A stretch of 64,000 nucleotides of DNA from Runella sp. CRIBMP. GTDB lineage: Bacteria > Bacteroidota > Bacteroidia > Cytophagales > Spirosomataceae. Of the stretch, positions 1 to 64,000 are shown one piece after another (the stretch's first letter is position 1; the number at the start of each line of letters is the position of its first letter). Where the stretch lies: assembly GCF_009905605.1 (NCBI RefSeq), contig NZ_JAAAKZ010000003.1, forward strand, positions 1 to 64,000, given 5' to 3'. The notes below the pieces were generated by a model that worked only from the letters and a program-made list of their open reading frames with translations, searched no databases and was not told where the DNA came from. A program made the translations under genes and the position numbers.

Positions 1-63
<63 letters not shown>

Positions 64-250
64 AAATTCTATTGAAATTGACTTTCACAAGTCATTTAAT
101 TGTACTGTTTACGCAATTTGTCGTTTTTTTTCTCACCAACCTGTCAAAGAACTTTCGCTTGTTAAATCTCAAGCATTGAGCTGAATCGCTTCCAGCTTAC
201 TCTATTTTAATCTCCTCTTTTTCCCTCCCCCCTTAATCGTTTGGGGTTGC

Positions 251-282
251 AAAGGTCCGAATTTAAATTCGCTTCTCCAAAT
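251..282 (-). promoter_or_regulatory. rRNA promoter P3 (proximal)
   Basis: On the minus strand a TTTG (282-279), a 20-base spacer and GACCTTTG (258-251) are followed by GCAACCCCAAAC. It lies exactly 120 bases from P2 and about 190 bases before the 16S 5' end. Confidence 0.7.
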
Positions 283-370
283 ATTATTTTAAGTTTTTTT
301 TTCAATCCCTAAAACCTACTCAGAACAACTTCTCTATCTTCTCTTTCCCCGCCCTCTCTGTTTGGGGTTG

Positions 371-402
371 CAAAGGTCTCAATTTAATTCCAATCCTCCA
401 AA
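371..402 (-). promoter_or_regulatory. rRNA promoter P2
   Basis: On the minus strand a TTTG (402-399), a 20-base spacer and GACCTTTG (378-371) are followed by GCAACCCCAAA. The -7 box has G in place of T at its first base. Spacing and downstream sequence match P3. Confidence 0.7.
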
Positions 403-474
403 TTTTATTCTAAAATATTTTCGCTTTCAAAATTTTATTCGGATTCCAAATACCACCCCCACCGTTTGGGAGTG

Positions 475-505
475 CAAAAGTACAAATAATTATAACAAGC
501 GCAAA
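475..505 (-). promoter_or_regulatory. rRNA promoter P1 (distal)
   Basis: On the minus strand a TTTG (505-502) is followed by a 19-base spacer and TACTTTTG (482-475). This is a perfect match to the Bacteroidota consensus TTTG/TAnnTTTG. The downstream sequence GCACTCCCAAAC matches the tRNA-fMet promoter at 19906-19923. Confidence 0.8.
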
Positions 506-577
506 AATTAAGACCTGTTTTTCTTTAAAAAAAACTCTATTTTATTGCAATAGACTGAAAAAGAGGGATATGCAGTT

Positions 578-934
578 TTAAAAAAAATCAAGTTCTTCTC
601 TAAAATAGCGAATTACATGCATTTTTAACAGCGTTTCTTGAGAGATAAGACTAAAATGAGGTAGCTTTTCGACTACTTTCCAGTGGGGCCATCCATCTTT
701 ATCTAGCCCTTCCAACTCATAAAAACCCGAAAGACTCAATACTTTGCAGATAGCTATATGCATTAAATCTTGCTTTTGTTCTTTTGTAAACGTGATGGGG
801 CCTTTCCCTAACTCTTGTACACCAATCAAAAACAGTACACCGTTTAAATCTGCAGGTCTCTTTCCAAGCACTTTTTCAAGTACATTGAGAAGTTCTTCCC
901 ACTCTTCGACTAACTGCTCATCCACATTTGTCAT
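578..934 (-). CDS. conserved hypothetical protein, 118 aa
   Basis: I do not assign a function. The 118-residue product has no signal peptide or membrane segment and looks cytoplasmic. It is acidic at the N-terminus (EQLVEEWEELLNVLEKVLG) with a predicted helix, then a short hydrophobic motif VLFLIGVQELG, and ends RYFREELDFF. It lies 48 bases downstream of the AhpD-like gene on the same strand and is probably cotranscribed with it. The rRNA promoters lie just beyond its 3' end, pointing the same way. Confidence 0.75.
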   Translation of the reverse strand: MTNVDEQLVEEWEELLNVLEKVLGKRPADLNGVLFLIGVQELGKGPITFTKEQKQDLMHIAICKVLSLSGFYELEGLDKDGWPHWKVVEKLPHFSLISQETLLKMHVIRYFREELDFF

Positions 935-982
935 GTCTTATGCGTTTAATTTGCTCTAGGAGCGTCAAAAAATAACGTTTAT

Positions 983-1327
983 TTAGGGATTCTCGGATAA
1001 AGCATCCCAATACTCTACGGCACGGCGGAGATGAGGTATCACAATTGTACCACCGATAAGTGTTGCAATAGAAAATACCTCTTGAATCTGCGCTTCTGTT
1101 ACACCAAGCTCTTTGCATTTGCCCAGATGGTATTTCACACAATCATCACAGCGGAGGACCATTGAACACGCCAGCCCCAACATCTCTTTTGTAGCTTCAT
1201 CGAGATGCCCAGGAGCGTAGCAATTGGTATCAAGATTGAATATTCTCTTAATGACGAGATTATCGGAGTCCATAATACGGTCGTTCATCCGACTCCGATA
1301 ATCATTGAATTGTTCTACTAATGACAT
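983..1327 (-). CDS. carboxymuconolactone decarboxylase / AhpD-family protein
   Basis: The 114-aa protein belongs to the all-helical CMD/AhpD family, whose members are either thiol peroxidase-linked reductases or decarboxylases. The diagnostic motif is RCDDCVKYH, giving a redox CxxC pair at residues 60 and 63 and a histidine at 67. The AhpD-type C-x-x-C-x3-H pattern favours an antioxidant disulfide role over decarboxylation. The length is normal for a single-domain member. No peroxiredoxin partner is adjacent. The start ATG at 1327 leaves 29 bases to the end of the upstream glucosidase gene, so the three minus-strand genes may be cotranscribed. Confidence 0.88.
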   Translation of the reverse strand: MSLVEQFNDYRSRMNDRIMDSDNLVIKRIFNLDTNCYAPGHLDEATKEMLGLACSMVLRCDDCVKYHLGKCKELGVTEAQIQEVFSIATLIGGTIVIPHLRRAVEYWDALSENP

Positions 1328-1356
1328 ACTGTATATATATAAGGTACAAAATTCAC

Positions 1357-4044
1357 TTATTCGGGTGTTGTTTCGACAGAAGTGGGAAGACTTCCATATT
1401 TGATTTTATGGACAGATGTGTGTTCTATTAAATCCGCCACTAAGCCCGTCCAACCTGTTTGATGGGCCGCCCCTAAGCCTGCACCCGTATCTCCGTTGAA
1501 GTATTCGTAAAACAGATACAAATCTTTGAAGTGGATACCTTCTTGAAACAACTCATTTCCAGTATATACAGGAATATTTCCGAGCTTATCTCTACGAAAT
1601 ATACTAATAAGCCGCTCTGCGAGTGAAACCGCCGCTTCTTTTACCGTCATTACATTCCCCGAATTGGTAGGATATTCTATTTCATAATCATCACCATAAT
1701 AATTGTAGAATTTCAATAGGGAGTCAATGATGAGAAAATTGAGAGGGAACCAAATCGGTCCACGCCAGTTGGAGTTGCCGCCAAAAATACTGCTATCAGA
1801 TTCTGCGGGGGTATATTTTACCCTAAGAACTTCGCCGTTGACAAAAAATTCATAGGGATGTTCATCATGGTATTTGGATAATGCCCGAATTCCATAAGCC
1901 GAAAGGAACTCTGTTTCGTCAAACATGCGCTTTAGGAGCATTTTCATCCGGTGCCCCCTCAGTAAAGCCAACAAATGTGACTCTCCTTTGCCAGGCTCGT
2001 GCCAACGCGAAATCAACGAGGCCAAATCTGGGCGGTTATTTAACACCCATTCAACGCGACGTTTAAAATCGGGAAGTTTGGTGAGAAGTTCTTCATCCAA
2101 AATTTCAACGGCAAAAAGCGGAATCAAGCCCACCATCGAGCGTACTTTCAACAGTTTACTGTTGCCGTCGGGGGTATGAAGTACATCGTAATAAAACTGG
2201 TCTTCTTCGTCCCAAAGGCTGATTTTTTGATCTCCAAGGGATTTCATTGCCGCTGTAATGTGCAAAAAGTGCTCAAAGAATTTGGAAGCCATGTCCTGAT
2301 ACACTGGGCGCACCAACGAAATCTCACAGGCAATCCGGAGCATATTGAGGGTATACATTGCCATCCATCCAGTACCGTCGGCCTGTTCGAGGTGCCCTCC
2401 TGTTGGCAATTCGGCGCTTCTATCAAATACTCCAATATTATCAAGGCCTAAAAAGCCTCCCGCAAAAATGTTGTTTCCTTCTGCATCCTTACGGTTTACC
2501 CACCAAGTAAAATTAAGAAGCAGCTTATGGAAAATCCGTTCTAGAAAGGCTACATCCCCAATTCCATTTAATTCACGGTCAATTTCATATACTTTCCACG
2601 TAGCCCACGCATGTACGGGTGGATTAACATCCGAGAAATTCCATTCATACGCAGGAAGTTGTCCGTTGGGGTGCATATAATACTCCCGAAGAATTACCGC
2701 CAATTGACGTTTGGCAAAATAAGGGTCCAAACGAGAGAGAGTAACGGTATGGAAAGCCAAATCCCACGCAGCAAACCACGGATATTCCCACTTATCGGGC
2801 ATCGAAAGGATGTTCGCGGTATACATGTGCTTCCATGTAAGGTTACGAGGATAAGCGCGGCCTTTAAACTCAAATGGCATTTTAGGGTCACCTTTGAGCC
2901 ATTCATTGATGTTATAATAGAAGAACTGCTTATTCCAAAGCATCCCAGCAAAGGCTTGGCGCTGAATGGTGCGCAATTCAGGGTCGGTTACATTTTGCTG
3001 GAGGTCATCATAAAACTCATCGGCTTCCTCTTGACGTAGCTTAAATATTTCGTCAAAATCACTGAAAGCATTGGCCTGATTAGTTTGATTAGAAAAACGC
3101 AAACGAATCGAAACGCTTTCGCCCGCAGGAACTACTTTCTTAAAATGCCCAGCGGCTTTAGAACCTATCTGATTAGGATTTACATAGTGTTTTTTACCAG
3201 TAACCACATAATTGTTGATTCCGTCTTTTGTATACGGGTTGGCATTGGGCTTTCCAAAAATACGCTCACTGTTGGTTTCATTCTCGCAAAAAAGCAACTC
3301 ATCCGCTCCTTCTAAAAACAGCTTATATTTTCCCAGTAAACGGTGATTTACTTCTATTTGCCGATTGGCGATTCCATTTAATATAGGTTTATAATTAAAT
3401 TGATCATATCCCCATGACCACGTATTTCTAAACCAAAGGGTCGGCAAAATGGTCAGTGGAGCGTCTTCAGTATAACGGTTATGGGCCGTTATTTTGATGA
3501 GAATGTCATTTTCGTCGGCCTTGGCGTACTCAATATATATATCAAAGTAGCGATTGTCATTAAAAATACCCGTATCCACAATCTCGTATTCGGGCTGGAG
3601 GCGGTTGCGTTTACGGTTCTCCTCGGCGAGTTTGGCGTAAGGGAACGCCACCTGTGGATATTTATATAGCATTTTCATGTAAGAATGCGTAGGGGTACTA
3701 TCTAAGTAGTAGTACAATTCCTTTACATCTTCGCCATGGTTTCCTTCGGGACCAGTTACGCCATAAAAACGCTCTTTGATAATTGGGTCTTGGTGGTTCC
3801 AAAAACCAAAAGCCAAACAGATATGGCCTTTATTATCGGAAATACCCCCAAGGCCATCTTCACCCCAACGATAAGAATAAGAGCGAGAGAGCTCATGAGA
3901 AATAAAGCCCCAAGAGTCTCCCCAGTAGCTATAATCTTCGCGAACGGTTCCCCATTGGCGTTCGGCCAAATAGGGACCCCATTTCTTCCATCCTTTGTTA
4001 TCGGCCCGCGCATGAATACGTTTTCTTTCGGCAGTATCTTTCAT
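1357..4044 (-). CDS. GH63-like glucosidase, 895 aa
   Basis: This large protein resembles the bacterial branch of glycoside hydrolase family 63 (mannosyl-oligosaccharide-glucosidase-like, alpha/alpha-six barrel), which hydrolyses alpha-glucosidic bonds. An aromatic-rich N-terminal region is followed by the catalytic barrel. PWFAAWDLAFH near residue 425 carries the expected acid Asp, and NWRGPIWFP near residue 760 is typical of the C-terminal active-site wall. No signal peptide is visible, so it is probably cytoplasmic and acts on imported or storage alpha-glucans; the exact substrate cannot be read from sequence. A minus-strand TATTTTTG box at 4083-4076, 32 bases before the ATG, is a likely promoter. 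Confidence 0.85.
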   Translation of the reverse strand: MKDTAERKRIHARADNKGWKKWGPYLAERQWGTVREDYSYWGDSWGFISHELSRSYSYRWGEDGLGGISDNKGHICLAFGFWNHQDPIIKERFYGVTGPEGNHGEDVKELYYYLDSTPTHSYMKMLYKYPQVAFPYAKLAEENRKRNRLQPEYEIVDTGIFNDNRYFDIYIEYAKADENDILIKITAHNRYTEDAPLTILPTLWFRNTWSWGYDQFNYKPILNGIANRQIEVNHRLLGKYKLFLEGADELLFCENETNSERIFGKPNANPYTKDGINNYVVTGKKHYVNPNQIGSKAAGHFKKVVPAGESVSIRLRFSNQTNQANAFSDFDEIFKLRQEEADEFYDDLQQNVTDPELRTIQRQAFAGMLWNKQFFYYNINEWLKGDPKMPFEFKGRAYPRNLTWKHMYTANILSMPDKWEYPWFAAWDLAFHTVTLSRLDPYFAKRQLAVILREYYMHPNGQLPAYEWNFSDVNPPVHAWATWKVYEIDRELNGIGDVAFLERIFHKLLLNFTWWVNRKDAEGNNIFAGGFLGLDNIGVFDRSAELPTGGHLEQADGTGWMAMYTLNMLRIACEISLVRPVYQDMASKFFEHFLHITAAMKSLGDQKISLWDEEDQFYYDVLHTPDGNSKLLKVRSMVGLIPLFAVEILDEELLTKLPDFKRRVEWVLNNRPDLASLISRWHEPGKGESHLLALLRGHRMKMLLKRMFDETEFLSAYGIRALSKYHDEHPYEFFVNGEVLRVKYTPAESDSSIFGGNSNWRGPIWFPLNFLIIDSLLKFYNYYGDDYEIEYPTNSGNVMTVKEAAVSLAERLISIFRRDKLGNIPVYTGNELFQEGIHFKDLYLFYEYFNGDTGAGLGAAHQTGWTGLVADLIEHTSVHKIKYGSLPTSVETTPE

Positions 4045-4075
4045 CGTAAGTTAAAATGGGTTAACTGGGAATCCA

Positions 4076-4111
4076 CAAAAATAGTGAATACCCAATACGT
4101 TTTTGTGCAAA
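4076..4111 (-). promoter_or_regulatory. candidate promoter of the GH63-like gene
   Basis: The minus strand reads TATTTTTG at 4083-4076, matching TAnnTTTG. A TTTG lies at 4111-4108, 24 bases upstream, which is slightly long for this class. It ends 32 bases before the GH63 start. Confidence 0.5.
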
Positions 4112-4147
4112 TTTGTACCAAATAAGCATTTATTAACCCTCATCGCT

Positions 4148-4984
4148 ATGGTATTTAATTCTTTTTTACGCCAGAAGTTAATAATTCTTCTGATTTTCAC
4201 CCCCTTTATGGCTGGTTTTGCGCAAATTTATCCACATAAACCCGTTACCGCGCTGTTGGGGGCCATGGATGAAGAAATCGAATTATTACGTAGTTCGTTA
4301 CAAAAACCCAAGATAAAAATGGTTCATGGAATACCGTTTTACTATGGTAAAATCGGGAAGCACCGCGTTGTAATTGTAAAAACGGGAATCGGGAAAGTCA
4401 ATGCAACCATGACTGCCGCCTTTTTACTCCAAAAATTTCACCCAGCGCGCGTTATATTCACCGGCATTGCAGGAGGGCTTCATCCCGATTTAAATCCTGG
4501 CGACATTGTTATCGGGAAACAAACGTTGCAATACGATTTCGGGCAATTTACCAACGAGGGCCTCCAAACTGGAAAAACCCGCAACCCCATCAATCGTGAA
4601 CTAAACCCTTTGTTTTTTCAAGCCGATTCTTTGTTGCTAGCTGCTGCGCAATCGGCCGCTAAAACCACAGATTTCCAAAAATTAGCCAGTCAAGCCAAAC
4701 TTCCTTATATCATAACAGGGACCATCGTCACGGGCGATTTGTTTGTTACATCAGAAACAAAAGTCAATGACCTCCGTAAACAATTTAATGCCGATGCCAC
4801 CGAAATGGAAGGTGCTGCCGTGGCCCAGTTATGTTGGCAACAGCAAGTGCCTTGTTTGGTCATCAGAAGCATGAGCGATAAAGCCGACAGCAAAGCACGG
4901 GAAAGTATTGACAGCTTCAAAAAAACGGCATCTTTTAATTCGGCCCATCTTTTACTCAATATGTTATCTAAACTGCCTAATTAG
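4148..4984 (+). CDS. exported 5'-methylthioadenosine/S-adenosylhomocysteine nucleosidase
   Basis: The nucleosidase core is clear. GAMDEEIELL places the catalytic Glu near residue 42, and GIGKVNA, FTGIAGGL, DATEMEGAAVAQ and RSMSDKAD (catalytic Asp near 244) follow in the family order. The enzyme cleaves the N-glycosidic bond of MTA or SAH to release adenine. I place the start at ATG 4148 because MVFNSFLRQKLIILLIFTPF reads as a signal peptide ending near GFAQ. The same frame stays open to an ATG at 4103, which would bury this signal 15 residues in. A signal peptide is odd for a normally cytosolic enzyme and suggests a periplasmic salvage role. The length is 278 aa. Confidence 0.88.
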   Translation: MVFNSFLRQKLIILLIFTPFMAGFAQIYPHKPVTALLGAMDEEIELLRSSLQKPKIKMVHGIPFYYGKIGKHRVVIVKTGIGKVNATMTAAFLLQKFHPARVIFTGIAGGLHPDLNPGDIVIGKQTLQYDFGQFTNEGLQTGKTRNPINRELNPLFFQADSLLLAAAQSAAKTTDFQKLASQAKLPYIITGTIVTGDLFVTSETKVNDLRKQFNADATEMEGAAVAQLCWQQQVPCLVIRSMSDKADSKARESIDSFKKTASFNSAHLLLNMLSKLPN

Positions 4985-5164
4985 TAAACTTTTTGCGCTT
5001 AATTTGCCGTTCAACCTTACCTAAAAAGGGGCTGTTTATCTTTAAAAGAAAGATAAAATGTTGTATCTTTTTTTTAAAACAATGCATATTTCAAGTGTGT
5101 CTTTAGCGTTACATACTGTATTCCCAATAATGAGCGTCTATCAAGCGCAAAACCTTCATCAATT

Positions 5165-6793
5165 ATGACAAATCGTGAATTTCATCAACAACTGCTGGAC
5201 CAACTCCAAAAACGATATGAACAAGTCAAACTTGGCGGTGGACAAAAAAACATTGAAAAACACAAAGCAAAAGGAAAACTAACCGCCCGCGAACGCATTG
5301 CGTATTTATTGGACAATGAAAATGATTTTGTAGAAATCGGTGCTTTTGTCGGCGATGGCATGTATGCCGAAGAAGGCGGCTGCCCGTCGGGCGGGGTTGT
5401 GATTGGAATTGGCAAAGTATCGGGTCGGCAGTGTGTGATTGTCGCCAATGACGCTACCGTCAAAGCGGGAGCTTGGTTTCCGATAACGGCCAAGAAAAAC
5501 CTGCGGGCGCAGGAAATTGCCATTGAAAACCGTTTACCAATCATTTATTTGGTCGACAGCGCGGGCATTTACCTTCCACTTCAAGCCGATGTTTTTGCTG
5601 ATAAAGAGCATTTTGGGCGTGTTTTTCGCAATAATGCCATCATATCGTCCATGGGCATTTTGCAGGTAGCGGCCATCATGGGAAGCTGCGTAGCGGGGGG
5701 AGCTTACTTACCTATTATGTCTGACGAAGCCCTGATTGTGGAAGGAACAGGCTCCATCTTTTTGGCAGGGCCGTACTTGGTCAAAGCCTCCATCGGCGAA
5801 GAGGTCGATGCCGAAACTTTAGGTGGAGCATCTACGCATTGTGAAATCTCGGGTGTGACCGACAATAAATACCCTGACGACCCATCTTGTTTGGATGCTA
5901 TCAAACGTATTTTTGATAAAGTAGGCCACAACGAAACCGCTGGTTTTGACCGTATTGCGCCTACTCCACCAGTCAAAAATCCCGATGAAATTTTTGACAT
6001 TCTGCCCTCCGACCGCAATAAGCCGTATGATATGCGGGAAATCATTGAACGGATTGTGGATAATTCAGAATTTGAGGAATATAAAAAGCTCTACGGGCAA
6101 ACAATTCTCTGCGGATACGCCCGCGTAGAAGGTTGGGCGGTGGGCATCGTGGCCAATCAGCGCAAAATTGTGAAAGCAAAAAAAGGAAGCGGCACAGCCA
6201 ACGAAATGCAAATGGGCGGCGTCATTTATTCAGATTCAGCCGACAAAGCCGCTCGGTTTATCATGACCTGCAATCAGAAAAAAATTCCGCTCGTTTTTCT
6301 GCATGATGTCACTGGTTTTATGGTGGGCAGTCGGTCCGAACAAGGCGGAATTATCAAAGATGGCGCCAAAATGGTAAACGCTGTCGCCAACTCGATTGTA
6401 CCCAAATTTACGTTTATTATCGGTAACTCTTATGGTGCTGGCAACTACGCCATGTGCGGAAAAGCCTACGACCCTCGGTTGATTTTTGCGTGGCCTACGT
6501 CGCAATTGGCCGTGATGAGCGGGGCATCAGCTGCCAAAACTTTATTACAAATTCAGGTGGCAACGCTCAAAGCCAAAGGCCAAACCATCACGCACGAAGC
6601 CGAAAACGAGCTGTTGACCGAAATCACAGATCGCTATACTACGCAACTTTCCCCTTATTACGCTGCTTCTCACCTCTGGACCGACGGCATCATTCATCCT
6701 CTGGAAACCCGCCATATTATTGCCACGGGAATTGAAGCCGCCAATCACGCGCCGATTTCCAAATCATTCAGTGTAGGCGTCATTCAGACCTAA
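5165..6793 (+). CDS. acyl-CoA carboxylase, carboxyltransferase beta subunit (MCC-like)
   Basis: The 542-aa protein is a biotin-dependent carboxyltransferase of the methylcrotonyl-/propionyl-CoA carboxylase beta type. N-terminal KGKLTARERIAYLLD and GGCPSGGVVIGIGKVSGR are typical of the family. The two crotonase-like halves carry the acyl-CoA and biotin oxyanion holes (SCVAGGAYLP and GNSYGAGNYAMCG). Similarity in the DSAGIYLPLQ segment points to the methylcrotonyl-CoA (leucine degradation) branch, but acyl specificity is inferred. The biotin carboxylase/BCCP subunit is not in the window. The gene stands after a 180-base AT-rich gap with a near-consensus TATCTTTT box, and the next gene begins 7 bases after its stop. 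Confidence 0.9.
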   Translation: MTNREFHQQLLDQLQKRYEQVKLGGGQKNIEKHKAKGKLTARERIAYLLDNENDFVEIGAFVGDGMYAEEGGCPSGGVVIGIGKVSGRQCVIVANDATVKAGAWFPITAKKNLRAQEIAIENRLPIIYLVDSAGIYLPLQADVFADKEHFGRVFRNNAIISSMGILQVAAIMGSCVAGGAYLPIMSDEALIVEGTGSIFLAGPYLVKASIGEEVDAETLGGASTHCEISGVTDNKYPDDPSCLDAIKRIFDKVGHNETAGFDRIAPTPPVKNPDEIFDILPSDRNKPYDMREIIERIVDNSEFEEYKKLYGQTILCGYARVEGWAVGIVANQRKIVKAKKGSGTANEMQMGGVIYSDSADKAARFIMTCNQKKIPLVFLHDVTGFMVGSRSEQGGIIKDGAKMVNAVANSIVPKFTFIIGNSYGAGNYAMCGKAYDPRLIFAWPTSQLAVMSGASAAKTLLQIQVATLKAKGQTITHEAENELLTEITDRYTTQLSPYYAASHLWTDGIIHPLETRHIIATGIEAANHAPISKSFSVGVIQT

Positions 6794-6800
6794 TTGAAAG

Positions 6801-7556
6801 ATGAAAATTTTCTCCTTTCTTACTGTGCTTTTATTCAGTTGGGGCAACTCGTTTGCCTCAACAAATGACTCTTTGTTGTATTTTGCTGACTTAACCCAAA
6901 AAATTGACATAAAACATCCCAAGCCCCGCAACGAAGAGTATGAGATTCGGCTATGGGTGAAAACCGCTCTAGCTTACGGCGATGCGCAGGAATTGTACGT
7001 TATTCATCAGAAAAAGAATCGGCTTACGCTCAAGCAATACTTTTTTTATTCCCAAAAAACGCAGTATCTAAAACATATAGTTACGTTTAAGGCCTCTATA
7101 AAAGACACATCATTGTGGAGTAGCCTAACAGCCCATGATGTTTTAACGTTACCTAATGGTACAGAAATTGTAAGGGACGTTTTTAAAGAAGAGGGTCAAA
7201 AAATGCGTCAGTTTAGAGATACTACCCGCGTAGAAATCATCAATGATTCCATTCGAGTAGTAGGCAGAAGAAGCCGAGGAAAACAAATGATTGTTTTAGA
7301 TGGGACAAGCTATTATTTTGAAATATTTTGCAAAAATACTTTTCATAAATACGCCTATCACTGTCCTGCTACTTATTCACACGCATATCCTCAAAAAAAG
7401 GAGTTTGAAAAGGCTAACACTATTATACAATTGATTTTCAGGGCCTTCAGAGACTATGACAAAAAAATCTGCCGCCAATACTCCAAAAGTCACCATCATA
7501 ATGCCCGTATACAACGGCGCAAAAACACTGGAACGAGCAGTCAGTTCAATTCTTAA
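6801..7556 (+). CDS. hypothetical exported protein, 251 aa
   Basis: I do not recognise the family. Residues 1-20 (MKIFSFLTVLLFSWGNSFAS) form a signal peptide, and the rest is soluble and beta-rich, so it is periplasmic or surface exposed. It starts 7 bases after the carboxylase gene. The last 34 codons run through the first 101 bases of the downstream glycosyltransferase in another frame and become very basic (KSHHHNARIQRRKN). That tail looks like the neighbour's sequence read out of frame, so an ancestral stop near 7450 may have been lost by frameshift, or the GT2 gene starts later, at ATG 7501. Confidence 0.65.
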   Translation: MKIFSFLTVLLFSWGNSFASTNDSLLYFADLTQKIDIKHPKPRNEEYEIRLWVKTALAYGDAQELYVIHQKKNRLTLKQYFFYSQKTQYLKHIVTFKASIKDTSLWSSLTAHDVLTLPNGTEIVRDVFKEEGQKMRQFRDTTRVEIINDSIRVVGRRSRGKQMIVLDGTSYYFEIFCKNTFHKYAYHCPATYSHAYPQKKEFEKANTIIQLIFRAFRDYDKKICRQYSKSHHHNARIQRRKNTGTSSQFNS

Positions 7557-8238
7557 TCAAACCTATCACAATTGGCAGCTTCTTGTACTGGACGACGGCT
7601 CTACTGATGAAACCATTGAGGTAGCAAACCGCTTTTGTGACATTAGGATTCAAGTATTGGCTGAGGGCCAACATAAGGGTATTGCCGCGAGACTGAATCA
7701 GGCAGTTACCCTAGCCACTGGAAAATACATTGCTCGAATGGACTCGGATGATTTTTCTTATCCTGAGCGCCTTTCAAAACAAGTGGAATTTCTGGAAACG
7801 CACCCTAGCGTTGATCTGGTAGGGACTCATATTCGTCTCCTCAACCGTGAAGGTCAAGACATAGGCACTCGTGTTTTCCCGAGCTACCATGCTCAAATTA
7901 CCGCAAGACCTTGGCTCAAAAGTATTTCAGTTGCCCATCCCACTTGGTGTGGCAAAACGGCGTGGTTTCAACAATGGAAATACCGAGACATTCTAAAAAA
8001 CGAGGACCAAGATCTTCTGCTCCGTGCGCATGAAGGCAGCACTTACGCCAATTTGCCCGAAATTTTATTAGACTATACTTTCATTTACTCCTTTCGCAAA
8101 TCCCTTTTTTCCCGTTGGGGATCCGCTTTGATGATGCATCGTTTTTATATACAAAAGGGGGTACCTATTTGGTATACAATTAGCTTATTTTTTGTTTTTA
8201 TTAAATTTTTTCGTGATTTTTTTATAAGAAGATGTTGA
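7456..8238 (+). CDS. family 2 glycosyltransferase
   Basis: The GT-A fold is evident: VTIIMPVYNGAKTLERAV at the N-terminus, LLVLDDGSTDET for nucleotide binding, and RMDSDD as the metal-binding DxD motif near residue 95. It transfers a sugar from a nucleotide-sugar donor onto a lipid-linked or glycan acceptor at the cytoplasmic face. The C-terminus is hydrophobic (IWYTISLFFVFIKFFRDFF) and may anchor it to the membrane. The start at 7456 overlaps the previous gene by 101 bases; ATG 7501 (MPVYNG) would cut the first beta strand, so I keep 7456. It opens a four-gene glycan cluster. Confidence 0.9.
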   Translation: MTKKSAANTPKVTIIMPVYNGAKTLERAVSSILNQTYHNWQLLVLDDGSTDETIEVANRFCDIRIQVLAEGQHKGIAARLNQAVTLATGKYIARMDSDDFSYPERLSKQVEFLETHPSVDLVGTHIRLLNREGQDIGTRVFPSYHAQITARPWLKSISVAHPTWCGKTAWFQQWKYRDILKNEDQDLLLRAHEGSTYANLPEILLDYTFIYSFRKSLFSRWGSALMMHRFYIQKGVPIWYTISLFFVFIKFFRDFFIRRC

Positions 8239-8291
8239 CATACCGAAGACAATAGCGTCTAAAGAGTAGACCTAAATTACTACCGGTAGGG

Positions 8292-9488
8292 ATGATTCGT
8301 ATTGTACAGACCTTCGCCGTGCCAATGTCGCTTTTATTTTTAGAAGGGCAAACGCATTTTTGGACACAAAATGGCTACAAAATTCATGTCTTAACCAATG
8401 GGTGTGAAGAATTGGGCAAATTTGGCCAGCAAAATAACGTCCAAACTTCTTGTATTTCATTCTGCCGAACCAAGCATCTAAGCATGGATGACGTAAAGAG
8501 TTTTTTTCAGTTAAAGCGTTTTTTTCAAAAAATAAGACCTCTTATTGTCCACGGAAACACCCCCAAAGTGGCTTTGTTGACCATGATTACGGCCAAAGCG
8601 ACAAATATCCCAATCCGCATTTACGAAATGCACGGCTTACCCCTCGAAACAGCGGGATGGGGAATGAAAATCGTTTACTTTTTAACCGAAAAAATATGCT
8701 GTCAACTCGCCACTCACGTCATAGCCGTTAGTCCTTCGTTAAGAAAATTGGTCATTACAAAAGGTCTGGTAGCCCCTTCAAAAATATCGGTTATGCACAA
8801 TGGGAGCTGCAATGGTATTGATGCCATGCTCAAATTCAACCCTTCATTCACTAACAATCAGGAAGTTGAAGCCCTTAAAACAAAATACGGGATTGCTCCC
8901 AATCAGGCCGTTGTGGGTTTTGTGGGGCGTTTGACCAAAGACAAAGGTGTTATAGAATTGTATGAAGCTTGGCAAAAAGTCAAACAACGGTTTCCAAAGG
9001 CGATGTTATTGGTCATAGGCAGCGTGGATGAACGGGTCCCGCTTTCCAAACAATGGTTGGAGAAATTGGCCACTGATCCAACCATTGTTTGTACGGGGGA
9101 AGTTAAGAATATGGCATCACATTATGCATTGATGGATTTTATGGTACTTCCCAGCCATCGCGAAGGCCTTGGGAATGTAGTCTTAGAGGCGGCTGCCATG
9201 AAAAAACCATCTATTGTTTCGTATGTGACGGGGTTGAAAGATACGATTCTGAAGAATCATACGGGTCTTTTTTGTCCAGCTCGTTCGGCAGACGACCTAA
9301 TGCATAAAATTCTGTATTATCTTGATAATAAACCGATTGTGGAATCACACGGATTGGCCGCCCGCGCCTGGATTGTTCAACATTTTTGCCCTGTTGATGT
9401 ATGGGAAGCAAAATTACAGTTATACCAAAGCTTGGTGGCCGCGTACGAATCTGTAATTTTGCAAAATGAGCTATCAACGATTTCTTAA
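8292..9488 (+). CDS. family 4 glycosyltransferase
   Basis: This is a two-domain GT-B retaining enzyme of 398 aa. The C-terminal half has VVGFVGRLTKDKGVIELYEA and the donor-site signature PSHREGLGNVVLEAAAMKKP, in which the glutamates of the EX7E motif contact the nucleotide sugar. It closely resembles enzymes that extend undecaprenyl-linked oligosaccharides. Its 3' end overlaps the PglC-like gene by 23 bases, which indicates translational coupling in a single operon with the GT2, sugar transferase and acetyltransferase genes. Sugar specificity cannot be deduced. Confidence 0.93.
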   Translation: MIRIVQTFAVPMSLLFLEGQTHFWTQNGYKIHVLTNGCEELGKFGQQNNVQTSCISFCRTKHLSMDDVKSFFQLKRFFQKIRPLIVHGNTPKVALLTMITAKATNIPIRIYEMHGLPLETAGWGMKIVYFLTEKICCQLATHVIAVSPSLRKLVITKGLVAPSKISVMHNGSCNGIDAMLKFNPSFTNNQEVEALKTKYGIAPNQAVVGFVGRLTKDKGVIELYEAWQKVKQRFPKAMLLVIGSVDERVPLSKQWLEKLATDPTIVCTGEVKNMASHYALMDFMVLPSHREGLGNVVLEAAAMKKPSIVSYVTGLKDTILKNHTGLFCPARSADDLMHKILYYLDNKPIVESHGLAARAWIVQHFCPVDVWEAKLQLYQSLVAAYESVILQNELSTIS

Positions 9489-10074
9489 ACCGGTCATTGA
9501 TAAAATTTCCGCCTTTTTTATTCTTCTACTGACCCTTCCCATTACGTTGGTAGTCACCTCATTATTATATTTTTACAATCAAGGGAAACCTTTTTTCTTT
9601 CAATTACGTCCTGGGCAAAACGGTAAAATTTTTAAAATTATAAAATTCAAAACCATGAACGACCGCCGGGCAGCCAATGGAGAGTTATTGCCTGATAGTG
9701 CCCGCTTAACGCCCGTGGGACGGTTTGTACGCCAAACATCTTTGGATGAATTACCGCAGTTAATCAACGTTTTGAAAGGAGATATGTCACTGGTTGGGCC
9801 AAGGCCTCTACTGCCCGAATACTTGCCTCTTTATAGTCAACGTCAGCAACGCAGGCATGAAGTAAAACCAGGTATCACGGGCTGGGCGCAAATCAACGGA
9901 CGCAATACTATTTCGTGGTCTCAAAAGTTCGAGTACGATATTTGGTATGCAGAACACATATCTTTGGGCCTTGACATTAAGATACTTTGGCTTACGCTGA
10001 TAAAAGTTTTCAAACGCGAAGGCATCAGTTCGGAGACGTCGGTTACAATGGAGAAATTTAAAGGAAACAACTAA
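9466..10074 (+). CDS. PglC-like initiating sugar-phosphate transferase
   Basis: A 202-aa monotopic phosphoglycosyl transferase (bacterial sugar transferase family) that loads the first sugar-1-phosphate onto undecaprenyl phosphate. Features in order: a reentrant hydrophobic N-terminus (FFILLLTLPITLVVTSLLYF), FKIIKFKTMND, the catalytic Asp-Glu pair in QTSLDELPQLINVLKG, the signature SLVGPRPLLPEYLPLY, and VKPGITGWAQINGRN. It lacks the long N-terminal domain of WbaP/WcaJ, so it is the compact PglC type. With the adjacent PglD-like acetyltransferase it suggests an acetylated amino sugar, perhaps a bacillosamine-like residue, at the reducing end (inference). Confidence 0.93.
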   Translation: MSYQRFLKPVIDKISAFFILLLTLPITLVVTSLLYFYNQGKPFFFQLRPGQNGKIFKIIKFKTMNDRRAANGELLPDSARLTPVGRFVRQTSLDELPQLINVLKGDMSLVGPRPLLPEYLPLYSQRQQRRHEVKPGITGWAQINGRNTISWSQKFEYDIWYAEHISLGLDIKILWLTLIKVFKREGISSETSVTMEKFKGNN

Positions 10075-10078
10075 TAAC

Positions 10079-10681
10079 ATGCTTTTATACGGCGCAAGTG
10101 GCCATGCCAAAGTCATTATCAGTTGCTTACGAGCAAACAGAGTTCCTATTTCTGGAATTTTTGATGATGATTTACAAAAAAAAGATTTATGGTCGATTCC
10201 CGTTATTGGCAAGTACAACCCCGATTTTGATAATGAAAGTTTACTCATTATTGCCATCGGCAACAATCAAATCCGCCGCAAAATAGCCAGTTTTATCCAG
10301 CATCCATTCGGGAAAGTAACCCATCCTTCGGCCATTATCGACGAGTCGGTAAAGATAAGTGCAGGTTCCGTCATATTTCATAACGTGGTGGTACAAGCCG
10401 ATGTAAGTATTGGCAAACACGTCATTATCAACACTTCATCGTCGGTAGATCATGATTGTATCTTAGGTGATTTTGTACATGTTGCCCCAAATGCAACACT
10501 CTGCGGAAATGTACGGGTGGGCGAGGGAACGCTCATTGGTGCCGGAACCATTGTGACACCCAACATCACGATTGGAAAAAACTGCCTGATTGCGGCAGGG
10601 AGTGTTATTACGAAACACATTCCTGACTATGCCATTGTACGGGGAAATCCAGCGCGGGTCCTTAAAATTACTTATGATTAA
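10079..10681 (+). CDS. PglD/NeuD-like sugar O- or N-acetyltransferase
   Basis: The 200-aa protein has the NeuD/PglD layout. An N-terminal Rossmann-like sugar-nucleotide domain (LLYGASGHAKVIISCL) is followed by a left-handed beta-helix of hexapeptide repeats from about residue 90 (VSIGKHVIINTSS, HDCILGDFVHVAPNATL, GAGTIVTPNITIGKN) and closes YAIVRGNPARVLK. The likely role is transfer of acetyl from acetyl-CoA to a UDP-amino sugar feeding the upstream transferase. It starts 4 bases after that gene. Its stop overlaps the convergent holin-like gene by 14 bases. Confidence 0.92.
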   Translation: MLLYGASGHAKVIISCLRANRVPISGIFDDDLQKKDLWSIPVIGKYNPDFDNESLLIIAIGNNQIRRKIASFIQHPFGKVTHPSAIIDESVKISAGSVIFHNVVVQADVSIGKHVIINTSSSVDHDCILGDFVHVAPNATLCGNVRVGEGTLIGAGTIVTPNITIGKNCLIAAGSVITKHIPDYAIVRGNPARVLKITYD

Positions 10682-11000
10682 ACACCCGAAACAATAATTG
10701 TCGCACCGCTTGTTGTACTTGTCGCCCCGCCCTCGCCCAAATAGCGGTACTTGCCGCCAATAATCCGAAGACAATTAAAAAACCTACATAGCGACTATTG
10801 AGCCATTCGTTAATCCCAAGCGCTAACATTATAAACAGGAAAATTCCCGTTAGGGCTGCCAATAACAACAGCACTATTAAATAAATAAGCTGGATAACAA
10901 TGTTTTCAAGACGCTCCTGTGTTTCTGTTTTTATCAAATCCAAGCGCGTTTCTAGGTATTTAAAAAGGTAATTCCGGACCTCTTCTATTTTTTCAAACAT
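10668..11000 (-). CDS. phage-holin-family-like membrane protein
   Basis: The 110-aa protein starts at ATG 11000 (MFEKIEEVRNYLFKYLETRL); the longer frame upstream to 11066 adds an unsupported polar extension. An N-terminal amphipathic helix is followed by two membrane segments (IQLIYLIVLLLLAALTGIFL and YVGFLIVFGLLAASTAIWA) and a basic tail. This is the pattern of the small chromosomal proteins annotated as 'phage holin family' in Bacteroidota; they are not prophage lysis genes, and no phage genes surround this one. The function is unknown, perhaps membrane stress. It converges on the PglD-like gene with a 14-base overlap. Confidence 0.78.
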   Translation of the reverse strand: MFEKIEEVRNYLFKYLETRLDLIKTETQERLENIVIQLIYLIVLLLLAALTGIFLFIMLALGINEWLNSRYVGFLIVFGLLAASTAIWARAGRQVQQAVRQLLFRVFNHK

Positions 11001-11116
11001 TGGTTTTTGAATTGATGATGTATATTTTTTTGTTATCCGACGCAGACAAGTTCTGTCTGATAACAATTTTACATAAAACTATTGAGTCTTACAAAGCGTT
11101 TCCCATTTGTGGTTCG

Positions 11117-11124
11117 TAACTTTG
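11117..11124 (+). promoter_or_regulatory. -7 box of the ubiE-porT promoter
   Basis: TAACTTTG matches TAnnTTTG exactly, 80 bases before the ubiE start. No good -33 TTTG lies at the usual distance. Confidence 0.55.
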
Positions 11125-11203
11125 TCGCTCTGAAAAGAGCCAGTTTCAGAACTGCAAAGGAGTGTTTCTATCGCTTTCTCTCTTATTTTGACTTCAAACT
11201 ATT

Positions 11204-11926
11204 ATGACTGTTGTACCATACAAAGATAAAGATTCAAGCAAACGCGAACAGATAGCGGAGATGTTTGACAATGTTTCGCCCAAATATGACTTTTTGAATC
11301 ACCTCCTCAGCGCGGGCATTGATATTTATTGGCGCAAACGTGCCATCAAACTTCTGAAAAAAGAAAACCCACAAACGATTTTGGATATTGCTACTGGCAC
11401 TGGCGACTTTGCCATTGAAGCTCTAGCCCTCAAACCCAAAAAGATTGTCGGTATTGATATTTCGGAAGGTATGCTTGCAGTGGGGCGGGAGAAAATCAAA
11501 AAACTTGGCATGGAAAATGTCATTGATCTCCGTACGGGAGACTCGGCCAATTTGCCTTTGGAAAGTAATTCTTTTGATGCAGTAATTGCGTCGTTTGGTG
11601 TTCGAAATTTTGAAAATCTACTTCACGGCCTCACTGACATGTGTCGGGTGATGAAACCAGGGGGCACTTGCGTGATTTTGGAATTTTCAAAACCGAAAAC
11701 TTTCCCGTTCAAACAATTATACAACTTTTACTTTCGTTACATTTTACCGATTGTAGGACGAATGGTCTCCAAAGATTCTGCGGCATATACCTATCTTCCC
11801 GAATCGGTGCAGGCGTTTCCAGACGGAAACGACTTTTTGAAAATTTACGAACAGGCGGGCTTCAAAAACACAAAATGCATACCACTCACGTTTGGAATTT
11901 GTTCGATTTACATTGGAAAAAAATAA
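11204..11926 (+). CDS. ubiE: demethylmenaquinone methyltransferase MenG/UbiE
   Basis: The 240-aa class I SAM-dependent methyltransferase catalyses the last step of menaquinone synthesis, C-methylation of demethylmenaquinone. The N-terminal FDNVSPKYDFLNHLLSAGID is diagnostic of UbiE/MenG. The SAM loop is ILDIATGTGDFAIEAL, and ASFGVRNFENL and VMKPGGTCVILEFSKP follow. Bacteroidota use menaquinone, so the MenG role is preferred over ubiquinone synthesis. A TAACTTTG promoter box lies 80 bases upstream. The 3' end overlaps porT by 52 bases, so the two are translationally coupled. Confidence 0.96.
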   Translation: MTVVPYKDKDSSKREQIAEMFDNVSPKYDFLNHLLSAGIDIYWRKRAIKLLKKENPQTILDIATGTGDFAIEALALKPKKIVGIDISEGMLAVGREKIKKLGMENVIDLRTGDSANLPLESNSFDAVIASFGVRNFENLLHGLTDMCRVMKPGGTCVILEFSKPKTFPFKQLYNFYFRYILPIVGRMVSKDSAAYTYLPESVQAFPDGNDFLKIYEQAGFKNTKCIPLTFGICSIYIGKK

Positions 11927-12609
11927 TACTCGGATTATTGATAGGCTGCGGCCTGCTTAATACTGCCGATGCACAAACCGTAGGCTATTTCCGAAAGCAT
12001 CAGGAGTTTTATGACGACAAGCCAATCCATTATGGTTTTTTGTTTGCATTGCCCGTTACACGCTTTCGCCTTGTCCATGACGATTCATTCTTAACACAAG
12101 ACACCACAAACCGCATTACGGCACCAGTCACCGTTGGATTTCGTTTTGGTTTTGTCATGAATGGGTATCTCAACGACCACTGGGACATTCGCACCACGCC
12201 CTCTGTATCGCTCTACAACCGGGCCGTAGAATATGAGTACGGCAGCGGCAAAAAACGCCGTGAACTACGTGAAGCCACGTGGATAGAAATCCCCCTTTTG
12301 TTTAAATACAAATCGCAACGGCGGATGAACTCACGCATGTATATGTTGGCGGGGGCCACGTTTGGGTTTGAAACCAATGTTCGCAAACGTCAATTACCTG
12401 GCTCTGACCGTCTAAATGCCAAAAGTGCTGACTTGACCATTGATTATGGATTTGGATTTGAGCAGTTTTTGGCATATACCAAGTTTTCTCCTGAACTACG
12501 ATTTTCTCACGGAATCGTAAATTTATACCGTACAAACGACCCAAACTCTACAGCTAGCATCCGCCGGCTTACGTCGCATACCGTTACGTTGTATTTGATG
12601 TTTGAATAA
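11875..12609 (+). CDS. porT: type IX secretion protein PorT
   Basis: PorT is an envelope-associated beta-barrel protein required for the Bacteroidota type IX secretion system. I place the start at ATG 11875: MHTTHVWNLFDLHWKKIILG gives a signal peptide with cleavage after NTADAQ, and the 244-aa length fits the family. The frame remains open upstream to 11641 only because it shadows ubiE. The mature part has alternating hydrophobic strands (YGFLFALPVTRFRL, VTVGFRFGFVMNGYL, MYMLAGATFGFETN) and ends in an aromatic residue pair (MFE). The ubiE-porT neighbourhood is familiar in this phylum and supports the call. It implies T9SS in this organism although no other T9SS gene is in the window. Confidence 0.88.
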   Translation: MHTTHVWNLFDLHWKKIILGLLIGCGLLNTADAQTVGYFRKHQEFYDDKPIHYGFLFALPVTRFRLVHDDSFLTQDTTNRITAPVTVGFRFGFVMNGYLNDHWDIRTTPSVSLYNRAVEYEYGSGKKRRELREATWIEIPLLFKYKSQRRMNSRMYMLAGATFGFETNVRKRQLPGSDRLNAKSADLTIDYGFGFEQFLAYTKFSPELRFSHGIVNLYRTNDPNSTASIRRLTSHTVTLYLMFE

Positions 12610-12632
12610 ACCGATTGTTTTTCTAAACTTTG

Positions 12633-12658
12633 CAGTAAGCGTTTATCCCCGCTTACTG
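12633..12658 (+). other. inverted repeat in the porT / oxygenase gap
   Basis: CAGTAAGC (12633-12640) and GCTTACTG (12651-12658) form an 8-bp stem with a 10-base loop. No T-run follows, so it is not a classical terminator. It follows a TAAACTTTG stretch and lies about 105 bases before the oxygenase start, so it could be a structured 5' leader. Confidence 0.45.
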
Positions 12659-12762
12659 TACGTCACTTATTAAGTACTTCTTTATCAAATCATTAATTTA
12701 TTTAGATGATAAAAACAAGGATAATAATCGCGTAGAATTGTTCACTACCAACTTTCCAAATC

Positions 12763-13722
12763 ATGTCAGAAACTGCACTTCTAGACGAAATTCCGTCATT
12801 AGATATTTCCGATTTTACCAGTGGAGACCCCGCCCGCAAATCCCAATTTGTCCAAGATTTAGGCACAGCTTTTAACAATATCGGTTTTGTTTGCATCAAA
12901 AACCACGGCCTCTCTGAAGACCTTCGCCTGAAGCTATATGATTCAGTACAACAATTTTTTAAACAACCCGACGACGTAAAGAAAAAATACGAATTTCCTG
13001 AGTTGTCTGGCCAGCGCGGCTACATCGGCAAAGGAAAAGAGACCGCCAAAGGCTTTAAAGTAGCCGATTTAAAGGAGTTTTACCACGTAGGACAGCCTGC
13101 TCCAGAAGGCGAAATGCCACACAATATTTTTCCCGAAGAAGTCCCCGAGTTTAAAGAATACACGCTCAAAGTATACGAAACTTTTGAGAACACTGGCAAA
13201 ACCCTCCTGCGGGCCATCGCCGTATATTTGGGGCTGGATGAAAATTATTTTGAAGATAAAGTCCGCAACGGCGACAGCATTTTGCGGGCGCTGCATTATT
13301 TTCCCCTCGACCCCGCAACAGTACCCGACGGGGCTGTTCGGGCAGCGGCGCATGGAGACATCAACCTTATTACCCTACTCATGGGGGCCAGTGCCGAAGG
13401 GCTTGAAGTACTGCGCCGCGACGGCAAGTGGATTGCTATTACGGCATTACCTGATCAAATTGTGGTCAACGTAGGTGATATGCTCGACCGATTGACCAAT
13501 CATAATCTCAAATCCACGATTCACCGCGTTGTCAATCCCCCCCGAGAGAAAATGAATACTTCGCGGTATTCTATTCCGTTTTTTATGCACCCTCGAGGCG
13601 ATATGAATTTGACGTGTCTGGAGAGTTGTGTCGATGCCAATTATCCAAAACTCTACGTCGACATGACGGCGGGAGAATTTCTCAATGAGCGCCTCATTGA
13701 ATTGGGTCTAAAAAAAGCATAA
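12763..13722 (+). CDS. 2-oxoglutarate/Fe(II) oxygenase, isopenicillin-N-synthase-like
   Basis: The 319-aa protein has the DIOX_N domain (IPSLDISDFTSGDPARK, FNNIGFVCIKNHG) followed by the double-stranded beta-helix oxygenase core. The iron triad is visible: His197 and Asp199 in AAHGDINLITLL and His254 in STIHRVVNP. The co-substrate RxS motif is Arg268-Tyr-Ser270. Members oxidise small molecules using O2 and usually 2-oxoglutarate; the substrate is not predictable. No beta-lactam genes are nearby, so a penicillin role is not implied. A strong terminator follows at 13738. Confidence 0.92.
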   Translation: MSETALLDEIPSLDISDFTSGDPARKSQFVQDLGTAFNNIGFVCIKNHGLSEDLRLKLYDSVQQFFKQPDDVKKKYEFPELSGQRGYIGKGKETAKGFKVADLKEFYHVGQPAPEGEMPHNIFPEEVPEFKEYTLKVYETFENTGKTLLRAIAVYLGLDENYFEDKVRNGDSILRALHYFPLDPATVPDGAVRAAAHGDINLITLLMGASAEGLEVLRRDGKWIAITALPDQIVVNVGDMLDRLTNHNLKSTIHRVVNPPREKMNTSRYSIPFFMHPRGDMNLTCLESCVDANYPKLYVDMTAGEFLNERLIELGLKKA

Positions 13723-13737
13723 ATTGCTTTTTCTCCA

Positions 13738-13785
13738 GTCGGGTAGTTTTCGAACAGGCCGAAAACTACCCGACAGATTTTTTTG
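13738..13785 (+). terminator. rho-independent terminator
   Basis: A 15-bp perfect stem (13738-13752 with 13760-13774, arm GTCGGGTAGTTTTCG) has a 7-base loop and is followed by AGATTTTTTTG. It ends the oxygenase transcript. Confidence 0.93.
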
Positions 13786-13811
13786 TTAACCCCTAAAATT
13801 CCTTCTTCAGC

Positions 13812-15017
13812 GTGTCAGAATCACTCCTTCACCCGCCCGTTAAGCGGATTCGACACCTCATCTTTTTGAAAGATGTGCTGATTTTAGCGTTAACCTGCTT
13901 TGGAGGACCACAAGTACATTTAGTAATGTTTTTGGAACGGTTTGTGCAAAAACGCCGCTACCTTACCGAGGAAGAATTGCTTGAGTTACAGGCCCTTTGC
14001 CAAATACTGCCCGGCCCAACCTCTACCCAAACAATTACCGCTTTAGGTTTTAAATTAGGCGGGCCTAATCTGGCCTACGCTACGGTTTTGGTTTGGTCAT
14101 TGCCCGCAGTACTAGTGATGACACTCGCCGCACTTGGGATTTATTACCTCCAACAAAATCAGATTTCGCTCACTTTCATGCGTTTTGTGGAACCGATGGC
14201 GATTGGTTTTTTGGCGTATGGTGGATATACGATTGGCACCAAGGTTATTCACAAAAACACGCATTGGTTCATTTTGATTACGGCTGCGGTTATCGCTTAT
14301 TTGTTCCCGTCTCCTTACATGACCCCCATTGTGATTGTTTTGGGTGGGTTTGTTACTTCTTTGGGGTTTCGCAAACACGAAAAAATGGACAAAAACCCCA
14401 TTCACATTCAGTGGGCCAATTTCATTCTATGGCTTAGTGTGTTGGTTTTTGCGGCAGCCCTTGGAGCAATTACCCAGTCGCTGCCTGTTCGTCTTTTTGA
14501 AAATTTTTACCGCAACGGTAGCCTCGTTTTTGGAGGGGGGCAGGTACTGAATCCGATGCTTTACACCGAGTTTGTTGAATTTAAACAATACCTGACCCGA
14601 CAAGAGTTTTTGAGCGGTATGGCGCTGGCTCAAGTGATTCCAGGACCTGTTTTTTCGATTGCATCCTACATCGGAGCTTTATCCATGCGCTCCGAAGGCG
14701 GGCTAGGAAGTCAACTTTGGGGAAGTTTAGCAGCTACAACGGGAATTTTTTTACCAGGAACATTTTTAATATTCTTTGTTTATCGTTTCTGGAACAGCTT
14801 AAAAAAATACCGTGGAGTACGCGCCTCGCTAGAGGGAATAAATGCCGCAAGTGTAGGTCTTACCGCAGCCGCAGTAATCAGGATGTTTATCCCTACTGCT
14901 ACCAATACCACGGCTATCATTACCATCATCGGAACACTCGGTATACTCCAATATACCAAAACCCCTCCTTACGTGATTGTACTGGGAGGCATCTTGTTGG
15001 GAATCCTTTTTCATTAA
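13812..15017 (+). CDS. chrA: ChrA-family chromate transporter
   Basis: The 401-aa membrane protein has the two homologous CHR halves. Half one carries FGGPQVHLVMFLERFV and LPGPTSTQTITALGFKLGG; half two carries FGGGQVLNPMLYTEFV and AQVIPGPVFSIASYIGA. About ten hydrophobic helices are visible. ChrA proteins export chromate (some are implicated in other anions), probably in exchange with protons or sulfate. The start is GTG at 13812, directly after the terminator; no in-frame ATG precedes the first conserved helix. The S46 peptidase gene follows 44 bases later and may be cotranscribed. Confidence 0.9.
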   Translation: MSESLLHPPVKRIRHLIFLKDVLILALTCFGGPQVHLVMFLERFVQKRRYLTEEELLELQALCQILPGPTSTQTITALGFKLGGPNLAYATVLVWSLPAVLVMTLAALGIYYLQQNQISLTFMRFVEPMAIGFLAYGGYTIGTKVIHKNTHWFILITAAVIAYLFPSPYMTPIVIVLGGFVTSLGFRKHEKMDKNPIHIQWANFILWLSVLVFAAALGAITQSLPVRLFENFYRNGSLVFGGGQVLNPMLYTEFVEFKQYLTRQEFLSGMALAQVIPGPVFSIASYIGALSMRSEGGLGSQLWGSLAATTGIFLPGTFLIFFVYRFWNSLKKYRGVRASLEGINAASVGLTAAAVIRMFIPTATNTTAIITIIGTLGILQYTKTPPYVIVLGGILLGILFH

Positions 15018-15061
15018 TTTTACCGTATATCTTTTCTTTTTCAATCATTCCAAATTTTTCT

Positions 15062-17212
15062 ATGAACAGACTAAAAATCACACTCTTATCTTTTGTTTTG
15101 GGGGTAAGTGTGTCTTATGCCAACGACCCAACCGACGAAGGGATGTGGCTACCTTCTTTGATTGGCAAAAACGAAGCCCAGATGAAAAAACAGGGCTTCA
15201 AACTAACGACCAAAGACATCTACGATATCAACAATGCCAGTCTTAAAGACGCCATTGTACGCATGGGAGGCGGTTTTTGTACGGGAGAAATTGTCTCAGA
15301 CAAGGGGCTTTTATTTACCAACCACCACTGCGGGTATGATGCCATTGCCACGCTTTCTACCCCCGCCGACAATATCTTAGACAATGGTTTCTGGGCCAAG
15401 TCTAACGCTGAAGAACGCCCCGTAGAAGGATTATTTATTGACATTTTGGTCAGAATGGAAGATGTGACAGATAAGATTTTGCCCGAACTCAAAGGACTCA
15501 GCGAAAAAGACAGAACCGCAAAAGTCAATCAGTTGGGCAATGAGCTTTCAAAAAAAGCTACCGACGGAACAACTTTCAACGCCTCTGTACGTGAGTTTGC
15601 CAAAGGAAATGCCTATTATTTGTTTGTTTTTGAGAAATTCTCAGACATTCGCCTCGTAGGTACCCCTCCCCAGAGTATTGGTAAATACGGCGGCGACACC
15701 GACAACTGGGAATGGCCACGGCATACGGGCGATTTCTCAGTGTTTCGTATTTATGCCAACAAAGACAACAAAGGCGCGGACTACTCGCAGGAAAATGTAC
15801 CCTATAAACCTAAGAAATTTCTACCAGTGTCGCTCAAAGGAATCAAGCCAGGAGATTTTACCATGGTTTTTGGTTTTCCAGGCCGCACCAATCGATACGA
15901 AACATCAATGGGTATCAAACTAGCAATTGAAAAGGTAAACCCAGGTATTGTTAAAAATCGGGACATTCGCCTAAAGGCCTGGAAAGAGGAAATGGACAAG
16001 GATGTGGCTACCAAACTGGCCCTTTCGTCAGAGTACGCCAACATTGCCAACTACTGGAAATATTTTATCGGTCAAACCCAACAGCTTCAACGCCTCAAAG
16101 TGTATGATCAAAAGGTAGCTATGGAGACCAAATTTAACGCTTGGGCCAAAGGAAAACCCGAGTATGAAGGGATTTTTGAGGAATGGCAGAAAGCATACGC
16201 TGCTTATGAGCCTTATGCTACTCACTCCACCTACCTTAATCAAGGCATCATCGGCGCCAATATCGTCAATCTAGTACTGCCGTTGGTCATGGCCGAAGAA
16301 CAACTCAAAGACCCAGTAAGAGCTAAGGCAATGGCTGAACGCATGAAAGGCTCGGCGGATGAGTTTTTTAAATCATTTAATTTGCCTTCAGACCAAAAAA
16401 TTGTAGCTCAAACGTTATTGGCGTTTTATAACGACATTCCCAAAGAACAGCATCCCGCCATTATTCAGGAGATTTTGACAAAGTTTTCGGCAGGAACACC
16501 CGAGGAATCATTCAAGAAGTTTGCGCAAGAAATGTATTTAACCAGCGTTGTAACCAACAAGGACCGTTTTGCTAAATTTGTAGAAAACCCCTCCGCTGAG
16601 GTCCTTGCCAACGACTGGGCGTTGAAATACTTCAGCGATTTTCGCAAAAATTACCTCACTAAATATGCAAAGTATAACGCTGATTTTCAGGAAACTGACA
16701 AAAAACTTTCGCGTATTTATATTAAAGGATTAACGGAAATGGATCCTTCTTTGGTTCAATACCCAGATGCCAACAGCACGCTGCGCGTCAGCTACGGAAA
16801 TGTGCAGGATTATGACCCGCGCGATGGCGTACATTACAATTACAAAACAAACATTACGGGCGTAATTGAAAAATACAAACCCAACGATTACGAGTTTGAC
16901 CTACCCAAAAACTTTTTGGAATTGTATAAAAATAAAGATTTCGGCCAATACGCCGACGCACAGGGAGAAGTACCTGTAGGGTTTATTACCAACAACGATA
17001 TTACGGGAGGAAACTCAGGAAGCCCTGTACTGAATGCCAAAGGCGAATTGATTGGTTTGGCGTTTGACGGCAACTGGGAAGCAATGTCGGGCGATATTGT
17101 ATTCGATAAAAAATACAAACGCTGCATCAACGTAGACATTCGCTATGTACTCTGGTGCATCGAAAAACTCGGTGGCTCCGACTTAGTAAAAGAATTAAAA
17201 ATAGTGAAGTAG
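15062..17212 (+). CDS. S46-family dipeptidyl-peptidase, DPP7-like
   Basis: A 716-aa exported serine exopeptidase that removes dipeptides from peptide N-termini in the periplasm. The start at ATG 15062 gives the signal peptide MNRLKITLLSFVLGVSVSYA; the frame upstream to 14717 only shadows chrA. The catalytic His89 is in TNHHCGYDAI and Ser652 is in GGNSGSPVLN. In characterised members the residue in FDxNWE separates DPP7 (Gly, hydrophobic P1) from DPP11 (Arg, acidic P1). Here Gly670 (FDGNWEA) predicts DPP7-type specificity. The enzyme serves peptide catabolism, which fits a proteolytic Bacteroidota lifestyle. Confidence 0.93.
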   Translation: MNRLKITLLSFVLGVSVSYANDPTDEGMWLPSLIGKNEAQMKKQGFKLTTKDIYDINNASLKDAIVRMGGGFCTGEIVSDKGLLFTNHHCGYDAIATLSTPADNILDNGFWAKSNAEERPVEGLFIDILVRMEDVTDKILPELKGLSEKDRTAKVNQLGNELSKKATDGTTFNASVREFAKGNAYYLFVFEKFSDIRLVGTPPQSIGKYGGDTDNWEWPRHTGDFSVFRIYANKDNKGADYSQENVPYKPKKFLPVSLKGIKPGDFTMVFGFPGRTNRYETSMGIKLAIEKVNPGIVKNRDIRLKAWKEEMDKDVATKLALSSEYANIANYWKYFIGQTQQLQRLKVYDQKVAMETKFNAWAKGKPEYEGIFEEWQKAYAAYEPYATHSTYLNQGIIGANIVNLVLPLVMAEEQLKDPVRAKAMAERMKGSADEFFKSFNLPSDQKIVAQTLLAFYNDIPKEQHPAIIQEILTKFSAGTPEESFKKFAQEMYLTSVVTNKDRFAKFVENPSAEVLANDWALKYFSDFRKNYLTKYAKYNADFQETDKKLSRIYIKGLTEMDPSLVQYPDANSTLRVSYGNVQDYDPRDGVHYNYKTNITGVIEKYKPNDYEFDLPKNFLELYKNKDFGQYADAQGEVPVGFITNNDITGGNSGSPVLNAKGELIGLAFDGNWEAMSGDIVFDKKYKRCINVDIRYVLWCIEKLGGSDLVKELKIVK

Positions 17213-17223
17213 TATTCAGTAGG

Positions 17224-17267
17224 CAGTTTACAGTAGGCAGTATTCAAAAACTGCCTACTGTAAACTG
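17224..17267. terminator. bidirectional terminator with long perfect stem
   Basis: An 18-bp perfect inverted repeat (17224-17241 and 17250-17267, arm CAGTTTACAGTAGGCAGT) has an 8-base loop, between the convergent S46 peptidase and der genes. Another CAGTAGGCAGT copy (17218-17228) directly precedes and overlaps the arm, so the region has a short direct repeat plus the hairpin. Confidence 0.8.
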
Positions 17268-17271
17268 TTTA

Positions 17272-18579
17272 TTATTTCTCGCGGAAGAAAATGGTAATCG
17301 GTGCCCCTTCAAAACCGAAGTTATCACGCATCCGGTTTTCCAAATACCGCACATACGGCTCTTTGATATGTTTGGGATAATTACAAAACATCACGAAGGT
17401 CGGCGACGGTGTCGGCAACTGAATCATGTACTTGATTTTGATGTGCTTACCACGGTGCGCAGGCGGCGGATATTTCTCAATTTCGGCCTGCATTACTTCG
17501 TTCAACCTAGAAGTTGTAATCTTCTTCGTCTTATTTTCGTACACTTCCATTGCCTTTTCCATTACTTGGAAAATCCGCTGTTTTTCAACCACGGAAGCAA
17601 AGATAATGGGCATATAATCCATCGGTGCTAAACGTTCGAGCATTTCTTTTCGGAGTTTATCGACCGTTTTTGAGTCTTTTTCGACCAAATCCCATTTGTT
17701 AATCATAATCAGAATGCCCTTTTTGGCCTTGTGCGCCATCCCGATGATGTGCATATCTTGGGCTTCTAAGCCACGGGTTGCATCGAGCATTACGATGACT
17801 ACGTCTGATTCTTCCATCGCTTTTACGGTACGCAACGTAGAGTAAAATTCAATGGCGTCTTTAACCTTGGCTTTACGACGGATACCAGCGGTATCGACCA
17901 AAATAAAATCTTTTCCGAAAGCTTTGTAGTGGGTATTGATAGCATCGCGCGTAGTGCCTGCAATGTCCGTTACGATGCTGCGCTCTTTGCCCGTCAAAAC
18001 ATTCAAAAACGACGATTTTCCCACATTGGGTCGTCCCAAGATAGAGATTTTCGGAATTCCTGCATCAGGATCTTCTATTCCTGCCGTTTTGAAATGTTTT
18101 ACCACATCATCTAGTAAATCGCCCGTTCCGTGGCCTGTTTGCGAAGAAACAGGATAAGGATCACCCAAACCCAACTCATAAAACTCCGCCGTGGCGTGTT
18201 GGCGTTCCACCGTTTCTGCTTTATTGGCAACCAGAAAAACGGGTTTTTTAGATTTACGGACTACATTGGCAAAATCTTTATCCAAATCGGTCAGCCCAGA
18301 CATACTGTCTACCATAAATAAAATCACGGTGGCCTCTTCCATGGCTATTTCGACTTGCTCGCGGATTGCATCTTCAAATACATCTTCCGAGCCTACCACG
18401 TATCCACCCGTATCAATGACGGTAAAATACTGCTCAGTCCAAAAGGCATGACCATAGTGGCGGTCACGCGTTACGCCGCTTTGGTCATCCATGATGGCCT
18501 GGCGTTCTTTAATCAAACGGTTAAAAAGCGTTGATTTACCCACATTGGGGCGTCCTACTATTGCTACTATATTTGACAT
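17272..18579 (-). CDS. der: ribosome-assembly GTPase Der
   Basis: Der (EngA) is a 435-aa double-GTPase required for 50S subunit maturation. Domain one has VAIVGRPNVGKSTLFNRLI, the G3 motif DTGG and the G4 motif NKAE. Domain two has ISILGRPNVGKSSFLNVLTG, VDTAGIRRKAKV and INKWDLV. A C-terminal KH-like domain closes the protein (AHRGKHIKIKYMIQ). The length is normal. The NKAE in the first G4 motif is a common Der variant of NKxD. It is read on the minus strand, 294 bases downstream of era. Confidence 0.97.
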   Translation of the reverse strand: MSNIVAIVGRPNVGKSTLFNRLIKERQAIMDDQSGVTRDRHYGHAFWTEQYFTVIDTGGYVVGSEDVFEDAIREQVEIAMEEATVILFMVDSMSGLTDLDKDFANVVRKSKKPVFLVANKAETVERQHATAEFYELGLGDPYPVSSQTGHGTGDLLDDVVKHFKTAGIEDPDAGIPKISILGRPNVGKSSFLNVLTGKERSIVTDIAGTTRDAINTHYKAFGKDFILVDTAGIRRKAKVKDAIEFYSTLRTVKAMEESDVVIVMLDATRGLEAQDMHIIGMAHKAKKGILIMINKWDLVEKDSKTVDKLRKEMLERLAPMDYMPIIFASVVEKQRIFQVMEKAMEVYENKTKKITTSRLNEVMQAEIEKYPPPAHRGKHIKIKYMIQLPTPSPTFVMFCNYPKHIKEPYVRYLENRMRDNFGFEGAPITIFFREK

Positions 18580-18873
18580 TGTAATAAGTGTAAAGGAGAG
18601 AGTGTAAAGTGAAGCGTTTTACTTAATACGCTCTCTTAATCGTTTGATAGGCAAAGAGTGTTTTTTATTCGCCTACATTTTTGTCTAATTCAAAAAAACT
18701 TAATGTTATTTATTACGCCAATTCTTACGATAAGTCCCTTCATTGTTCCGTTGCTTGTCGTACACTAAGTGGAATTTCAGAAGAAATTGGCTATATAAAT
18801 ACCTCAAACACTAGAGAGCCAGCCCAATATTAGGAAATTACCTTACAAAAACGCGGCGTATTCTTAATTACAC

Positions 18874-19800
18874 TTAGCCTTCGTACCCAAACTGTTTCAA
18901 TTTCTGTACTTTATTGCGCCAATCAGGCTCCACTTTGACGTATTGTTCTAAGAACACCTTTTTACCAAAGAACTGTTCCAAATCTGCGCGTGCGGCCGAA
19001 CCTATTTTTTTGAGCATGGTTCCTTTATCGCCAATGATGATTCCTTTTTGGCTCTGGCGCTCTACCAAAATCACCGCCCTGATAACAAGGATGTCCTTTT
19101 TATCTTTAAATTCCTCCACAATGATTTCGGTACTGTAAGGAATTTCTTTTTTATAATTCAAGAACACTTTTTCCCGGATTATTTCAGCCGCAAAAAAACG
19201 CTCGGGTTTATCGGTCAGCTCATCCTTGGGGAAATACGGCGGATGAACCGGCAAACATTCCATGATGGCCGTAAATAAGGTATCTATTCCTTCCTGTTTG
19301 AGCGCAGAAATGGGAATAATAGCCGCCGTAAAAAGTTTTTCTTTCCAAAAAGCGATTTTTTCATTGACTTGTTCCTCCGTGGCAAGGTCGGTTTTGTTGA
19401 TGATCAAAATGACTGCTCCTTCAGTTTTGGCCAATCGTTCGAGCACCTCCTCGTCGTCGTGTTTCTCAAAAATATCAGTCACAAAAAGTACCACGTCGGC
19501 GTCTTCAAGCGAGCCCTGCACAAAATCCATCATCGATTCGTGCAGTTTGTATTGAGGTTTAATAATCCCTGGCGTATCGGAGTAAACCAACTGAAAATCA
19601 ACACCTTCGTGAACACCGTTCAAAATCCCCATAATTCGGTGACGTGTTGTTTGGGCTTTAGAAGTGATAATTGACATCTTCTCACCCACCAATACATTCA
19701 TCAACGTCGATTTTCCTACGTTGGGTTTTCCCACAATGCTCACGAATCCTGCGCGGTGATTGGGGTTGTTGTACACTTCTATATTTTCTGTAGTCTCCAT
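18874..19800 (-). CDS. era: GTPase Era
   Basis: Era is a 308-aa GTPase that binds the 3' end of 16S rRNA and couples 30S assembly to cell-cycle progress. The GTPase domain has VSIVGKPNVGKSTLMNVLVG (G1), YSDTPGIIKPQYKLHE (G3) and INKTDLA (G4). The KH domain follows, with QKGIIIGDKGTMLKKIGSAA carrying the GxxG loop. A TATCTTTG promoter box lies at 19882-19875, 74 bases before the start and back to back with the tRNA promoter. The 294-base gap to der holds no gene that I can support. Confidence 0.97.
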   Translation of the reverse strand: METTENIEVYNNPNHRAGFVSIVGKPNVGKSTLMNVLVGEKMSIITSKAQTTRHRIMGILNGVHEGVDFQLVYSDTPGIIKPQYKLHESMMDFVQGSLEDADVVLFVTDIFEKHDDEEVLERLAKTEGAVILIINKTDLATEEQVNEKIAFWKEKLFTAAIIPISALKQEGIDTLFTAIMECLPVHPPYFPKDELTDKPERFFAAEIIREKVFLNYKKEIPYSTEIIVEEFKDKKDILVIRAVILVERQSQKGIIIGDKGTMLKKIGSAARADLEQFFGKKVFLEQYVKVEPDWRNKVQKLKQFGYEG

Positions 19801-19874
19801 TCGTATTCCGTCTTTACTGCGCTATTATTCCTTTGTTTTGGTCAAAGAAAAATATTCAATAAAATATTTTTTCA

Positions 19875-19882
19875 CAAAGATA
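19875..19882 (-). promoter_or_regulatory. -7 box of the era promoter
   Basis: The minus strand reads TATCTTTG, an exact TAnnTTTG match, 74 bases before era. It abuts the -33 TTG of the divergent tRNA-fMet promoter (19884-19886). Confidence 0.6.
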
Positions 19883-19883
19883 G

Positions 19884-19913
19884 TTGTTTTTTCGATAAAA
19901 GCTCTTACCTTTG
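19884..19913 (+). promoter_or_regulatory. tRNA-fMet promoter
   Basis: TTG (19884-19886), a 19-base spacer and TACCTTTG (19906-19913) are followed by GCACTCCCAAC. The initial transcribed sequence is almost identical to that of rRNA promoter P1. Confidence 0.85.
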
Positions 19914-19925
19914 CACTCCCAACAT

Positions 19926-19998
<73 letters not shown>

Positions 19999-20000
19999 CG

Positions 20001-20030
20001 AAAAAAGTCGCTGAATTTCAGCGACTTTTT
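20001..20030. terminator. bidirectional terminator after tRNA-fMet
   Basis: An 8-bp stem GTCGCTGA/TCAGCGAC (20007-20014 and 20018-20025) is flanked by A6 on the left and T5 on the right, so it can end both the tRNA transcript and the convergent oxidoreductase transcript. Confidence 0.93.
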
Positions 20031-20056
20031 ATTTTTTATACCCAAATTGTTTTTCC

Positions 20057-21160
20057 CTACAACTTCACTGGCTTACCCGTTTTGGAAGATTGTACCGCTG
20101 CTTCTAAAATTTCGACCACTATTTGATTAATTTCCAACGAAGAAAGGTCTTTTTGGGGCTTAATATCTCCCTTTACGACGGCCGCAAAATAAGAGAATGG
20201 GTCGTCATAAGGAGCCGAAAGGGCAGGAATATCGCGCTTTTCTTCTGATGCATCCCGTTTGACGCCATCACCGAGGCGGACGCGCATTTGTTGGGTTTTA
20301 TCACATATTACGTAGCCCTTTTGCCCATAAATTTCCATGTCCTTGCGATCAAAGGGCCAATTCCACGACGCTTGAATAATGGCCTGCGCTTGGGGGTAAG
20401 TCAAAATAATGGTGGCTTCGTCGTCTACTTTCGGATACACATCAGGTTTTATTTGTTGGGTCACGGCCGTTACTGTCAGCGGGCGTTCGCCTTTCATGAG
20501 CCACGTCATCAGGTTGGCACCGTAGCAACCAAAATCAATAATAGCTCCCCCACCGTTTTGAACGGGGTCGGTCAACCAACTCAAAAATTCCTGCGAACAG
20601 CCAATTTCTTTGGGCCCACGGTGCCCATCATGCACTACTACTTTACGAATATCCCCCATCGCATTTTGGGTGTGAATCAAATCGTACGCTTGCTGATGGC
20701 TTGAATACCAAGTTGTTTCAAAGTTGGTCAGTAATTGAATGTTGTGCTTTTGGGCCAACGCAATCATCGCCTTGGCATGAGCCGTGTTGACCGCCAACGG
20801 TTTTTCAACCATGACGTGAATGCCTTTGGGCGCACAAATATCAACGACTTGTTTATGCTCATATATGCTGTTGAACGCACAAACAGCTTCAGGCTTAGTG
20901 GCCGCAATCATGGCTTCGAGTGATGCATACCAAAGCGATTCGGGCAGTTTATAGCGCTTTAGATAGCGCATCGCCAATTCCTTATTTGGCTCCGCCACAC
21001 CCACAATTTCAACATCTCCCTGCGCAGGACGCCGTAAAATCTGGTGTACATGGTCATGTGTAAAGCCTGCAATACCTAACCTGAGTGGTTTGGCAGCAAC
21101 GGCCGATGCCCATAAAATTAAAATGAGGGAAAGAAAGCGTAGCGAAAGGTTCATAATCAA
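20057..21160 (-). CDS. exported Gfo/Idh/MocA-family oxidoreductase
   Basis: The 367-aa protein begins with a signal peptide (LSLRFLSLILILWASAVAAK) and then has the Rossmann NAD(P)-binding start LRLGIAGFTHDHVHQIL. The catalytic-lysine motif is VMVEKPLAVN near residue 137. The C-terminal alpha/beta substrate domain includes GGGAIIDFGCYGANLMTWLM. Family members oxidise or epimerise sugars and inositols using tightly bound NAD(P). Exported versions are frequent in Bacteroidota and are thought to process glycans in the periplasm. ATG 21154 is an equally good start. No sugar transport genes are adjacent, so the substrate is unknown. Confidence 0.9.
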   Translation of the reverse strand: MIMNLSLRFLSLILILWASAVAAKPLRLGIAGFTHDHVHQILRRPAQGDVEIVGVAEPNKELAMRYLKRYKLPESLWYASLEAMIAATKPEAVCAFNSIYEHKQVVDICAPKGIHVMVEKPLAVNTAHAKAMIALAQKHNIQLLTNFETTWYSSHQQAYDLIHTQNAMGDIRKVVVHDGHRGPKEIGCSQEFLSWLTDPVQNGGGAIIDFGCYGANLMTWLMKGERPLTVTAVTQQIKPDVYPKVDDEATIILTYPQAQAIIQASWNWPFDRKDMEIYGQKGYVICDKTQQMRVRLGDGVKRDASEEKRDIPALSAPYDDPFSYFAAVVKGDIKPQKDLSSLEINQIVVEILEAAVQSSKTGKPVKL

Positions 21161-21216
21161 CGAGTTTTGGTACTATTGGTACTAAAAGTAAACGCTGTTC
21201 TAAACTTCCCCATTGG

Positions 21217-21267
21217 TTTTCAACAAAAACGGGCGCTTTCAATGAAAGCGCCCGTTTTTGTTGAAAA
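21217..21267 (-). terminator. terminator of the alpha-oxoamine synthase gene
   Basis: A 24-bp perfect stem with a 3-base loop (21217-21240 and 21244-21267; core arm ACGGGCGCTTTC) lies 12 bases beyond the stop. The A-rich and T-rich ends supply a U tract on either strand. Confidence 0.93.
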
Positions 21268-21278
21268 AAATATTTTAG

Positions 21279-22547
21279 TTAGGCAGGTACGGCCAAATTG
21301 GCTCGGTAAACACCCGCATCTAATTTTTCACGCATTGTATCAAACGCATTTAGTGTTTTCTCTACGTCTTCTAGCGTGTGGGAGGCCGTAGGAATAAGGC
21401 GTAAAATAATTTGCCCTTTCGGAATAACTGGATACACAACAATAGAACAGAAAATGCCCATATTTTCTCGTAAATCACGTACCATGTTGGTTACTTCTGG
21501 CAGGCCGCCTTCCAATCCTTGCATAAAGACGGGCGTTACGGGCGATTCAGTGTCACCAATGTTAAAGCCCCGACTACGCAAGCCATTTTGAAGCGCATGG
21601 ACGATTTCCCACAACTGGGTGCGCAATTCGGGATGCGCTTTTATAAGCTCCAACCGTTTACGGCCACCTTCAACGTATGGCATCGGCAATGCCTTTGCGT
21701 AGGTTTGCGAACGCATATTGTATTTGAGAAACATAATAATATCTGGATCATCGGCCGCTACAAAACCGCCGATTGCCGCCATCGACTTGGCGAAGGTGGA
21801 GAAATAGAGGTCAATATCTTTGGATACACCAAACATCTCCCCTACACCGCCGCCGTTTTCACCCATCGTTCCAAAACCATGTGCATCATCAACCAGCAAC
21901 CGGAAATTATATTTTTTCTTGAGTTCAACGATTTTATCCAAACTCCCTACTTTGCCCGACATTCCAAAAACACCTTCCGTAATCACCAATATCCCTCCGC
22001 CTTTTTCTTCAGCGAGTTTGGCCGCCCTAATCAGGTTTTTCTCCAAACTGGCCATATCGTTATGGTTGTACTTATAGTATTGTCCCATTTTGGCTTTATG
22101 AAGTCGAATCCCGTCAATCAAACAGGCGTGAGCTTCGGCATCGTACACAATCACGTCGCGGTGGTCGCATACACACTCAATGACCGACATCACACCTTGG
22201 TACCCATAATTGAGCAAAAATGCATCTTTCTTTCCTACAAACTCCGCCAACTCTTTCTCAAATAGTTCGTGCAAGTCAGAATTTCCAGACATCATACGGG
22301 CACCCATTGGATAAGCAAGGCCCCATTTTGCAGAAGCTTCTGCGTCGGCTTTGCGCACTTCTGGATGATTAGCCAAACCCAGATAGTTGTTCAGGCTCCA
22401 GTTGAGCACGTTCATACCGCGAAACTTCATGTGCGGTCCGATTTCGCCTTCCAGTTTTGGAAATGAGAAATAATGATGACTGTTTAGCGCTTTTGCAGAA
22501 GCCCCAATTGGTCCCCAGTTGTTGCGTAGTTTCTCGAAAATATCCAC
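21279..22547 (-). CDS. alpha-oxoamine synthase (serine palmitoyltransferase/KBL-type)
   Basis: The 422-aa PLP enzyme belongs to the AOS family, which condenses an amino acid with an acyl-CoA and releases CO2. Key segments are NWSLNNYLGLANHPEVRKAD, YPMGARMMSGNSDLHE, the PLP-stacking region YDAEAHACLIDGIRLHKA, VDDAHGFGTMG and the Schiff-base lysine in FSTFAKSMAAIGGF (near residue 253). The AKS-x-AAIGG context resembles serine palmitoyltransferase more than glycine C-acetyltransferase (KBL) or BioF. I infer a role in sphingoid base or sulfonolipid (capnine, from cysteate) synthesis, though KBL cannot be excluded. A consensus promoter lies at 22598-22628. Confidence 0.85.
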   Translation of the reverse strand: MDIFEKLRNNWGPIGASAKALNSHHYFSFPKLEGEIGPHMKFRGMNVLNWSLNNYLGLANHPEVRKADAEASAKWGLAYPMGARMMSGNSDLHELFEKELAEFVGKKDAFLLNYGYQGVMSVIECVCDHRDVIVYDAEAHACLIDGIRLHKAKMGQYYKYNHNDMASLEKNLIRAAKLAEEKGGGILVITEGVFGMSGKVGSLDKIVELKKKYNFRLLVDDAHGFGTMGENGGGVGEMFGVSKDIDLYFSTFAKSMAAIGGFVAADDPDIIMFLKYNMRSQTYAKALPMPYVEGGRKRLELIKAHPELRTQLWEIVHALQNGLRSRGFNIGDTESPVTPVFMQGLEGGLPEVTNMVRDLRENMGIFCSIVVYPVIPKGQIILRLIPTASHTLEDVEKTLNAFDTMREKLDAGVYRANLAVPA

Positions 22548-22597
22548 TTTACTATGCTGTTTTTTGGGTTTGATATCGTTTTTGAATAAATTTTGTG

Positions 22598-22628
22598 CAA
22601 AATTATATATTCCTAACTCAATTTCAAA
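22598..22628 (-). promoter_or_regulatory. promoter of the alpha-oxoamine synthase gene
   Basis: On the minus strand TTTG (22628-22625), a 19-base spacer and TAATTTTG (22605-22598) give a full consensus Bacteroidota promoter, 51 bases before the ATG. Confidence 0.8.
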
Positions 22629-22728
22629 GAGTTAGCCACTGTGACGTGATTAAGACAAAGTTTAATACTACGAATTTTACCCCAAAATTAAAAATGAATC
22701 CGGGCGAAAAATCCATCTGTGAATATTC

Positions 22729-22736
22729 TAACTTTG
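22729..22736 (+). promoter_or_regulatory. -7 box upstream of the helical protein gene
   Basis: TAACTTTG is an exact TAnnTTTG match, 41 bases before ATG 22777. No convincing -33 element is visible. Confidence 0.5.
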
Positions 22737-22776
22737 TGTGTTGCCTTATTTTACATACTTTAAACCAATAAACTTT

Positions 22777-23133
22777 ATGGACGAACAATTGAAATCTGCG
22801 GCAGAGCAAGCCAAAGCGAAAGCACAAGAATTAGCGGCTGAAGCCCAAGAAAAATTTGAGGAAATAAAAGGTGAAATCACCGAAAAACTACAAAGTGTTG
22901 ACGTAGAAGCGCTGAAAGCGCAGGCATCAGCCAAAGCCGAAGAAATGAAAGCAGAAGCCACCGAAGCCTTTGCCGAAGCGAAAATAAAAGCGGAAGAGTT
23001 GGCCGTGGAAGCGCAGGAAAAATTTGAAGACCTGAAAGAAGAAGCTGAAGAAGCCATTGAAAAAGCCACGGGCTTCATCAAAGGTCTTTTTAGCAGCGAT
23101 GAAGAAGGCGAAGCAAAAGAAGAAAAGAAATAA
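22777..23133 (+). CDS. LEA/phasin-like Ala-Glu-Lys-rich helical protein
   Basis: The start is ATG 22777 (MDEQLKSAAEQAKAKAQELA); the open frame upstream to 22738 is leader sequence after the TAACTTTG promoter. The 118-aa product is nearly all A, E, K and Q with hydrophobics at regular 3-4 residue spacing, so it should form a long amphipathic helix. There is an internal repeat: ELAAEAQEKFEEIK near residue 19 and ELAVEAQEKFEDLK near residue 70. It ends in a hydrophobic patch (ATGFIKGLFSS) and an acidic tail. It has no signal peptide. Similar composition is found in group 3 LEA proteins, phasins and YtxH-like proteins. The function is unknown; desiccation or membrane/lipid-surface protection is a guess. 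Confidence 0.8.
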   Translation: MDEQLKSAAEQAKAKAQELAAEAQEKFEEIKGEITEKLQSVDVEALKAQASAKAEEMKAEATEAFAEAKIKAEELAVEAQEKFEDLKEEAEEAIEKATGFIKGLFSSDEEGEAKEEKK

Positions 23134-23139
23134 TTGAAC

Positions 23140-23190
23140 GCAGGCTGTAAACAACGCATCAATTGGGGTTTGCAGCCTGCATTTTTTTCT
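23140..23190 (+). terminator. terminator of the helical protein gene
   Basis: A 13-bp stem with one mismatch (23140-23152 and 23168-23180) is followed by ATTTTTTTCTTTTT. It overlaps the last codons of the convergent ligase gene. Confidence 0.85.
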
Positions 23191-24421
23191 TTTTGGAAAT
23201 ATTCATTTCGGCTACAGGAAACTGAAGAGAAGAAAGGTGAATATAGTAAAATAAAAAGGTCATCCAGGGGAAAAACAAAAACTGCCCAGCATTAAGATTA
23301 GACTCAAAGTACGGAATCACCATCAGCGCGGGCAAAAAAACAAAGGATTGACTATCAAAGCGTACGTACTTCAAAAGTGCATTGAGGGCAAAAAAAACAA
23401 TAAAGCACAAAAAAGAAAAAATCCCCCCCGAAAACAGAATTTCTAAGTACGAATTATGCGATGCTAAATCGGTTCGTATCCCTGCATAAAACTGGAGTCC
23501 TGCCCGAAAGCCGTCAAATCCAAACCCCGTAAAAAATACTTCTGGATTGTTGATAAATATCCCTAGAGCCTGTTCGGCCAATTTAAACCGCACTTCCCCT
23601 TTCTGCTTTCTAATATCTGCGTACTGCGCCCGCAAGTTGACCACCGAGTCGGGACTGGCAATGATATAATAGGCAAACCCAAGAATACACAAGGTGGCCG
23701 CTACTTTCAGATAAATGGAAATTTGTTTGCTGCGCAACACCAATACCAGTGTAGAGAGCGCCAAAGCAGCAAAACTGCTGCGCGAACCCGTCAGAACAAT
23801 GGCCCATAATGCTAAAAAAACCACTAAAAAAAATATGTTACGGGCCCATTTAGCCATGGGGCGATTGGCAAACAAATCAAAACCCATAACAATGAATATT
23901 GTACATCCCCATCCGATTACGTTTGCCTTATAAGATCCAATTGATTGCCCGTACACGTTCTCAGATTGAAAAGCTACGCCCGCAATAAGCATTACTAGCA
24001 CAGGATAGAAGTATACCAAGCTAAAAATCTGTAATAGTTTGATTTTGGCTTCGTCTTTGGAATAATGGGCAAAAAGATAGACGATAAAGTAGTTGGTATA
24101 AATTAAAAAGGGAATCCAAGCCACAATACGTTCAAAACTGCGCAAAAAATCAACACTGAACGGCAAAACAACCAAATTCAAAAACAGGAACAGGTATAAA
24201 ACCCAGTTCTTTTTTTTATCGAAGATGTACTTTATTTCCCCTTGGGCCAGTATAATACCTGCCAAGGAAAAAATGACCAAACCCGTTCGAAAGAGTTTTG
24301 CCGCCTGAAACTCCTCCCCTCTCAAGCTATACCCGAATACCACTAAAAACACATTGAGAAAGTACAAAACAAGATGCCAGTCCCAATGCTGTTGATTCCG
24401 AAACAGATTACGCCAGTGCAT
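23159..24421 (-). CDS. O-antigen ligase-family (Wzy_C) membrane protein
   Basis: The 420-aa polytopic protein has about eleven hydrophobic helices and the family signature late in the sequence: a large periplasmic loop between RAQYADIRKQKGEVRFKLAE and FTGFGFDGFRAG, ending SHNSYLEILFSGG. Family members polymerise or ligate undecaprenyl-linked glycans at the outer face of the inner membrane. It is the last gene of a minus-strand glycan cluster (GT4, methyltransferase, GT4, ligase). Because the 3' end contains the neighbour's terminator, this terminator probably serves both convergent genes. Whether it acts as WaaL ligase, Wzy polymerase or protein O-glycosyltransferase is unresolved. Confidence 0.88.
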   Translation of the reverse strand: MHWRNLFRNQQHWDWHLVLYFLNVFLVVFGYSLRGEEFQAAKLFRTGLVIFSLAGIILAQGEIKYIFDKKKNWVLYLFLFLNLVVLPFSVDFLRSFERIVAWIPFLIYTNYFIVYLFAHYSKDEAKIKLLQIFSLVYFYPVLVMLIAGVAFQSENVYGQSIGSYKANVIGWGCTIFIVMGFDLFANRPMAKWARNIFFLVVFLALWAIVLTGSRSSFAALALSTLVLVLRSKQISIYLKVAATLCILGFAYYIIASPDSVVNLRAQYADIRKQKGEVRFKLAEQALGIFINNPEVFFTGFGFDGFRAGLQFYAGIRTDLASHNSYLEILFSGGIFSFLCFIVFFALNALLKYVRFDSQSFVFLPALMVIPYFESNLNAGQFLFFPWMTFLFYYIHLSSLQFPVAEMNISKKKKMQAANPN

Positions 24422-24469
24422 TAATTTAGAGTTTACAATTCACCGTTTGTCAGAAAGCCAGTCGAGCGG

Positions 24470-25606
24470 CTATCGTTTACGGGTCACTGATTCAAGCATT
24501 TCCACAAAATTGCGTAACATTTCGTCTTTTGAAAACTTTTGGATAAAACTCAGGCCATTTTCTGCTTTTTGAACGCGCAACTCGGGCATTTGAATGCACT
24601 CCGTTATGGCATCGGCCAACGCTTGGCTGTTTCCAGATTCTACCAACCAACCATTTTTTCCGTTATCCAGTACCTCTGGAATCCCACCCACCGATGTACT
24701 TATGACCGATATTCCGTGGGCCAATGCTTCAATATTAGCCACCCCAAACGCTTCAGTATAGGAAGGTACACAAAAAATATCGTAGGTACTCATGTAATCA
24801 AATACTCGCTCCTGAGGTTGTGGCCCTACATAATCAAGTGTTGTATTAGAAACACCAGCAAAAATAGACCGTAAATGCGGTTCAAATGCAGGCTCAGGCC
24901 CCACGACGGTCAGTCGAAATTGATGTTCTGTTATTTTTTGAAGGGCCTGCACCAGCATTGGCAAATTGCCAACCAAATAATCAGCCTTAACAAACAATAC
25001 GTTGATGATTGCCCCAAAAGTCCGTTGCGGATTAAATTTCAGTCCCTCCAACGGGATGCATTTATACAAACGCTTTACTTTGGCTTCAGGCAGGTGATAC
25101 GTATTGATGAGGCGTTGTTTCAAAAATTCGGAATTGGCAATCATAAGTTGGTGCTTAACGGCCGAGAGCTTTTCAAATTGCTGAAAAGTAAACCGTTTCA
25201 GCCACAAAGGCGTAAGTTCCGCGTTTTTCCACGTCGCCAGCATATTCTTCTCGTCGTTGAGCATCCCCACTGTGGGCTTTGGCGAGACCAAACTTGCCCA
25301 TGTACCATTAAACGAATTAATAAAAACCAATACATCAAAATCGTACTGTTCTTCGATTTTTTTTATCTGACGATAATAGATAAACCAGCGCAAAATCTGC
25401 CCCAACGGCTTGAGCAAACGGGGAATGTTGAGCGAAACTTTATACACATAAGGCACATCCTTCAGGCGTTGTTCCGAAACATCTTCCGTTAAAATCCTGA
25501 TTTCGTGTTGCGGAAACAACCTATTAATTTCTGGTACGATATTGGCAAATCTTACCGGGCCGTTGGTAATATTTTCAAAGGCGTTAGTACAAAAAAGTAT
25601 TTTCAT
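24470..25606 (-). CDS. family 4 glycosyltransferase
   Basis: The 378-aa GT-B enzyme begins MKILFCTNAFENITNGPVRF. Its C-terminal nucleotide-binding half has LTVVGPEPAFEPHLRSIF, DIFCVPSYTEAFGVANIEAL (EX7E region) and STSVGGIPEVLDNGKNGWLV. It should transfer a hexose from a nucleotide sugar to a growing surface glycan. The methyltransferase gene ends 3 bases upstream, which implies one operon, and the ligase follows after 48 bases. Confidence 0.92.
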   Translation of the reverse strand: MKILFCTNAFENITNGPVRFANIVPEINRLFPQHEIRILTEDVSEQRLKDVPYVYKVSLNIPRLLKPLGQILRWFIYYRQIKKIEEQYDFDVLVFINSFNGTWASLVSPKPTVGMLNDEKNMLATWKNAELTPLWLKRFTFQQFEKLSAVKHQLMIANSEFLKQRLINTYHLPEAKVKRLYKCIPLEGLKFNPQRTFGAIINVLFVKADYLVGNLPMLVQALQKITEHQFRLTVVGPEPAFEPHLRSIFAGVSNTTLDYVGPQPQERVFDYMSTYDIFCVPSYTEAFGVANIEALAHGISVISTSVGGIPEVLDNGKNGWLVESGNSQALADAITECIQMPELRVQKAENGLSFIQKFSKDEMLRNFVEMLESVTRKR

Positions 25607-25609
25607 TCT

Positions 25610-26395
25610 TTACTTTCTGGCAATATAGATTTTCTCATTAGGAGAAATTCCATACCTCTTGTTATCTATCTGTTGAGCATAGGTATCATCCTCTATTTCA
25701 AACCCTTGGGCGCGCATCCGGTCGGCATAATCAGCTCCATAGTACCAGCGTTGGTCATGACCATGATACAAGCCCAGTTTCTCTTCTTTCGTCAAACTCG
25801 TATCTGAAAACGAATATGACTGCTTATAATTAATCGGATCATGAAAAATAGCGTATCCACCAGGTTTGAGTACCCTGTATACTTCCCTCATAGCCTTGGT
25901 ATCATCAGGCACCATCACTAACACGCCAATGGCAATGACAACGTCAAAAGTATTGTCTTCAAACTGAATATCATCAATTGACATCACACAATCAGGCTTA
26001 TCAGTAATACTGTTAGTAAACGATGTCATGTTATCGGCCGTAAGATAGTCGATATATTGATTTCCCTTAACTGTCGTAGACAAGCAGGTATCGGGCGCAA
26101 AATGCAATACTTTTTTGAGAGGAACATCATAGAAGCCCAGGCGGTCGCGTAACGTAAGATAGGCGTACCGATGTCGTTCGAGCGATTTACAGCTCGGACA
26201 ATAGGCATTGTGCCGGTAGCGAAAAGGCATAAAGGCCTTATAATGATTTTGGCAAATGGGACACTCCACGGTGTCTCCCATTCGGTATGGAATACTCCTT
26301 ACCTGTAAGCGCATATTGCGCAAACGATTCATAAAAGCTTGACTGGCAATTAATTGAGCGTAGGGTTTCATGTTAGGCATACGATAAGATAACAA
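25610..26395 (-). CDS. class I SAM methyltransferase with zinc-ribbon-like N-terminus
   Basis: The 261-aa protein has an N-terminal pair of cysteine knuckles (VECPICQNHYKAF and YCPSCKSLERHR, residues about 43-72), probably a zinc ribbon. A Rossmann methyltransferase domain follows, with VLHFAPDTCLSTTV, MSIDDIQFEDNTFDVVIAIG and VLKPGGYAIFHDP. Such proteins occur in bacterial polysaccharide clusters and presumably methylate a sugar or glycan end (inference). ATG 26371 (MKPYAQ) is an alternative start. It is flanked by two GT4 genes on the same strand. Confidence 0.85.
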   Translation of the reverse strand: MLSYRMPNMKPYAQLIASQAFMNRLRNMRLQVRSIPYRMGDTVECPICQNHYKAFMPFRYRHNAYCPSCKSLERHRYAYLTLRDRLGFYDVPLKKVLHFAPDTCLSTTVKGNQYIDYLTADNMTSFTNSITDKPDCVMSIDDIQFEDNTFDVVIAIGVLVMVPDDTKAMREVYRVLKPGGYAIFHDPINYKQSYSFSDTSLTKEEKLGLYHGHDQRWYYGADYADRMRAQGFEIEDDTYAQQIDNKRYGISPNEKIYIARK

Positions 26396-26521
26396 CGAAA
26401 TTCTAAGACAGTGGTGTGGTCAAGCAACCAACGTTTGCAGTACGGCGATGCAGTAGCAGTATCCAAATCAAAGAACATTTTCTTTCGTAGCCTCTCTATT
26501 TTGGGTGCGCATTTACTGTTT

Positions 26522-27568
26522 CTACGCTTCAAAGATCCTCACAATGTCCTGATAATTTGTTGTATCAGCTATTTCAAAGTTTTTTTTGCCAATCGCCAAA
26601 AGATTCATCTCTTGGGCAATTTTAAGGCATTCAATTAACGGGTAAAATGTATTATCAAATAATAATTCTTGCTGGTGGCCCAGCAACCGAAGTGTACCCT
26701 CGGTTCGCAATGTAATGATAGGTTTTCCAAATGACATTGCCAAATCAATGGAGCCTGAATGATCAATTCTTACAAAGGGCAAGACGACAACATCAGCCGC
26801 ATTGAAAAAGTACTGAACGTCTGCATCTTCAATAAATCGATGGTGCCACTGAATGGTTGGAATATTCTTACTTTCGGCCAATAATGATTCCCAATGATCA
26901 GCATCGTAACTTTTTCCAGCAATAAGAAGGCAAGTATTTAGGGAGCCCAACGCTGAATACGCTTTCAACAACTGATGAAGGCCTTTGTAAGGCTTTATTT
27001 CTCCAAAAAATAAAAACACAAAAGCAGCTCGGTCTACTCCCAATTTTTCACGACTTTCTAATTTGGTTGAGTCATTAGGATAATATGCATGATACGGTAA
27101 ATCCTGAATTACCGAAACAACCTCGGGTTTCAATCCAAACCGATGAATCGCCTGTTGTTTTGTCGTTTCCGAATAAACCCTGATAGAGTCGCAGCGACGT
27201 AAAAAAAAACCATAAACGTGCTTCTCTAAACTCAACCAAACCCCCGCATGGTTTTGCAGATTGTGCAATGTATGTACGATTCTGACCCCTTGGATAGATT
27301 TTGCCCACAGGATTTCGGCCATGAAGACCAGCGATTTTACCCAGCTCCACAGCAATGATTTACCAATAATAAAGCTATGGACCCAATCATAATAGATCAC
27401 CTCTGGGTGGTGGGCTTTCAGGGCTTGGAAGGTACTTCCCAAGGTATATTTCTTACCAACGGTCACTGTCATTCCGTGTTTTCGTAAATATCGCACCAAT
27501 TCGTATTGAAAAGGGTTTTCAGTACCCGCATCGGGTAAAACAACGACTTTGGGCAAAGCAGAAGACAA
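26522..27568 (-). CDS. family 4 glycosyltransferase
   Basis: The 348-aa protein is a GT-B glycosyltransferase. It has an N-terminal acceptor domain with RIVHTLHNLQNHAG, then FLFFGEIKPYKGLHQLLKAY, LLIAGKSYDADHW, and the donor motif VVLPFVRIDHSGSIDLAMSFGKP, in which the usual first Glu of EX7E is replaced within SGSIDLA. It is the first gene of the second glycan cluster. A TATTTTTG box at 27606-27599 lies 31 bases upstream. It is followed by 126 non-coding bases before the methyltransferase gene. Confidence 0.88.
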   Translation of the reverse strand: MSSALPKVVVLPDAGTENPFQYELVRYLRKHGMTVTVGKKYTLGSTFQALKAHHPEVIYYDWVHSFIIGKSLLWSWVKSLVFMAEILWAKSIQGVRIVHTLHNLQNHAGVWLSLEKHVYGFFLRRCDSIRVYSETTKQQAIHRFGLKPEVVSVIQDLPYHAYYPNDSTKLESREKLGVDRAAFVFLFFGEIKPYKGLHQLLKAYSALGSLNTCLLIAGKSYDADHWESLLAESKNIPTIQWHHRFIEDADVQYFFNAADVVVLPFVRIDHSGSIDLAMSFGKPIITLRTEGTLRLLGHQQELLFDNTFYPLIECLKIAQEMNLLAIGKKNFEIADTTNYQDIVRIFEA

Positions 27569-27724
27569 TGGAAAGTGGTTTTATAAAATTTGGAACGACA
27601 AAAATACAAATTGTGCTTAGAAATGTACAGGTAAACGCTTTTGTATATTTACATTGTCATGTGGAGAGCTCCTATTTCCAAAGTATCATGGCTCTGCCGC
27701 AAAATCTTTCAACCCCCTTATTCA

Positions 27725-29017
27725 ATGAAAAAAATAGCGAATATTCTTTTCTTCGCCCTTAGTTTTTCGGTTGCTTTTGCCCAACCAGTAGAGAAACTGT
27801 ACAAAGTCGTAGTCGCTCCCGACCATTTTGACTGGAATTACAAATCGGGCGAAAATGTAAAATTTACCATTTCAGTCTTACAAAATGGCAACCTCGTCAA
27901 AAACGCCCGTGTACGTTATGAAATAGGGCCCGAGAAAATGGAACCCACCAAAAAAGAGACAATTACGCTACCCAGTGGTAGTATCACCCTTGACGGTGGA
28001 ACAATGAAAACAGGCGGATTTCTACGCTGTATTGCCATTGCCGAAATCGACGGGAAAGAATACCGAAACCTTGCCACGGCAGGCTTCGACCCACTCGCCA
28101 TTCAACCTACGGTAGAGAATCCCGCTGATTTTGACACATTCTGGCAAACAGCAAAGGCAGACTTAGCCAAGATACCAATGGACGCAAAAATGACTCTTTT
28201 GCCAGAGCGTTGTACCGAAACGGTGAATGTGTATCATCTCAATTTGCAGAATTTCCGCAACGGTGCCCGTTTGTACGGAATTTTGTGCATGCCCAAAAAA
28301 GAAGGAAAATACCCGGCGCTTCTGCACGTTCCCGGGGCGGGCGTCCGTGCTTACTATGGAGATATTGCCAACGCGACCAAAGGCATCATTACCCTTCAAA
28401 TCGGTATTCACGGTGTTCCAGTTACAATGGATCCTTCTGTATATCTTGATTTGGGCGCGGGTGCTCTTAATGGCTACATGAATTACGGTTCCGACGATCG
28501 CGACCGTTTTTATTACAAACGGGTATATTTGGGCTGTGTACGGGCTAATGATTTTCTGACGAGTTTGCCCCAATACGACGGCAGTAATCTGGCCGTAACG
28601 GGCGGAAGCCAAGGCGGAGCCCTTTCTATCATTACCGCCGCGCTCGATTCCCGCGTCAAATGGCTAGGTGCTTTTTACCCTGCTCTTTCCGACGTTACGG
28701 GTTATCTCAAAGGCCGCGCGGGGGGGTGGCCGCATTATTTTGACAAAAACGCGGTGGCGTACAACAATAAACCCGAAAGAATCACCACACTCGCTTACTA
28801 CGATGTGGTCAATTTTGCGCGTCGAGTGAAAATACCAGGCTCGTATTCATGGGGCTTCAACGATGAAACTTGCCCTCCTACCTCCATGTATGCTTCATAC
28901 AATGTCATTTCGGCTCCAAAAGAGTTATATTTAGCGCTCGAAACTGGCCATTGGACATATCCTGAACAACAGGAACGGATGACCGCCTGGCTGGTCAATA
29001 AGCTAACCAATAAATAA
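27725..29017 (+). CDS. exported acetylxylan esterase-like hydrolase
   Basis: The start at ATG 27725 gives a signal peptide (MKKIANILFFALSFSVAFAQ); the open frame upstream to 27641 is not supported. The 430-aa product has an N-terminal beta domain, then the AXE1-type alpha/beta hydrolase. The nucleophile Ser is in GGSQGGALSI, the acid Asp in WGFNDETCPP and the His in LETGHWTYPEQ. Family members deacetylate xylan or cephalosporin-like esters. Its location between a glycan cluster and other exported hydrolases suggests plant polysaccharide use, but no SusCD pair is present. A 25-bp hairpin follows immediately. Confidence 0.9.
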   Translation: MKKIANILFFALSFSVAFAQPVEKLYKVVVAPDHFDWNYKSGENVKFTISVLQNGNLVKNARVRYEIGPEKMEPTKKETITLPSGSITLDGGTMKTGGFLRCIAIAEIDGKEYRNLATAGFDPLAIQPTVENPADFDTFWQTAKADLAKIPMDAKMTLLPERCTETVNVYHLNLQNFRNGARLYGILCMPKKEGKYPALLHVPGAGVRAYYGDIANATKGIITLQIGIHGVPVTMDPSVYLDLGAGALNGYMNYGSDDRDRFYYKRVYLGCVRANDFLTSLPQYDGSNLAVTGGSQGGALSIITAALDSRVKWLGAFYPALSDVTGYLKGRAGGWPHYFDKNAVAYNNKPERITTLAYYDVVNFARRVKIPGSYSWGFNDETCPPTSMYASYNVISAPKELYLALETGHWTYPEQQERMTAWLVNKLTNK

Positions 29018-29062
29018 TTAAAAAAGCCGAGTTCACACTCGGCTTTTTTAATTATTTATTGG
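29007..29062. terminator. bidirectional terminator, 25-bp perfect stem
   Basis: 29007-29031 and 29038-29062 are perfect inverted copies with a 6-base loop (core AAAAAAGCCGAG / CTCGGCTTTTTT). The element includes the esterase stop codon and ends 5 bases before the convergent PspC stop, so it serves both genes. Confidence 0.95.
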
Positions 29063-29066
29063 CTGT

Positions 29067-29300
29067 TTATACTTGATGAATTTCCACCGTTTCGTTGTTG
29101 CTTTGACGAACTCCTTTGGGCATGATGGCCCAGAGGATGATGTAAAAAACAATAACGGGTACGTGAATGAAAGCAAAAAAAGACGCTATCCACAAAATAC
29201 GCATTAAGGTAGTATCTATTCCAAAATAGTCGGCTAAACCGGCAGCTACACCACCTATTTTACTTTCGGAAGGGATTCGGTGCAATTGTTTCGTTGTCAT
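29067..29300 (-). CDS. PspC-domain protein
   Basis: The 77-aa protein is a minimal PspC domain: KIGGVAAGLADYFGIDTTLMRI then one or two membrane segments (ILWIASFFAFIHVPVIVFYIILWAIMP, written here as one hydrophobic stretch of about 27 residues at 35-61). PspC-domain proteins sit in the inner membrane and take part in phage-shock or envelope-stress responses, although single-domain members in Bacteroidota are poorly studied. A perfect consensus promoter lies at 29362-29392. Confidence 0.9.
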   Translation of the reverse strand: MTTKQLHRIPSESKIGGVAAGLADYFGIDTTLMRILWIASFFAFIHVPVIVFYIILWAIMPKGVRQSNNETVEIHQV

Positions 29301-29361
29301 GGCTTTATGTATTTAAATGTTTTTAAGGCTGTTTTTGTTTTCTTTGGCTGTTATGTTGAAT

Positions 29362-29392
29362 CAAAGGTACTATGCATTACCAAGTAATCAAA
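29362..29392 (-). promoter_or_regulatory. promoter of the pspC-like gene
   Basis: On the minus strand TTTG (29392-29389), a 19-base spacer and TACCTTTG (29369-29362) form an exact consensus, 62 bases before the ATG. Confidence 0.82.
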
Positions 29393-29457
29393 ACGGATAT
29401 GGACCAATGGTTTGAGCATTTGCCAAACGGTTATTTTTAGGGAAGAATAAACTGAAA

Positions 29458-30453
29458 TCAGGTTTTTCTAACCCGAATTTGAAAAGCCTCGGCAGGGTTA
29501 CGAATCAGCAGTTGGTCAAAATCATTTTGCGTAAAGCCTTTTTGGCGTAGAATAGGCAACACTTTTTCAAAAATGGCGGTAAAACCCACAAAGTTTCCGC
29601 CATTCGTTTCGCCAGGTTTGTACCAACCAGCGTCGTGAGAAATAAGAACACGGTGCAGCAAACGATTGGATTTAAGAAGGTCTATCCAAGAAGCGTAGTT
29701 TTCAAAATCGCCCCAGCCCATGCCGTCAAGGCTTACCCAAGCGCCCATCTGCGCCGCTTTTGTGTACAAATTTTTATTAGACTCGCCCTGCGCATGAACC
29801 CACACAAAAGCGCTTGGGTGTACGCCTGTACGCTGCAATTCTTCTATTTCTTCAAAAGCTGCTAACGCGGGGCCGGTGTGCGAACAAATGGTCAGGCCAG
29901 TACGCAAGTGGGTAAGACCTGCAGCACGTACCAATTTTCGATGCAGCTCAGAGAGCGGCCCAGGATTTACGCCTATTTTTATGAAACCAGGACGAACATC
30001 GGTGCCGTCAATTCCTTTTTCAAATTCGGTGGTCCAGCGGTCCGCGAGTTGCTCGGCGGTTTCGGTAAACGCCCATTTTGGCAAATATTTATTGTCAACC
30101 GCACCGTAATACCCCGTATTAGTCAAGATTTGTAGGCCGCTTTTTTGAGAAGCCAATTTCAGCAAATGCACATCACGGCCCAGAAAAGCGGGGGTACAAT
30201 CTAAAAGCGTTTTTACGCCCTGCTTTTTTACTTCTAATAAATAAGGCAACACCGTTTTTAGCACCTCTTCTCGGCTCCACCGGTCAGCACTGATTTTATC
30301 CGCTCCGATAAAATCCACGAGCAGGTGTTCATGAATGAGCGTTTTCCCTATTTGTTGCGGTCGAATCGCTCCATCTATCGTGATAATTTGCTCTTTTTTT
30401 TGCAAAAAAGGGGCGACAGAGGCGGTCAACAAGAACTGGCGACGTGTAAGCAT
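29458..30453 (-). CDS. exported phosphotriesterase-related metallohydrolase
   Basis: The 331-aa TIM-barrel amidohydrolase begins with a twin-arginine-like leader (LTRRQFLLTASVAPFL). The binuclear metal ligands are visible: HEH in TLIHEHLLVD, the carboxylated Lys in FIKIGVN, His in ICSHTG, His in WVHAQG, and Asp in SHDAGW. Members include phosphotriesterases, lactonases and sugar-lactone hydrolases; lactonase is the more likely native activity (inference). The GRAS-domain gene lies 15 bases upstream on the same strand, so the two are probably cotranscribed. Confidence 0.88.
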   Translation of the reverse strand: MLTRRQFLLTASVAPFLQKKEQIITIDGAIRPQQIGKTLIHEHLLVDFIGADKISADRWSREEVLKTVLPYLLEVKKQGVKTLLDCTPAFLGRDVHLLKLASQKSGLQILTNTGYYGAVDNKYLPKWAFTETAEQLADRWTTEFEKGIDGTDVRPGFIKIGVNPGPLSELHRKLVRAAGLTHLRTGLTICSHTGPALAAFEEIEELQRTGVHPSAFVWVHAQGESNKNLYTKAAQMGAWVSLDGMGWGDFENYASWIDLLKSNRLLHRVLISHDAGWYKPGETNGGNFVGFTAIFEKVLPILRQKGFTQNDFDQLLIRNPAEAFQIRVRKT

Positions 30454-30468
30454 CAGATTATATTGAAG

Positions 30469-31539
30469 TTAGGGTGTTGCCAAAAACACATTTGTAATCT
30501 CTTCGTTTTTGAAAACAACCGCGTAACGTTCCGTCAAATCGGTACGCAGGATGGCTCCGTTCATTTTCTGTACATCATACGAAGTTAACAGTTTTCTCAA
30601 CGTAAAGCCTGTTGTTTTAAATAACTCCAACCATTGGTGCGTGGCGTACTGTTTTTCTACGCGAACGTCTTCGGTATAGCCCAGTACATCGTCTATCTCT
30701 CGACTAAAAAATAGTTTCAAAGCCGCCTTTTCTTTATTTGTAATCGCCAAACTGTCAATCACTTCAAATACTAGACCATAATGGTTAACGGCATTGTGAA
30801 AGCGGGTAGCATAGTGGGGTTCAAAATGATCTGAAATGGGTTCAGACAAAACAAAAGCTTTGGGTGACAAGTCGCGAATGTACCCAAAAACCGCTTCACG
30901 CTGTGCCGCCTGTTGGATATGGTGCAGTGCAAAAGAGGCATTGACCACTAGAGCATCGTAATGAGTCGGCAACAATGCCCGTATTTCAGCTAACGTCATT
31001 TTCTCAACAAATCCAATAAATGAAGTGAAGCTTACCTGAAAAGGGAGCTGCAATTCCGCAAAATTCTTTTCTGCCGCTTGAACGGCATCGGCAAAAGGTT
31101 CAATCCCCACTACCGTTATCTGCTTCACCCGACAATCAGGCTGTTGTGCCAATAACTGAAGCACATTCACAATTTGCATTCCGGTTCCGATGCCTATGTC
31201 CAAAAGAACGGCATTTTGTACATTATTTAAGCTTTCCACCAACAATGCATTGGCGCACTTTTGCGTAAGAGCCGCCAAAGGCAGCTGTTGGATCAGTAAT
31301 TCAAACAGCCGAATCTGTGGAATTTCAAATTGTTGGACATAAATATGCTCGTTGGACTGCCCGCCCGCTACCTGTTTACGCATGGCTTTGGCCAACACAT
31401 ACCCAAACATGGCCGCCGAGTCGTCGAGCTTTTCAAGACTTTGTTGATAAATTGCTTCCAACTCCGCTTTGTCGGCTTCGGTGAGTTGGTCCGGAAGGCG
31501 TTGAGCGAGGGCTTGGAGCTGCGGTAAAACGTTTTTCAT
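30469..31539 (-). CDS. bacterial GRAS-domain protein (methyltransferase-like)
   Basis: The 356-aa protein carries the full set of GRAS landmarks known from plant regulators such as DELLA and SCARECROW. A leucine-rich helical cap has ANALLVESLNN. The Rossmann strand LLDIGIGTGMQIVNVLQLLA occupies the VHIID position. VVGIEPFADA is followed by DALVVNASFALHHI, which matches the plant 'VNxxxxLHHL' block. PKAFVLSEPISDHFEPHYAT and RFHNAVNHYGLVFEVIDS match the PFYRE region, and FSREIDDVLGY then WLELFKTTGF match the SAW region. A bacterial GRAS family with a SAM-methyltransferase fold has been described, and GIGTG here keeps a SAM-type loop. It probably methylates or binds a small molecule. The length is a complete single domain. 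Confidence 0.88.
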   Translation of the reverse strand: MKNVLPQLQALAQRLPDQLTEADKAELEAIYQQSLEKLDDSAAMFGYVLAKAMRKQVAGGQSNEHIYVQQFEIPQIRLFELLIQQLPLAALTQKCANALLVESLNNVQNAVLLDIGIGTGMQIVNVLQLLAQQPDCRVKQITVVGIEPFADAVQAAEKNFAELQLPFQVSFTSFIGFVEKMTLAEIRALLPTHYDALVVNASFALHHIQQAAQREAVFGYIRDLSPKAFVLSEPISDHFEPHYATRFHNAVNHYGLVFEVIDSLAITNKEKAALKLFFSREIDDVLGYTEDVRVEKQYATHQWLELFKTTGFTLRKLLTSYDVQKMNGAILRTDLTERYAVVFKNEEITNVFLATP

Positions 31540-31564
31540 ACCGATGCATTAGAATTTCAAATTT

Positions 31565-31596
31565 AAAAAAAGCCACGACGTAAATACATCGTGGCT
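31565..31596 (-). terminator. terminator downstream of the fadN-like gene
   Basis: An 8-bp stem AGCCACGA/TCGTGGCT (31571-31578, 31589-31596) is followed on the minus strand by TTTTTT (31570-31565). It ends the fadN-like transcript. Confidence 0.8.
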
Positions 31597-31620
31597 CTAT
31601 AAAACTTTCCAAGTGGTGTC

Positions 31621-31652
31621 AAACTTTCCAAGTTTTGAAACTTGGAAAGTTT
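31621..31652. repeat. ACTTTCCAAG palindromic repeat, copy 1
   Basis: 31621-31635 and 31638-31652 are perfect inverted 15-mers (AAACTTTCCAAGTTT and its complement). An extra half copy, AAAACTTTCCAAGT, lies at 31601-31614. A related palindrome occurs at 43796-43824. Both lie just 3' of a minus-strand gene and in front of a second hairpin. Confidence 0.8.
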
Positions 31653-31656
31653 ACCG

Positions 31657-34059
31657 TTAATTCCTTGGCGGTTTGCCTCCGGTCAACAGCCCCTGCATCC
31701 GCTCCATGGTTTTCTTTTCACCCGTCAGCGAGAGGAAGGCTTCGCGCTCCAGATCGAGCAAATACTGCTCGGTAACATTTTGAGGGTAACTCAAATCGCC
31801 GCCGCAAATGACGTAAGCCAATTTATCCGCAATCTTGGCATCGTGTTCGGTGATGTAATTCGCCATACGCATACTACCGATGCCTGCTTTAAACAACGCA
31901 ATGCCCGTTTTTCCCTGCACTTTGATATCGGTGCGGTGCTTGGGTTGGGTATAACCATTCTCGGCCAAATCAATGGCGGCTTGCTTTGCTTCAGCAATAA
32001 GTCGACTGCGATTCAGCACAATCTGATCGCGGTCGACTTTAATGTAGTTCATTTCTACCGCTTCCTGTGCCGAAGTGGAAACTTTGGCTTGGGCAATGTT
32101 CATAAACGCCGATTGCAGTATATTCAGTTCAGGGTCGCCGGCTTGGTACAAATCAGAGCACCGCAACGCCATTTCTTTGGTACCGCCCCCGGCAGGAATC
32201 AGACCAACGCCCAATTCCACCAGCCCCATGTAGGTTTCGGCATGAGCTACTACTTTGTCAGCATGTAAGTTCAATTCGCAACCGCCGCCCAATGCCAACG
32301 AGTGCGCGGCCGTCACGACGGGGATAGATGAATACCGCGCCCGCATCATGGTTTGCTGGAATTGAGCAATCATCATGTTGATTTCGTCATAGTCCTGCTC
32401 AATAGCAAACATGAACAACATGGCCAAATTTGCTCCCGCCGAAAACGCTTCATTGGAATCATTTCCTACTACCAATCCTCGAAAATCCTTCTCGGCTACG
32501 GCGTAGGCACGGTTGAGACCTTCGACTACCTCTGCGCCGAAGGTGTTCATTTTGGAATGGAACTCTACGCCCGCAATGCCATCACCTAAGTCATAAATAG
32601 ACGCCCCCGCATTTTTCCAGATGATATTTTGGGATTTATTTTCGAGAATAATAAATGCCTCCTGCCCCGGAATGGCTTTGTACGACTGCGAAGGAATATC
32701 GTAATACAGCTTTTGTCCGTTTTGTACTTTGTAAAAACTTTCATTGCCCGCCGCCAGCATATCATAGACCCACTGCGCCGGCTTGGCGTCCAGCGATTCC
32801 ATGATTTCAACCATTTTCTTTACTCCAATGGCATCCCAAGTAGCAAAAAGTCCCATTTCCCACCCAAATCCCGCACAAATGGCTTGGTCGATGCGGTAAA
32901 GTTCATCCGAAATTTCAGGAATGCGGTTGGAAGCATAGCGAAACCCACTCGCAAAAGTGCGACGATAAAATTCACCCGCTTTATCGGTACCTTTGAGCAA
33001 TACGCCGAAACGTTTTTTGAGGTCGTCAATGGTTTTGGTTCCTTCCAGCGTAGCAAATTTCACCTTCACGGAAGGCTTGTATTCCAACGTAGCGAGGTCG
33101 AGCGCCAAAATGACGGTTTTGCCCTTTTCGTCTTTTGTTTTCTTATAAAAACCTTGCCCCGTTTTATCACCCAGCCATTTGTTTTCCATGAGTTTGGCCA
33201 TAATGGGTGGCAATTCAAACGCCGCGCGCGACTCATCATGCGGCATCTGTACGAGATTGTTGCACACGTTGACCGTCGTATCCAAACCAACTACATCCGA
33301 CAAACGGAAGGTGCCCGATTTTGGGCGTCCTACCACTGGCCCAGTCAATTTATCAACTTCCTCCACCGTCAAGCCCATTTCAGCGGCAATACGAATCGTT
33401 TCAACCAAGGCATGAATACCAAGCCGGTTGGCAATAAATCCAGGTGTATCTTTGCAGAGTACGGTCGTTTTTCCTAAAAACAAATCACCATAATGCAGCA
33501 GAAAATCAAGGATTTGTGGATTTGTTCTTGGTCCGGGAATGACTTCAAACAAACGCAGGTAGCGAGGCGGATTGAAAAAGTGCGTTCCGCAAAAATGTTG
33601 TTGAAAATCGTCACTTCGCCCTTCCGACATCAAATGAATGGGAATCCCCGATGTATTGGATGTAATCAACGTCCCAGGTTTGCGCAGAGCGTCAACTTTT
33701 TCAAACAACGAGCGCTTAATGTCTAACCGCTCCACAATTGCTTCCAGTACCCAGTCGTAATTTTTGATTTCGGCTAAGTTATCGTCAAAGTTCCCGAGTT
33801 TGACCCGACTTGCAAATTTAGGGCTGTATAAAGAAGCTGGCGTGGATTTCAAGGTATTTTGAAATGCCTCATTAACGATGCGGTTGCGCACAGCGGGATG
33901 GTCCAGAGTCAATCCCTTGGCTTGTTCGGCGGCGTTAAGTTCTTTGGGAACAATGTCTAACAACAATACTTCTACGCCAATATTAGCAAAGTGGCACGCA
34001 ATGCGCGACCCCATAATGCCCGAGCCTAATACGGCTACTTTTTTAATGCTGCGGTTCAT
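31657..34059 (-). CDS. 3-hydroxyacyl-CoA dehydrogenase/enoyl-CoA hydratase, FadN-like
   Basis: The 800-aa bifunctional beta-oxidation enzyme has the FadN order: dehydrogenase first, hydratase last, the reverse of FadB. The NAD site is VAVLGSGIMGSRIACHFANIG. TSNTSGIPIH and GTHFFNPPRYLRLFEVI belong to the dehydrogenase, followed by its C-terminal dimerisation domain (FIANRLGIHALVETIRIAAE). The crotonase fold near residues 500-700 has HSLALGGGCELNLHADKVVA and ELGVGLIPAGGGTKEMALR with the oxyanion-hole glycines. No thiolase follows, unlike in Bacillus fadNAE. The promoter TACTTTTG (34116-34109) and a 14-bp palindromic operator lie upstream, and the same operator marks the acyl-CoA dehydrogenase gene. 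Confidence 0.93.
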   Translation of the reverse strand: MNRSIKKVAVLGSGIMGSRIACHFANIGVEVLLLDIVPKELNAAEQAKGLTLDHPAVRNRIVNEAFQNTLKSTPASLYSPKFASRVKLGNFDDNLAEIKNYDWVLEAIVERLDIKRSLFEKVDALRKPGTLITSNTSGIPIHLMSEGRSDDFQQHFCGTHFFNPPRYLRLFEVIPGPRTNPQILDFLLHYGDLFLGKTTVLCKDTPGFIANRLGIHALVETIRIAAEMGLTVEEVDKLTGPVVGRPKSGTFRLSDVVGLDTTVNVCNNLVQMPHDESRAAFELPPIMAKLMENKWLGDKTGQGFYKKTKDEKGKTVILALDLATLEYKPSVKVKFATLEGTKTIDDLKKRFGVLLKGTDKAGEFYRRTFASGFRYASNRIPEISDELYRIDQAICAGFGWEMGLFATWDAIGVKKMVEIMESLDAKPAQWVYDMLAAGNESFYKVQNGQKLYYDIPSQSYKAIPGQEAFIILENKSQNIIWKNAGASIYDLGDGIAGVEFHSKMNTFGAEVVEGLNRAYAVAEKDFRGLVVGNDSNEAFSAGANLAMLFMFAIEQDYDEINMMIAQFQQTMMRARYSSIPVVTAAHSLALGGGCELNLHADKVVAHAETYMGLVELGVGLIPAGGGTKEMALRCSDLYQAGDPELNILQSAFMNIAQAKVSTSAQEAVEMNYIKVDRDQIVLNRSRLIAEAKQAAIDLAENGYTQPKHRTDIKVQGKTGIALFKAGIGSMRMANYITEHDAKIADKLAYVICGGDLSYPQNVTEQYLLDLEREAFLSLTGEKKTMERMQGLLTGGKPPRN

Positions 34060-34108
34060 TTATGTAATTATGAATTAGTAAATGTATAATCGGATGAATT
34101 TTGCCCTT

Positions 34109-34116
34109 CAAAAGTA
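34109..34116 (-). promoter_or_regulatory. -7 box of the fadN-like promoter
   Basis: The minus strand reads TACTTTTG, an exact TAnnTTTG match, 50 bases before the ATG. The expected -33 region (about 34134-34143) overlaps the operator at 34127-34140. Confidence 0.7.
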
Positions 34117-34126
34117 AAAAAAAAAA

Positions 34127-34140
34127 GTATGCAAGCATAC
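34127..34140. promoter_or_regulatory. fatty-acid operator palindrome, copy 1
   Basis: GTATGCAAGCATAC is a perfect 6-2-6 inverted repeat located in the -33/-7 region of the fadN-like promoter, where a bound protein would block RNA polymerase. The identical 14-mer lies at 43688-43701 in front of the acyl-CoA dehydrogenase gene. The form fits a TetR-family fatty-acid repressor (inference). Confidence 0.8.
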
Positions 34141-34274
34141 CATTATTAAAAATTGTCTCTCAAAATAGTCTAAAAAATTAAGATTTAGGTGATAGAGCGT
34201 TTACGAGATACATGAGCTAAGCTAAAGTGCCGCGTCTGTAAGCCAAATTCCATCCAAGTATGGAGTTAAAATCG

Positions 34275-34282
34275 TAACTTTG
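34275..34282 (+). promoter_or_regulatory. -7 box of the prfA promoter
   Basis: TAACTTTG matches TAnnTTTG exactly, 61 bases before prfA. Confidence 0.55.
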
Positions 34283-34342
34283 TGGTTTGAATCCGTTAGT
34301 ACTCATGCAAGTTATCGGATAACGATTAACCATTAATGACCA

Positions 34343-35419
34343 ATGTTAGAACAGTTAGAGGCCATAAAAGAGCGTTTTGATGAAATTGCACAGCGAATTG
34401 TGCAACCTGAAGCCATGGCTGATCAAAAACGCTTCTCAAAATTAAGCAAAGAGTATAAAGACCTGGACAAGATTGTTCAGAAATATCAAGCCTACAAAAA
34501 AGTATTGAGCGATATTGACGGAGCGAAAGACTTGATTGCAACGGAGAGTGACGAAGAAATGCGTGACATGGCTAAAGCTGAACTTATTGAGCTTCAGCCA
34601 CAAGCCGATGAACTTGAAGCAACGCTCAAAGAAATGCTCATTCCGAAAGACCCCAACGACAGCCACAACGTAATCCTGGAAATCAGAGGCGGTACCGGCG
34701 GCGACGAAGCGGCCATTTTTGCGGGAGACCTGTTCCGGATGTACCAGCGTTTCTGCGACCGTATGGGCTGGAAAATGGAACTTATGGATTTTACGGAAGG
34801 AAGTACGGGCGGCTATAAAGAAATCATTGCGAGCGTGACTGGCGAAGACGTCTACGGAAAACTCAAATTTGAATCAGGCGTACACCGCGTGCAGCGCGTT
34901 CCGGTCACGGAATCACAGGGCCGTGTGCACACCTCGGCGGCTACCGTGGCAGTGATGCCAGAAGTGGAAGACGTTGAAGAAGTAGAAATCAACCCGGCCG
35001 ATATCGAAATCATCACTTCCCGTTCGGGAGGTGCTGGTGGTCAGAACGTTAACAAAGTAGAAACCAAAGTACAACTAACCCACAAGCCAACGGGCATTGT
35101 GGTAGTGTGTCAGGTAGAGCGTAGTCAGCACGGAAACCGCGAGCGCGCCATGAACATGCTGCGTTCAAAACTTTACGAAATGGAGTTGAAGAAACAAAAC
35201 GACGCAGTATCTTCTCAACGTAAAAGCTTGGTCGGCAGCGGCGACCGTTCGGACAAGATAAGAACGTACAATTATCCCCAAAGCCGCGTGACCGACCACC
35301 GTATCGGTTATACCGTCTATAATTTACCAACAGTGATGGACGGTGAAATCGGCGATTTTATTGAACAGCTGCGGATTGCTGAAAATGCCGAGCGTATGAA
35401 AGAAGGAATGCCAGCCTAG
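34343..35419 (+). CDS. prfA: peptide chain release factor 1
   Basis: The 358-aa class I release factor reads UAA and UAG and triggers peptidyl-tRNA hydrolysis. It has the PCRF domain, then [20 protein letters not shown], the RF1-type [15 protein letters not shown], and the catalytic GGQ loop [17 protein letters not shown] near residue 233. C-terminal [20 protein letters not shown] is also RF1/RF2-specific. The 358-aa length and the absence of the RF2 programmed frameshift favour RF1. An imperfect inverted repeat (TAGATTTAGGAGGAT with TAGATTTTAGAGGAT in the other strand) follows in the gap before the CDGSH gene. Confidence 0.96.
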
Positions 35420-35504
35420 TCGTTGAATTTTTAGATTTAGGAGGATTTAATTAGATTTGTTTTTAACACAACCCAACATCCTCTAAAATCTATCGCCAAC
35501 GAAA

Positions 35505-35933
35505 ATGGAAAAGCAAATTACCAAAAAATACGATAATGGTGAAGTGACGGTCGTGTGGCAACCCCACATGTGCATTCACTCCACCATTTGTTTTAAAGGA
35601 CTACCCACAGTTTTTGACCCTCGCAAACGCCCGTGGGTCACGCCCGAAGGCGGCACTACCGAAGCCATTGTGGAGCAGATAAAAAAATGTCCTTCGGGAG
35701 CGCTATCTTATTTTATGAACAATGAAATAGAAGGCCCCGTAGAACTGGAAGGCGATACAGTAGTGGAAATTTTGTCGAACGGACCTTTGTTAGTATACGG
35801 CAATTTGAAAGTGAAAGACACCGCAGGCAATGAAACCAAAAAATCGCAGGTAACGGCTTTTTGCCGCTGTGGCCATTCTGGAAACAAGCCCTATTGTGAT
35901 GGTTCACACGTAAAGGTAAAATTTGAAGGATAG
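35505..35933 (+). CDS. YjdI-type [4Fe-4S]-like domain fused to CDGSH iron-sulfur domain
   Basis: The 142-aa protein fuses two iron-sulfur modules. Residues 1-70 match the YjdI/Fer4_19 mono-cluster family (WQPHMCIHSTICFKGLP with two Cys, then IKKCPSGALSYF). The C-terminal half has the CDGSH signature FCRCGHSGNKPYCDGSH, giving three Cys and one His ligand for a labile [2Fe-2S] cluster, as in mitoNEET. It has no signal or membrane segment, so it is cytosolic. A redox or cluster-transfer role is inferred from the family; the true partner is unknown. It lies alone between prfA and a membrane acyltransferase. Confidence 0.92.
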   Translation: MEKQITKKYDNGEVTVVWQPHMCIHSTICFKGLPTVFDPRKRPWVTPEGGTTEAIVEQIKKCPSGALSYFMNNEIEGPVELEGDTVVEILSNGPLLVYGNLKVKDTAGNETKKSQVTAFCRCGHSGNKPYCDGSHVKVKFEG

Positions 35934-36027
35934 CACCGATAGTACATCATCCCCGCTTTTAAGTAAAGTTAAATAACCGTTCCTTCAACCTTTATATTAA
36001 TACTCACTACTCATCTACCCTTAACCT

Positions 36028-37152
36028 ATGAGTCAACCTTCTACCGATACCCGACCGCATCGGCTATTGTCTTTGGACGCCCTGCGCGGTTTTGATATGT
36101 TTTGGATTACCGGCGGCGAAGAAATCTTTCACCTTTTGGCCAAAGCTACTGGCTGGTCGGTCGCCATTGTCATGGCGGAGCAACTCTCTCACCCCGAGTG
36201 GAACGGTTTTCGCGCCTACGATCTTATTTTCCCTTTGTTTCTTTTCTTGTCAGGAGTTTCGGCTCCTTATTCGTTGGGTACTCGTCTTGAACGCGGGGAT
36301 GACAAAGGAAAAATGTTGCGTAAAGTAATTCAACGGGGTTTGACCTTGGTTATTTTGGGAATTATCTATAACAATGGTCTACAAATCAGGCCTTTGGAAG
36401 ATATGCGTTTCCCGAGCGTATTGGCGCGTATCGGTCTGGCAGGGATGTTTGCCCAAATTATTTATCTGTATACAAGTACCCGAACCCAATACATCTGGTT
36501 TGTAAGTCTGCTGCTTGGATATTGGGCTTTTGTGATGTTGGTTCCCGTGCCGGGATGCGGTTCCGGGCTTATGACCATGGAGTGCAATCCCGTCAGCTAC
36601 CTCGACCGTTTAATTATCCCTGGCCATCTGCACAAAGATATTCACGACCCAGAAGGGCTTATTTCTACGGTGCCCGCCATTGCAACGGGTTTATTGGGGA
36701 TTTTTGCGGGAAATCTACTCCGTTCCGACGAACGCTCCACATCCCGTACCCAAAAAGTGTTATTTTTATTTGTAGCGGGCATTCTTTTTCTGATTATCGG
36801 AAAACTCTGGGATTATGTTTTCCCCATCAACAAAAACCTGTGGACTAGTTCATTTGTGATGACAGTGGGCGGATGGAGCCTCATTCTTTTATCCATTTTT
36901 TACTGGCTCATCGACGTACAGGGGTGGAATCGCTACGCTTGGGTATTGGCGGTTATCGGTATGAATTCCATTTTGATTTACATGGCGCAACACTTTATTG
37001 ATTTTGAACATACATCAGAACGTCTCTTTCGGGGTATTGTCAAGTATTTTTCTGAACCCTACCAAAAAGTATTCTACGCCATTGGGTATGTTATTGTAGA
37101 ATGGCTGATGCTGTGGTTCCTGTATAAGAAAAAGGTATTTTTGAAGGTGTAG
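36028..37152 (+). CDS. NagX/HGSNAT-like membrane acyltransferase (DUF5009-type)
   Basis: The 374-aa protein has about ten membrane helices and opens with the family signature RLLSLDALRGFDMFWITGGEE, followed by AYDLIFPLFLFLSGVSAPYSLG. It is related to heparan-alpha-glucosaminide N-acetyltransferase and to NagX, which often accompanies GlcNAc utilisation genes in Bacteroidota. I infer transmembrane transfer of an acetyl group to an amino sugar. No GlcNAc genes are adjacent. A small hairpin (CCCCCTC/GAGGGGG, 37175-37202) follows, before the convergent FAN1 gene. Confidence 0.87.
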   Translation: MSQPSTDTRPHRLLSLDALRGFDMFWITGGEEIFHLLAKATGWSVAIVMAEQLSHPEWNGFRAYDLIFPLFLFLSGVSAPYSLGTRLERGDDKGKMLRKVIQRGLTLVILGIIYNNGLQIRPLEDMRFPSVLARIGLAGMFAQIIYLYTSTRTQYIWFVSLLLGYWAFVMLVPVPGCGSGLMTMECNPVSYLDRLIIPGHLHKDIHDPEGLISTVPAIATGLLGIFAGNLLRSDERSTSRTQKVLFLFVAGILFLIIGKLWDYVFPINKNLWTSSFVMTVGGWSLILLSIFYWLIDVQGWNRYAWVLAVIGMNSILIYMAQHFIDFEHTSERLFRGIVKYFSEPYQKVFYAIGYVIVEWLMLWFLYKKKVFLKV

Positions 37153-37174
37153 CCTCACCTCCTCGCTTCGCTCG

Positions 37175-37202
37175 CCCCCTCTTCTTATCCAAGGAGAGGG
37201 GG
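37175..37202. terminator. weak hairpin between convergent genes
   Basis: CCCCCTC (37175-37181) pairs with GAGGGGG (37196-37202) across a 14-base loop, followed by ATTATTATTT. It lies just after the NagX-like stop and before the FAN1 stop. Confidence 0.5.
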
Positions 37203-37210
37203 ATTATTAT

Positions 37211-38950
37211 TTAAATGGCCTGATGATTTGTAGGCTCAGGCGCATTTTTCCACTCCACTCTTAAAACCCGTGCTTTTACGCCTAAATCAGCCATGAAATG
37301 CATCCAGTGGAGTTGTTGGGAGGATAAATGATCGGTGGGAGATTTTACTTCGATGAGTTCTAAACCCTTTTCATCCCAAACCATCAAATCTGGAAAACCG
37401 CGCGTATTTTCACGGAGGTTGGTCGCCATTTCGAGCAAAATTGCCCGTAGTTGCATCGGTGTTAAATTCAGCGCCATGAGTTTTACCAATTCCAATAATA
37501 CTTCGTTCCAATCCACCAATACGTTGGCAATTCCGAATTTTTCGATAAAGGTACTTTCCAATATCTGCGCTATTTTTTCGGAGGTTTCCAACTCAGACAA
37601 CCGTTGCCGAATTTGTGTAACACGCTTGCGGTAAAAGTCAGGTTGGTAAAAATCAGAAGGCATTCGTTGCAACGGATGGTGAATGGCCTGAACGTTGGTA
37701 TCGTAGATAATATCCCAGAAAATAAGACCAAAAATACCCCGCCAAGGATAATTTTCGGCATGAACCGCCACGCGACCGCTGTTGATAAAGTACTCCACCA
37801 CCCCCTGTTCTACCCGATATTTAAAATCAATCGAAATCTGTACACTTTCCGAATCCTGCAAAAACCGCGTCACACTTTTTTTGACTCGCTTCTTGGCATT
37901 GGCTATTTTTTCCCGAAAATCAAGGGCAAAAAAGCGTTCGTCGGCATTTTGAGGGTCTTGGGCAATAGCTTCGCAGAGAGCAATAGCTTCTTCCAAATAA
38001 CCCATTCGATGCAGCAGCCGTACCCGTCGCTCCCGCGAAGGAATATGGTCGGTCAGTTGGTAGACTGTCAGGGCTTGTTCAGGCAATTTTTGCCGCTCCA
38101 AATACATCCCAATCCGATTAATCAATTTTATATATCCCGGTTGTGCCACTTCTCCCAGCGTATGAACCGACGCCTGCCAGTTCATAAACCAGTCAAAAAT
38201 CTCCTCGGGTGGCGTGGCGGCTTCCTGCATTTCGTAGAATTGCTCCGCCGTCAGCGACACCATGAGTTTATCTTCCGCATCTTGCCGTGTAGGAAACCGC
38301 GCCGTGTAGGCATCGTCACGGTAGCGTTCAAAGTTTACTTTGCCCAAATCCCGCACTACAAACTCCGTCATATCGGCGTGTCGATTACCGAAAAACAGGA
38401 ATTTTAGCATCATCACTTCCACTTCAAACCCTACTTTAATGACCGTTTCTTCAGGCGCTGTGTTGATTTGGTTGACCAACAAACCAAACGTATAAGTATG
38501 ATTCAAATAGCGAATCAAGTCTGGTTTTTTGAGGGGCTTGAGCGAGAGTTCGGTGGGTGGGGCCAACTTAATCCATTCTTCTTTGGTAAATAAATTGAGG
38601 ATTTCAAGCGCATAGGATTCGTGCAGGGCGCTCAATTCTTTGATAAAACCTGTGTCTTCCAACTCATACAAAGCGGCAGGAATATCTTCTATTTCGTTGT
38701 ATTTCAGCTTACTCGTCCGAAAAAACAACCCGCGCCGATTACTAAAACGCACAAACAAACATTGCGCATCTTCGGATAATGCCCGAAAACCTCGGATAAA
38801 CTCTTTTTCATTGGTATTTAGAATATCACCATACAGCCTTTCTACAAACGTCACCAAAAACAGGAAGTAATCCAAATAGTATTTGGGAGGCAGTTCGGTG
38901 GGCGCCGCAGGTTCACGTGAGGGGATTGATTCCATATAATGTCCGTTCAA
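37211..38950 (-). CDS. FAN1-type VRR-NUC structure-specific nuclease
   Basis: The 579-aa protein matches the architecture of bacterial FAN1. The N-terminal wedge region has FVERLYGDILNTNEKEFIRG and LFVRFSNRRGLFFRTSKLKY. A TPR-like helical middle follows (LPEQALTVYQLTDHIPSRER, GYLEEAIALCEAIAQD). The C-terminal VRR-NUC domain has GFPDLMVWDEKGLELIEVK then SPTDHLSSQQLHWMHFM, which supplies the PD-(D/E)xK residues. FAN1 enzymes incise 5' flaps and help unhook DNA interstrand crosslinks. The length is close to that of known bacterial members. It stands alone, convergent with the NagX-like gene, so regulation is not visible. Confidence 0.9.
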   Translation of the reverse strand: MNGHYMESIPSREPAAPTELPPKYYLDYFLFLVTFVERLYGDILNTNEKEFIRGFRALSEDAQCLFVRFSNRRGLFFRTSKLKYNEIEDIPAALYELEDTGFIKELSALHESYALEILNLFTKEEWIKLAPPTELSLKPLKKPDLIRYLNHTYTFGLLVNQINTAPEETVIKVGFEVEVMMLKFLFFGNRHADMTEFVVRDLGKVNFERYRDDAYTARFPTRQDAEDKLMVSLTAEQFYEMQEAATPPEEIFDWFMNWQASVHTLGEVAQPGYIKLINRIGMYLERQKLPEQALTVYQLTDHIPSRERRVRLLHRMGYLEEAIALCEAIAQDPQNADERFFALDFREKIANAKKRVKKSVTRFLQDSESVQISIDFKYRVEQGVVEYFINSGRVAVHAENYPWRGIFGLIFWDIIYDTNVQAIHHPLQRMPSDFYQPDFYRKRVTQIRQRLSELETSEKIAQILESTFIEKFGIANVLVDWNEVLLELVKLMALNLTPMQLRAILLEMATNLRENTRGFPDLMVWDEKGLELIEVKSPTDHLSSQQLHWMHFMADLGVKARVLRVEWKNAPEPTNHQAI

Positions 38951-39089
38951 CTTTTGAGGAAATACACAAGGTCACTAGGGGAAGTTTTACAGTAAAAACA
39001 ATTTGAATATCAATTTTATCTACAAATTCGTTAAAATGGTACGAAATTCGCTCTTCTTGGTGATGTTGTTCCCTAACTTTTCATTTGTG

Positions 39090-40655
39090 ATGAATCCAAA
39101 GCTAACGGCCTTTTACTATTTACTCATTCACTCACTTTCTTGTTCGTTTATTGCCTTTAGCCAGCCAAAGGTAGAAAATCTGGGCAATTCTGTTAATTCT
39201 GAATACAATGAAATCAATCCAGTTATCTCTCCAGACGGTAAAACATTATTTTTTGCGCGGGTAAGCCATCCCCAAAACGCGCATGGATTGGAAGGTAGCC
39301 AAGATATTTGGTTTTCTGAACTCACCAATAACCAATGGGGTTTGGCTCGTCGCATGACTGCGCCCATTAACAAAGAAGAATACAATTGCGCTTACAGCAT
39401 CACTCCCGACGGCAATACATTACTTATCATGGGGGCTTATGAAAAAGGCACTTACCAAACGCGTGGTTTTTCGTTTAGCAAACGTTCCGCAAACGGCTGG
39501 TCGGCCCCCCAAAAACTCAATATTGCGGGGCTAGAAGGAATGAGTAAAGGGGAATATATGTGCGGATTTTTATCAAACGACGGTAAAACGCTGGTGATGG
39601 CATTCAGTGAAAAAAAGAAAAGCACCAAAGATGACATTTATGTAAGCTTTCAACAAAAAAACGGCACGTGGACCAAGCCAATGAGTTTGGGCCTTGACGT
39701 AAATACCGACGATTTTACCGAAACCACACCTTTTTTAGCCGCTGATGGAGCCACCTTGTATTTTTCTAGCGACCGCACTGGTGGGCAGGGGAGCAATGAC
39801 ATTTATTACACCAAGCGCATTGACAAAACGTGGAAAGTTTGGTCTAAGCCCGTCAATTTAGGCCCAGCCATCAACACCGACGGCTATGACGCCTATTACA
39901 CTATTGCCGCGGCGGGCGATTATGCCTACATGGTTTCCAAAAAAAATACGCTCGGCAAAGGAGATATTGTAAAAATCAAGATTAAATCCGAAGAGCCCAG
40001 TAAGCCTTCCATTGTACCCGCACCCGATCCCGTGGTGTTGTTGAGCGGCAAAGTATTGGACACTAAGACTGGTAAGCCAATTGACGCACGCATCATTTAC
40101 GAAAATCTGGCCGATGGCACCGAAGTAGGCACCGCACAAACCGATCCCCGAACGGGCGAATATAAAATTGTCCTTCCCAAAGGGATTAAATATGGCGTAC
40201 GAGCCGTTGCGAAAGACTTTATTGCCGAAGCACAAAACATTGATTTAACAAATGTGACTGATTATAAAGAAGTTGCAGGAACAAACCTAAAATTGGTCCC
40301 CATCGAAATCAACGCCGTCGGAGTCTTGAATAATTTGTTTTTTGATACGGGTAAAGCTGAGATACGACCCGAATCTAATCCAGAATTGGACCGAATGGTG
40401 CTGACATTCAACGAAAATCCAGGCTTAGTATTGGAAATAGGTGGTCACACCGACAATGTAGGAAGCGATGCCTCTAACATCAAACTCTCTCAAGACCGAG
40501 CTGACTCAGTAAGAGAGTATTTTATTGGAAAAGGAATTGAGCCCGACCGCGTGCAAAGCAAAGGCTACGGAGAATCAAAACCCAAAGCATCCAACGATAC
40601 GGACGAAGGCAAGCAAATCAACCGTCGGGTAGAATTTAAGATTTTGAAAAAATAA
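39090..40655 (+). CDS. exported PD40-propeller / OmpA-domain protein
   Basis: I place the start at ATG 39090 (MNPKLTAFYYLLIHSLSCSF), which gives a signal peptide ending at FSQ; an ATG at 39003 in the same frame adds 29 residues with a second hydrophobic stretch. The 521-aa product has four or more PD40 blades (INPVISPDGKTLFFAR, YSITPDGNTLLIMGAY, TPFLAADGATLYFSSDRTGG), a short carboxypeptidase-regulatory-like beta domain (VLLSGKVLDTKTGKPIDARI), and a C-terminal OmpA peptidoglycan-binding domain (LEIGGHTDNVGSDASN, GYGESKPKASNDTDEG, RRVEF). It anchors the envelope to peptidoglycan. The architecture resembles T9SS PorE without its TPR part. Confidence 0.9.
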   Translation: MNPKLTAFYYLLIHSLSCSFIAFSQPKVENLGNSVNSEYNEINPVISPDGKTLFFARVSHPQNAHGLEGSQDIWFSELTNNQWGLARRMTAPINKEEYNCAYSITPDGNTLLIMGAYEKGTYQTRGFSFSKRSANGWSAPQKLNIAGLEGMSKGEYMCGFLSNDGKTLVMAFSEKKKSTKDDIYVSFQQKNGTWTKPMSLGLDVNTDDFTETTPFLAADGATLYFSSDRTGGQGSNDIYYTKRIDKTWKVWSKPVNLGPAINTDGYDAYYTIAAAGDYAYMVSKKNTLGKGDIVKIKIKSEEPSKPSIVPAPDPVVLLSGKVLDTKTGKPIDARIIYENLADGTEVGTAQTDPRTGEYKIVLPKGIKYGVRAVAKDFIAEAQNIDLTNVTDYKEVAGTNLKLVPIEINAVGVLNNLFFDTGKAEIRPESNPELDRMVLTFNENPGLVLEIGGHTDNVGSDASNIKLSQDRADSVREYFIGKGIEPDRVQSKGYGESKPKASNDTDEGKQINRRVEFKILKK

Positions 40656-40662
40656 TATTCGC

Positions 40663-40700
40663 GTCAATTAACTACGAGATATATTTCGTAGTTAATTGAC
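40663..40700. terminator. hairpin between convergent genes
   Basis: A 15-bp perfect stem (40663-40677 and 40686-40700, arm GTCAATTAACTACGA) has an 8-base loop. No T-run follows on either strand, so termination strength is uncertain. Confidence 0.65.
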
Positions 40701-40710
40701 AATGAACACC

Positions 40711-41115
40711 TTACTCAATATCCACATCAATGTGTCGACGGAAGTTACGCGTCGGATGATTATAGGGTAAGGTTATATTAAGTTCACGGGTTGACTGCTC
40801 ATAATGCGCCACGATTTTATCAACATTGACGTCATTAGGCAAAAACAAGTTGCCCAGCGTACGGGCAGTTTGCAGATTATCCATCCCATCGGGGCGGTCT
40901 GCAAAGAGGGGCAATAAATGATATACCCACAAACGATTGTTCAGCACATCTACCTGAAAACTATCGGGGCCTAAACCGGCCGCTTTGATTCGTACTTCAT
41001 ACCCTTTTTCGTCTTGAGTGATAGACAAATTAGGTTCACTCATTCCACCATTGGTTGTATTAGCGTAATCTATTGCGGTCAGAATTTCTTGCGGAATTTG
41101 AATTTTTGCTTTCAT
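40711..41115 (-). CDS. Hsp20/alpha-crystallin-like protein
   Basis: The 134-aa protein has a weak alpha-crystallin domain: LSITQDEKGYEVRIKAAGLG, DSFQVDVLNNRLWVYHLL and LGNLFLPNDVNVDKIVAHY, ending in RELNITLPY. The LPNDVNVDKI strand fits the usual 'LPxxVDxxxI' of small heat-shock proteins. The C-terminal IxI/V anchoring motif is not clear (the end is HIDVDIE). The likely role is ATP-independent binding of unfolded proteins in the cytoplasm, but the domain is divergent, so chaperone activity is not assured. Confidence 0.78.
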   Translation of the reverse strand: MKAKIQIPQEILTAIDYANTTNGGMSEPNLSITQDEKGYEVRIKAAGLGPDSFQVDVLNNRLWVYHLLPLFADRPDGMDNLQTARTLGNLFLPNDVNVDKIVAHYEQSTRELNITLPYNHPTRNFRRHIDVDIE

Positions 41116-41198
41116 TTTGCTACTTGGCTAGTTGCTTTTAAATTCTCAAACAGCGTACCAAGCCCACTTTTATGACAAAATGGCCATTTACAATAAAA

Positions 41199-41714
41199 TT
41201 ATTTGTCAAAATGGCGCAAAAATTCCTCTATTTCCCCCATTTGATACGGTTTTTCCCCATCTATGACCATCAGGTTCTTCAACTCTTGGGGAGGTTGGCC
41301 ATATTTTAAAAAGCTTTCCCAAATATGATTGATATACCAAACAGGCTCTTCGCCCCAGCGTGTATCGGCGGCTTTACGAATACGAAACGTTTCTTCTGAA
41401 ATATGCGTGAAAAAGCAAAAATCATACAACGCATTCAAATCATCATCAGCAAATGCTAAAATTCCTTCGATAACGAGTACCTCAAAATCCTGATGCAAAA
41501 ACGCAGTAGCTTTCCTTAATAACTCAAAATCAATAGATTCTGGCGTTTCCCAATCTGTACGGTCATGAATAAGGGGAATGTCGTGAAGAATTTTAACGAA
41601 ATCGTCTTGGTGCAGAGCGAGTGCCCGTTTGTTTTGAGCACGAAAATGCCAAACCAATGTTTCGGCAAACGTCGTTTTTCCAGATCGGCTACGTCCGCCA
41701 ATGCCAATAATCAT
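41199..41714 (-). CDS. uridine kinase-like / NRK-like P-loop kinase
   Basis: ATG 41714 is the preferred start because it puts the P-loop at the N-terminus (MIIGIGGRSRSGKTTFAETL), as usual; an earlier frame start at 41756 adds 14 unsupported residues. The 171-aa protein has Walker A GGRSRSGKT, the substrate acid region ALHQDDFVKI, and FEVLVIEGILAFADDD as Walker B-like. It resembles uridine kinases and nicotinamide riboside kinases, so phosphorylation of a nucleoside or a similar small molecule by ATP is likely. The true substrate is not evident from the neighbours. Confidence 0.82.
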   Translation of the reverse strand: MIIGIGGRSRSGKTTFAETLVWHFRAQNKRALALHQDDFVKILHDIPLIHDRTDWETPESIDFELLRKATAFLHQDFEVLVIEGILAFADDDLNALYDFCFFTHISEETFRIRKAADTRWGEEPVWYINHIWESFLKYGQPPQELKNLMVIDGEKPYQMGEIEEFLRHFDK

Positions 41715-41776
41715 GGTAGGTGATGAGTGAGGGTTCAGCCGCAAACATAAACCCAAACTCCCTTATAAACAACAAA

Positions 41777-41794
41777 TCCCGACAAATGTCGGGA
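41777..41794 (-). terminator. short hairpin after the acyl-CoA dehydrogenase gene
   Basis: TCCCGACA and TGTCGGGA form an 8-bp inverted repeat with a 2-base centre. It lies between the acyl-CoA dehydrogenase stop (41851) and the small kinase start, so it probably limits read-through on the minus strand. Confidence 0.55.
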
Positions 41795-41850
41795 CTGTTG
41801 CTTCGGTTTTTAGTTGATGATAAAATTTTTTGGGTATGAACCCCATATCG

Positions 41851-43644
41851 TTACAAAATCACCTCTTTTTCAGTGGCAATTGTCAATACTTCGTTGTCTT
41901 TTAAACGCACCGCCAATCCAAGCGTTTTGGGGACTTCATAATGGAAGAAGAATTTCATCGTATGAATTTTTCCTTCGTAAAAAGCCAGCTCTTCGCCGTC
42001 AGGATTTTGCGTAACAATGGTGCGCTGCGCCACAACGGCTTGCTTCAGCCACTGCCACGCCACGGTACTGATGCCAAACATTTCCATGTATAAGGTGGCA
42101 TCCATCAAAAATCGCTCAATATCGCCCTGCATTGCAAAGGGCATCAAGGCCATCGTTACTTCCTGTAAACGGGCCAATTCAGTCTTCAATTTTTGGGCGT
42201 AAGGTTTCAGGGTTTCGTGGTTTTCTGCTTCGGCAATGGTTTTGGCCACTTCCCCAAAAAGATATTGCGCAGGTTTACCACCTTTCATAGTCATCTTACG
42301 ACCAAGCAAATCTTGTGACTGAATGCCAGTGGTTCCTTCATAAATCGGAGTGATACGAATATCACGATAAAGCTGTTCCAACGGAAAATCTTCCGTAAAA
42401 CCATATCCTCCTAGCACTTGTAGTCCATTGCTCACGGCCACCATTCCCATTTCGGTCGGATAGGTTTTTGCCACGGGCGTCAGCAATTCAAGCATCAAAT
42501 GGTATTTTTCCTTCTCTTCTGGGTCTTCGCTCGCGTGAGCAATGTCAGCACAACGGGCAGTTTCCATCAAAAGTGATAACGATCCTTCTACGATTGCCTT
42601 TTGCAGCAGCAACATTCGTTTTACATCTGGATGTTGAATGATTGGAATTTGAGGGCTATCCAAGGCCGACTTTTCATTCAATCGACGGCTTTGGGGACGC
42701 TCTTTGGCGTATTGCAACGAAGCACCATACGCTGCCGAAGCAATTGCCACGCCCGTCATTCCTACGCCGATGCGGGCTTCGTTCATCATCTGAAACATGT
42801 AATTAAGCCCTCGGTGCGGTTCGCCCACCAACCAGCCGTGACAATCATCGCGGTCCCCCATGGTCAGGTGCATGGCAGGAACACCCCGTTGACCTAATTT
42901 ATGATAGATTCCTGTAGAAGTTACATCATTTTCGGTGCCGTCAAGGCGGTATTTGGGTACTACAAAAAGAGAAATGCCTTTGGTACCCTTGGGCGCACCG
43001 TCAATCCGTGCCAACATCAGGTGAATAATATTTTCGCACTGATCGTGGTCACCAGCCGAAATAAAGACCTTTTGGCCTTTGATTCGGTAAGAGCCATCTG
43101 CCTGCGGAGTAGCTGAGGTCGTAATATCAGATAATGAACTTCCAGCTTGGGGTTCGGTCAGGGCCATGGTGCCTTGCCATTTTCCGCCAAGCATTTTTTC
43201 TACGTAGGTTTGTTTTAATTCTTCTGAAGCAAAAGAAGCAATCAGCCGGGCCGCCCCCGAAGTAAGGCCAGTGTACATCATGCCGTTGTTAGCTGCCATT
43301 AAAATAAACCCAAGAATAGAATTAACAATTTCGGGCAATTGCTGGCCGCCGTCTTCAAAAGAAAAGCCCGTGCCAATCAGTCCCGCGTCGCCCATTGCTT
43401 TGAGGTATTCGCCTACTTTTGGATGTACGGTTACTTTGCCGTTTTTCAGTTCTGGCTGGTTTCGGTCCAAATCACGAAAATGCGGAAACATGATAGTATC
43501 GCCTATCTGGGTGACGGCATCAATCGTCATGTCAAACGTTTCGCGGTCATGAGCGCTGTAGTAGGGGTAGTGCGTTAACTCGGTAGCATTAAATACTTCG
43601 TAGAGAAGAAAATTAAGGTTACGACGGCTATAGTACTGGGCCAT
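41851..43644 (-). CDS. acyl-CoA dehydrogenase, long (597-aa) form
   Basis: The enzyme performs the first, FAD-dependent step of beta-oxidation. The N-terminal helix (SRRNLNFLLYEVFNATEL) and long C-terminal extension place it in the roughly 600-aa FadE/DmdC-like class. The core shows MALTEPQAGSSLSDITTSAT (FAD/substrate), KVFISAGDHD, the catalytic-base region RDIRITPIYEGTTGIQSQDL, with Glu in YEGTTGIQ, and an AcylCoA_DH C-terminal domain. A TATCTTTG promoter box (43716-43709) and the palindromic operator at 43688-43701 precede it. The same operator controls the FadN-like gene 7.8 kb away, so the two should be coregulated. Confidence 0.93.
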   Translation of the reverse strand: MAQYYSRRNLNFLLYEVFNATELTHYPYYSAHDRETFDMTIDAVTQIGDTIMFPHFRDLDRNQPELKNGKVTVHPKVGEYLKAMGDAGLIGTGFSFEDGGQQLPEIVNSILGFILMAANNGMMYTGLTSGAARLIASFASEELKQTYVEKMLGGKWQGTMALTEPQAGSSLSDITTSATPQADGSYRIKGQKVFISAGDHDQCENIIHLMLARIDGAPKGTKGISLFVVPKYRLDGTENDVTSTGIYHKLGQRGVPAMHLTMGDRDDCHGWLVGEPHRGLNYMFQMMNEARIGVGMTGVAIASAAYGASLQYAKERPQSRRLNEKSALDSPQIPIIQHPDVKRMLLLQKAIVEGSLSLLMETARCADIAHASEDPEEKEKYHLMLELLTPVAKTYPTEMGMVAVSNGLQVLGGYGFTEDFPLEQLYRDIRITPIYEGTTGIQSQDLLGRKMTMKGGKPAQYLFGEVAKTIAEAENHETLKPYAQKLKTELARLQEVTMALMPFAMQGDIERFLMDATLYMEMFGISTVAWQWLKQAVVAQRTIVTQNPDGEELAFYEGKIHTMKFFFHYEVPKTLGLAVRLKDNEVLTIATEKEVIL

Positions 43645-43687
43645 TGACAGTTAAGCAGTTAGAAGGTTAAGCAAAATGGTTTTATTA

Positions 43688-43701
43688 GTATGCAAGCATA
43701 C
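43688..43701. promoter_or_regulatory. fatty-acid operator palindrome, copy 2
   Basis: GTATGCAAGCATAC is identical to the site at 34127-34140. Here it lies directly downstream of the -7 box, at the expected transcription start of the acyl-CoA dehydrogenase gene, a repressor-type position. Confidence 0.8.
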
Positions 43702-43708
43702 CGAATTG

Positions 43709-43716
43709 CAAAGATA
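43709..43716 (-). promoter_or_regulatory. -7 box of the acyl-CoA dehydrogenase promoter
   Basis: The minus strand reads TATCTTTG, an exact TAnnTTTG match, 65 bases before the ATG. Confidence 0.65.
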
Positions 43717-43750
43717 TATAAAAACTTTACAAGATAAACAGACCCACAAA

Positions 43751-43774
43751 AAAAGCGGCCCGAAAGCCGCTTTT
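43751..43774 (-). terminator. terminator of the molybdenum hydroxylase operon
   Basis: AAAAGCGGC (43751-43759) pairs with GCCGCTTTT (43766-43774) over a 6-base loop, giving a U tract on the minus strand. Confidence 0.85.
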
Positions 43775-43795
43775 GGTATGATATCCATACACTTA

Positions 43796-43824
43796 ACTTT
43801 CCAAGTCTTCAAGACTTGGAAAGT
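43796..43824. repeat. ACTTTCCAAG palindromic repeat, copy 2
   Basis: ACTTTCCAAGTCTT (43796-43809) and its complement (43811-43824) flank a single C. The core ACTTTCCAAG...CTTGGAAAGT matches copy 1 at 31621-31652. As there, it lies just beyond a minus-strand stop and before a second hairpin. Confidence 0.8.
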
Positions 43825-43834
43825 GTTCCGTTTT

Positions 43835-45988
43835 CTACGCCAAGGTATTCAAATCAAACGGCAATTTTCGGATGCGCTTGCCCGTTGCGGCAAAAACAGC
43901 ATTGGCCAGCGCTGGAGCTATCGGTGGCAATCCTGGCTCACCTACTCCACCTGGTTCGGCGCCGCTTTCTACGATATGAATCTCAACCGCAGGCATCTCG
44001 TTAAAACGCATTACATGGTATTGATGGAAATTGGTATGGTCGGCTTGCCCGTGCGTAAACGTCACTCCTTTTTTAACCGCCGCCGTGATACCCATCACAA
44101 TATTGCCTTCAGTTTGGGCTTTCACATTGTCTGGATTTACGTAGTGCCCACAGTCAATGACCGACACGACTTTTTCCACTTTCACGCCCGCTCCGTGCTT
44201 GGCTACAGTAATGCAACACGCACTGATACTACCAAAAGATTTAAATACAGCGATGCCTTTTCCGTGTCCAGCGGGAAGTTTTTCTCCCCATTTGGCTTTT
44301 TCTCCCAATGTTTCGAGCACTTTTTTGAATCGCTCATCGGTTATCATTTCAAGACGCGCTTTCAATGGGTCTTTGCCCGCCGAATGGATAAGTTCGTCCA
44401 AAAACCCTTCCTGACTAAACCCAAAATTGGACGCGTAAACCGAGCGCCACCACACAATCGGAATCTCAGTATCCACGTGCGTAAACGACACTTTGAAGGC
44501 TGGAATCGTATATTTTTGTTCTTTTTGGCTCAACTCCCCGCAAATCCAATCGTCTGGCTTATCATTTGGCGCTTTGAATACCTGAAACTGAATAGATTCT
44601 CCAATAGGATGGTGGTGATAGGCTACAATATTGCCTTTCTCATCAACCCCTCCCTGCATCCGCGCCATCATACCGGGGCGGTACGGCCCTTGGGTGATGT
44701 CATCTTCGCGCGTCCAAACCAATTTGACTGGTTTTTTCACTTCTTTCGAAAGAAAACAAGCTTCCAACAAAAAATCATGGTAGGCTTTACGGCCAAAGGC
44801 TCCGCCCAACAACGCTACGTTTATTTTTATTTGTTCAGGTTTGATTTTGAGATACCCAGCCAAGTCGCGCAAGGCCCAATCTGGCCCTTGAATTGGTGCC
44901 CAAACTTCCGCCGTACCGTCTTCTTTTACGTGCGCAATGGCATTTTCAGGCTCCATTGGTGCGTGTGCCAAAAACGGAGTTTCATAAAGCGCTTCCAATT
45001 TTTTGGCTGCACCGGCAAATGCCGCTGCAAAATCACCCGATTCTTCACCTTTTAGGCCTTCTTTGGTAGCCGCTTCCGCGCATTTTTTGAAATAAGCATC
45101 GGTAGTTAAGGTATGTGGTACTGTTCCGTTGTCCCAATGAACTTTTACTACTTTTTTGGCCGATAAGGCCGCCCAATAATTATCTGCGATGATTGCCACG
45201 GCTTCGGCCGTGCGGTGAGGCATTGGGCGCTCACACTTCAAAACTTTTTGTACCCCTTTGATTTTGAGTGCTTCGGTATCATCAATTGATACTACTTTTC
45301 CAAAGATGTGGGGATTGTGAATCATGACGGCATAGACCATTCCAGGTACTTCAACGTCAATACCAAAAACGGCCTTGCCTGTTACCCGCGCTGGTACGTC
45401 GAGTCGGGGGGCGTATTTTCCTACAATCTTAAAGTCTTTGGCCTCTTTGAGTGCGGGGTTTTTAGGTACTTCAAATTTTGAGGCTTCGTCGGCTACTTCT
45501 CCGTAAGTCAACGATTTTCCACTCGGTCTGTGGAAAACTTTGGCTTCTTTGGCATAACACTCGCTTTCAGGAACGCTCCAGCGCTGAGCGGCGGCTTTCA
45601 CCAGCATTTCCCGGGCAGCTGCTCCTGCCTGACGGATTGGCTTCCATAAGGCCCGTACGCTGCTGCTTCCGCCCGAGGTTTGGTCGCCGTACTTTCCTTT
45701 TCCATCTGACTGCCAAATAGTTACTTGATCAAGACGCACTTCAAGCTCTTCGGCCAACAGCGACGGTACAGCCTGCGTAGAACCTTGGCCCATGTCAGGT
45801 CGCGGATTAATCAAAATGATTTTTCCGTTTGGCTCAATCACAATAAATGGATTGATTTCGAGGGCCAATGCAGAAGGCCCTGCTCCGTTTAAATGAATGA
45901 CCGTTGGCTTAGAGGAAGCCGAAAGGCCCATCATCAGACCCGCCGATGATAAGCCAAGTGTTTTTATAAAATCTCTGCGATTGCTCAT
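43835..45988 (-). CDS. molybdopterin-binding subunit of an exported xanthine dehydrogenase-family hydroxylase
   Basis: The 717-aa protein is the large subunit of the two-subunit IorB-like molybdenum hydroxylases. It begins with a Tat signal ([20 protein letters not shown]), so the folded holoenzyme is exported. [36 protein letters not shown] and [17 protein letters not shown] near the C-terminus (with the catalytic Glu) are family hallmarks. It oxidises an aldehyde or N-heterocycle with water as oxygen source. The iron-sulfur subunit gene lies 55 bases upstream. No FAD subunit is present, which is normal for this class, and electrons must leave through a cytochrome or other carrier not found here. 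Confidence 0.92.
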
Positions 45989-46043
45989 CTTTTTTGTCTT
46001 TTTTTGCCTAATGACACATCACTGTTGATGCGCATGTTGTGGT

Positions 46044-46532
46044 TTATTTTCCGCCAGTTACGCCTGTTTTAGGAGTATCTTTTGCCGCTCGTTTAATCGC
46101 TTTACGAATACGGTCATACGTACCACAACGACAAATATGGCCGCGCATAGCAGAATCAATATCGGCATCGGTAGGGTTGGCTTTTTCTTTCAACAAAGCA
46201 CTTGCCGCCATGATTTGGCCCGACTGGCAATAACCACACTGCGGCACTTGCTCCTCAATCCACGCCTGTTGTACTGGATGCAGATTTTCTTCAGTGCCGA
46301 GACCTTCAATCGTCGTAATTTTTTTACCAATTACGGCCTGCACAGGAAGCACACATGAACGGGTAGGTTTACCTTCTAAATGAACAGTACAGGCACCACA
46401 CTGCGCAATTCCGCAGCCAAATTTGGTACCTTTTAGTCCTACAAAATCGCGGATTGCCCAGAGGAGCGGCATTTTGGGGTCAATATCAAGGGAAAAGTTT
46501 TTTCCGTTGACATTCAAAGAAATCGCGGCCAT
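46044..46532 (-). CDS. [2Fe-2S] subunit of the molybdenum hydroxylase
   Basis: The 162-aa IorA/CoxS-like protein has a plant-type ferredoxin domain ([18 protein letters not shown] with C-x4-C-x2-C, plus the Cys in RSCVLP) and a four-helix second cluster domain ([17 protein letters not shown] and [14 protein letters not shown]). It passes electrons from the molybdenum site. It has no signal peptide of its own, so it is probably carried across the membrane bound to the Tat-signal-bearing large subunit. It is the first gene of the two-gene operon. Confidence 0.94.
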
Positions 46533-46676
46533 AGTTTCAAAAAGGTTCTATTGGAGTTTATTTTTAAGTAAAGTTTAAGAGAATATGGGGCAAAACCAAG
46601 TTTTACGGATGAAAGCACAATTTTCCAAACCCAAAATACATAAAACCCGCCTGAAATGCCCGTAGATGTGAGTTCG

Positions 46677-47312
46677 TTATTTTGTTTTTCCGAACGGATT
46701 TTGAAAAAGATGCTTAATATCGGTTTCGACAAAATGGGCTTTTTTAAGAAGGGCTTTTTTTAACAGCTTTATATATTCTGATTTGGGAATCTCAATCGCC
46801 CCAAATCTACGTACATTGTCATTGATGAACTGCGTGTCCAGAAGATCGTAACTTTGCTGTTTAAGAATTTCAATCAAATAATGAAAAGCGACTTTGGAGG
46901 CATTGCTTACGGTGTGAAACATGGATTCTCCAAAAAAAACACCCCCAATGGCAACACCGTATAAACCACCCACCAGTTCATTATTTTCGTAGGTCTCGAC
47001 GCTATGTGCAAAACCCATTCGATGCAACTCAGAATAGGCGCTGATGATTTCATCAGAAATCCAAGTGGATTCTTCATCTTGTCTGGGCAAAGCGCAGCCT
47101 TTCATTACACCCTCAAAATCAGCGTTCACTCGAATCTCAAATTGTTGTTTATTGAGGATGGGGCGCAGCGATTTGGAAGGTTTGTAGGTATCAAGCGGAA
47201 TAATGGCCCGAGGGTCTGGAGAGTACCAATAGAGCGTACCATCGGCATCGGCCATTGGAAAAATTCCATTCATGTACCCATAAATAAGATCGTCGGCCGA
47301 CAAAAAATTCAT
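46677..47312 (-). CDS. aat: leucyl/phenylalanyl-tRNA-protein transferase
   Basis: Aat adds Leu or Phe to N-terminal Lys/Arg of proteins, marking them for ClpAP under the N-end rule. The 211-aa sequence has GYMNGIFPMADADGTLYWYS, DPRAIIPLDTYKPSKSL, TWISDEIISAYSELHRMGFA, SVETYENNELVGGLYGVAIG, GESMFHTVSNASKVAFHYL and LLDTQFINDNVRRFGAIEI, all in the family order. The length is normal. A TATTTTTG box lies 25 bases upstream (47344-47337). Confidence 0.96.
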   Translation of the reverse strand: MNFLSADDLIYGYMNGIFPMADADGTLYWYSPDPRAIIPLDTYKPSKSLRPILNKQQFEIRVNADFEGVMKGCALPRQDEESTWISDEIISAYSELHRMGFAHSVETYENNELVGGLYGVAIGGVFFGESMFHTVSNASKVAFHYLIEILKQQSYDLLDTQFINDNVRRFGAIEIPKSEYIKLLKKALLKKAHFVETDIKHLFQNPFGKTK

Positions 47313-47365
47313 AAAAAACTACCCGTATTTCAACCCCAAAAATACAATAAAAACGTCAACGAGCG

Positions 47366-48067
47366 ATGAAATGGACGATAAGTATTCTAATTTTGATGAT
47401 GGCTTGTGCCGCCGAATCTCCTATGAACAACGACCAGACTCCAGCGCCTACACTCGTCCCCGGACAATATCGTTATTTGTCCCTAGGCGATTCTTATACC
47501 ATTGGTGAACGGGTAACGCCCGAAGAACGTTGGAGCGTCATTTTGAGTGATTTGTTGCGCAAAAACAACATAAACATCGCCAATCCAGAGATTATCGCCA
47601 AAACGGGCTGGACAACAGCCGAGCTGATGGAAGGTATTAAAGGCAGAAATCCTAAAGGCCCTTACAATTTGGTTTCTATCTTGATTGGGGTAAATAATCA
47701 ATACCGTGGTCAATCCATTGAGCGATACCGCGAAGAGTTGCACGAACTTCTTCAACAATCCATTGGATTTGCGGGCGGAAATATCGAACGCGTTTTTATG
47801 CTTTCAACCCCCGATTGGGGCGTAACACCATTTGCCAAAGGAACCGACCAGGCCAAAATTGCCACCGAAATTGATGCATTTAACAATGCTGCCAAGGAGG
47901 AATGTGAAAAATTAGGGATTGTATTTATCGATATAACCCCACTCTCTCGTACGGCTCGCAACGATGCCTCACTTATTGCGGATGACGGGCTTCATTTTTC
48001 GGGAAAAATGTACCGTCAGTGGGCTGAATTTGCCTTACCAACGGCACAAAATCGGGTAAATAAATAA
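47366..48067 (+). CDS. lipoprotein SGNH/GDSL hydrolase
   Basis: The 233-aa protein begins with a lipoprotein signal (MKWTISILILMMAC, lipobox LMMAC with lipidated Cys14). The SGNH blocks are present: block I YLSLGDSYTIGE with the nucleophile Ser, block III ILIGVNNQYRG with Asn, and block V DDGLHFSGKMYRQWA with the Asp-x-x-His pair. It is an esterase or lipase anchored to a membrane; candidate substrates include acetylated glycans and lipids. The start is 53 bases from the divergent aat start, so their promoters must overlap. Confidence 0.9.
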   Translation: MKWTISILILMMACAAESPMNNDQTPAPTLVPGQYRYLSLGDSYTIGERVTPEERWSVILSDLLRKNNINIANPEIIAKTGWTTAELMEGIKGRNPKGPYNLVSILIGVNNQYRGQSIERYREELHELLQQSIGFAGGNIERVFMLSTPDWGVTPFAKGTDQAKIATEIDAFNNAAKEECEKLGIVFIDITPLSRTARNDASLIADDGLHFSGKMYRQWAEFALPTAQNRVNK

Positions 48068-48156
48068 GTAGGGTAAAATGTGTTAAGGAAAATGAAATAT
48101 CCTAAAACGATTTTGAATATCTTCTTATATACGTATTGAATTAAGAAAAGTCACTT

Positions 48157-48771
48157 TTATTGATTAAAAAAATATACTATTCCCAAAGACGCCCGAAAAG
48201 TACGCACATCAGGACGGTCTTCAAACCCCTGACCATTTGCTAAAAAACTGTTAAACTTCCCAAAAGTACCGCCAATCCGACCATTTATAGCCAATTGAGT
48301 GGTGATAAAATAGTTTACGCCGCCGCCCAACCATACCCCAGGGCCTTTCAACTGAAACTCGTAAAATCGAGCATTCAATAAAACGGGCTTTATTTTCAGG
48401 TTTGTCAATGCGTAGCCACCTTCTACAAATGGACGCACTTTTTGCAATGTTCCGCCAAAATTAGCCCTTATACCAGCAACTAGCGTTCCCATTTGATTGA
48501 TGTCCCATTCTGACTTGAATTTTAGGGTTTGGGCTTCATATTGGGCAAATGCCTCAAAACGCTGGTTAAAACCATACCCCAAACGAACACCAGCTCCTAT
48601 TCCATTTGGATCTGATTCATCTAGTTGGTCAAAAAACGTGGACGACCATTGAACAAGACTGCCGTACAAATGCACATTTAAGCCTTCGATATTAGACTGA
48701 ATATCCTGCGCACGCAGTAAAAGTGAGGTGGTCAGAAACAAGAGAGGCAATAGAATTATCTGTCGTAGCAT
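48157..48771 (-). CDS. outer-membrane beta-barrel protein
   Basis: The 204-aa protein has a signal peptide (MLRQIILLPLLFLTTSLLLR, cleaved near AQD) followed by alternating amphipathic strands (NVHLYGSLVQWSSTFFD, IGAGVRLGYGFNQRFEAFAQ, LAINGRIGGTFGKFN) and the terminal strand ASLGIVYFFN. This is an 8-10-strand OmpW/PorT-like barrel. It lies 12 bases downstream of the membrane Ser/Thr kinase gene, so it is the last gene of the kinase operon. I infer that it could be the outer-membrane contact or sensor for the kinase's periplasmic arm. Confidence 0.85.
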   Translation of the reverse strand: MLRQIILLPLLFLTTSLLLRAQDIQSNIEGLNVHLYGSLVQWSSTFFDQLDESDPNGIGAGVRLGYGFNQRFEAFAQYEAQTLKFKSEWDINQMGTLVAGIRANFGGTLQKVRPFVEGGYALTNLKIKPVLLNARFYEFQLKGPGVWLGGGVNYFITTQLAINGRIGGTFGKFNSFLANGQGFEDRPDVRTFRASLGIVYFFNQ

Positions 48772-48783
48772 TGTTTTAAAAGG

Positions 48784-50538
48784 TTAGAATGGAACGGTAA
48801 GAGTAGTACGAGTGGTACGTAGATTATTGATGCGGCGGCCTTGCTGAAACACCACCTCATCGCTGGCTTTATCGCTGTATTCGGGGTATTTGATGGCTAT
48901 CCATTGATTATTGACCGCTTCAACGGCTTCAAATTGAACAGCTAAAAGCGCTTTTTGTGAATTGGAAGCGGGTCGAGCTGACGTAACGCGGGCCCGCACC
49001 CGAGCTCCTGTTGACACCACCATTAAGCCATCTATTTGAATGGGTGACACCGCTCTCAGCCAAACGATTTGCCCTGCCACCGCGTCCGATGAAATTGTTT
49101 GGGTGAACTCTACCGCAAAAGGCTCATTTCTTACTTCGACCGTTGCCATTCGAACGGGTACTTTGTGCTCTGGCTCTTTGGGCTTTTCTTCTTTTTCAAC
49201 AGGCTTAGGCTCTTCCTTTACGGGGGGGGTATCTTCTGGTTTTTCGTCGACTGGTACCTTCTTTTTTACTGGGTTGGATGGGGTATTGTTAATGGGCTTT
49301 GAAGGTTTATCAATCGGAAGGGCTGATTCTTGTTTAGGTGGCAAACGCACTACCACTTCCGCTTGAGCAATTGTAGGAAGGCTGTTCTGTTTTTTTTCAA
49401 CCGCTGGGCCAACTACCTTTTTTGTTGTGTCTGTTTGAACCAGACCAAAGGGTGGTTCTTTACGGTCATCGTCTTTTTTATCTACGCCAACAAGCCAAAA
49501 CCCGACAATCCCCGCCGCAATCACGATAGCTCCCAACAATATCAACCCTTCCAAACTCAACAGATTAGCCGTGAGTTGTTGCGTTCCTGATTGCTTCTTA
49601 GGTTGCGTATCGGCACCCGCCAACCGAGTAGGTGCTACCTGTGGTTTATCAGTCTTAACATCTGCCAAACGAGTGGAGGGTAGGGGCTTGGGAGTCGTAT
49701 CAAATATTTGGAGGTTAATCGGCCCAGGTGCAACCACCAACGTCAAGGCCTGACGTAATTCTAAGGCTTTAGAAAAGCGTTTTTCTGGTTTCTTTTGAAG
49801 CAGTACCTCCAAAATTTCGTCTATCTGTTTGGGCAAATCGCCCACCCGTGTTCGTGCCGAAATGGGTTTTTTAGTCAGAATTTGGTTGATAAGGGTTGTA
49901 TCAGTGGCAGGTTCAAATGGCAGTTTTCCTGTCAATAGTTCGTACAATAACACCCCAACGGCGTACAAATCCGACTGTACTGACGGCTCCGCGCCATTCA
50001 ATAATTCAGGGGCCATGTATTCCAAGGTACCAACCACCCTATCTACCCGGGTGAGGCGCTGACTGCCAACCATTCGCGCAATGCCAAAATCCATCAGTTT
50101 AACCGTTCCTTCACGGGTGAGCATCAAATTTGCGGGTTTGATGTCTCGGTGCAAAATCCCTTTATAATGAGCGTGTTGCAACCCATCAAGGGCCTGAATA
50201 ACAATCCTGATGGCCGTTTCTAATGGCAATTTTCCTTGCTTAGACACCAAGCGCTCTAAAGTCATTCCGTCCACCAACTCCATCACCATCACATTGTCGG
50301 ACCGAACTTGAAGAAAATTGTATAAGGTCGCCACATTCGGATGGTTAAGTTGGGCAGAAAGCACAGCCTCATTCCGAAACCGTTCCATGAAAGTAGCGTC
50401 GCGCAACAAATGTGGATGCAGCATTTTGATGGCTACAGGACGACGAAGAAACGTATCGGTGGCACGATACACCGTCCCCATACCTCCTTCGCCGAGGAGC
50501 TCTTCAATATGATAGTTTTGTAGGGTTCGGCCAATCAT
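48784..50538 (-). CDS. membrane Ser/Thr protein kinase with periplasmic Pro/Lys/Glu-rich arm
   Basis: The 584-aa Hanks-type kinase has a full catalytic domain: [14 protein letters not shown] (Gly loop), AIKML (Lys), [12 protein letters not shown] near residue 131 and [10 protein letters not shown] as DFG. One membrane helix near residue 340 ([20 protein letters not shown]) is followed by a long linker rich in P, K and E ([20 protein letters not shown]), like the TonB periplasmic spacer, and a C-terminal beta domain of about 110 residues ([20 protein letters not shown] ... TTLTVPF). No PASTA or PEGA repeats are seen. It starts 26 bases after the phosphatase gene. I infer a sensor spanning the periplasm. 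Confidence 0.9.
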
Positions 50539-50564
50539 TTCAGTAAACAGTAACGGTTAATTAT

Positions 50565-51413
50565 TTAGGCAATTTCTTCAGTTGGGCGGAGGGCTTGCTG
50601 TGCTTCAGAAGAGAGACGCTCAATCAACAACACGGTGATATTGTCGTGGCCACCGCGTTGTTTGGCGGCTTCTACCAACTGCTGCGCCGATTCATTCAAG
50701 GTGGGCATAAGCATCAGTTGCGCAATTTCATCATTGGTGAGATAGTCGTATAAACCATCGGTACATAGCAGCAGACGATCATCGCTTTCGAGGGAATGGG
50801 TCATGGGTTCGACATCAATTTCCACTTTGTTGTGGGTACCCATGGCACGAGTGAGTACGTTTCGTTCTGGATGTTTTTCGGCTTCTAGAGGAGCAATAAC
50901 CCCTTGCTGAACAAGCATTTGAACATACGTATGGTCAGTTGATAATTGTAAAAGTTGGCCGTTTTTGAGCAGATATAATCGGCTGTCACCTACATGGGCA
51001 ATGTACAATTTAGCATCGCACACCACCACCGCCGTGCAGGTTGTGCCCATGCCGCGCTGACGTACATTACGGCTTGCCGCCTGCCAAATGGCACGATTGG
51101 CTTTGGTAAATGCCAAAAACAAACTTTCTTCGGGTGTTTCTTCCCGTTGGTAATACGTTTTGGCAATGGTTTCCACTGCCATTTGAGAAGCGATTTCTCC
51201 CGCGGCGTGCCCTCCCATGCCATCTGCCACAATCGCCAGAAAACCTTTTGATGACCGTACCAACAAATCTGCTGGGCGCACAAACCGCGCCGCGTCTTCA
51301 TTGTTGGTACGCACACAACCTACATCCGATACCACCACGGCCCGTAAGTCGCTGAAAGATTCTGACAGGGAGGCGTCAGTTGCTTTATTTGATAACCATT
51401 TTTTCCAGAACAT
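50565..51413 (-). CDS. PP2C-type Ser/Thr phosphatase (Stp1/PrpC-like)
   Basis: The start is taken at ATG 51413 (MFWKKWLSNKATD), which lies 23 bases after the preceding kinase stop; a frame start at 51509 would overlap that gene. The 282-aa metal-dependent phosphatase has VSDVGCVRTNNEDAA, IVADGMGGHAAGEIASQ, HVGDSRLYLL, LLCTDGLYDYL and GGHDNITVLLI, supplying the Asp ligands of the binuclear centre. It is cytoplasmic and should reverse phosphorylation by the two kinases that flank it, as with PknB-Stp pairs. Confidence 0.95.
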   Translation of the reverse strand: MFWKKWLSNKATDASLSESFSDLRAVVVSDVGCVRTNNEDAARFVRPADLLVRSSKGFLAIVADGMGGHAAGEIASQMAVETIAKTYYQREETPEESLFLAFTKANRAIWQAASRNVRQRGMGTTCTAVVVCDAKLYIAHVGDSRLYLLKNGQLLQLSTDHTYVQMLVQQGVIAPLEAEKHPERNVLTRAMGTHNKVEIDVEPMTHSLESDDRLLLCTDGLYDYLTNDEIAQLMLMPTLNESAQQLVEAAKQRGGHDNITVLLIERLSSEAQQALRPTEEIA

Positions 51414-51436
51414 GGCACGTAGAGGTTCGGTGTAGG

Positions 51437-52321
51437 TCAATGATTTTTTGTTCTTAGCCAACGTTTTACAGGGATTTTTTCCATAAAATCTGTGAAAGTA
51501 TCCACCCATTCTGCAAGCGAAAATCCGTTGTCTGCTGGGCTTTTTAATTCTTGCAGCAGTTCCGTCGCCGTCATTCGATTGGTGCTATTGATTCGCAACA
51601 ACCTATGAATAAGACGCTTGCTTCTTTTTGTCAAGTGTGGAACCAATAAATCAGGGGAAGTGTACTCTCCTCGTTCTATTTTTAAGCGAACTTCCGTTTC
51701 GCTGCGACCGTCGAAAGGCAAATGCCCCGTCAGCATTTCGTAGAGTAAAACCCCTAACGACCAACAATCAGATTGAATGCTTACTTTGCCATGAAACTGC
51801 TCAGGAGCCATATAATGCGACGTTCCGACGATGTATCCTTCCTGCGTGAGTTTGGGCGTATAAGTCGATTTGGCAATTCCAAAATCCAACAATTTGGCAA
51901 AACTCTCACGGTTTACTTTTATGTTTCCCGGTTTCAAATCGCGGTGGATGATGTGTCGTTCGTGCAAATAAACTACCGCCAACACTATCTGCTCCATTAT
52001 CTTCCAGACAAACGCTTCGGGCAATCGCCCTTGTCGTTTGATGAGTTTTTCAAGCGTAATTCCTTCGACGTATTCCATGATAATGCAGGGCGTACCGTTT
52101 TCAATCGCGTATTCGTAAAGGGCCGCAATGTGAGGATGTTGCACAGAAGCCTGAATATAGGCCTCGTTACGAAATCGGGCGGCTTGGTCGGCACGATAGA
52201 GGACTTTCACCGCCGCAGGGCGGCGAGAGGTCTGGTGTTGTGCTTGATACACTTCGCCCATTCCTCCCGAGCCGAGCCATTGCGTTAAAACGTAGCCTTT
52301 TATGTTTTGGCCTAATTGCAT
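51437..52321 (-). CDS. soluble Ser/Thr protein kinase
   Basis: The 294-aa protein is a bare Hanks-type kinase domain: LGSGGMGEVYQAQHQ, AVKVLY with the catalytic Lys, HRDLKPGNIKVN near residue 127, LDFGIAKSTYT (DFG) and GTSHYMAPEQF. No membrane helix or sensor domain follows. It lies between the FHA-protease gene (91 bases upstream) and the phosphatase gene. It may phosphorylate the threonines recognised by the FHA domain next door (inference). The 91-base gap contains a weak inverted repeat TTCGAT/ATCGAA. Confidence 0.95.
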   Translation of the reverse strand: MQLGQNIKGYVLTQWLGSGGMGEVYQAQHQTSRRPAAVKVLYRADQAARFRNEAYIQASVQHPHIAALYEYAIENGTPCIIMEYVEGITLEKLIKRQGRLPEAFVWKIMEQIVLAVVYLHERHIIHRDLKPGNIKVNRESFAKLLDFGIAKSTYTPKLTQEGYIVGTSHYMAPEQFHGKVSIQSDCWSLGVLLYEMLTGHLPFDGRSETEVRLKIERGEYTSPDLLVPHLTKRSKRLIHRLLRINSTNRMTATELLQELKSPADNGFSLAEWVDTFTDFMEKIPVKRWLRTKNH

Positions 52322-52412
52322 TTTATTGGATTTTCGATGATTGATTTTATCGAATAAAGAATCTAATTATCAGAAAATTACACCCTTAAAGCATAGATTA
52401 ATAAGCTGCTAA

Positions 52413-54101
52413 TTATTCACTTTTAGGCGTTTTCAACAATTCCATTCCGTACTTGATGGGAATGGCGAATGAGATGATTCCCTGCCGGGCATCGCCCCCC
52501 CCCGCGTAATAAATCCCGATGACGTTTCCTTTTTCGTCAAACATCGGCCCACCGCTGTTGCCGCCGCCCGTGGCGTTCAAATCCAGTTGGTAGCTGTCGC
52601 CGAAACCCGATTGTTTGGTTGAAAATTCGGTGGAGCTTGCCACTACTTGCTGCACGTGGCCTGGCGAAGTAACGGGCGAAGCCACTTCAAATACCTCAGC
52701 ATTGGGTTTGAAAGGGTCATTTGACTTACGAACTACGCGCTGCTGCGGAGCACCACCGGGATAACCCATCACGATAATCTCTTCGCCCGCTTTTACCGAA
52801 CCGTAATTATCTTTGAGCGTCACGGGAGCTAGATTGTTGACATCCACCTTGATAAGCGCCACATCATGACTTTGTGAAGGCGTAATCAAACGGGCTTCAT
52901 ACGGCTGTGAGGTATTGGCAAAGACCACTTTTAAGTATTTGTTGCGGCCTTCCACTTGCGCTGGCCGACCATCCACCATGGTAGCTTCCGAAGGAACCCA
53001 GCCAAAAATTTGTTCAGCTCCTACGGTTGGCTCTTTGGCCAATACAGGCTGGCCCGTTTTATCAAGCCCCTGCACCAAATAACCCGGGAAGTTGTTCCAT
53101 GCAAAGCCCGAATAGCGCGTTTTCCAAGCAGCACCCACGTGGCGGTTGGTCAAAATCTGACCGTCGGAGCTTACTACAAATCCGCTGCCCGTTCCGGTAG
53201 AGCCCACGGGTAAGCCCACCAATGATTTTTTCTTGGTAACTAAATAAGGCTCGATGCCGTTTTGGGTCTGCACAAACAGCGGACGGAATGTACCTTGCGC
53301 ATCGGGGCGGTATTCATGGTACAACTCCTCGTTTTCTTGCACTTCGTACAGTTCCCACGAAATAAAAATCTTCACTACTTTATCGGTGTTGGCAGAAGCG
53401 ATAGCGGCAGTAGAAATTGGCTTGCCCCGCTCTACTTTTTCCTGCAATGCCACCATTTGGATTCGGGCTTCTTCTTGTTGTTTTTGGAGCGCCTGATTGT
53501 ATTTAGCATCCATCTCTGCTTGGTCTTCTCGGGTCGAATTCCAGAACACGAATCCTAAAGAGCCAAAAATCACAAAAGCAGCGGCCATAGCAGCCCAAAG
53601 CGTACGACGAGATTTGCTGCGTTCGGTGTTGATTACCCGTTCAAACGTCTGCTTGCCAATGCCCGTTTTGATGGGTGTTGATTCAGAAACTTCTAACGGT
53701 ACAAATTCATTGGTAGGTTTAACGACTTCTACCAATCGAGTGGCGGGCATTAATTCGGCGGGACGCGGGTCAATGTCAAAAATAAAAGCGGGGCCATTAT
53801 TTCCGAGTTGGATTTCGTCGCCTGGCTCGATGGAAGTTTGACCTTTTACGCGTGTTTTGTTGACAAAAATTCCGTTGCGGCTGTTGTTGTCAATCAACAC
53901 AAAAGCCAACGGGCCTTCTTTGACGATTTTGCCATGCTCACGGCTAACAACCGTATCAATTTCAGGATCGAACTGAATATCGCTGTCGTTTGAGCGGCCC
54001 AATGTAAGTTCATTGTGACCGTTAAAATCAAATTCTTCCACTTGATTTGCTTTGGCTCCCACAAGGTGACGAATGACGAATTGTTTGGCGGTAGCGTTCA
54101 T
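52413..54101 (-). CDS. FHA domain - TM - trypsin-like serine protease
   Basis: The 562-aa protein couples phosphothreonine recognition to envelope proteolysis. Residues about 25-110 are an FHA domain (LTLGRSNDSDIQF, VSREHGKIV, DNNSRNGIFVNKTRVKG). A membrane helix near residue 175 (LWAAMAAAFVIFGSLGFVFW) is followed by a coiled coil rich in E and Q. The periplasmic protease has His near 320 (TNRHVGAAW), Asp near 412 (HDVALIKVDV) and Ser near 515 (GGGNSGGPMFDEKG). No PDZ domain is present, unlike in DegP. It is the first gene of the five-gene kinase operon, driven by the special promoter at 54200-54296. Confidence 0.92.
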   Translation of the reverse strand: MNATAKQFVIRHLVGAKANQVEEFDFNGHNELTLGRSNDSDIQFDPEIDTVVSREHGKIVKEGPLAFVLIDNNSRNGIFVNKTRVKGQTSIEPGDEIQLGNNGPAFIFDIDPRPAELMPATRLVEVVKPTNEFVPLEVSESTPIKTGIGKQTFERVINTERSKSRRTLWAAMAAAFVIFGSLGFVFWNSTREDQAEMDAKYNQALQKQQEEARIQMVALQEKVERGKPISTAAIASANTDKVVKIFISWELYEVQENEELYHEYRPDAQGTFRPLFVQTQNGIEPYLVTKKKSLVGLPVGSTGTGSGFVVSSDGQILTNRHVGAAWKTRYSGFAWNNFPGYLVQGLDKTGQPVLAKEPTVGAEQIFGWVPSEATMVDGRPAQVEGRNKYLKVVFANTSQPYEARLITPSQSHDVALIKVDVNNLAPVTLKDNYGSVKAGEEIIVMGYPGGAPQQRVVRKSNDPFKPNAEVFEVASPVTSPGHVQQVVASSTEFSTKQSGFGDSYQLDLNATGGGNSGGPMFDEKGNVIGIYYAGGGDARQGIISFAIPIKYGMELLKTPKSE

Positions 54102-54199
54102 TGTTGTAATGTTTTCAGATTTTTTTGATGACTATTTCTTTTTGAATATCAGGAAGTTGCTTTACTTTCAGTGCTTTTGTTGCCTCGCTTCTGATGATA

Positions 54200-54296
54200 C
54201 AAAGTTCCTCCAAAAAGCCACGCTGGTAAATCCGGAAACACCTACATTTTGGGTAAGGGAAACCTGTATTTTGAAGTATAGGAAAACCTGTAGTTA
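54200..54296 (-). promoter_or_regulatory. regulon promoter A (FHA-protease/kinase operon)
   Basis: On the minus strand the -7 box GAACTTTG (54207-54200) is preceded by an 18-base spacer, then TTTAC (54230-54226) at the -33 position. Next comes a 24-base block (54226-54249) 23/24 identical to that of promoter B. Beyond it are two palindrome copies: a degenerate one at 54253-54268 and TATAGG-AAAA-CCTGTA at 54277-54292. The transcript would have a leader of about 90 bases. The element overlaps the ABC exporter stop. Confidence 0.75.
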
Positions 54297-56099
54297 GCCC
54301 AAAACCGTGGCGGCAAGCCGCCCGATATTGAGGGTACGGGCGTTTGAATCGATGATTTCGCGGTAAAGCCCCCCTGCCGCATACAGCGTTTCGTGGCTAC
54401 CTTTACCAATAATTTCACCTTCCTGCATTACATAAATTTGGTCAGCGTCCATGATTTGGCTGATACTGTGCGAGATAATCAATACGGTACGATTTTTCTT
54501 GATGGCATCGATGCTGTCTTTGATTTGCTCCGCCGTGATGGCATCCAAACTTGCGGTGGGTTCATCCAAGAAGATAATGGGGGGATTTTTGAGAAATAAA
54601 CGCGCAATAGCAATCCGCTGCTGCTGCCCACCCGACAGCGCTTTGGCTTCGGATTGATACCCATTGGGCATCTGTAAAATTTGTTCGTGCAGACTCGCTT
54701 GCTTAGCCGCCGATACGATTTCGTCTGGGGTAGCTTCCAATTTTCCGTAACGAATATTTTCTTCGATGGTACCCGAAAAAATATGGTTTTTCTGCATCAC
54801 CAAACCCACATTTCGACGAATCCAGTGCGGGTCGTATTCCGTCAAGGGTTTTCCATCAAGCAGAATTTCTCCATGCGTGGGGAAATAAAAGCCCGCCAAT
54901 AAATTCATGGCTGAACTTTTTCCTGCCCCCGACAAACCCACCAATGCCGTTGTTTTTCCTGCTTCCAAATGCAGATTTACCCCATTTAAGGCTTGCTTTC
55001 CGTTGGGATAAACAAAATCAACGGCTTTCATTTCGAAGGTTCCAGCAAAAGATTTATGCACAAGATTCCAATGGTTTTTCGTTTTGCTTTGACTGTTTTC
55101 GAGATAGGAGTTGTTCTCAATCATGTCAAAAAAGCCTTCGGCATAAGTGAGGGCTTCGCTGTATTCATCATAAATGCGGTGGAGGTGCCGCACGGGCGCC
55201 GAAACGTTGTTGAACAACATCAAGTGCAGCAAAATCGCCCCGATGGTCATTTGTTGGTTCAGGACAAAGTAGATGGTGACCACAAAAACCATGACCACGC
55301 CCAACTGCTCCGCAATGCTTTTGAGGCCATCAAAAAGATAATTGGTTCGGTGGTGTTTTACTTCGCTGTCTGAGAGTTGTTGGGTTAGTTTCCATTGGCG
55401 ACCCGTCTCGTATTCTTCTCTTACAAAAGACTTTACGACAAAAATAGACTCAATAAGGTTAAAAAGTGTGTTGGCTTTTTCTTCACGCAACTGTTGAATA
55501 TTGCGTCGAATCAGTTTTTGACGTTTGGATTGTTCCCGACTGATGAGCGCATAAAGTGGCATGATGAGGGTAGCACATACGCCCACCCAAATGTTTTTTT
55601 TGTACATCAGAGCCAAAGCCAACAACGCATTGGCAAACATGGGCACAATATCCACAAACAAATTTTTGACGGTTTTGGTCAGACTCTCGATGCCTTTGTC
55701 GATGCGTTTTTCAAGCTTTCCAATTTGGTTTTGCGAAAGCGCAAAAAAAGACAAATGATACGATACCATTCGCTTGATGCTGTAGTTGTGTAAATCGGCC
55801 GCTAACCGAAACCGCAGGCGGTCGCTCAAGAATTTTTGCCCCAATTGTACCAGCAAATTGATAATTTCTTTAGCAAACAAAACCAACACTAGCCCGCCCA
55901 CTATCCAAGCGATTTGTTCTTGGGTTTGGTTTTTTTTGTCAATAACTTCCTGAACGGTATTGACGGTATATTCCATCACCAAAGGGGTTACTTGGGCCAA
56001 TAAAGCGCCTACGCCCGTGAGAATAAAAGCACCGATTAAACTCTGACGATACTTTTGAACAAACGGCCAAAGCTTTTTTATAAGGGTGACGGTCGACAT
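54294..56099 (-). CDS. ABC exporter, fused permease-ATPase
   Basis: The start is ATG 56099 (MSTVTLIKKLWPFVQKYRQS); the longer frame to 56246 runs into the upstream gene and lacks support. The 601-aa half-transporter has six membrane helices in the first 330 residues and a nucleotide-binding domain with Walker A LVGLSGAGKSSAM, signature LSGGQQQRIAIA, Walker B IIFLDEPTASLD and the H-loop in IISHS. As a homodimer it should export a lipid, peptide or other hydrophobic compound (MsbA/BmrA-like). It lies 52 bases downstream of the two-TM gene in the same operon. Confidence 0.94.
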   Translation of the reverse strand: MSTVTLIKKLWPFVQKYRQSLIGAFILTGVGALLAQVTPLVMEYTVNTVQEVIDKKNQTQEQIAWIVGGLVLVLFAKEIINLLVQLGQKFLSDRLRFRLAADLHNYSIKRMVSYHLSFFALSQNQIGKLEKRIDKGIESLTKTVKNLFVDIVPMFANALLALALMYKKNIWVGVCATLIMPLYALISREQSKRQKLIRRNIQQLREEKANTLFNLIESIFVVKSFVREEYETGRQWKLTQQLSDSEVKHHRTNYLFDGLKSIAEQLGVVMVFVVTIYFVLNQQMTIGAILLHLMLFNNVSAPVRHLHRIYDEYSEALTYAEGFFDMIENNSYLENSQSKTKNHWNLVHKSFAGTFEMKAVDFVYPNGKQALNGVNLHLEAGKTTALVGLSGAGKSSAMNLLAGFYFPTHGEILLDGKPLTEYDPHWIRRNVGLVMQKNHIFSGTIEENIRYGKLEATPDEIVSAAKQASLHEQILQMPNGYQSEAKALSGGQQQRIAIARLFLKNPPIIFLDEPTASLDAITAEQIKDSIDAIKKNRTVLIISHSISQIMDADQIYVMQEGEIIGKGSHETLYAAGGLYREIIDSNARTLNIGRLAATVLG

Positions 56100-56151
56100 G
56101 AACTTTAGGGGTGAGAAGTGAGGAGATAGGACGAGCGGCCCCGTACTTATT

Positions 56152-57483
56152 TTACAATTTCTGCATAAACTCACGGGTGTTGAGCGTGGCGTCTGATTCG
56201 TAATCATAAAACAGTTCAACCATAGAAGACACAATGTGCGGGTCATCGGTGAGGAAAGCGGTCAATTTTGAAGGGCGGCCGCTGGAGTTGGAGCCACTCC
56301 CTAAAATACACACACACAAGGTTTTCTGAATACCAGGGGTGTTTTCACGGGGGGTGCTTATAAACAATTGAATGGGCAGTGTCTTGTTGACTTTGGTAAC
56401 GCGGACCCCCAAGTCCAGCATTTCGCGCATGGCCTGCGAATGTTGGTTGTAGAGTTGACGAATCAAAACTGACTGTGCATTCGTTTCGTCTTGTCCGTTC
56501 ATGGCAATCATAAAACGGTTGTGGTGGGGTACGGTTTCATTAACGGCCAGCGCCGAATTGCTACCACTTCGGTAGGTTTCGACCGACACATGTTCGTTGA
56601 ATATTTTGCCTAAATATTTTAGAAAAGCGTGGCTTGAACCTTCGTTTTGATCATTGAGTGTTACAAATTCAACGCGGGCACCGCTGCCGATTTTTTGCAG
56701 ATAAATAGCCGTTTCTTTGAGTTTATTTTCAACATCGGTACAATCTCGCAAGAGCGCTTCGGCGCGTCGGGCGTAGTCAAATTGGGTAGCATGGCGCAGT
56801 TCATGGGGTTTTAAATCAGCGTGTTTGGCCACCAAGTCCATCCGAAAAGGGGAAATCGCCTCAATTTTGGCCGTATTTGACAGCACCAATAGGCTATTTC
56901 CCTGCATTTTTGAAAGCTCTATTACCTTATCAATACCTTCCAACACATCTTTGGTACCTTCCATGAGCTGCACTTTCTCGTTGACCTTGCCGCTTACTTC
57001 CATCATGATGCCGTTCAGCGACTTGGTCGCCTGCACCAACAACCCGGTTTGGGTTTTAATGTGGTCCATTTCTTGTTGATTGAGGCGTTCTTTTTGCCGA
57101 TTTATTTTCTCAGTAGTAACCGTCAAAAACAACCCAATAAAAATCCCGACAATTCCACCCACCAAACCAGCGATGTCCAACTCACGAATATACTTATCAA
57201 TGCCGGGGCTGAAATAATTTTGCGGGTCAGTCCAATTACCGTTGACAGATTGAAAATCAGACAGGTAATGCATCGTATCGTAAAAAATATAATACCACTT
57301 TAAGCCCAAAGAAATGAGCAAGATGATGAAAGGAATTAGAAAGAAGAACGTAAAAAGCAGCGTGTGTTTTTTGGTAATGTCAAACAAAACCGCAAAAAAG
57401 CCCTCATCATGGGCATTGGTTGAATGAATTTGAGGCTTAGAATACTCTATTGGCGCAGCGTTGGATTCCATGAGTGAAAGCAT
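56152..57483 (-). CDS. unrecognised two-TM protein with large cytoplasmic domain
   Basis: I do not recognise the family. The start is ATG 57483 or 57471, since the regulated promoter's -7 box ends at 57508; frames reaching 57549 would start upstream of that promoter. The product is about 440 aa. It has an N-terminal cytoplasmic stretch, one helix (LLFTFFFLIPFIILLISLGL), a periplasmic loop of about 60 residues with QNYFSPGIDKYIRE, a second helix (GLVGGIVGIFIGLFLTVTT), a coiled coil (KINRQKERLNQQEMDHIKTQ), then an alpha/beta domain with GARVEFVTLND and HHNRFMIAMNG. The layout resembles a membrane sensor or adaptor. It is the first gene of the operon with the ABC exporter. Confidence 0.75.
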   Translation of the reverse strand: MLSLMESNAAPIEYSKPQIHSTNAHDEGFFAVLFDITKKHTLLFTFFFLIPFIILLISLGLKWYYIFYDTMHYLSDFQSVNGNWTDPQNYFSPGIDKYIRELDIAGLVGGIVGIFIGLFLTVTTEKINRQKERLNQQEMDHIKTQTGLLVQATKSLNGIMMEVSGKVNEKVQLMEGTKDVLEGIDKVIELSKMQGNSLLVLSNTAKIEAISPFRMDLVAKHADLKPHELRHATQFDYARRAEALLRDCTDVENKLKETAIYLQKIGSGARVEFVTLNDQNEGSSHAFLKYLGKIFNEHVSVETYRSGSNSALAVNETVPHHNRFMIAMNGQDETNAQSVLIRQLYNQHSQAMREMLDLGVRVTKVNKTLPIQLFISTPRENTPGIQKTLCVCILGSGSNSSGRPSKLTAFLTDDPHIVSSMVELFYDYESDATLNTREFMQKL

Positions 57484-57507
57484 TTTTATCGTTATGATTG
57501 AACGATA

Positions 57508-57603
57508 CAAAGTTCTTTCAAAACCCAATGCCCGTAAATCCGGAATCACCTACATTTAGAATACAGGAAAACATACATTTAGAACGTACAGGTTTTCCTA
57601 TAG
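57508..57603 (-). promoter_or_regulatory. regulon promoter B (two-TM protein/ABC exporter operon)
   Basis: On the minus strand the -7 box GAACTTTG (57515-57508), an 18-base spacer and TTTAC (57538-57534) match promoter A base for base in layout. The 24-base block at 57534-57557 is 23/24 identical to 54226-54249. Two palindromes follow: TACAGG-AAAA-CATACA (57562-57577) and TACAGG-TTTT-CCTATA (57587-57602), centred 25 bases apart. The distances from -7 to the palindromes (about 58 and 83) match promoter A (57 and 81). Confidence 0.75.
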
Positions 57604-57614
57604 AGAAGCAAAAA

Positions 57615-57920
57615 TTAAATCATTCCCGACCAGCCAAGCCCAAAACTTACCGCGTTGGCAACTAGTCCAATGAGGAAGCTTTTTGACCAGCTCACCTTCC
57701 ATAAAGTCCTTATCCACAGGCCCTCCACGAGTGCCACAAGGAGCTCCAAAAAATAAATATTACCCCCGAATTGATAATAATAGTAGACAAGAAACGTCCA
57801 AGTAGATACGTTGATTAGCGCACCCAGCCCAACAATAGACGTCAGGCGGTCGGTACGTCGCAAAAACAAGCAGAGGATTGGAATCTCAATCAACCATGTT
57901 TTGAGAAGATGAATCCACAT
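57615..57920 (-). CDS. small polytopic membrane protein, 101 aa
   Basis: I do not recognise the family by name. The start is ATG 57920 (MWIHLLKTWLIEIPILCLFL), one base after the stop of the upstream micro-protein, so translation is coupled. Four hydrophobic helices are visible, with polar spots RRTDRLTS, LVALVEGLWIRTLW and GLVANAVSFGLGWSG at the end. The paired E and R in VEGLWIR and the buried N in VANAVSF are the only candidate functional residues. Because it follows two proteins with sorting-signal-like tails, I infer a processing, anchoring or assembly role. It lacks the Cys/Arg/His set of exosortases. Confidence 0.75.
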   Translation of the reverse strand: MWIHLLKTWLIEIPILCLFLRRTDRLTSIVGLGALINVSTWTFLVYYYYQFGGNIYFLELLVALVEGLWIRTLWKVSWSKSFLIGLVANAVSFGLGWSGMI

Positions 57921-57921
57921 A

Positions 57922-58101
57922 TTAATGCTTTTGGCGGGCTCGACGATACCGCACAAACAGCAACACGGCAATAGACAAAACACCAACTAGTAATAATACA
58001 TCAGAAACTGGCGCTGGCGAGCCAGTCGGTACTTCCACAAGGTCTGCAAAAGCAACGCTAGAAGCAACCATCAAAAAAAGACAAAAAGTAAGCTTTTTCA
58101 T
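57922..58101 (-). CDS. exported micro-protein with C-terminal TM and RYRRAR tail (59 aa)
   Basis: Translating the minus strand from ATG 58101 gives 59 residues: a signal peptide (MKKLTFCLFLMVASSVAFAD), a short Pro-rich linker (LVEVPTGSPAPVS), one hydrophobic segment (DVLLLVGVLSIAVLLFV) and the basic tail RYRRARQKH. The stop TAA is one base from the ATG of the polytopic gene. It is a paralogue of the next upstream micro-protein (58163-58348), sharing MKKL...SSV.AD, ...LLLV.GV..IA.L and VRYRRAR/IRYRRAR. The tail looks like a tripartite sorting signal. The function is unknown. Confidence 0.8.
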   Translation of the reverse strand: MKKLTFCLFLMVASSVAFADLVEVPTGSPAPVSDVLLLVGVLSIAVLLFVRYRRARQKH

Positions 58102-58162
58102 AGAGGACAGTTACAATAAACATTTGATAATCAATATATTAAAAACATATAAACTCCAACAA

Positions 58163-58348
58163 TCAAGGCTTGTTTCGAGCGCGACGATAGCGGATATAAA
58201 ATAACGTAGCGATGGCCACCACTCCCGCCACTAACAACAATTCTGTACTACTATCACTGGATTGGCTCGATTGATTATAATTTCCAACCTCATCAGCCCA
58301 AACCGACGATACCATAAATTGCGCAACCAGAAAAAATAACTTTTTCAT
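58163..58348 (-). CDS. exported micro-protein with C-terminal TM and RYRRAR tail (61 aa)
   Basis: The 61-aa protein has a signal peptide (MKKLFFLVAQFMVSSVWADE), a Ser/Gln-rich linker (GNYNQSSQSSDSST), a hydrophobic segment (ELLLVAGVVAIATLFYI) and the tail RYRRARNKP. It overlaps the MFS gene by 4 bases (ATGA), so it is translationally coupled to it. It is a paralogue of the 59-aa protein that begins 61 bases downstream. The mature external part would be only about 20 residues, so it may serve as an anchor, a signal peptide source or a membrane-complex subunit. No family name is offered. Confidence 0.8.
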   Translation of the reverse strand: MKKLFFLVAQFMVSSVWADEVGNYNQSSQSSDSSTELLLVAGVVAIATLFYIRYRRARNKP

Positions 58349-59418
58349 GAATTGTAAAGGGTTTTATGAAGTTTGAACGCGTAGAAATATAATCCCCAAG
58401 CGCACAGGCCTAACAAAATTAATTGAGGTAAAAAATAAATCTCTGACAGCATCGAAGAATAAGGTATAACTCCCCCCAAGGCAATAGCCAAACCAAACGT
58501 TGCCCCGCTGATGGTAGCGGGCAGTTTTGGAAAAATCCGTTGCAATGCCGTCACGCTCACGGGTGTAACCGACTGTAACAAACCTGTTCCGAGCATTAAC
58601 CAGAACAATTTCCGATACCCCCACGACAACGCAGGCACTGCAATCGCCAAGGCCGTCAGGGTATACAATCTCGCTCCAATGCGGTCGGCCAACCAGCCTC
58701 CCGCGAGTTTTCCAATCATGGCGGCCAAGGCGGTATAAAACAGCCATTCGTATTGATGCGTATACACCAACTGAACAAAATTCCAGACTGCCGACCGCAT
58801 AGCAATGGCCGCCAGCAACAAAATCATGAGATAATCGTGCGTATCGAGCAGCGGTTGTTCTTTCCATTGAGTATCATTTTTTTGAGCGTCCGGGAATTTT
58901 GCCCAACTCAGAAAAAACATTATTGAGGCTAATCCCGCCATCAGAAAATACATAACCCAATGCCAGTGCAGAGCCGCCGCCCATCCGCCCAAGGCCAACC
59001 CCAAAACCCCAAATGCCGAAAACATACCCACAAAAACCGATTTTTGGGGAAAACTCATCAACGTTGTACCGCCACCAGCCACGTGAAAAAAAGCCGAACT
59101 AATCCCCGCCAACGCAGTAAAAAACCAAACATTTGTCGTTGAAAAGAAAAGTGCAGCAATCATGACCACCAATGAAATCACCGAAGCAGCCCGAAACTGA
59201 CCGATTCGGTCCAGCCATATACCAGCGGGAAGTTGGCCGCCAAAAGCCAATATATTGTAGAGCATCACTACTCCTGCAAGCTCCCCAAAATTGGCCCGAT
59301 GGGCCAAGCCTCCCATCAAATATCCCGCCGCCGCATCCGAAAAACCATGCCCAAGCCCTAAGGCCAAGACCGTAGGTTGACAGTGTTGAAAAAGAACGTT
59401 TTTTTTTGCGAAAAACAT
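58345..59418 (-). CDS. major facilitator superfamily transporter
   Basis: The 357-aa protein has eleven or twelve hydrophobic helices and MFS loop motifs: PAGIWLDRIGQFRAAS between helices 2 and 3 and GGWLADRIGARLYTL in the second half. HGFSDAAAGYL in helix 1 and a compact N-terminus are the other features. It is shorter than the 400-aa norm. The substrate is unknown; it could be a drug/metabolite exporter or an importer. It is the first gene of a coupled operon with the two micro-proteins and the 101-aa polytopic protein. A TAAATTTG box at 59494-59487 is a possible promoter. Confidence 0.88.
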   Translation of the reverse strand: MFFAKKNVLFQHCQPTVLALGLGHGFSDAAAGYLMGGLAHRANFGELAGVVMLYNILAFGGQLPAGIWLDRIGQFRAASVISLVVMIAALFFSTTNVWFFTALAGISSAFFHVAGGGTTLMSFPQKSVFVGMFSAFGVLGLALGGWAAALHWHWVMYFLMAGLASIMFFLSWAKFPDAQKNDTQWKEQPLLDTHDYLMILLLAAIAMRSAVWNFVQLVYTHQYEWLFYTALAAMIGKLAGGWLADRIGARLYTLTALAIAVPALSWGYRKLFWLMLGTGLLQSVTPVSVTALQRIFPKLPATISGATFGLAIALGGVIPYSSMLSEIYFLPQLILLGLCAWGLYFYAFKLHKTLYNS

Positions 59419-59486
59419 TAGTTTAGGCGGAGTTTTACTTTGGGCATCAAGTTGTTATCAAATATCAGATAAATGCTGTATTTAAG

Positions 59487-59494
59487 CAAATTTA
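59487..59494 (-). promoter_or_regulatory. candidate -7 box of the MFS operon
   Basis: The minus strand reads TAAATTTG (TAnnTTTG match), 68 bases before the MFS start. A TTG at 59517-59515, 20 bases upstream, could be the -33 element. Confidence 0.5.
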
Positions 59495-59586
59495 CCCAAC
59501 TGAAATGCATGGTATCAACCTTTTGCATTTCTTTTTTCCTTCAGGAATCCCGCCGTCACAACTCAGCACTGAAACATCTATAATTA

Positions 59587-59623
59587 CCTACATTTTAGCT
59601 ATAGGAAAACCTATATATTTGGG
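59587..59623. promoter_or_regulatory. regulon element C (between MFS operon and histidine kinases)
   Basis: CCTACATTT (59587-59595) is followed 13 bases from its start by the perfect palindrome TATAGG-AAAA-CCTATA (59600-59615). Order and spacing match elements A and B. The -33 and -7 parts of A and B are absent. It lies 65 bases before the histidine kinase start and about 170 bases before the divergent MFS start, so it may control either. Confidence 0.7.
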
Positions 59624-59687
59624 CTATCGGCTTGGAAATGATTACGTTTTGTACTTATTTTCCCTATTCTACAATCAATGGAAGTCG

Positions 59688-61733
59688 ATGAAGAAATGTT
59701 TATTTTGCTTTTGCTGTCTTTGCTTTTCGGCTCACGCCCAAAAAACCGATTCCTTGCTACGGGTATCGGCAAAAACAGCGGTGGATACCCATAAAGTAAA
59801 CGTTTTGTACGACCTAGGACGGGCTTTTTGGCTTCAGGGAAACGATTCACTGGGAAAGATGTACTGTAATCAATCAGTGCTGCTAGCGCAAAAACTTCAT
59901 CATTTACGCGGCGAAGCCAAAGCAAGGTTACAATTAGTTCGAATTGAAAATGAATACCTTACCGACCTAAACACCGCTTACGCCCACCTCGACGCTACCT
60001 TAAAAATTGCAAAATCTCTTCCTGATAAATCATTGGAAGGACAAGTGTATTTTCGTCGGGCCCAACTGTATGAGAGTTTTTTTGAGAAACAACCACAGGT
60101 GAACCAACTGCTTAACCAGGCCTTACGATTATTTATTGAAACCAAAGATAAAGTCTGGCAAGGTACCGTATATGCCGAAATGGCTATTTTGCTCATCAGC
60201 GACGGTAAATACGCCGCTGCCATAGACTTGATGCTCAAGGCGCGCAGACTTCAGGAAGAAACCAATGACCTGATGGCCTTGCGCTCTACCATTCCCAATT
60301 TAGGGAGTTTTTACCGCGAAATGGGCCGCTACGAAAACGCCTTGGCCTGCTTCAAAGAAGCCGAAGTCATTGCCCAAAAACTTAATGACGAACGCCTACG
60401 AGCATACATTTTTAGCCAACGCGCCGAAATTTTTGAAAATCAGGGTAAATACAAAGAAGCATTGAATTCGTATCAACGCGCGGCCAAAATCCACGAGGTT
60501 TCGCATGCAACTCAGTGGTTGCCAAGAGCGTACGGACGAATTGGCGGGGCGTATTTTAAATTAAAAGAATACGAAAAAGCACTGCAATACACCCGTGCTG
60601 CCGACAGTTTATACAAAAGCCAAATAGACTCTAACGAATCCTTGGATCACCTTTCTCAAATCAATTTCGGCAAGATTTATTTGGTTTTTAAACAATACCA
60701 AAAAGTGATTTCGTACGCCCAAACTGGGTTGGAATGGGCGGCCGGTTCGGAGCCACCACTGCGCAAGGAAATGGCCGAATACCACCGTCAACTGGCCCAA
60801 GCCTATGAATCATTGGGCCAATCTCAAAAGGCGCTTTTTCATTTCAAAAACTATAAAGCCGAGTCAGACAGTATTCTCAACAACGAGGCGCTCCAGAAAA
60901 TTACCGTTTCTTCGATGACCTATGAATTTGAGAAACAACAACAAGCCACCAAACTTCGTATTCAAGCCCTTGAAAACACGCAACTTACCCAAACGCGCAA
61001 CATTCTTATTGGGCTTTCTCTTTTGGGAGTATTAGGGTTGGGGTTTGTGTTGTGGTCCAATCGTAGGTTAAAAACCAAAAATGAAGAACTCAAAACCAAA
61101 AATAGAGAAATTGAAGAAGCGCTTTTCAAAGGACAAAAAATTGAACGCAAACGAGTGGCTTCCGAACTTCACGACAATCTCAACACCAAACTTGCCGCCG
61201 TCAGATGGCATTTGGAAGCCATGCAAGCCGAAGACTTTAATCCTTTTAACCAAAAGATTCACAGTCGTTTGATTGATATGGCCAATGATGTTTATGCTGA
61301 TGTCCGGCTAATTTCGCACAATATGCTCCCAGCCGAACTAGAAACCCACGGACTGGTCTTTGCTTTACAAAAATTGGTGGAAAAACTGAACGTAAACACA
61401 AAAACCGAATTTCATTTTGTAGCCGATGCAGACCAAACGCGCCCTCCGTCGCAGGTAGAACATGAGCTTTATAACGTCGGACTGGAATTGGTCAATAACG
61501 TACTTAAACACGCCCACGCCACAGAAGTATGGATAAGTTTGAGCCAAACCGAAACCCAACTCTCGCTGACCGTCAGCGACAACGGCGTTGGAATGCACAC
61601 CGAAAGTCAATCAGACGGAATAGGAATGCAAAATTTACAAAACAGAGTGGATGTTTTAGCTGGAAAGCTAACGCTTGACAGTTCACCTGAAACTGGCACC
61701 AAAGTAAGCGTTGAAATACCTATTCAATTATGA
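59688..61733 (+). CDS. TPR-domain sensor histidine kinase (NarL/HisKA_3 type), paralogue 1
   Basis: The start is ATG 59688, giving a signal peptide (MKKCLFCFCCLCFSAHAQ); the frame is open to 59505 but that would place element C inside the gene. The 681-aa protein has five or more periplasmic TPR repeats (YENALACFKEAEVIAQ, YKEALNSYQRAAKIHE, YEKALQYTRAADSLYK), one membrane helix near residue 440 (ILIGLSLLGVLGLGFVLW), a coiled coil, then HisKA_3 with phospho-His near residue 495 (SELHDNLNTKLAAVRW) and HATPase_c (ELVNNVLKHAHA, VSDNGVGM, GIGMQNLQNRV). It should phosphorylate a LuxR-type regulator such as the one at 63544. It overlaps the next kinase by 4 bases. Confidence 0.93.
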   Translation: MKKCLFCFCCLCFSAHAQKTDSLLRVSAKTAVDTHKVNVLYDLGRAFWLQGNDSLGKMYCNQSVLLAQKLHHLRGEAKARLQLVRIENEYLTDLNTAYAHLDATLKIAKSLPDKSLEGQVYFRRAQLYESFFEKQPQVNQLLNQALRLFIETKDKVWQGTVYAEMAILLISDGKYAAAIDLMLKARRLQEETNDLMALRSTIPNLGSFYREMGRYENALACFKEAEVIAQKLNDERLRAYIFSQRAEIFENQGKYKEALNSYQRAAKIHEVSHATQWLPRAYGRIGGAYFKLKEYEKALQYTRAADSLYKSQIDSNESLDHLSQINFGKIYLVFKQYQKVISYAQTGLEWAAGSEPPLRKEMAEYHRQLAQAYESLGQSQKALFHFKNYKAESDSILNNEALQKITVSSMTYEFEKQQQATKLRIQALENTQLTQTRNILIGLSLLGVLGLGFVLWSNRRLKTKNEELKTKNREIEEALFKGQKIERKRVASELHDNLNTKLAAVRWHLEAMQAEDFNPFNQKIHSRLIDMANDVYADVRLISHNMLPAELETHGLVFALQKLVEKLNVNTKTEFHFVADADQTRPPSQVEHELYNVGLELVNNVLKHAHATEVWISLSQTETQLSLTVSDNGVGMHTESQSDGIGMQNLQNRVDVLAGKLTLDSSPETGTKVSVEIPIQL

Positions 61734-63547
61734 AAAAAATCGTATGCTTCCTTCTTCTTTTCCCCATTTCCTTGGGTTTTGTTCATGCCCAAAACCTACT
61801 GCTAGACAGTCTTATCCACCACATTAACGACTTATCCACAAAAAAGGTCTCTATCCAACGCGATACCAACATTATTTTGAGTTTGAGCTTACTGACCGAG
61901 CGCTCACTTAACATGGGCGATTCTCGTAATCAGTTTTTTTTGGATTCGTTACAACGTTTTACAAAAAAAACCAATTGGCCCAAAGGCTTAGGTTTACATG
62001 AACGGGCTTTGGGAAAACAAAACGACGTGAAGGGAAATTATACCGAGGCGCTCAAACATTACACCAACGCCATTCAACTCCTCAAAAAAGCAGGAGGGGA
62101 TTCGTTTGAACTGGCATACGCTTACGTATTGGCCGCTTTTGTTTTGAACAATAATGGATTGACAGACAAATGCCTTGAGATGCTGAATGAAGCCCTACCT
62201 TATGCCAAAGCCACTAAAAACAAAAACAATCTGTGCTGGATTTACGATTTTCTGGGCGACTATAATTACTATGATTCGTTTGGCATTAGGAATTATAAAA
62301 AAGCCCTGTTTTACTATAAAGAAGTAGAAAAAAACATTCCCTACACCACCAGCCCAACGCTAAAGGCCGATAATCCGCATTGTCTGGCCAATGTATACAT
62401 GAAACTCGGAGACGAAAAAAAAGCCAATGACTACCGCGACAACGCCTTACGCATTGCCAAACAGTACAACAACCGAGTAGTCATTTTTGCGACTTACGCC
62501 GATTTAGCCGACATTTATGAACAACGAAAATCGTACGAAAAAGCCCTCGAATACCGCAAAGCTAGTCTTGAATACGCCCAAAAATCAGGTTGGAAAGAAA
62601 TGGAATCGCGGGCCGAAAATTACATTTATCAAACTTACAAGCACATAGGCGACTATAAAAATGCCCTCAAATACTACGAACTTCATAAAACACACGAAGA
62701 CAGTTTAGGCCGATTTTCGGTCCAGAAAGCCTACGCCGAACTTCAAACTAAATACGAAGCCGAAAAACAGCGATTGCGTATCACCGATTTAGAAAAAGAG
62801 CAGTTAATTCAAACCCGAAATTTTCTAATCGGGCTTTCTGTCTTAGGTGTATTGTTGACTTGTTTTATTTTCTGGTCAAACCGTAAGCTAAAGGCAAAGA
62901 ATCAACAACTAAAAACCAAAAACCGAGAAATAGAAGAAGCACTTTTGAAAGGGCAAACAATTGAGAGAAAGAGAGTTGCATCAGAACTTCACGACAATCT
63001 AAACACAAAAATAGCCGCATTACGCTGGCGTTTGGAAGCCCTTGATACCTCAAAATATCCAGAAGCTGACCAAAAAATTCACGCGGGCCTTCTCCAAACC
63101 CTCGAAGATGTATATGCCGATGTACGTCTTATTTCACATAATTTGCTTCCGACCGAACTCGAAACACAGGGGTTGGTCGCAGCATTGCAAAAATTGACCG
63201 AAAAACTCAACGGCAATGCTAAGACTGTTTTTCATTTAGTCGCCAACGGAATAACCGAACGCCTTAATCCCAAAATTGAATATCAATTGTACAGCGTTGC
63301 CCTAGAATTGGTCAACAACGTCCTTAAACACGCCCAAGCACAACAAGTTTGGATAAGTATTTCACAAAACGATGAAATAATCAGCCTGACCGTCAGCGAC
63401 GATGGCAGAGGCATGTCAAACATTGAAAAAGCCACGGGCGTTGGCCTACGCAACATCAGCGCCCGCGTAGAAGCGTTGAACGGAACTTGGCTGATTGACA
63501 GTAAGCCAACAACGGGCACCAAAGTTAAGGTTGAAGTGCCCGTTTAA
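61730..63547 (+). CDS. TPR-domain sensor histidine kinase, paralogue 2
   Basis: The 605-aa kinase starts inside the stop of its paralogue (ATGA), so the two are coupled. A signal peptide (MKKIVCFLLLFPISLGFVHA) is followed by TPR repeats (YTEALKHYTNAIQLLK, YEKALEYRKASLEYAQ, YKNALKYYELHKTHED), a membrane helix (FLIGLSVLGVLLTCFIFW), a coiled coil, and HisKA_3/HATPase with phospho-His near residue 421 (SELHDNLNTKIAALRW), ELVNNVLKHAQA and VSDDGRGM. The transmitter halves of the two paralogues are far more alike than their sensor halves, which suggests duplication followed by sensor divergence. The 3' end overlaps the convergent response regulator by 4 bases. Confidence 0.93.
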   Translation: MKKIVCFLLLFPISLGFVHAQNLLLDSLIHHINDLSTKKVSIQRDTNIILSLSLLTERSLNMGDSRNQFFLDSLQRFTKKTNWPKGLGLHERALGKQNDVKGNYTEALKHYTNAIQLLKKAGGDSFELAYAYVLAAFVLNNNGLTDKCLEMLNEALPYAKATKNKNNLCWIYDFLGDYNYYDSFGIRNYKKALFYYKEVEKNIPYTTSPTLKADNPHCLANVYMKLGDEKKANDYRDNALRIAKQYNNRVVIFATYADLADIYEQRKSYEKALEYRKASLEYAQKSGWKEMESRAENYIYQTYKHIGDYKNALKYYELHKTHEDSLGRFSVQKAYAELQTKYEAEKQRLRITDLEKEQLIQTRNFLIGLSVLGVLLTCFIFWSNRKLKAKNQQLKTKNREIEEALLKGQTIERKRVASELHDNLNTKIAALRWRLEALDTSKYPEADQKIHAGLLQTLEDVYADVRLISHNLLPTELETQGLVAALQKLTEKLNGNAKTVFHLVANGITERLNPKIEYQLYSVALELVNNVLKHAQAQQVWISISQNDEIISLTVSDDGRGMSNIEKATGVGLRNISARVEALNGTWLIDSKPTTGTKVKVEVPV

Positions 63548-64000
63548 ACCAATTTATGCCTGACGGCGTACTTAATGATTCCGATGGAATTTTTTACGCC
63601 CAATTTGCGAAGAATATTATGGCGGTGGGTTTCAACCGTGCCTACACTGATAAAAAGATGCTCGGCGATTTCGGAGGTGGAAAGTTCTTGCGCAATAAGC
63701 CGAATGATTTCTAATTCGCGCGCCGTAACCGCAATTGGCTCGCCAGGTACTTCGTTCGAAGGGGTAGAAGCCACCGCCGCTGGGCTCAACAACTCTTTCA
63801 TGACGGCTTCGCTAAAGTACTTTTCGCCGCGAGCAACGGTCGTCAGCGCTTTTTCCAACTCTGCCCGATTGGCCTTTTTCATGACATAGCCCGAAATACC
63901 CGCCTGAAATGCCTGACGGATGTTATCGGCGTCTTCCGATACGGTTAACATCAAAATTTTTAAATCGGGAAATTTATCCCGGACCTGTAACGTAAGCGCC
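63544..64000 (-). CDS. NarL/LuxR-family response regulator, N-terminus beyond the window
   Basis: The frame stays open through position 63999 on the minus strand, so the gene is cut by the right edge; the ATG at 63954 is internal. Visible are the C-terminal half of the receiver domain (LKILMLTVSEDADNIRQAF and the conserved Lys in GYVMKKANRAELEKAL) and the LuxR helix-turn-helix (VTARELEIIRLIAQEL, TSEIAEHLFISVGTVETHRH, NILRKLGVKN). The phospho-Asp lies outside the window. Convergent overlap with the TPR kinases suggests that they are its partners. It is the best in-window candidate to bind elements A, B and C. Confidence 0.92.
   Translation of the reverse strand, partial: ALTLQVRDKFPDLKILMLTVSEDADNIRQAFQAGISGYVMKKANRAELEKALTTVARGEKYFSEAVMKELLSPAAVASTPSNEVPGEPIAVTARELEIIRLIAQELSTSEIAEHLFISVGTVETHRHNILRKLGVKNSIGIIKYAVRHKLV

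What the first reader, a model, noticed from the sequence alone, without database searches (positions are those of the whole stretch)
54200..57603. Two operons share an almost identical multi-part promoter (A and B)
Upstream of the FHA-protease/kinase operon and of the two-TM/ABC operon I find the same ordered parts on the minus strand: -7 GAACTTTG, exactly 18 bases, TTTAC, a 24-base block identical at 23 of 24 positions (54226-54249 and 57534-57557), then two TATAGG-N4-CCTATA-like palindromes centred 24-25 bases apart. The -7 box has G in place of T, a weak form that would suit an activator bound upstream of -33. Conservation with fixed spacing between non-homologous genes argues for a dedicated regulator. 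The operon functions (phosphosignalling, proteolysis, export) make an envelope-sensing regulon plausible.
Basis: partly seen in the sequence, partly recalled or inferred. Interest (0 to 1): 0.82.

Follow-up and report, generated by a model that had tools for sequence, protein, structure and literature searches.

The report
Two-component regulon with conserved tandem operators
Two neighbouring operons in a Runella bacterium share one conserved activator-type promoter, which is inherited together with a particular sensor and regulator pair that probably switches them on.

Summary
The architecture recurs across the family; ATGTAGG to CTTTG spans 48 nt in the aligned sites and in 14 of 22 sites not used for the model. 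In 121 family genomes the element (E<=1e-5) is in 24; all 24 carry a >=59% identical copy of the NarL-type response regulator at 63544-64191; 2 of the other 97 do, both with weaker elements. In Larkinella and others the two operons are on different contigs and both have elements, though the FHA sites there are altered. Best explanation: the regulator, phosphorylated by TPR kinases, binds tandem TATAGG-type half-sites and activates a Bacteroidota sigma-A-like promoter, co-expressing a Ser/Thr kinase/phosphatase/FHA-protease operon with a two-TM/ABC-exporter operon. Not a dispersed repeat. Binding, sign and signal are inferred. A new regulon of a known kind.

The parts
54200..54207 (-). -7 box GAACTTTG of promoter A (FHA-protease operon)
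   Evidence: AACTTTGT mostly invariant in 20 aligned sites
54226..54249 (-). 24-nt conserved block of promoter A (AAATGTAGGTGTTTCCGGATTTAC): ATGTAGG half-site plus GGATT/TTTAC at the -33 position
54253..54268 (-). proximal, imperfect palindrome of operator A (TACAGG-TTTC-CCTTAC)
   Evidence: own count
54277..54292 (-). distal, perfect palindrome of operator A (TACAGG-TTTT-CCTATA); one base beyond the ABC stop codon
57508..57515 (-). -7 box GAACTTTG of promoter B (two-TM/ABC operon)
57534..57557 (-). 24-nt conserved block of promoter B
57562..57577 (-). proximal, imperfect palindrome of operator B (TGTATG-TTTT-CCTGTA)
   Evidence: own count
57587..57602 (-). distal, perfect palindrome of operator B (TATAGG-AAAA-CCTGTA)
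59587..59615 (-). third operator, not in the finding: perfect palindrome TATAGG-TTTT-CCTATA (59600-59615) plus ATGTAGG half-site (59587-59593); no CTTTG box at the 48-nt distance; between MFS gene (-) and TPR histidine kinase (+)
52413..54101 (-). FHA domain + trypsin-like protease, first gene of operon A
   Evidence: Pfam FHA 2e-16, Trypsin_2 5.1e-21
51437..52321 (-). Ser/Thr protein kinase, operon A
   Evidence: Pfam Pkinase 7.7e-58
50565..51509 (-). PP2C phosphatase, operon A
   Evidence: Pfam PP2C_2; NCBIfam Stp1/IreP 259.8 bits, cut-off 230
48784..50538 (-). second Ser/Thr protein kinase, operon A
   Evidence: Pfam Pkinase 3.8e-58
56152..57483 (-). two-TM protein, first gene of operon B; no family above a curated cut-off (start 57483 or 57471)
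   Evidence: alignment A2
54294..56099 (-). ABC exporter (membrane + ATPase), operon B
   Evidence: Pfam ABC_membrane, ABC_tran
59688..61733 (+). TPR sensor histidine kinase HK1 (likely start; the ORF opens at 59505)
   Evidence: TPR_12, HisKA_3, HATPase_c
61730..63547 (+). TPR sensor histidine kinase HK2
63544..64000 (-). NarL-type response regulator (continues to contig position 64191), the proposed regulator
   Evidence: Response_reg + GerE; full length 215 aa

Best explanation
A and B are two operator-promoters of one small regulon. The TPR histidine kinases (59688-63547) phosphorylate the NarL-type response regulator (63544-64191). The regulator binds TATAGG/TGTAGG half-sites laid out as inverted pairs (TATAGG-N4-CCTRTA, then N5-6, then ATGTAGG), about 47-98 bp upstream of the expected start, and activates a primary-sigma-type promoter (poor -33 GGATT/TTTAC, -7 AACTTTG). 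This co-expresses the FHA-protease/Ser-Thr kinase/PP2C/kinase operon with the two-TM/ABC-exporter operon. The third site probably lets the system control its own kinase. Shown by sequence: the elements, spacing, conservation, rarity in the genome, co-inheritance with the regulator. Inferred: binding, phosphorelay partners, activation, sigma factor, start sites.
For: Own genome: only A and B carry the block; model R1 finds A, B and the HK site at E 8e-18, 1.6e-15, 2e-9, next hit 0.135. Conservation is limited to boxes: 1.92 bits per column in ATGTAGG, 1.82 in AACTTTGT, 0.51 in the spacer, 20 sites. The regular expression allowed 43-58 nt and the retained sites all gave 48; of 22 sites not used for R1, 14 have a half-site-like word at exactly 48. 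Model-free pattern: 16 of 121 genomes, all 16 among the 26 regulator-positive (10 of 26 missed), backward control 0 of 121. Runella G095 and G111 lack both. 23 of 32 elements with E<=1e-10 lie within 13 kb of a regulator copy or paralogue, about 1% expected. Two-TM gene: 20 of 20 genomes have the element upstream, in G011 before a small gene that precedes it; FHA gene: 20 of 24 at E<=1e-3. Two Gemmatimonadaceae MAGs with two-TM+ABC have no element at E<=1 in their loci and no regulator at E<=1e-55.
Against: No binding, transcription or mutant data. 8 of 22 sites not used for R1 lack a half-site-like word at 48 nt, among them the Larkinella FHA sites, which are about 25 nt longer, and the ELWxxDGT sites; three Larkinella FHA sites reach only E 0.02-0.07 genome-wide. 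In three Emticicia-type genomes and G034 the FHA gene has no element of its own; in the former it follows the ABC gene. In 2 of 3 Spirosoma genomes the regulator stands without element or kinase in the fetched 16-17 kb. The third own site lacks the -7 box, and TATATTTG abuts it in the kinase direction, so repression there is possible. Co-inheritance cannot by itself tell regulator from fellow target.
Confidence: 0.7

Rival explanations
1. The same regulator binds these sites but represses the operons until the signal arrives.
For: The palindrome of site 3 abuts a TATATTTG sequence in front of the kinase.
Against: At A, B and the aligned relatives the half-sites lie upstream of the -33 region at one distance from a promoter with poor -33 and non-consensus first -7 base, a layout that suits activation.
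Confidence: 0.14
2. Another, unlinked transcription factor binds the element, and the kinase/regulator pair is only a further target or neighbour.
For: 9 of the 32 strongest elements have no regulator copy within 13 kb.
Against: Presence of the element follows presence of this regulator; paralogous kinase/regulator pairs (45-55% identity) have element-like sites in the same divergent place with other genes behind them.
Confidence: 0.13
3. The element is a promoter for an alternative sigma factor (GGATT and AACTTTGT as its two boxes) and the palindromes are secondary.
For: GGATT is conserved at the -33 position in many sites (1.39 bits per column).
Against: The -7 box keeps the CTTTG core of the primary-sigma box; GGATT varies in Dyadobacter, Arundinibacter, Emticicia and Spirosoma; the palindrome half-sites are more conserved (1.67 and 1.53 bits).
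Confidence: 0.07
4. A and B are a recent duplication or a dispersed repeat without regulatory role.
For: The operons are adjacent and the blocks nearly identical.
Against: Two copies in the genome; diverged spacer; conserved at orthologous places in Runella, Dyadobacter, Larkinella, Emticicia, Spirosoma.
Confidence: 0.02

Closest known systems
FimS/FimR of Porphyromonas gingivalis (TPR sensor kinase with response regulator)
   Same: HK1 matches the NCBIfam FimS model at E 9.8e-20, best stretch in the TPR part; FimR binds the mfa1 promoter as activator (passages of PMC1974823).
   Different: 70.3 bits against a curated cut-off of 600; other targets (fimbriae); 'binding site' and 'footprint' occur 0 times in that paper, so no motif to compare. 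That FimR is NarL-type is recalled.
NarL/FixJ (LuxR/GerE-type) response regulators and their paired half-site operators
   Same: Regulator has Response_reg + GerE domains; paired inverted half-sites. TATAGGTNNTT resembles the GerE consensus RWWTRGGYNNYY, which is recalled; searches found no held paper with it.
   Different: Three or more half-sites with a 24-25 bp palindrome period; not matched to any named motif here.
Bacteroidota primary-sigma promoter (TAnnTTTG -7 box)
   Same: CTTTG core; PMC9723704 (passages) gives TAnnTTTG for the sigma-A -7 box of Flavobacterium psychrophilum.
   Different: G for T at the first base, and GGATT/TTTAC in place of TTTG at -33 (that consensus is recalled).

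Membership tests
NarL-type two-component regulon | Response regulator with receiver and GerE-type HTH | tested here: met
   Response_reg 30.6 bits (cut-off 30.2, on the part inside the window) and GerE 60.7 bits (cut-off 23.5)
NarL-type two-component regulon | Kinase of HisKA_3 type encoded beside it | tested here: met
   HK1 and HK2: HisKA_3 and HATPase_c above cut-offs; genes convergent with the regulator
NarL-type two-component regulon | Several promoters share a conserved operator at one position | tested here: met
   A, B and relatives; 14 of 22 further sites keep the 48-nt distance
NarL-type two-component regulon | Regulator binds the operator, phosphorylation-dependent | not testable with these tools
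   needs gel shift or footprinting
FimS/FimR system | Kinase is a FimS equivalog | tested here: not met
   70.3 bits against cut-off 600
Bacteroidota primary-sigma promoter | -7 box TAnnTTTG | tested here: inconclusive
   GAACTTTG: TTTG kept, first T replaced by G
Dispersed repeat | Many copies at random genome places | tested here: not met
   2 copies in 7.13 Mb at up to 3 mismatches

The most novel reading that the evidence does not exclude
This is a co-inherited signalling island in which a His-Asp two-component system transcriptionally commands a complete Ser/Thr-phosphorylation circuit (two kinases, PP2C phosphatase, FHA-protease reader) together with its own two-TM/ABC exporter, through a multi-half-site operator that has duplicated and diversified with paralogous kinase/regulator pairs that control other surface proteins in the same bacterial family.
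Probability: 0.48. Interest if true: 0.62.

Novelty: new member of a known kind. Interest (0 to 1): 0.5.

Why it matters
Bacteroidota have many NarL-type regulators and few known operators for them (recalled; the first look had 95 loose candidates in this genome). Here one such regulator gets a predicted operator, a promoter geometry and a short target list that can be tested directly. It would link His-Asp signalling to a Ser/Thr kinase/phosphatase/FHA circuit and an uncharacterised exporter. Three narrow searches of the held open-access library listed no paper on such a regulon; that is weak evidence of absence.

Tried and rejected
Dispersed repeat: rejected. Recent duplication: rejected. 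Outside the family: 194 order-level genomes gave only 3 Runella, own genome included, at E<=0.001, with stricter filters that lose weak matches. Structure of the two-TM protein: mean pLDDT 43.8, pTM 0.26, too poor, so no fold search was made. A first gapped pattern found nothing because I misplaced its letters. R1 on loci of +-1.5 kb around the regulators found nothing; the element lies further away and larger stretches were fetched. Whether the kinase promoter is activated or repressed was looked at in 20 relatives without a clear spacing. PADLOC hits are to kinase, ATPase and protease models; defence was not pursued. The upstream print shows the wrong side for minus-strand loci; counts rest instead. 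Three weak own-genome and many weak family matches (E>0.05) were not entered.

Full report
What was checked. The two regions read as the finder wrote. The 24-base block is 23/24 identical, the 18-base spacing to GAACTTTG is exact in both, palindrome centres are 24 and 25 bases apart. The 18-nt spacer is only 10 of 18 identical. In the held own genome (7,129,087 bases, 55 contigs) the block is found twice with up to 3 mismatches and its backward control never. The perfect palindrome TAYAGG-N4-CCTRTA is at three places, 54277, 57587 and 59600; the backward control gives 2 on each strand, so it is the clustering in 5.4 kb, not the count, that is telling.

Where it is. The closest named relative found is Runella aurantiaca (98% identity of the two-TM protein). 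Twenty loci encoding a relative of that protein came from the genome collection: Runella 5, Larkinella 6, Spirosoma 3, Emticicia 2, Dyadobacter 1, Arundinibacter 1 and two MAGs labelled Gemmatimonadaceae. The element stands upstream in the first 18, in Arundinibacter before a small gene that precedes two-TM; the two MAG loci have no match to the model at E<=1.

Spacing. The regular expression allowed 43-58 nt between ATGTAGG-like and TTTG words; every match kept had 48. Six matches were dropped as unrelated: WIN 32471 (47 nt), L004 134, L006 1656 and L008 11193 (54), L004 9388 and L005 9387 (48). Three more Spirosoma sites were added by eye at the same spacing. Of 22 sites not used for the model, 14 have a half-site-like word, loosely defined, at exactly 48 nt; 8 do not, among them the FHA sites of Larkinella (L070, L073, L074) and of G033 (L103), and two ELWxxDGT sites (L071, L077). 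So the spacing is fixed in the core set and relaxed or rebuilt in some targets.

Regulon model. A sequence-only model R1 was built from 20 sites. In the own genome it gives A, B and 59556-59616, then E 0.135. In 121 family genomes 63 have a match at E<=0.1, many of them weak; 24 have E<=1e-5.

Candidate regulator. Neighbourhoods of 20 places from the match list were fetched, then 20 more and 10 more. One search was aimed at places where a kinase had been seen or was likely; 18 of its 20 stretches hold a TPR kinase and a convergent regulator (not L095, L102). Beside the element lie FHA-protease operons, two-TM/ABC, ELWxxDGT-type proteins (name recalled) and small 141-146 aa membrane proteins (DUF3592 in two of four scanned). 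The unbiased figure is distance: of 32 elements with E<=1e-10, 23 lie within 13 kb of a regulator copy or paralogue of at least 40% identity; of 18 with E 1e-10 to 1e-5, 13; of 11 to 1e-3, 5; of 31 to 0.05, 9; about 1% expected. Sites without such a neighbour include L065, L067, L068, L069, L075, L078, L079, L082 and L084, some on short contigs.

Co-occurrence. Searching the same 121 genomes with the regulator at E<=1e-50 and tabulating: element E<=1e-5 and regulator >=59% identity: 24 both, 0 element only, 2 regulator only (their elements have E 4e-4 and 7e-4), 95 neither. The 59% limit was chosen after seeing the data; at 65% the table is 23, 1, 1, 96. At element E<=1e-3 and 59% it is 26, 1, 0, 94. 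A model-free pattern matched 16 of 121 genomes, all regulator-positive, with no backward-control match, and missed 10 of the 26. The two-TM gene is in 20 of 121 genomes, all 20 with element and regulator. The FHA gene is in 24 of 121 at E<=1e-60; 20 have an element upstream; the exceptions are three Emticicia-type genomes, where FHA follows ABC, and G034, whose nearby regulator is only 49% identical. Of 15 genomes behind two-TM loci, 13 carry the regulator at 66-81% identity and the two MAGs have no hit at E<=1e-55. In S. profusum the kinase-element-FHA arrangement was then found beside the regulator (element 15.4 bits); in the other two Spirosoma the regulator had neither element nor kinase in the fetched stretch. 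These figures are not corrected for shared ancestry; Runella G095 and G111 lack both element and a >=59% regulator, which argues against mere kinship.

Unlinked targets. In six Larkinella-type genomes of the draw (G016, G071, G082, G091, G100, G116), in G024 and in S. profusum the FHA operon and the two-TM/ABC operon are on different contigs, and both have an element match. The FHA matches in the Larkinella type are weaker (genome-wide E from 8e-7 to 0.07) and longer. This still suggests that the element, not just the cluster, is selected.

Mechanism. The half-sites, their inverted pairing and their place upstream of an imperfect primary-sigma-like promoter fit activation by a NarL-type regulator. 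The -7 consensus TAnnTTTG is from passages of PMC9723704. FimS/FimR (passages of PMC1974823) is the nearest characterised Bacteroidota system I found; HK1 fits its kinase model far below the cut-off, so membership is not claimed. The signal is unknown. 'Envelope sensing' is a fair guess from a Ser/Thr phosphosignalling set and an MsbA-like exporter (317.7 bits, cut-off 602), but untested. After re-checking I lowered the main confidence from 0.72 to 0.70 because of the relaxed spacing in 8 of 22 sites.

Noticed in passing
59587-59615: Third operator in front of the TPR kinase; TATATTTG abuts the palindrome in the kinase direction and no CTTTG box lies at the 48-nt distance towards the MFS gene.
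   Followed up: partly
L088, L092, L128, L131: TPR-kinase/regulator pairs whose regulator is 53-55% identical have element-like sites in front of ELWxxDGT-type proteins, so operator and regulator may have diversified together.
   Followed up: partly
L020, L021: Two MAGs labelled Gemmatimonadaceae carry the two-TM/ABC pair at 63-70% identity without the element; horizontal transfer or a binning error.
   Followed up: partly
L098, L099: Two Runella genomes have three TPR kinases in a row before the single regulator, suggesting several inputs to one output.
   Followed up: no
G063:C1:4978392, G103:C2:655030, G086:C1:754749: Three Runella genomes have an unlinked match to only the promoter-proximal part of the model (positions 31-74); genes not examined.
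   Followed up: no
L067, L068, L069, L083, L084: Small 141-146 aa membrane proteins (DUF3592 in two of four scanned) are the first genes behind elements; in L083 one precedes two-TM/ABC in the same direction.
   Followed up: partly
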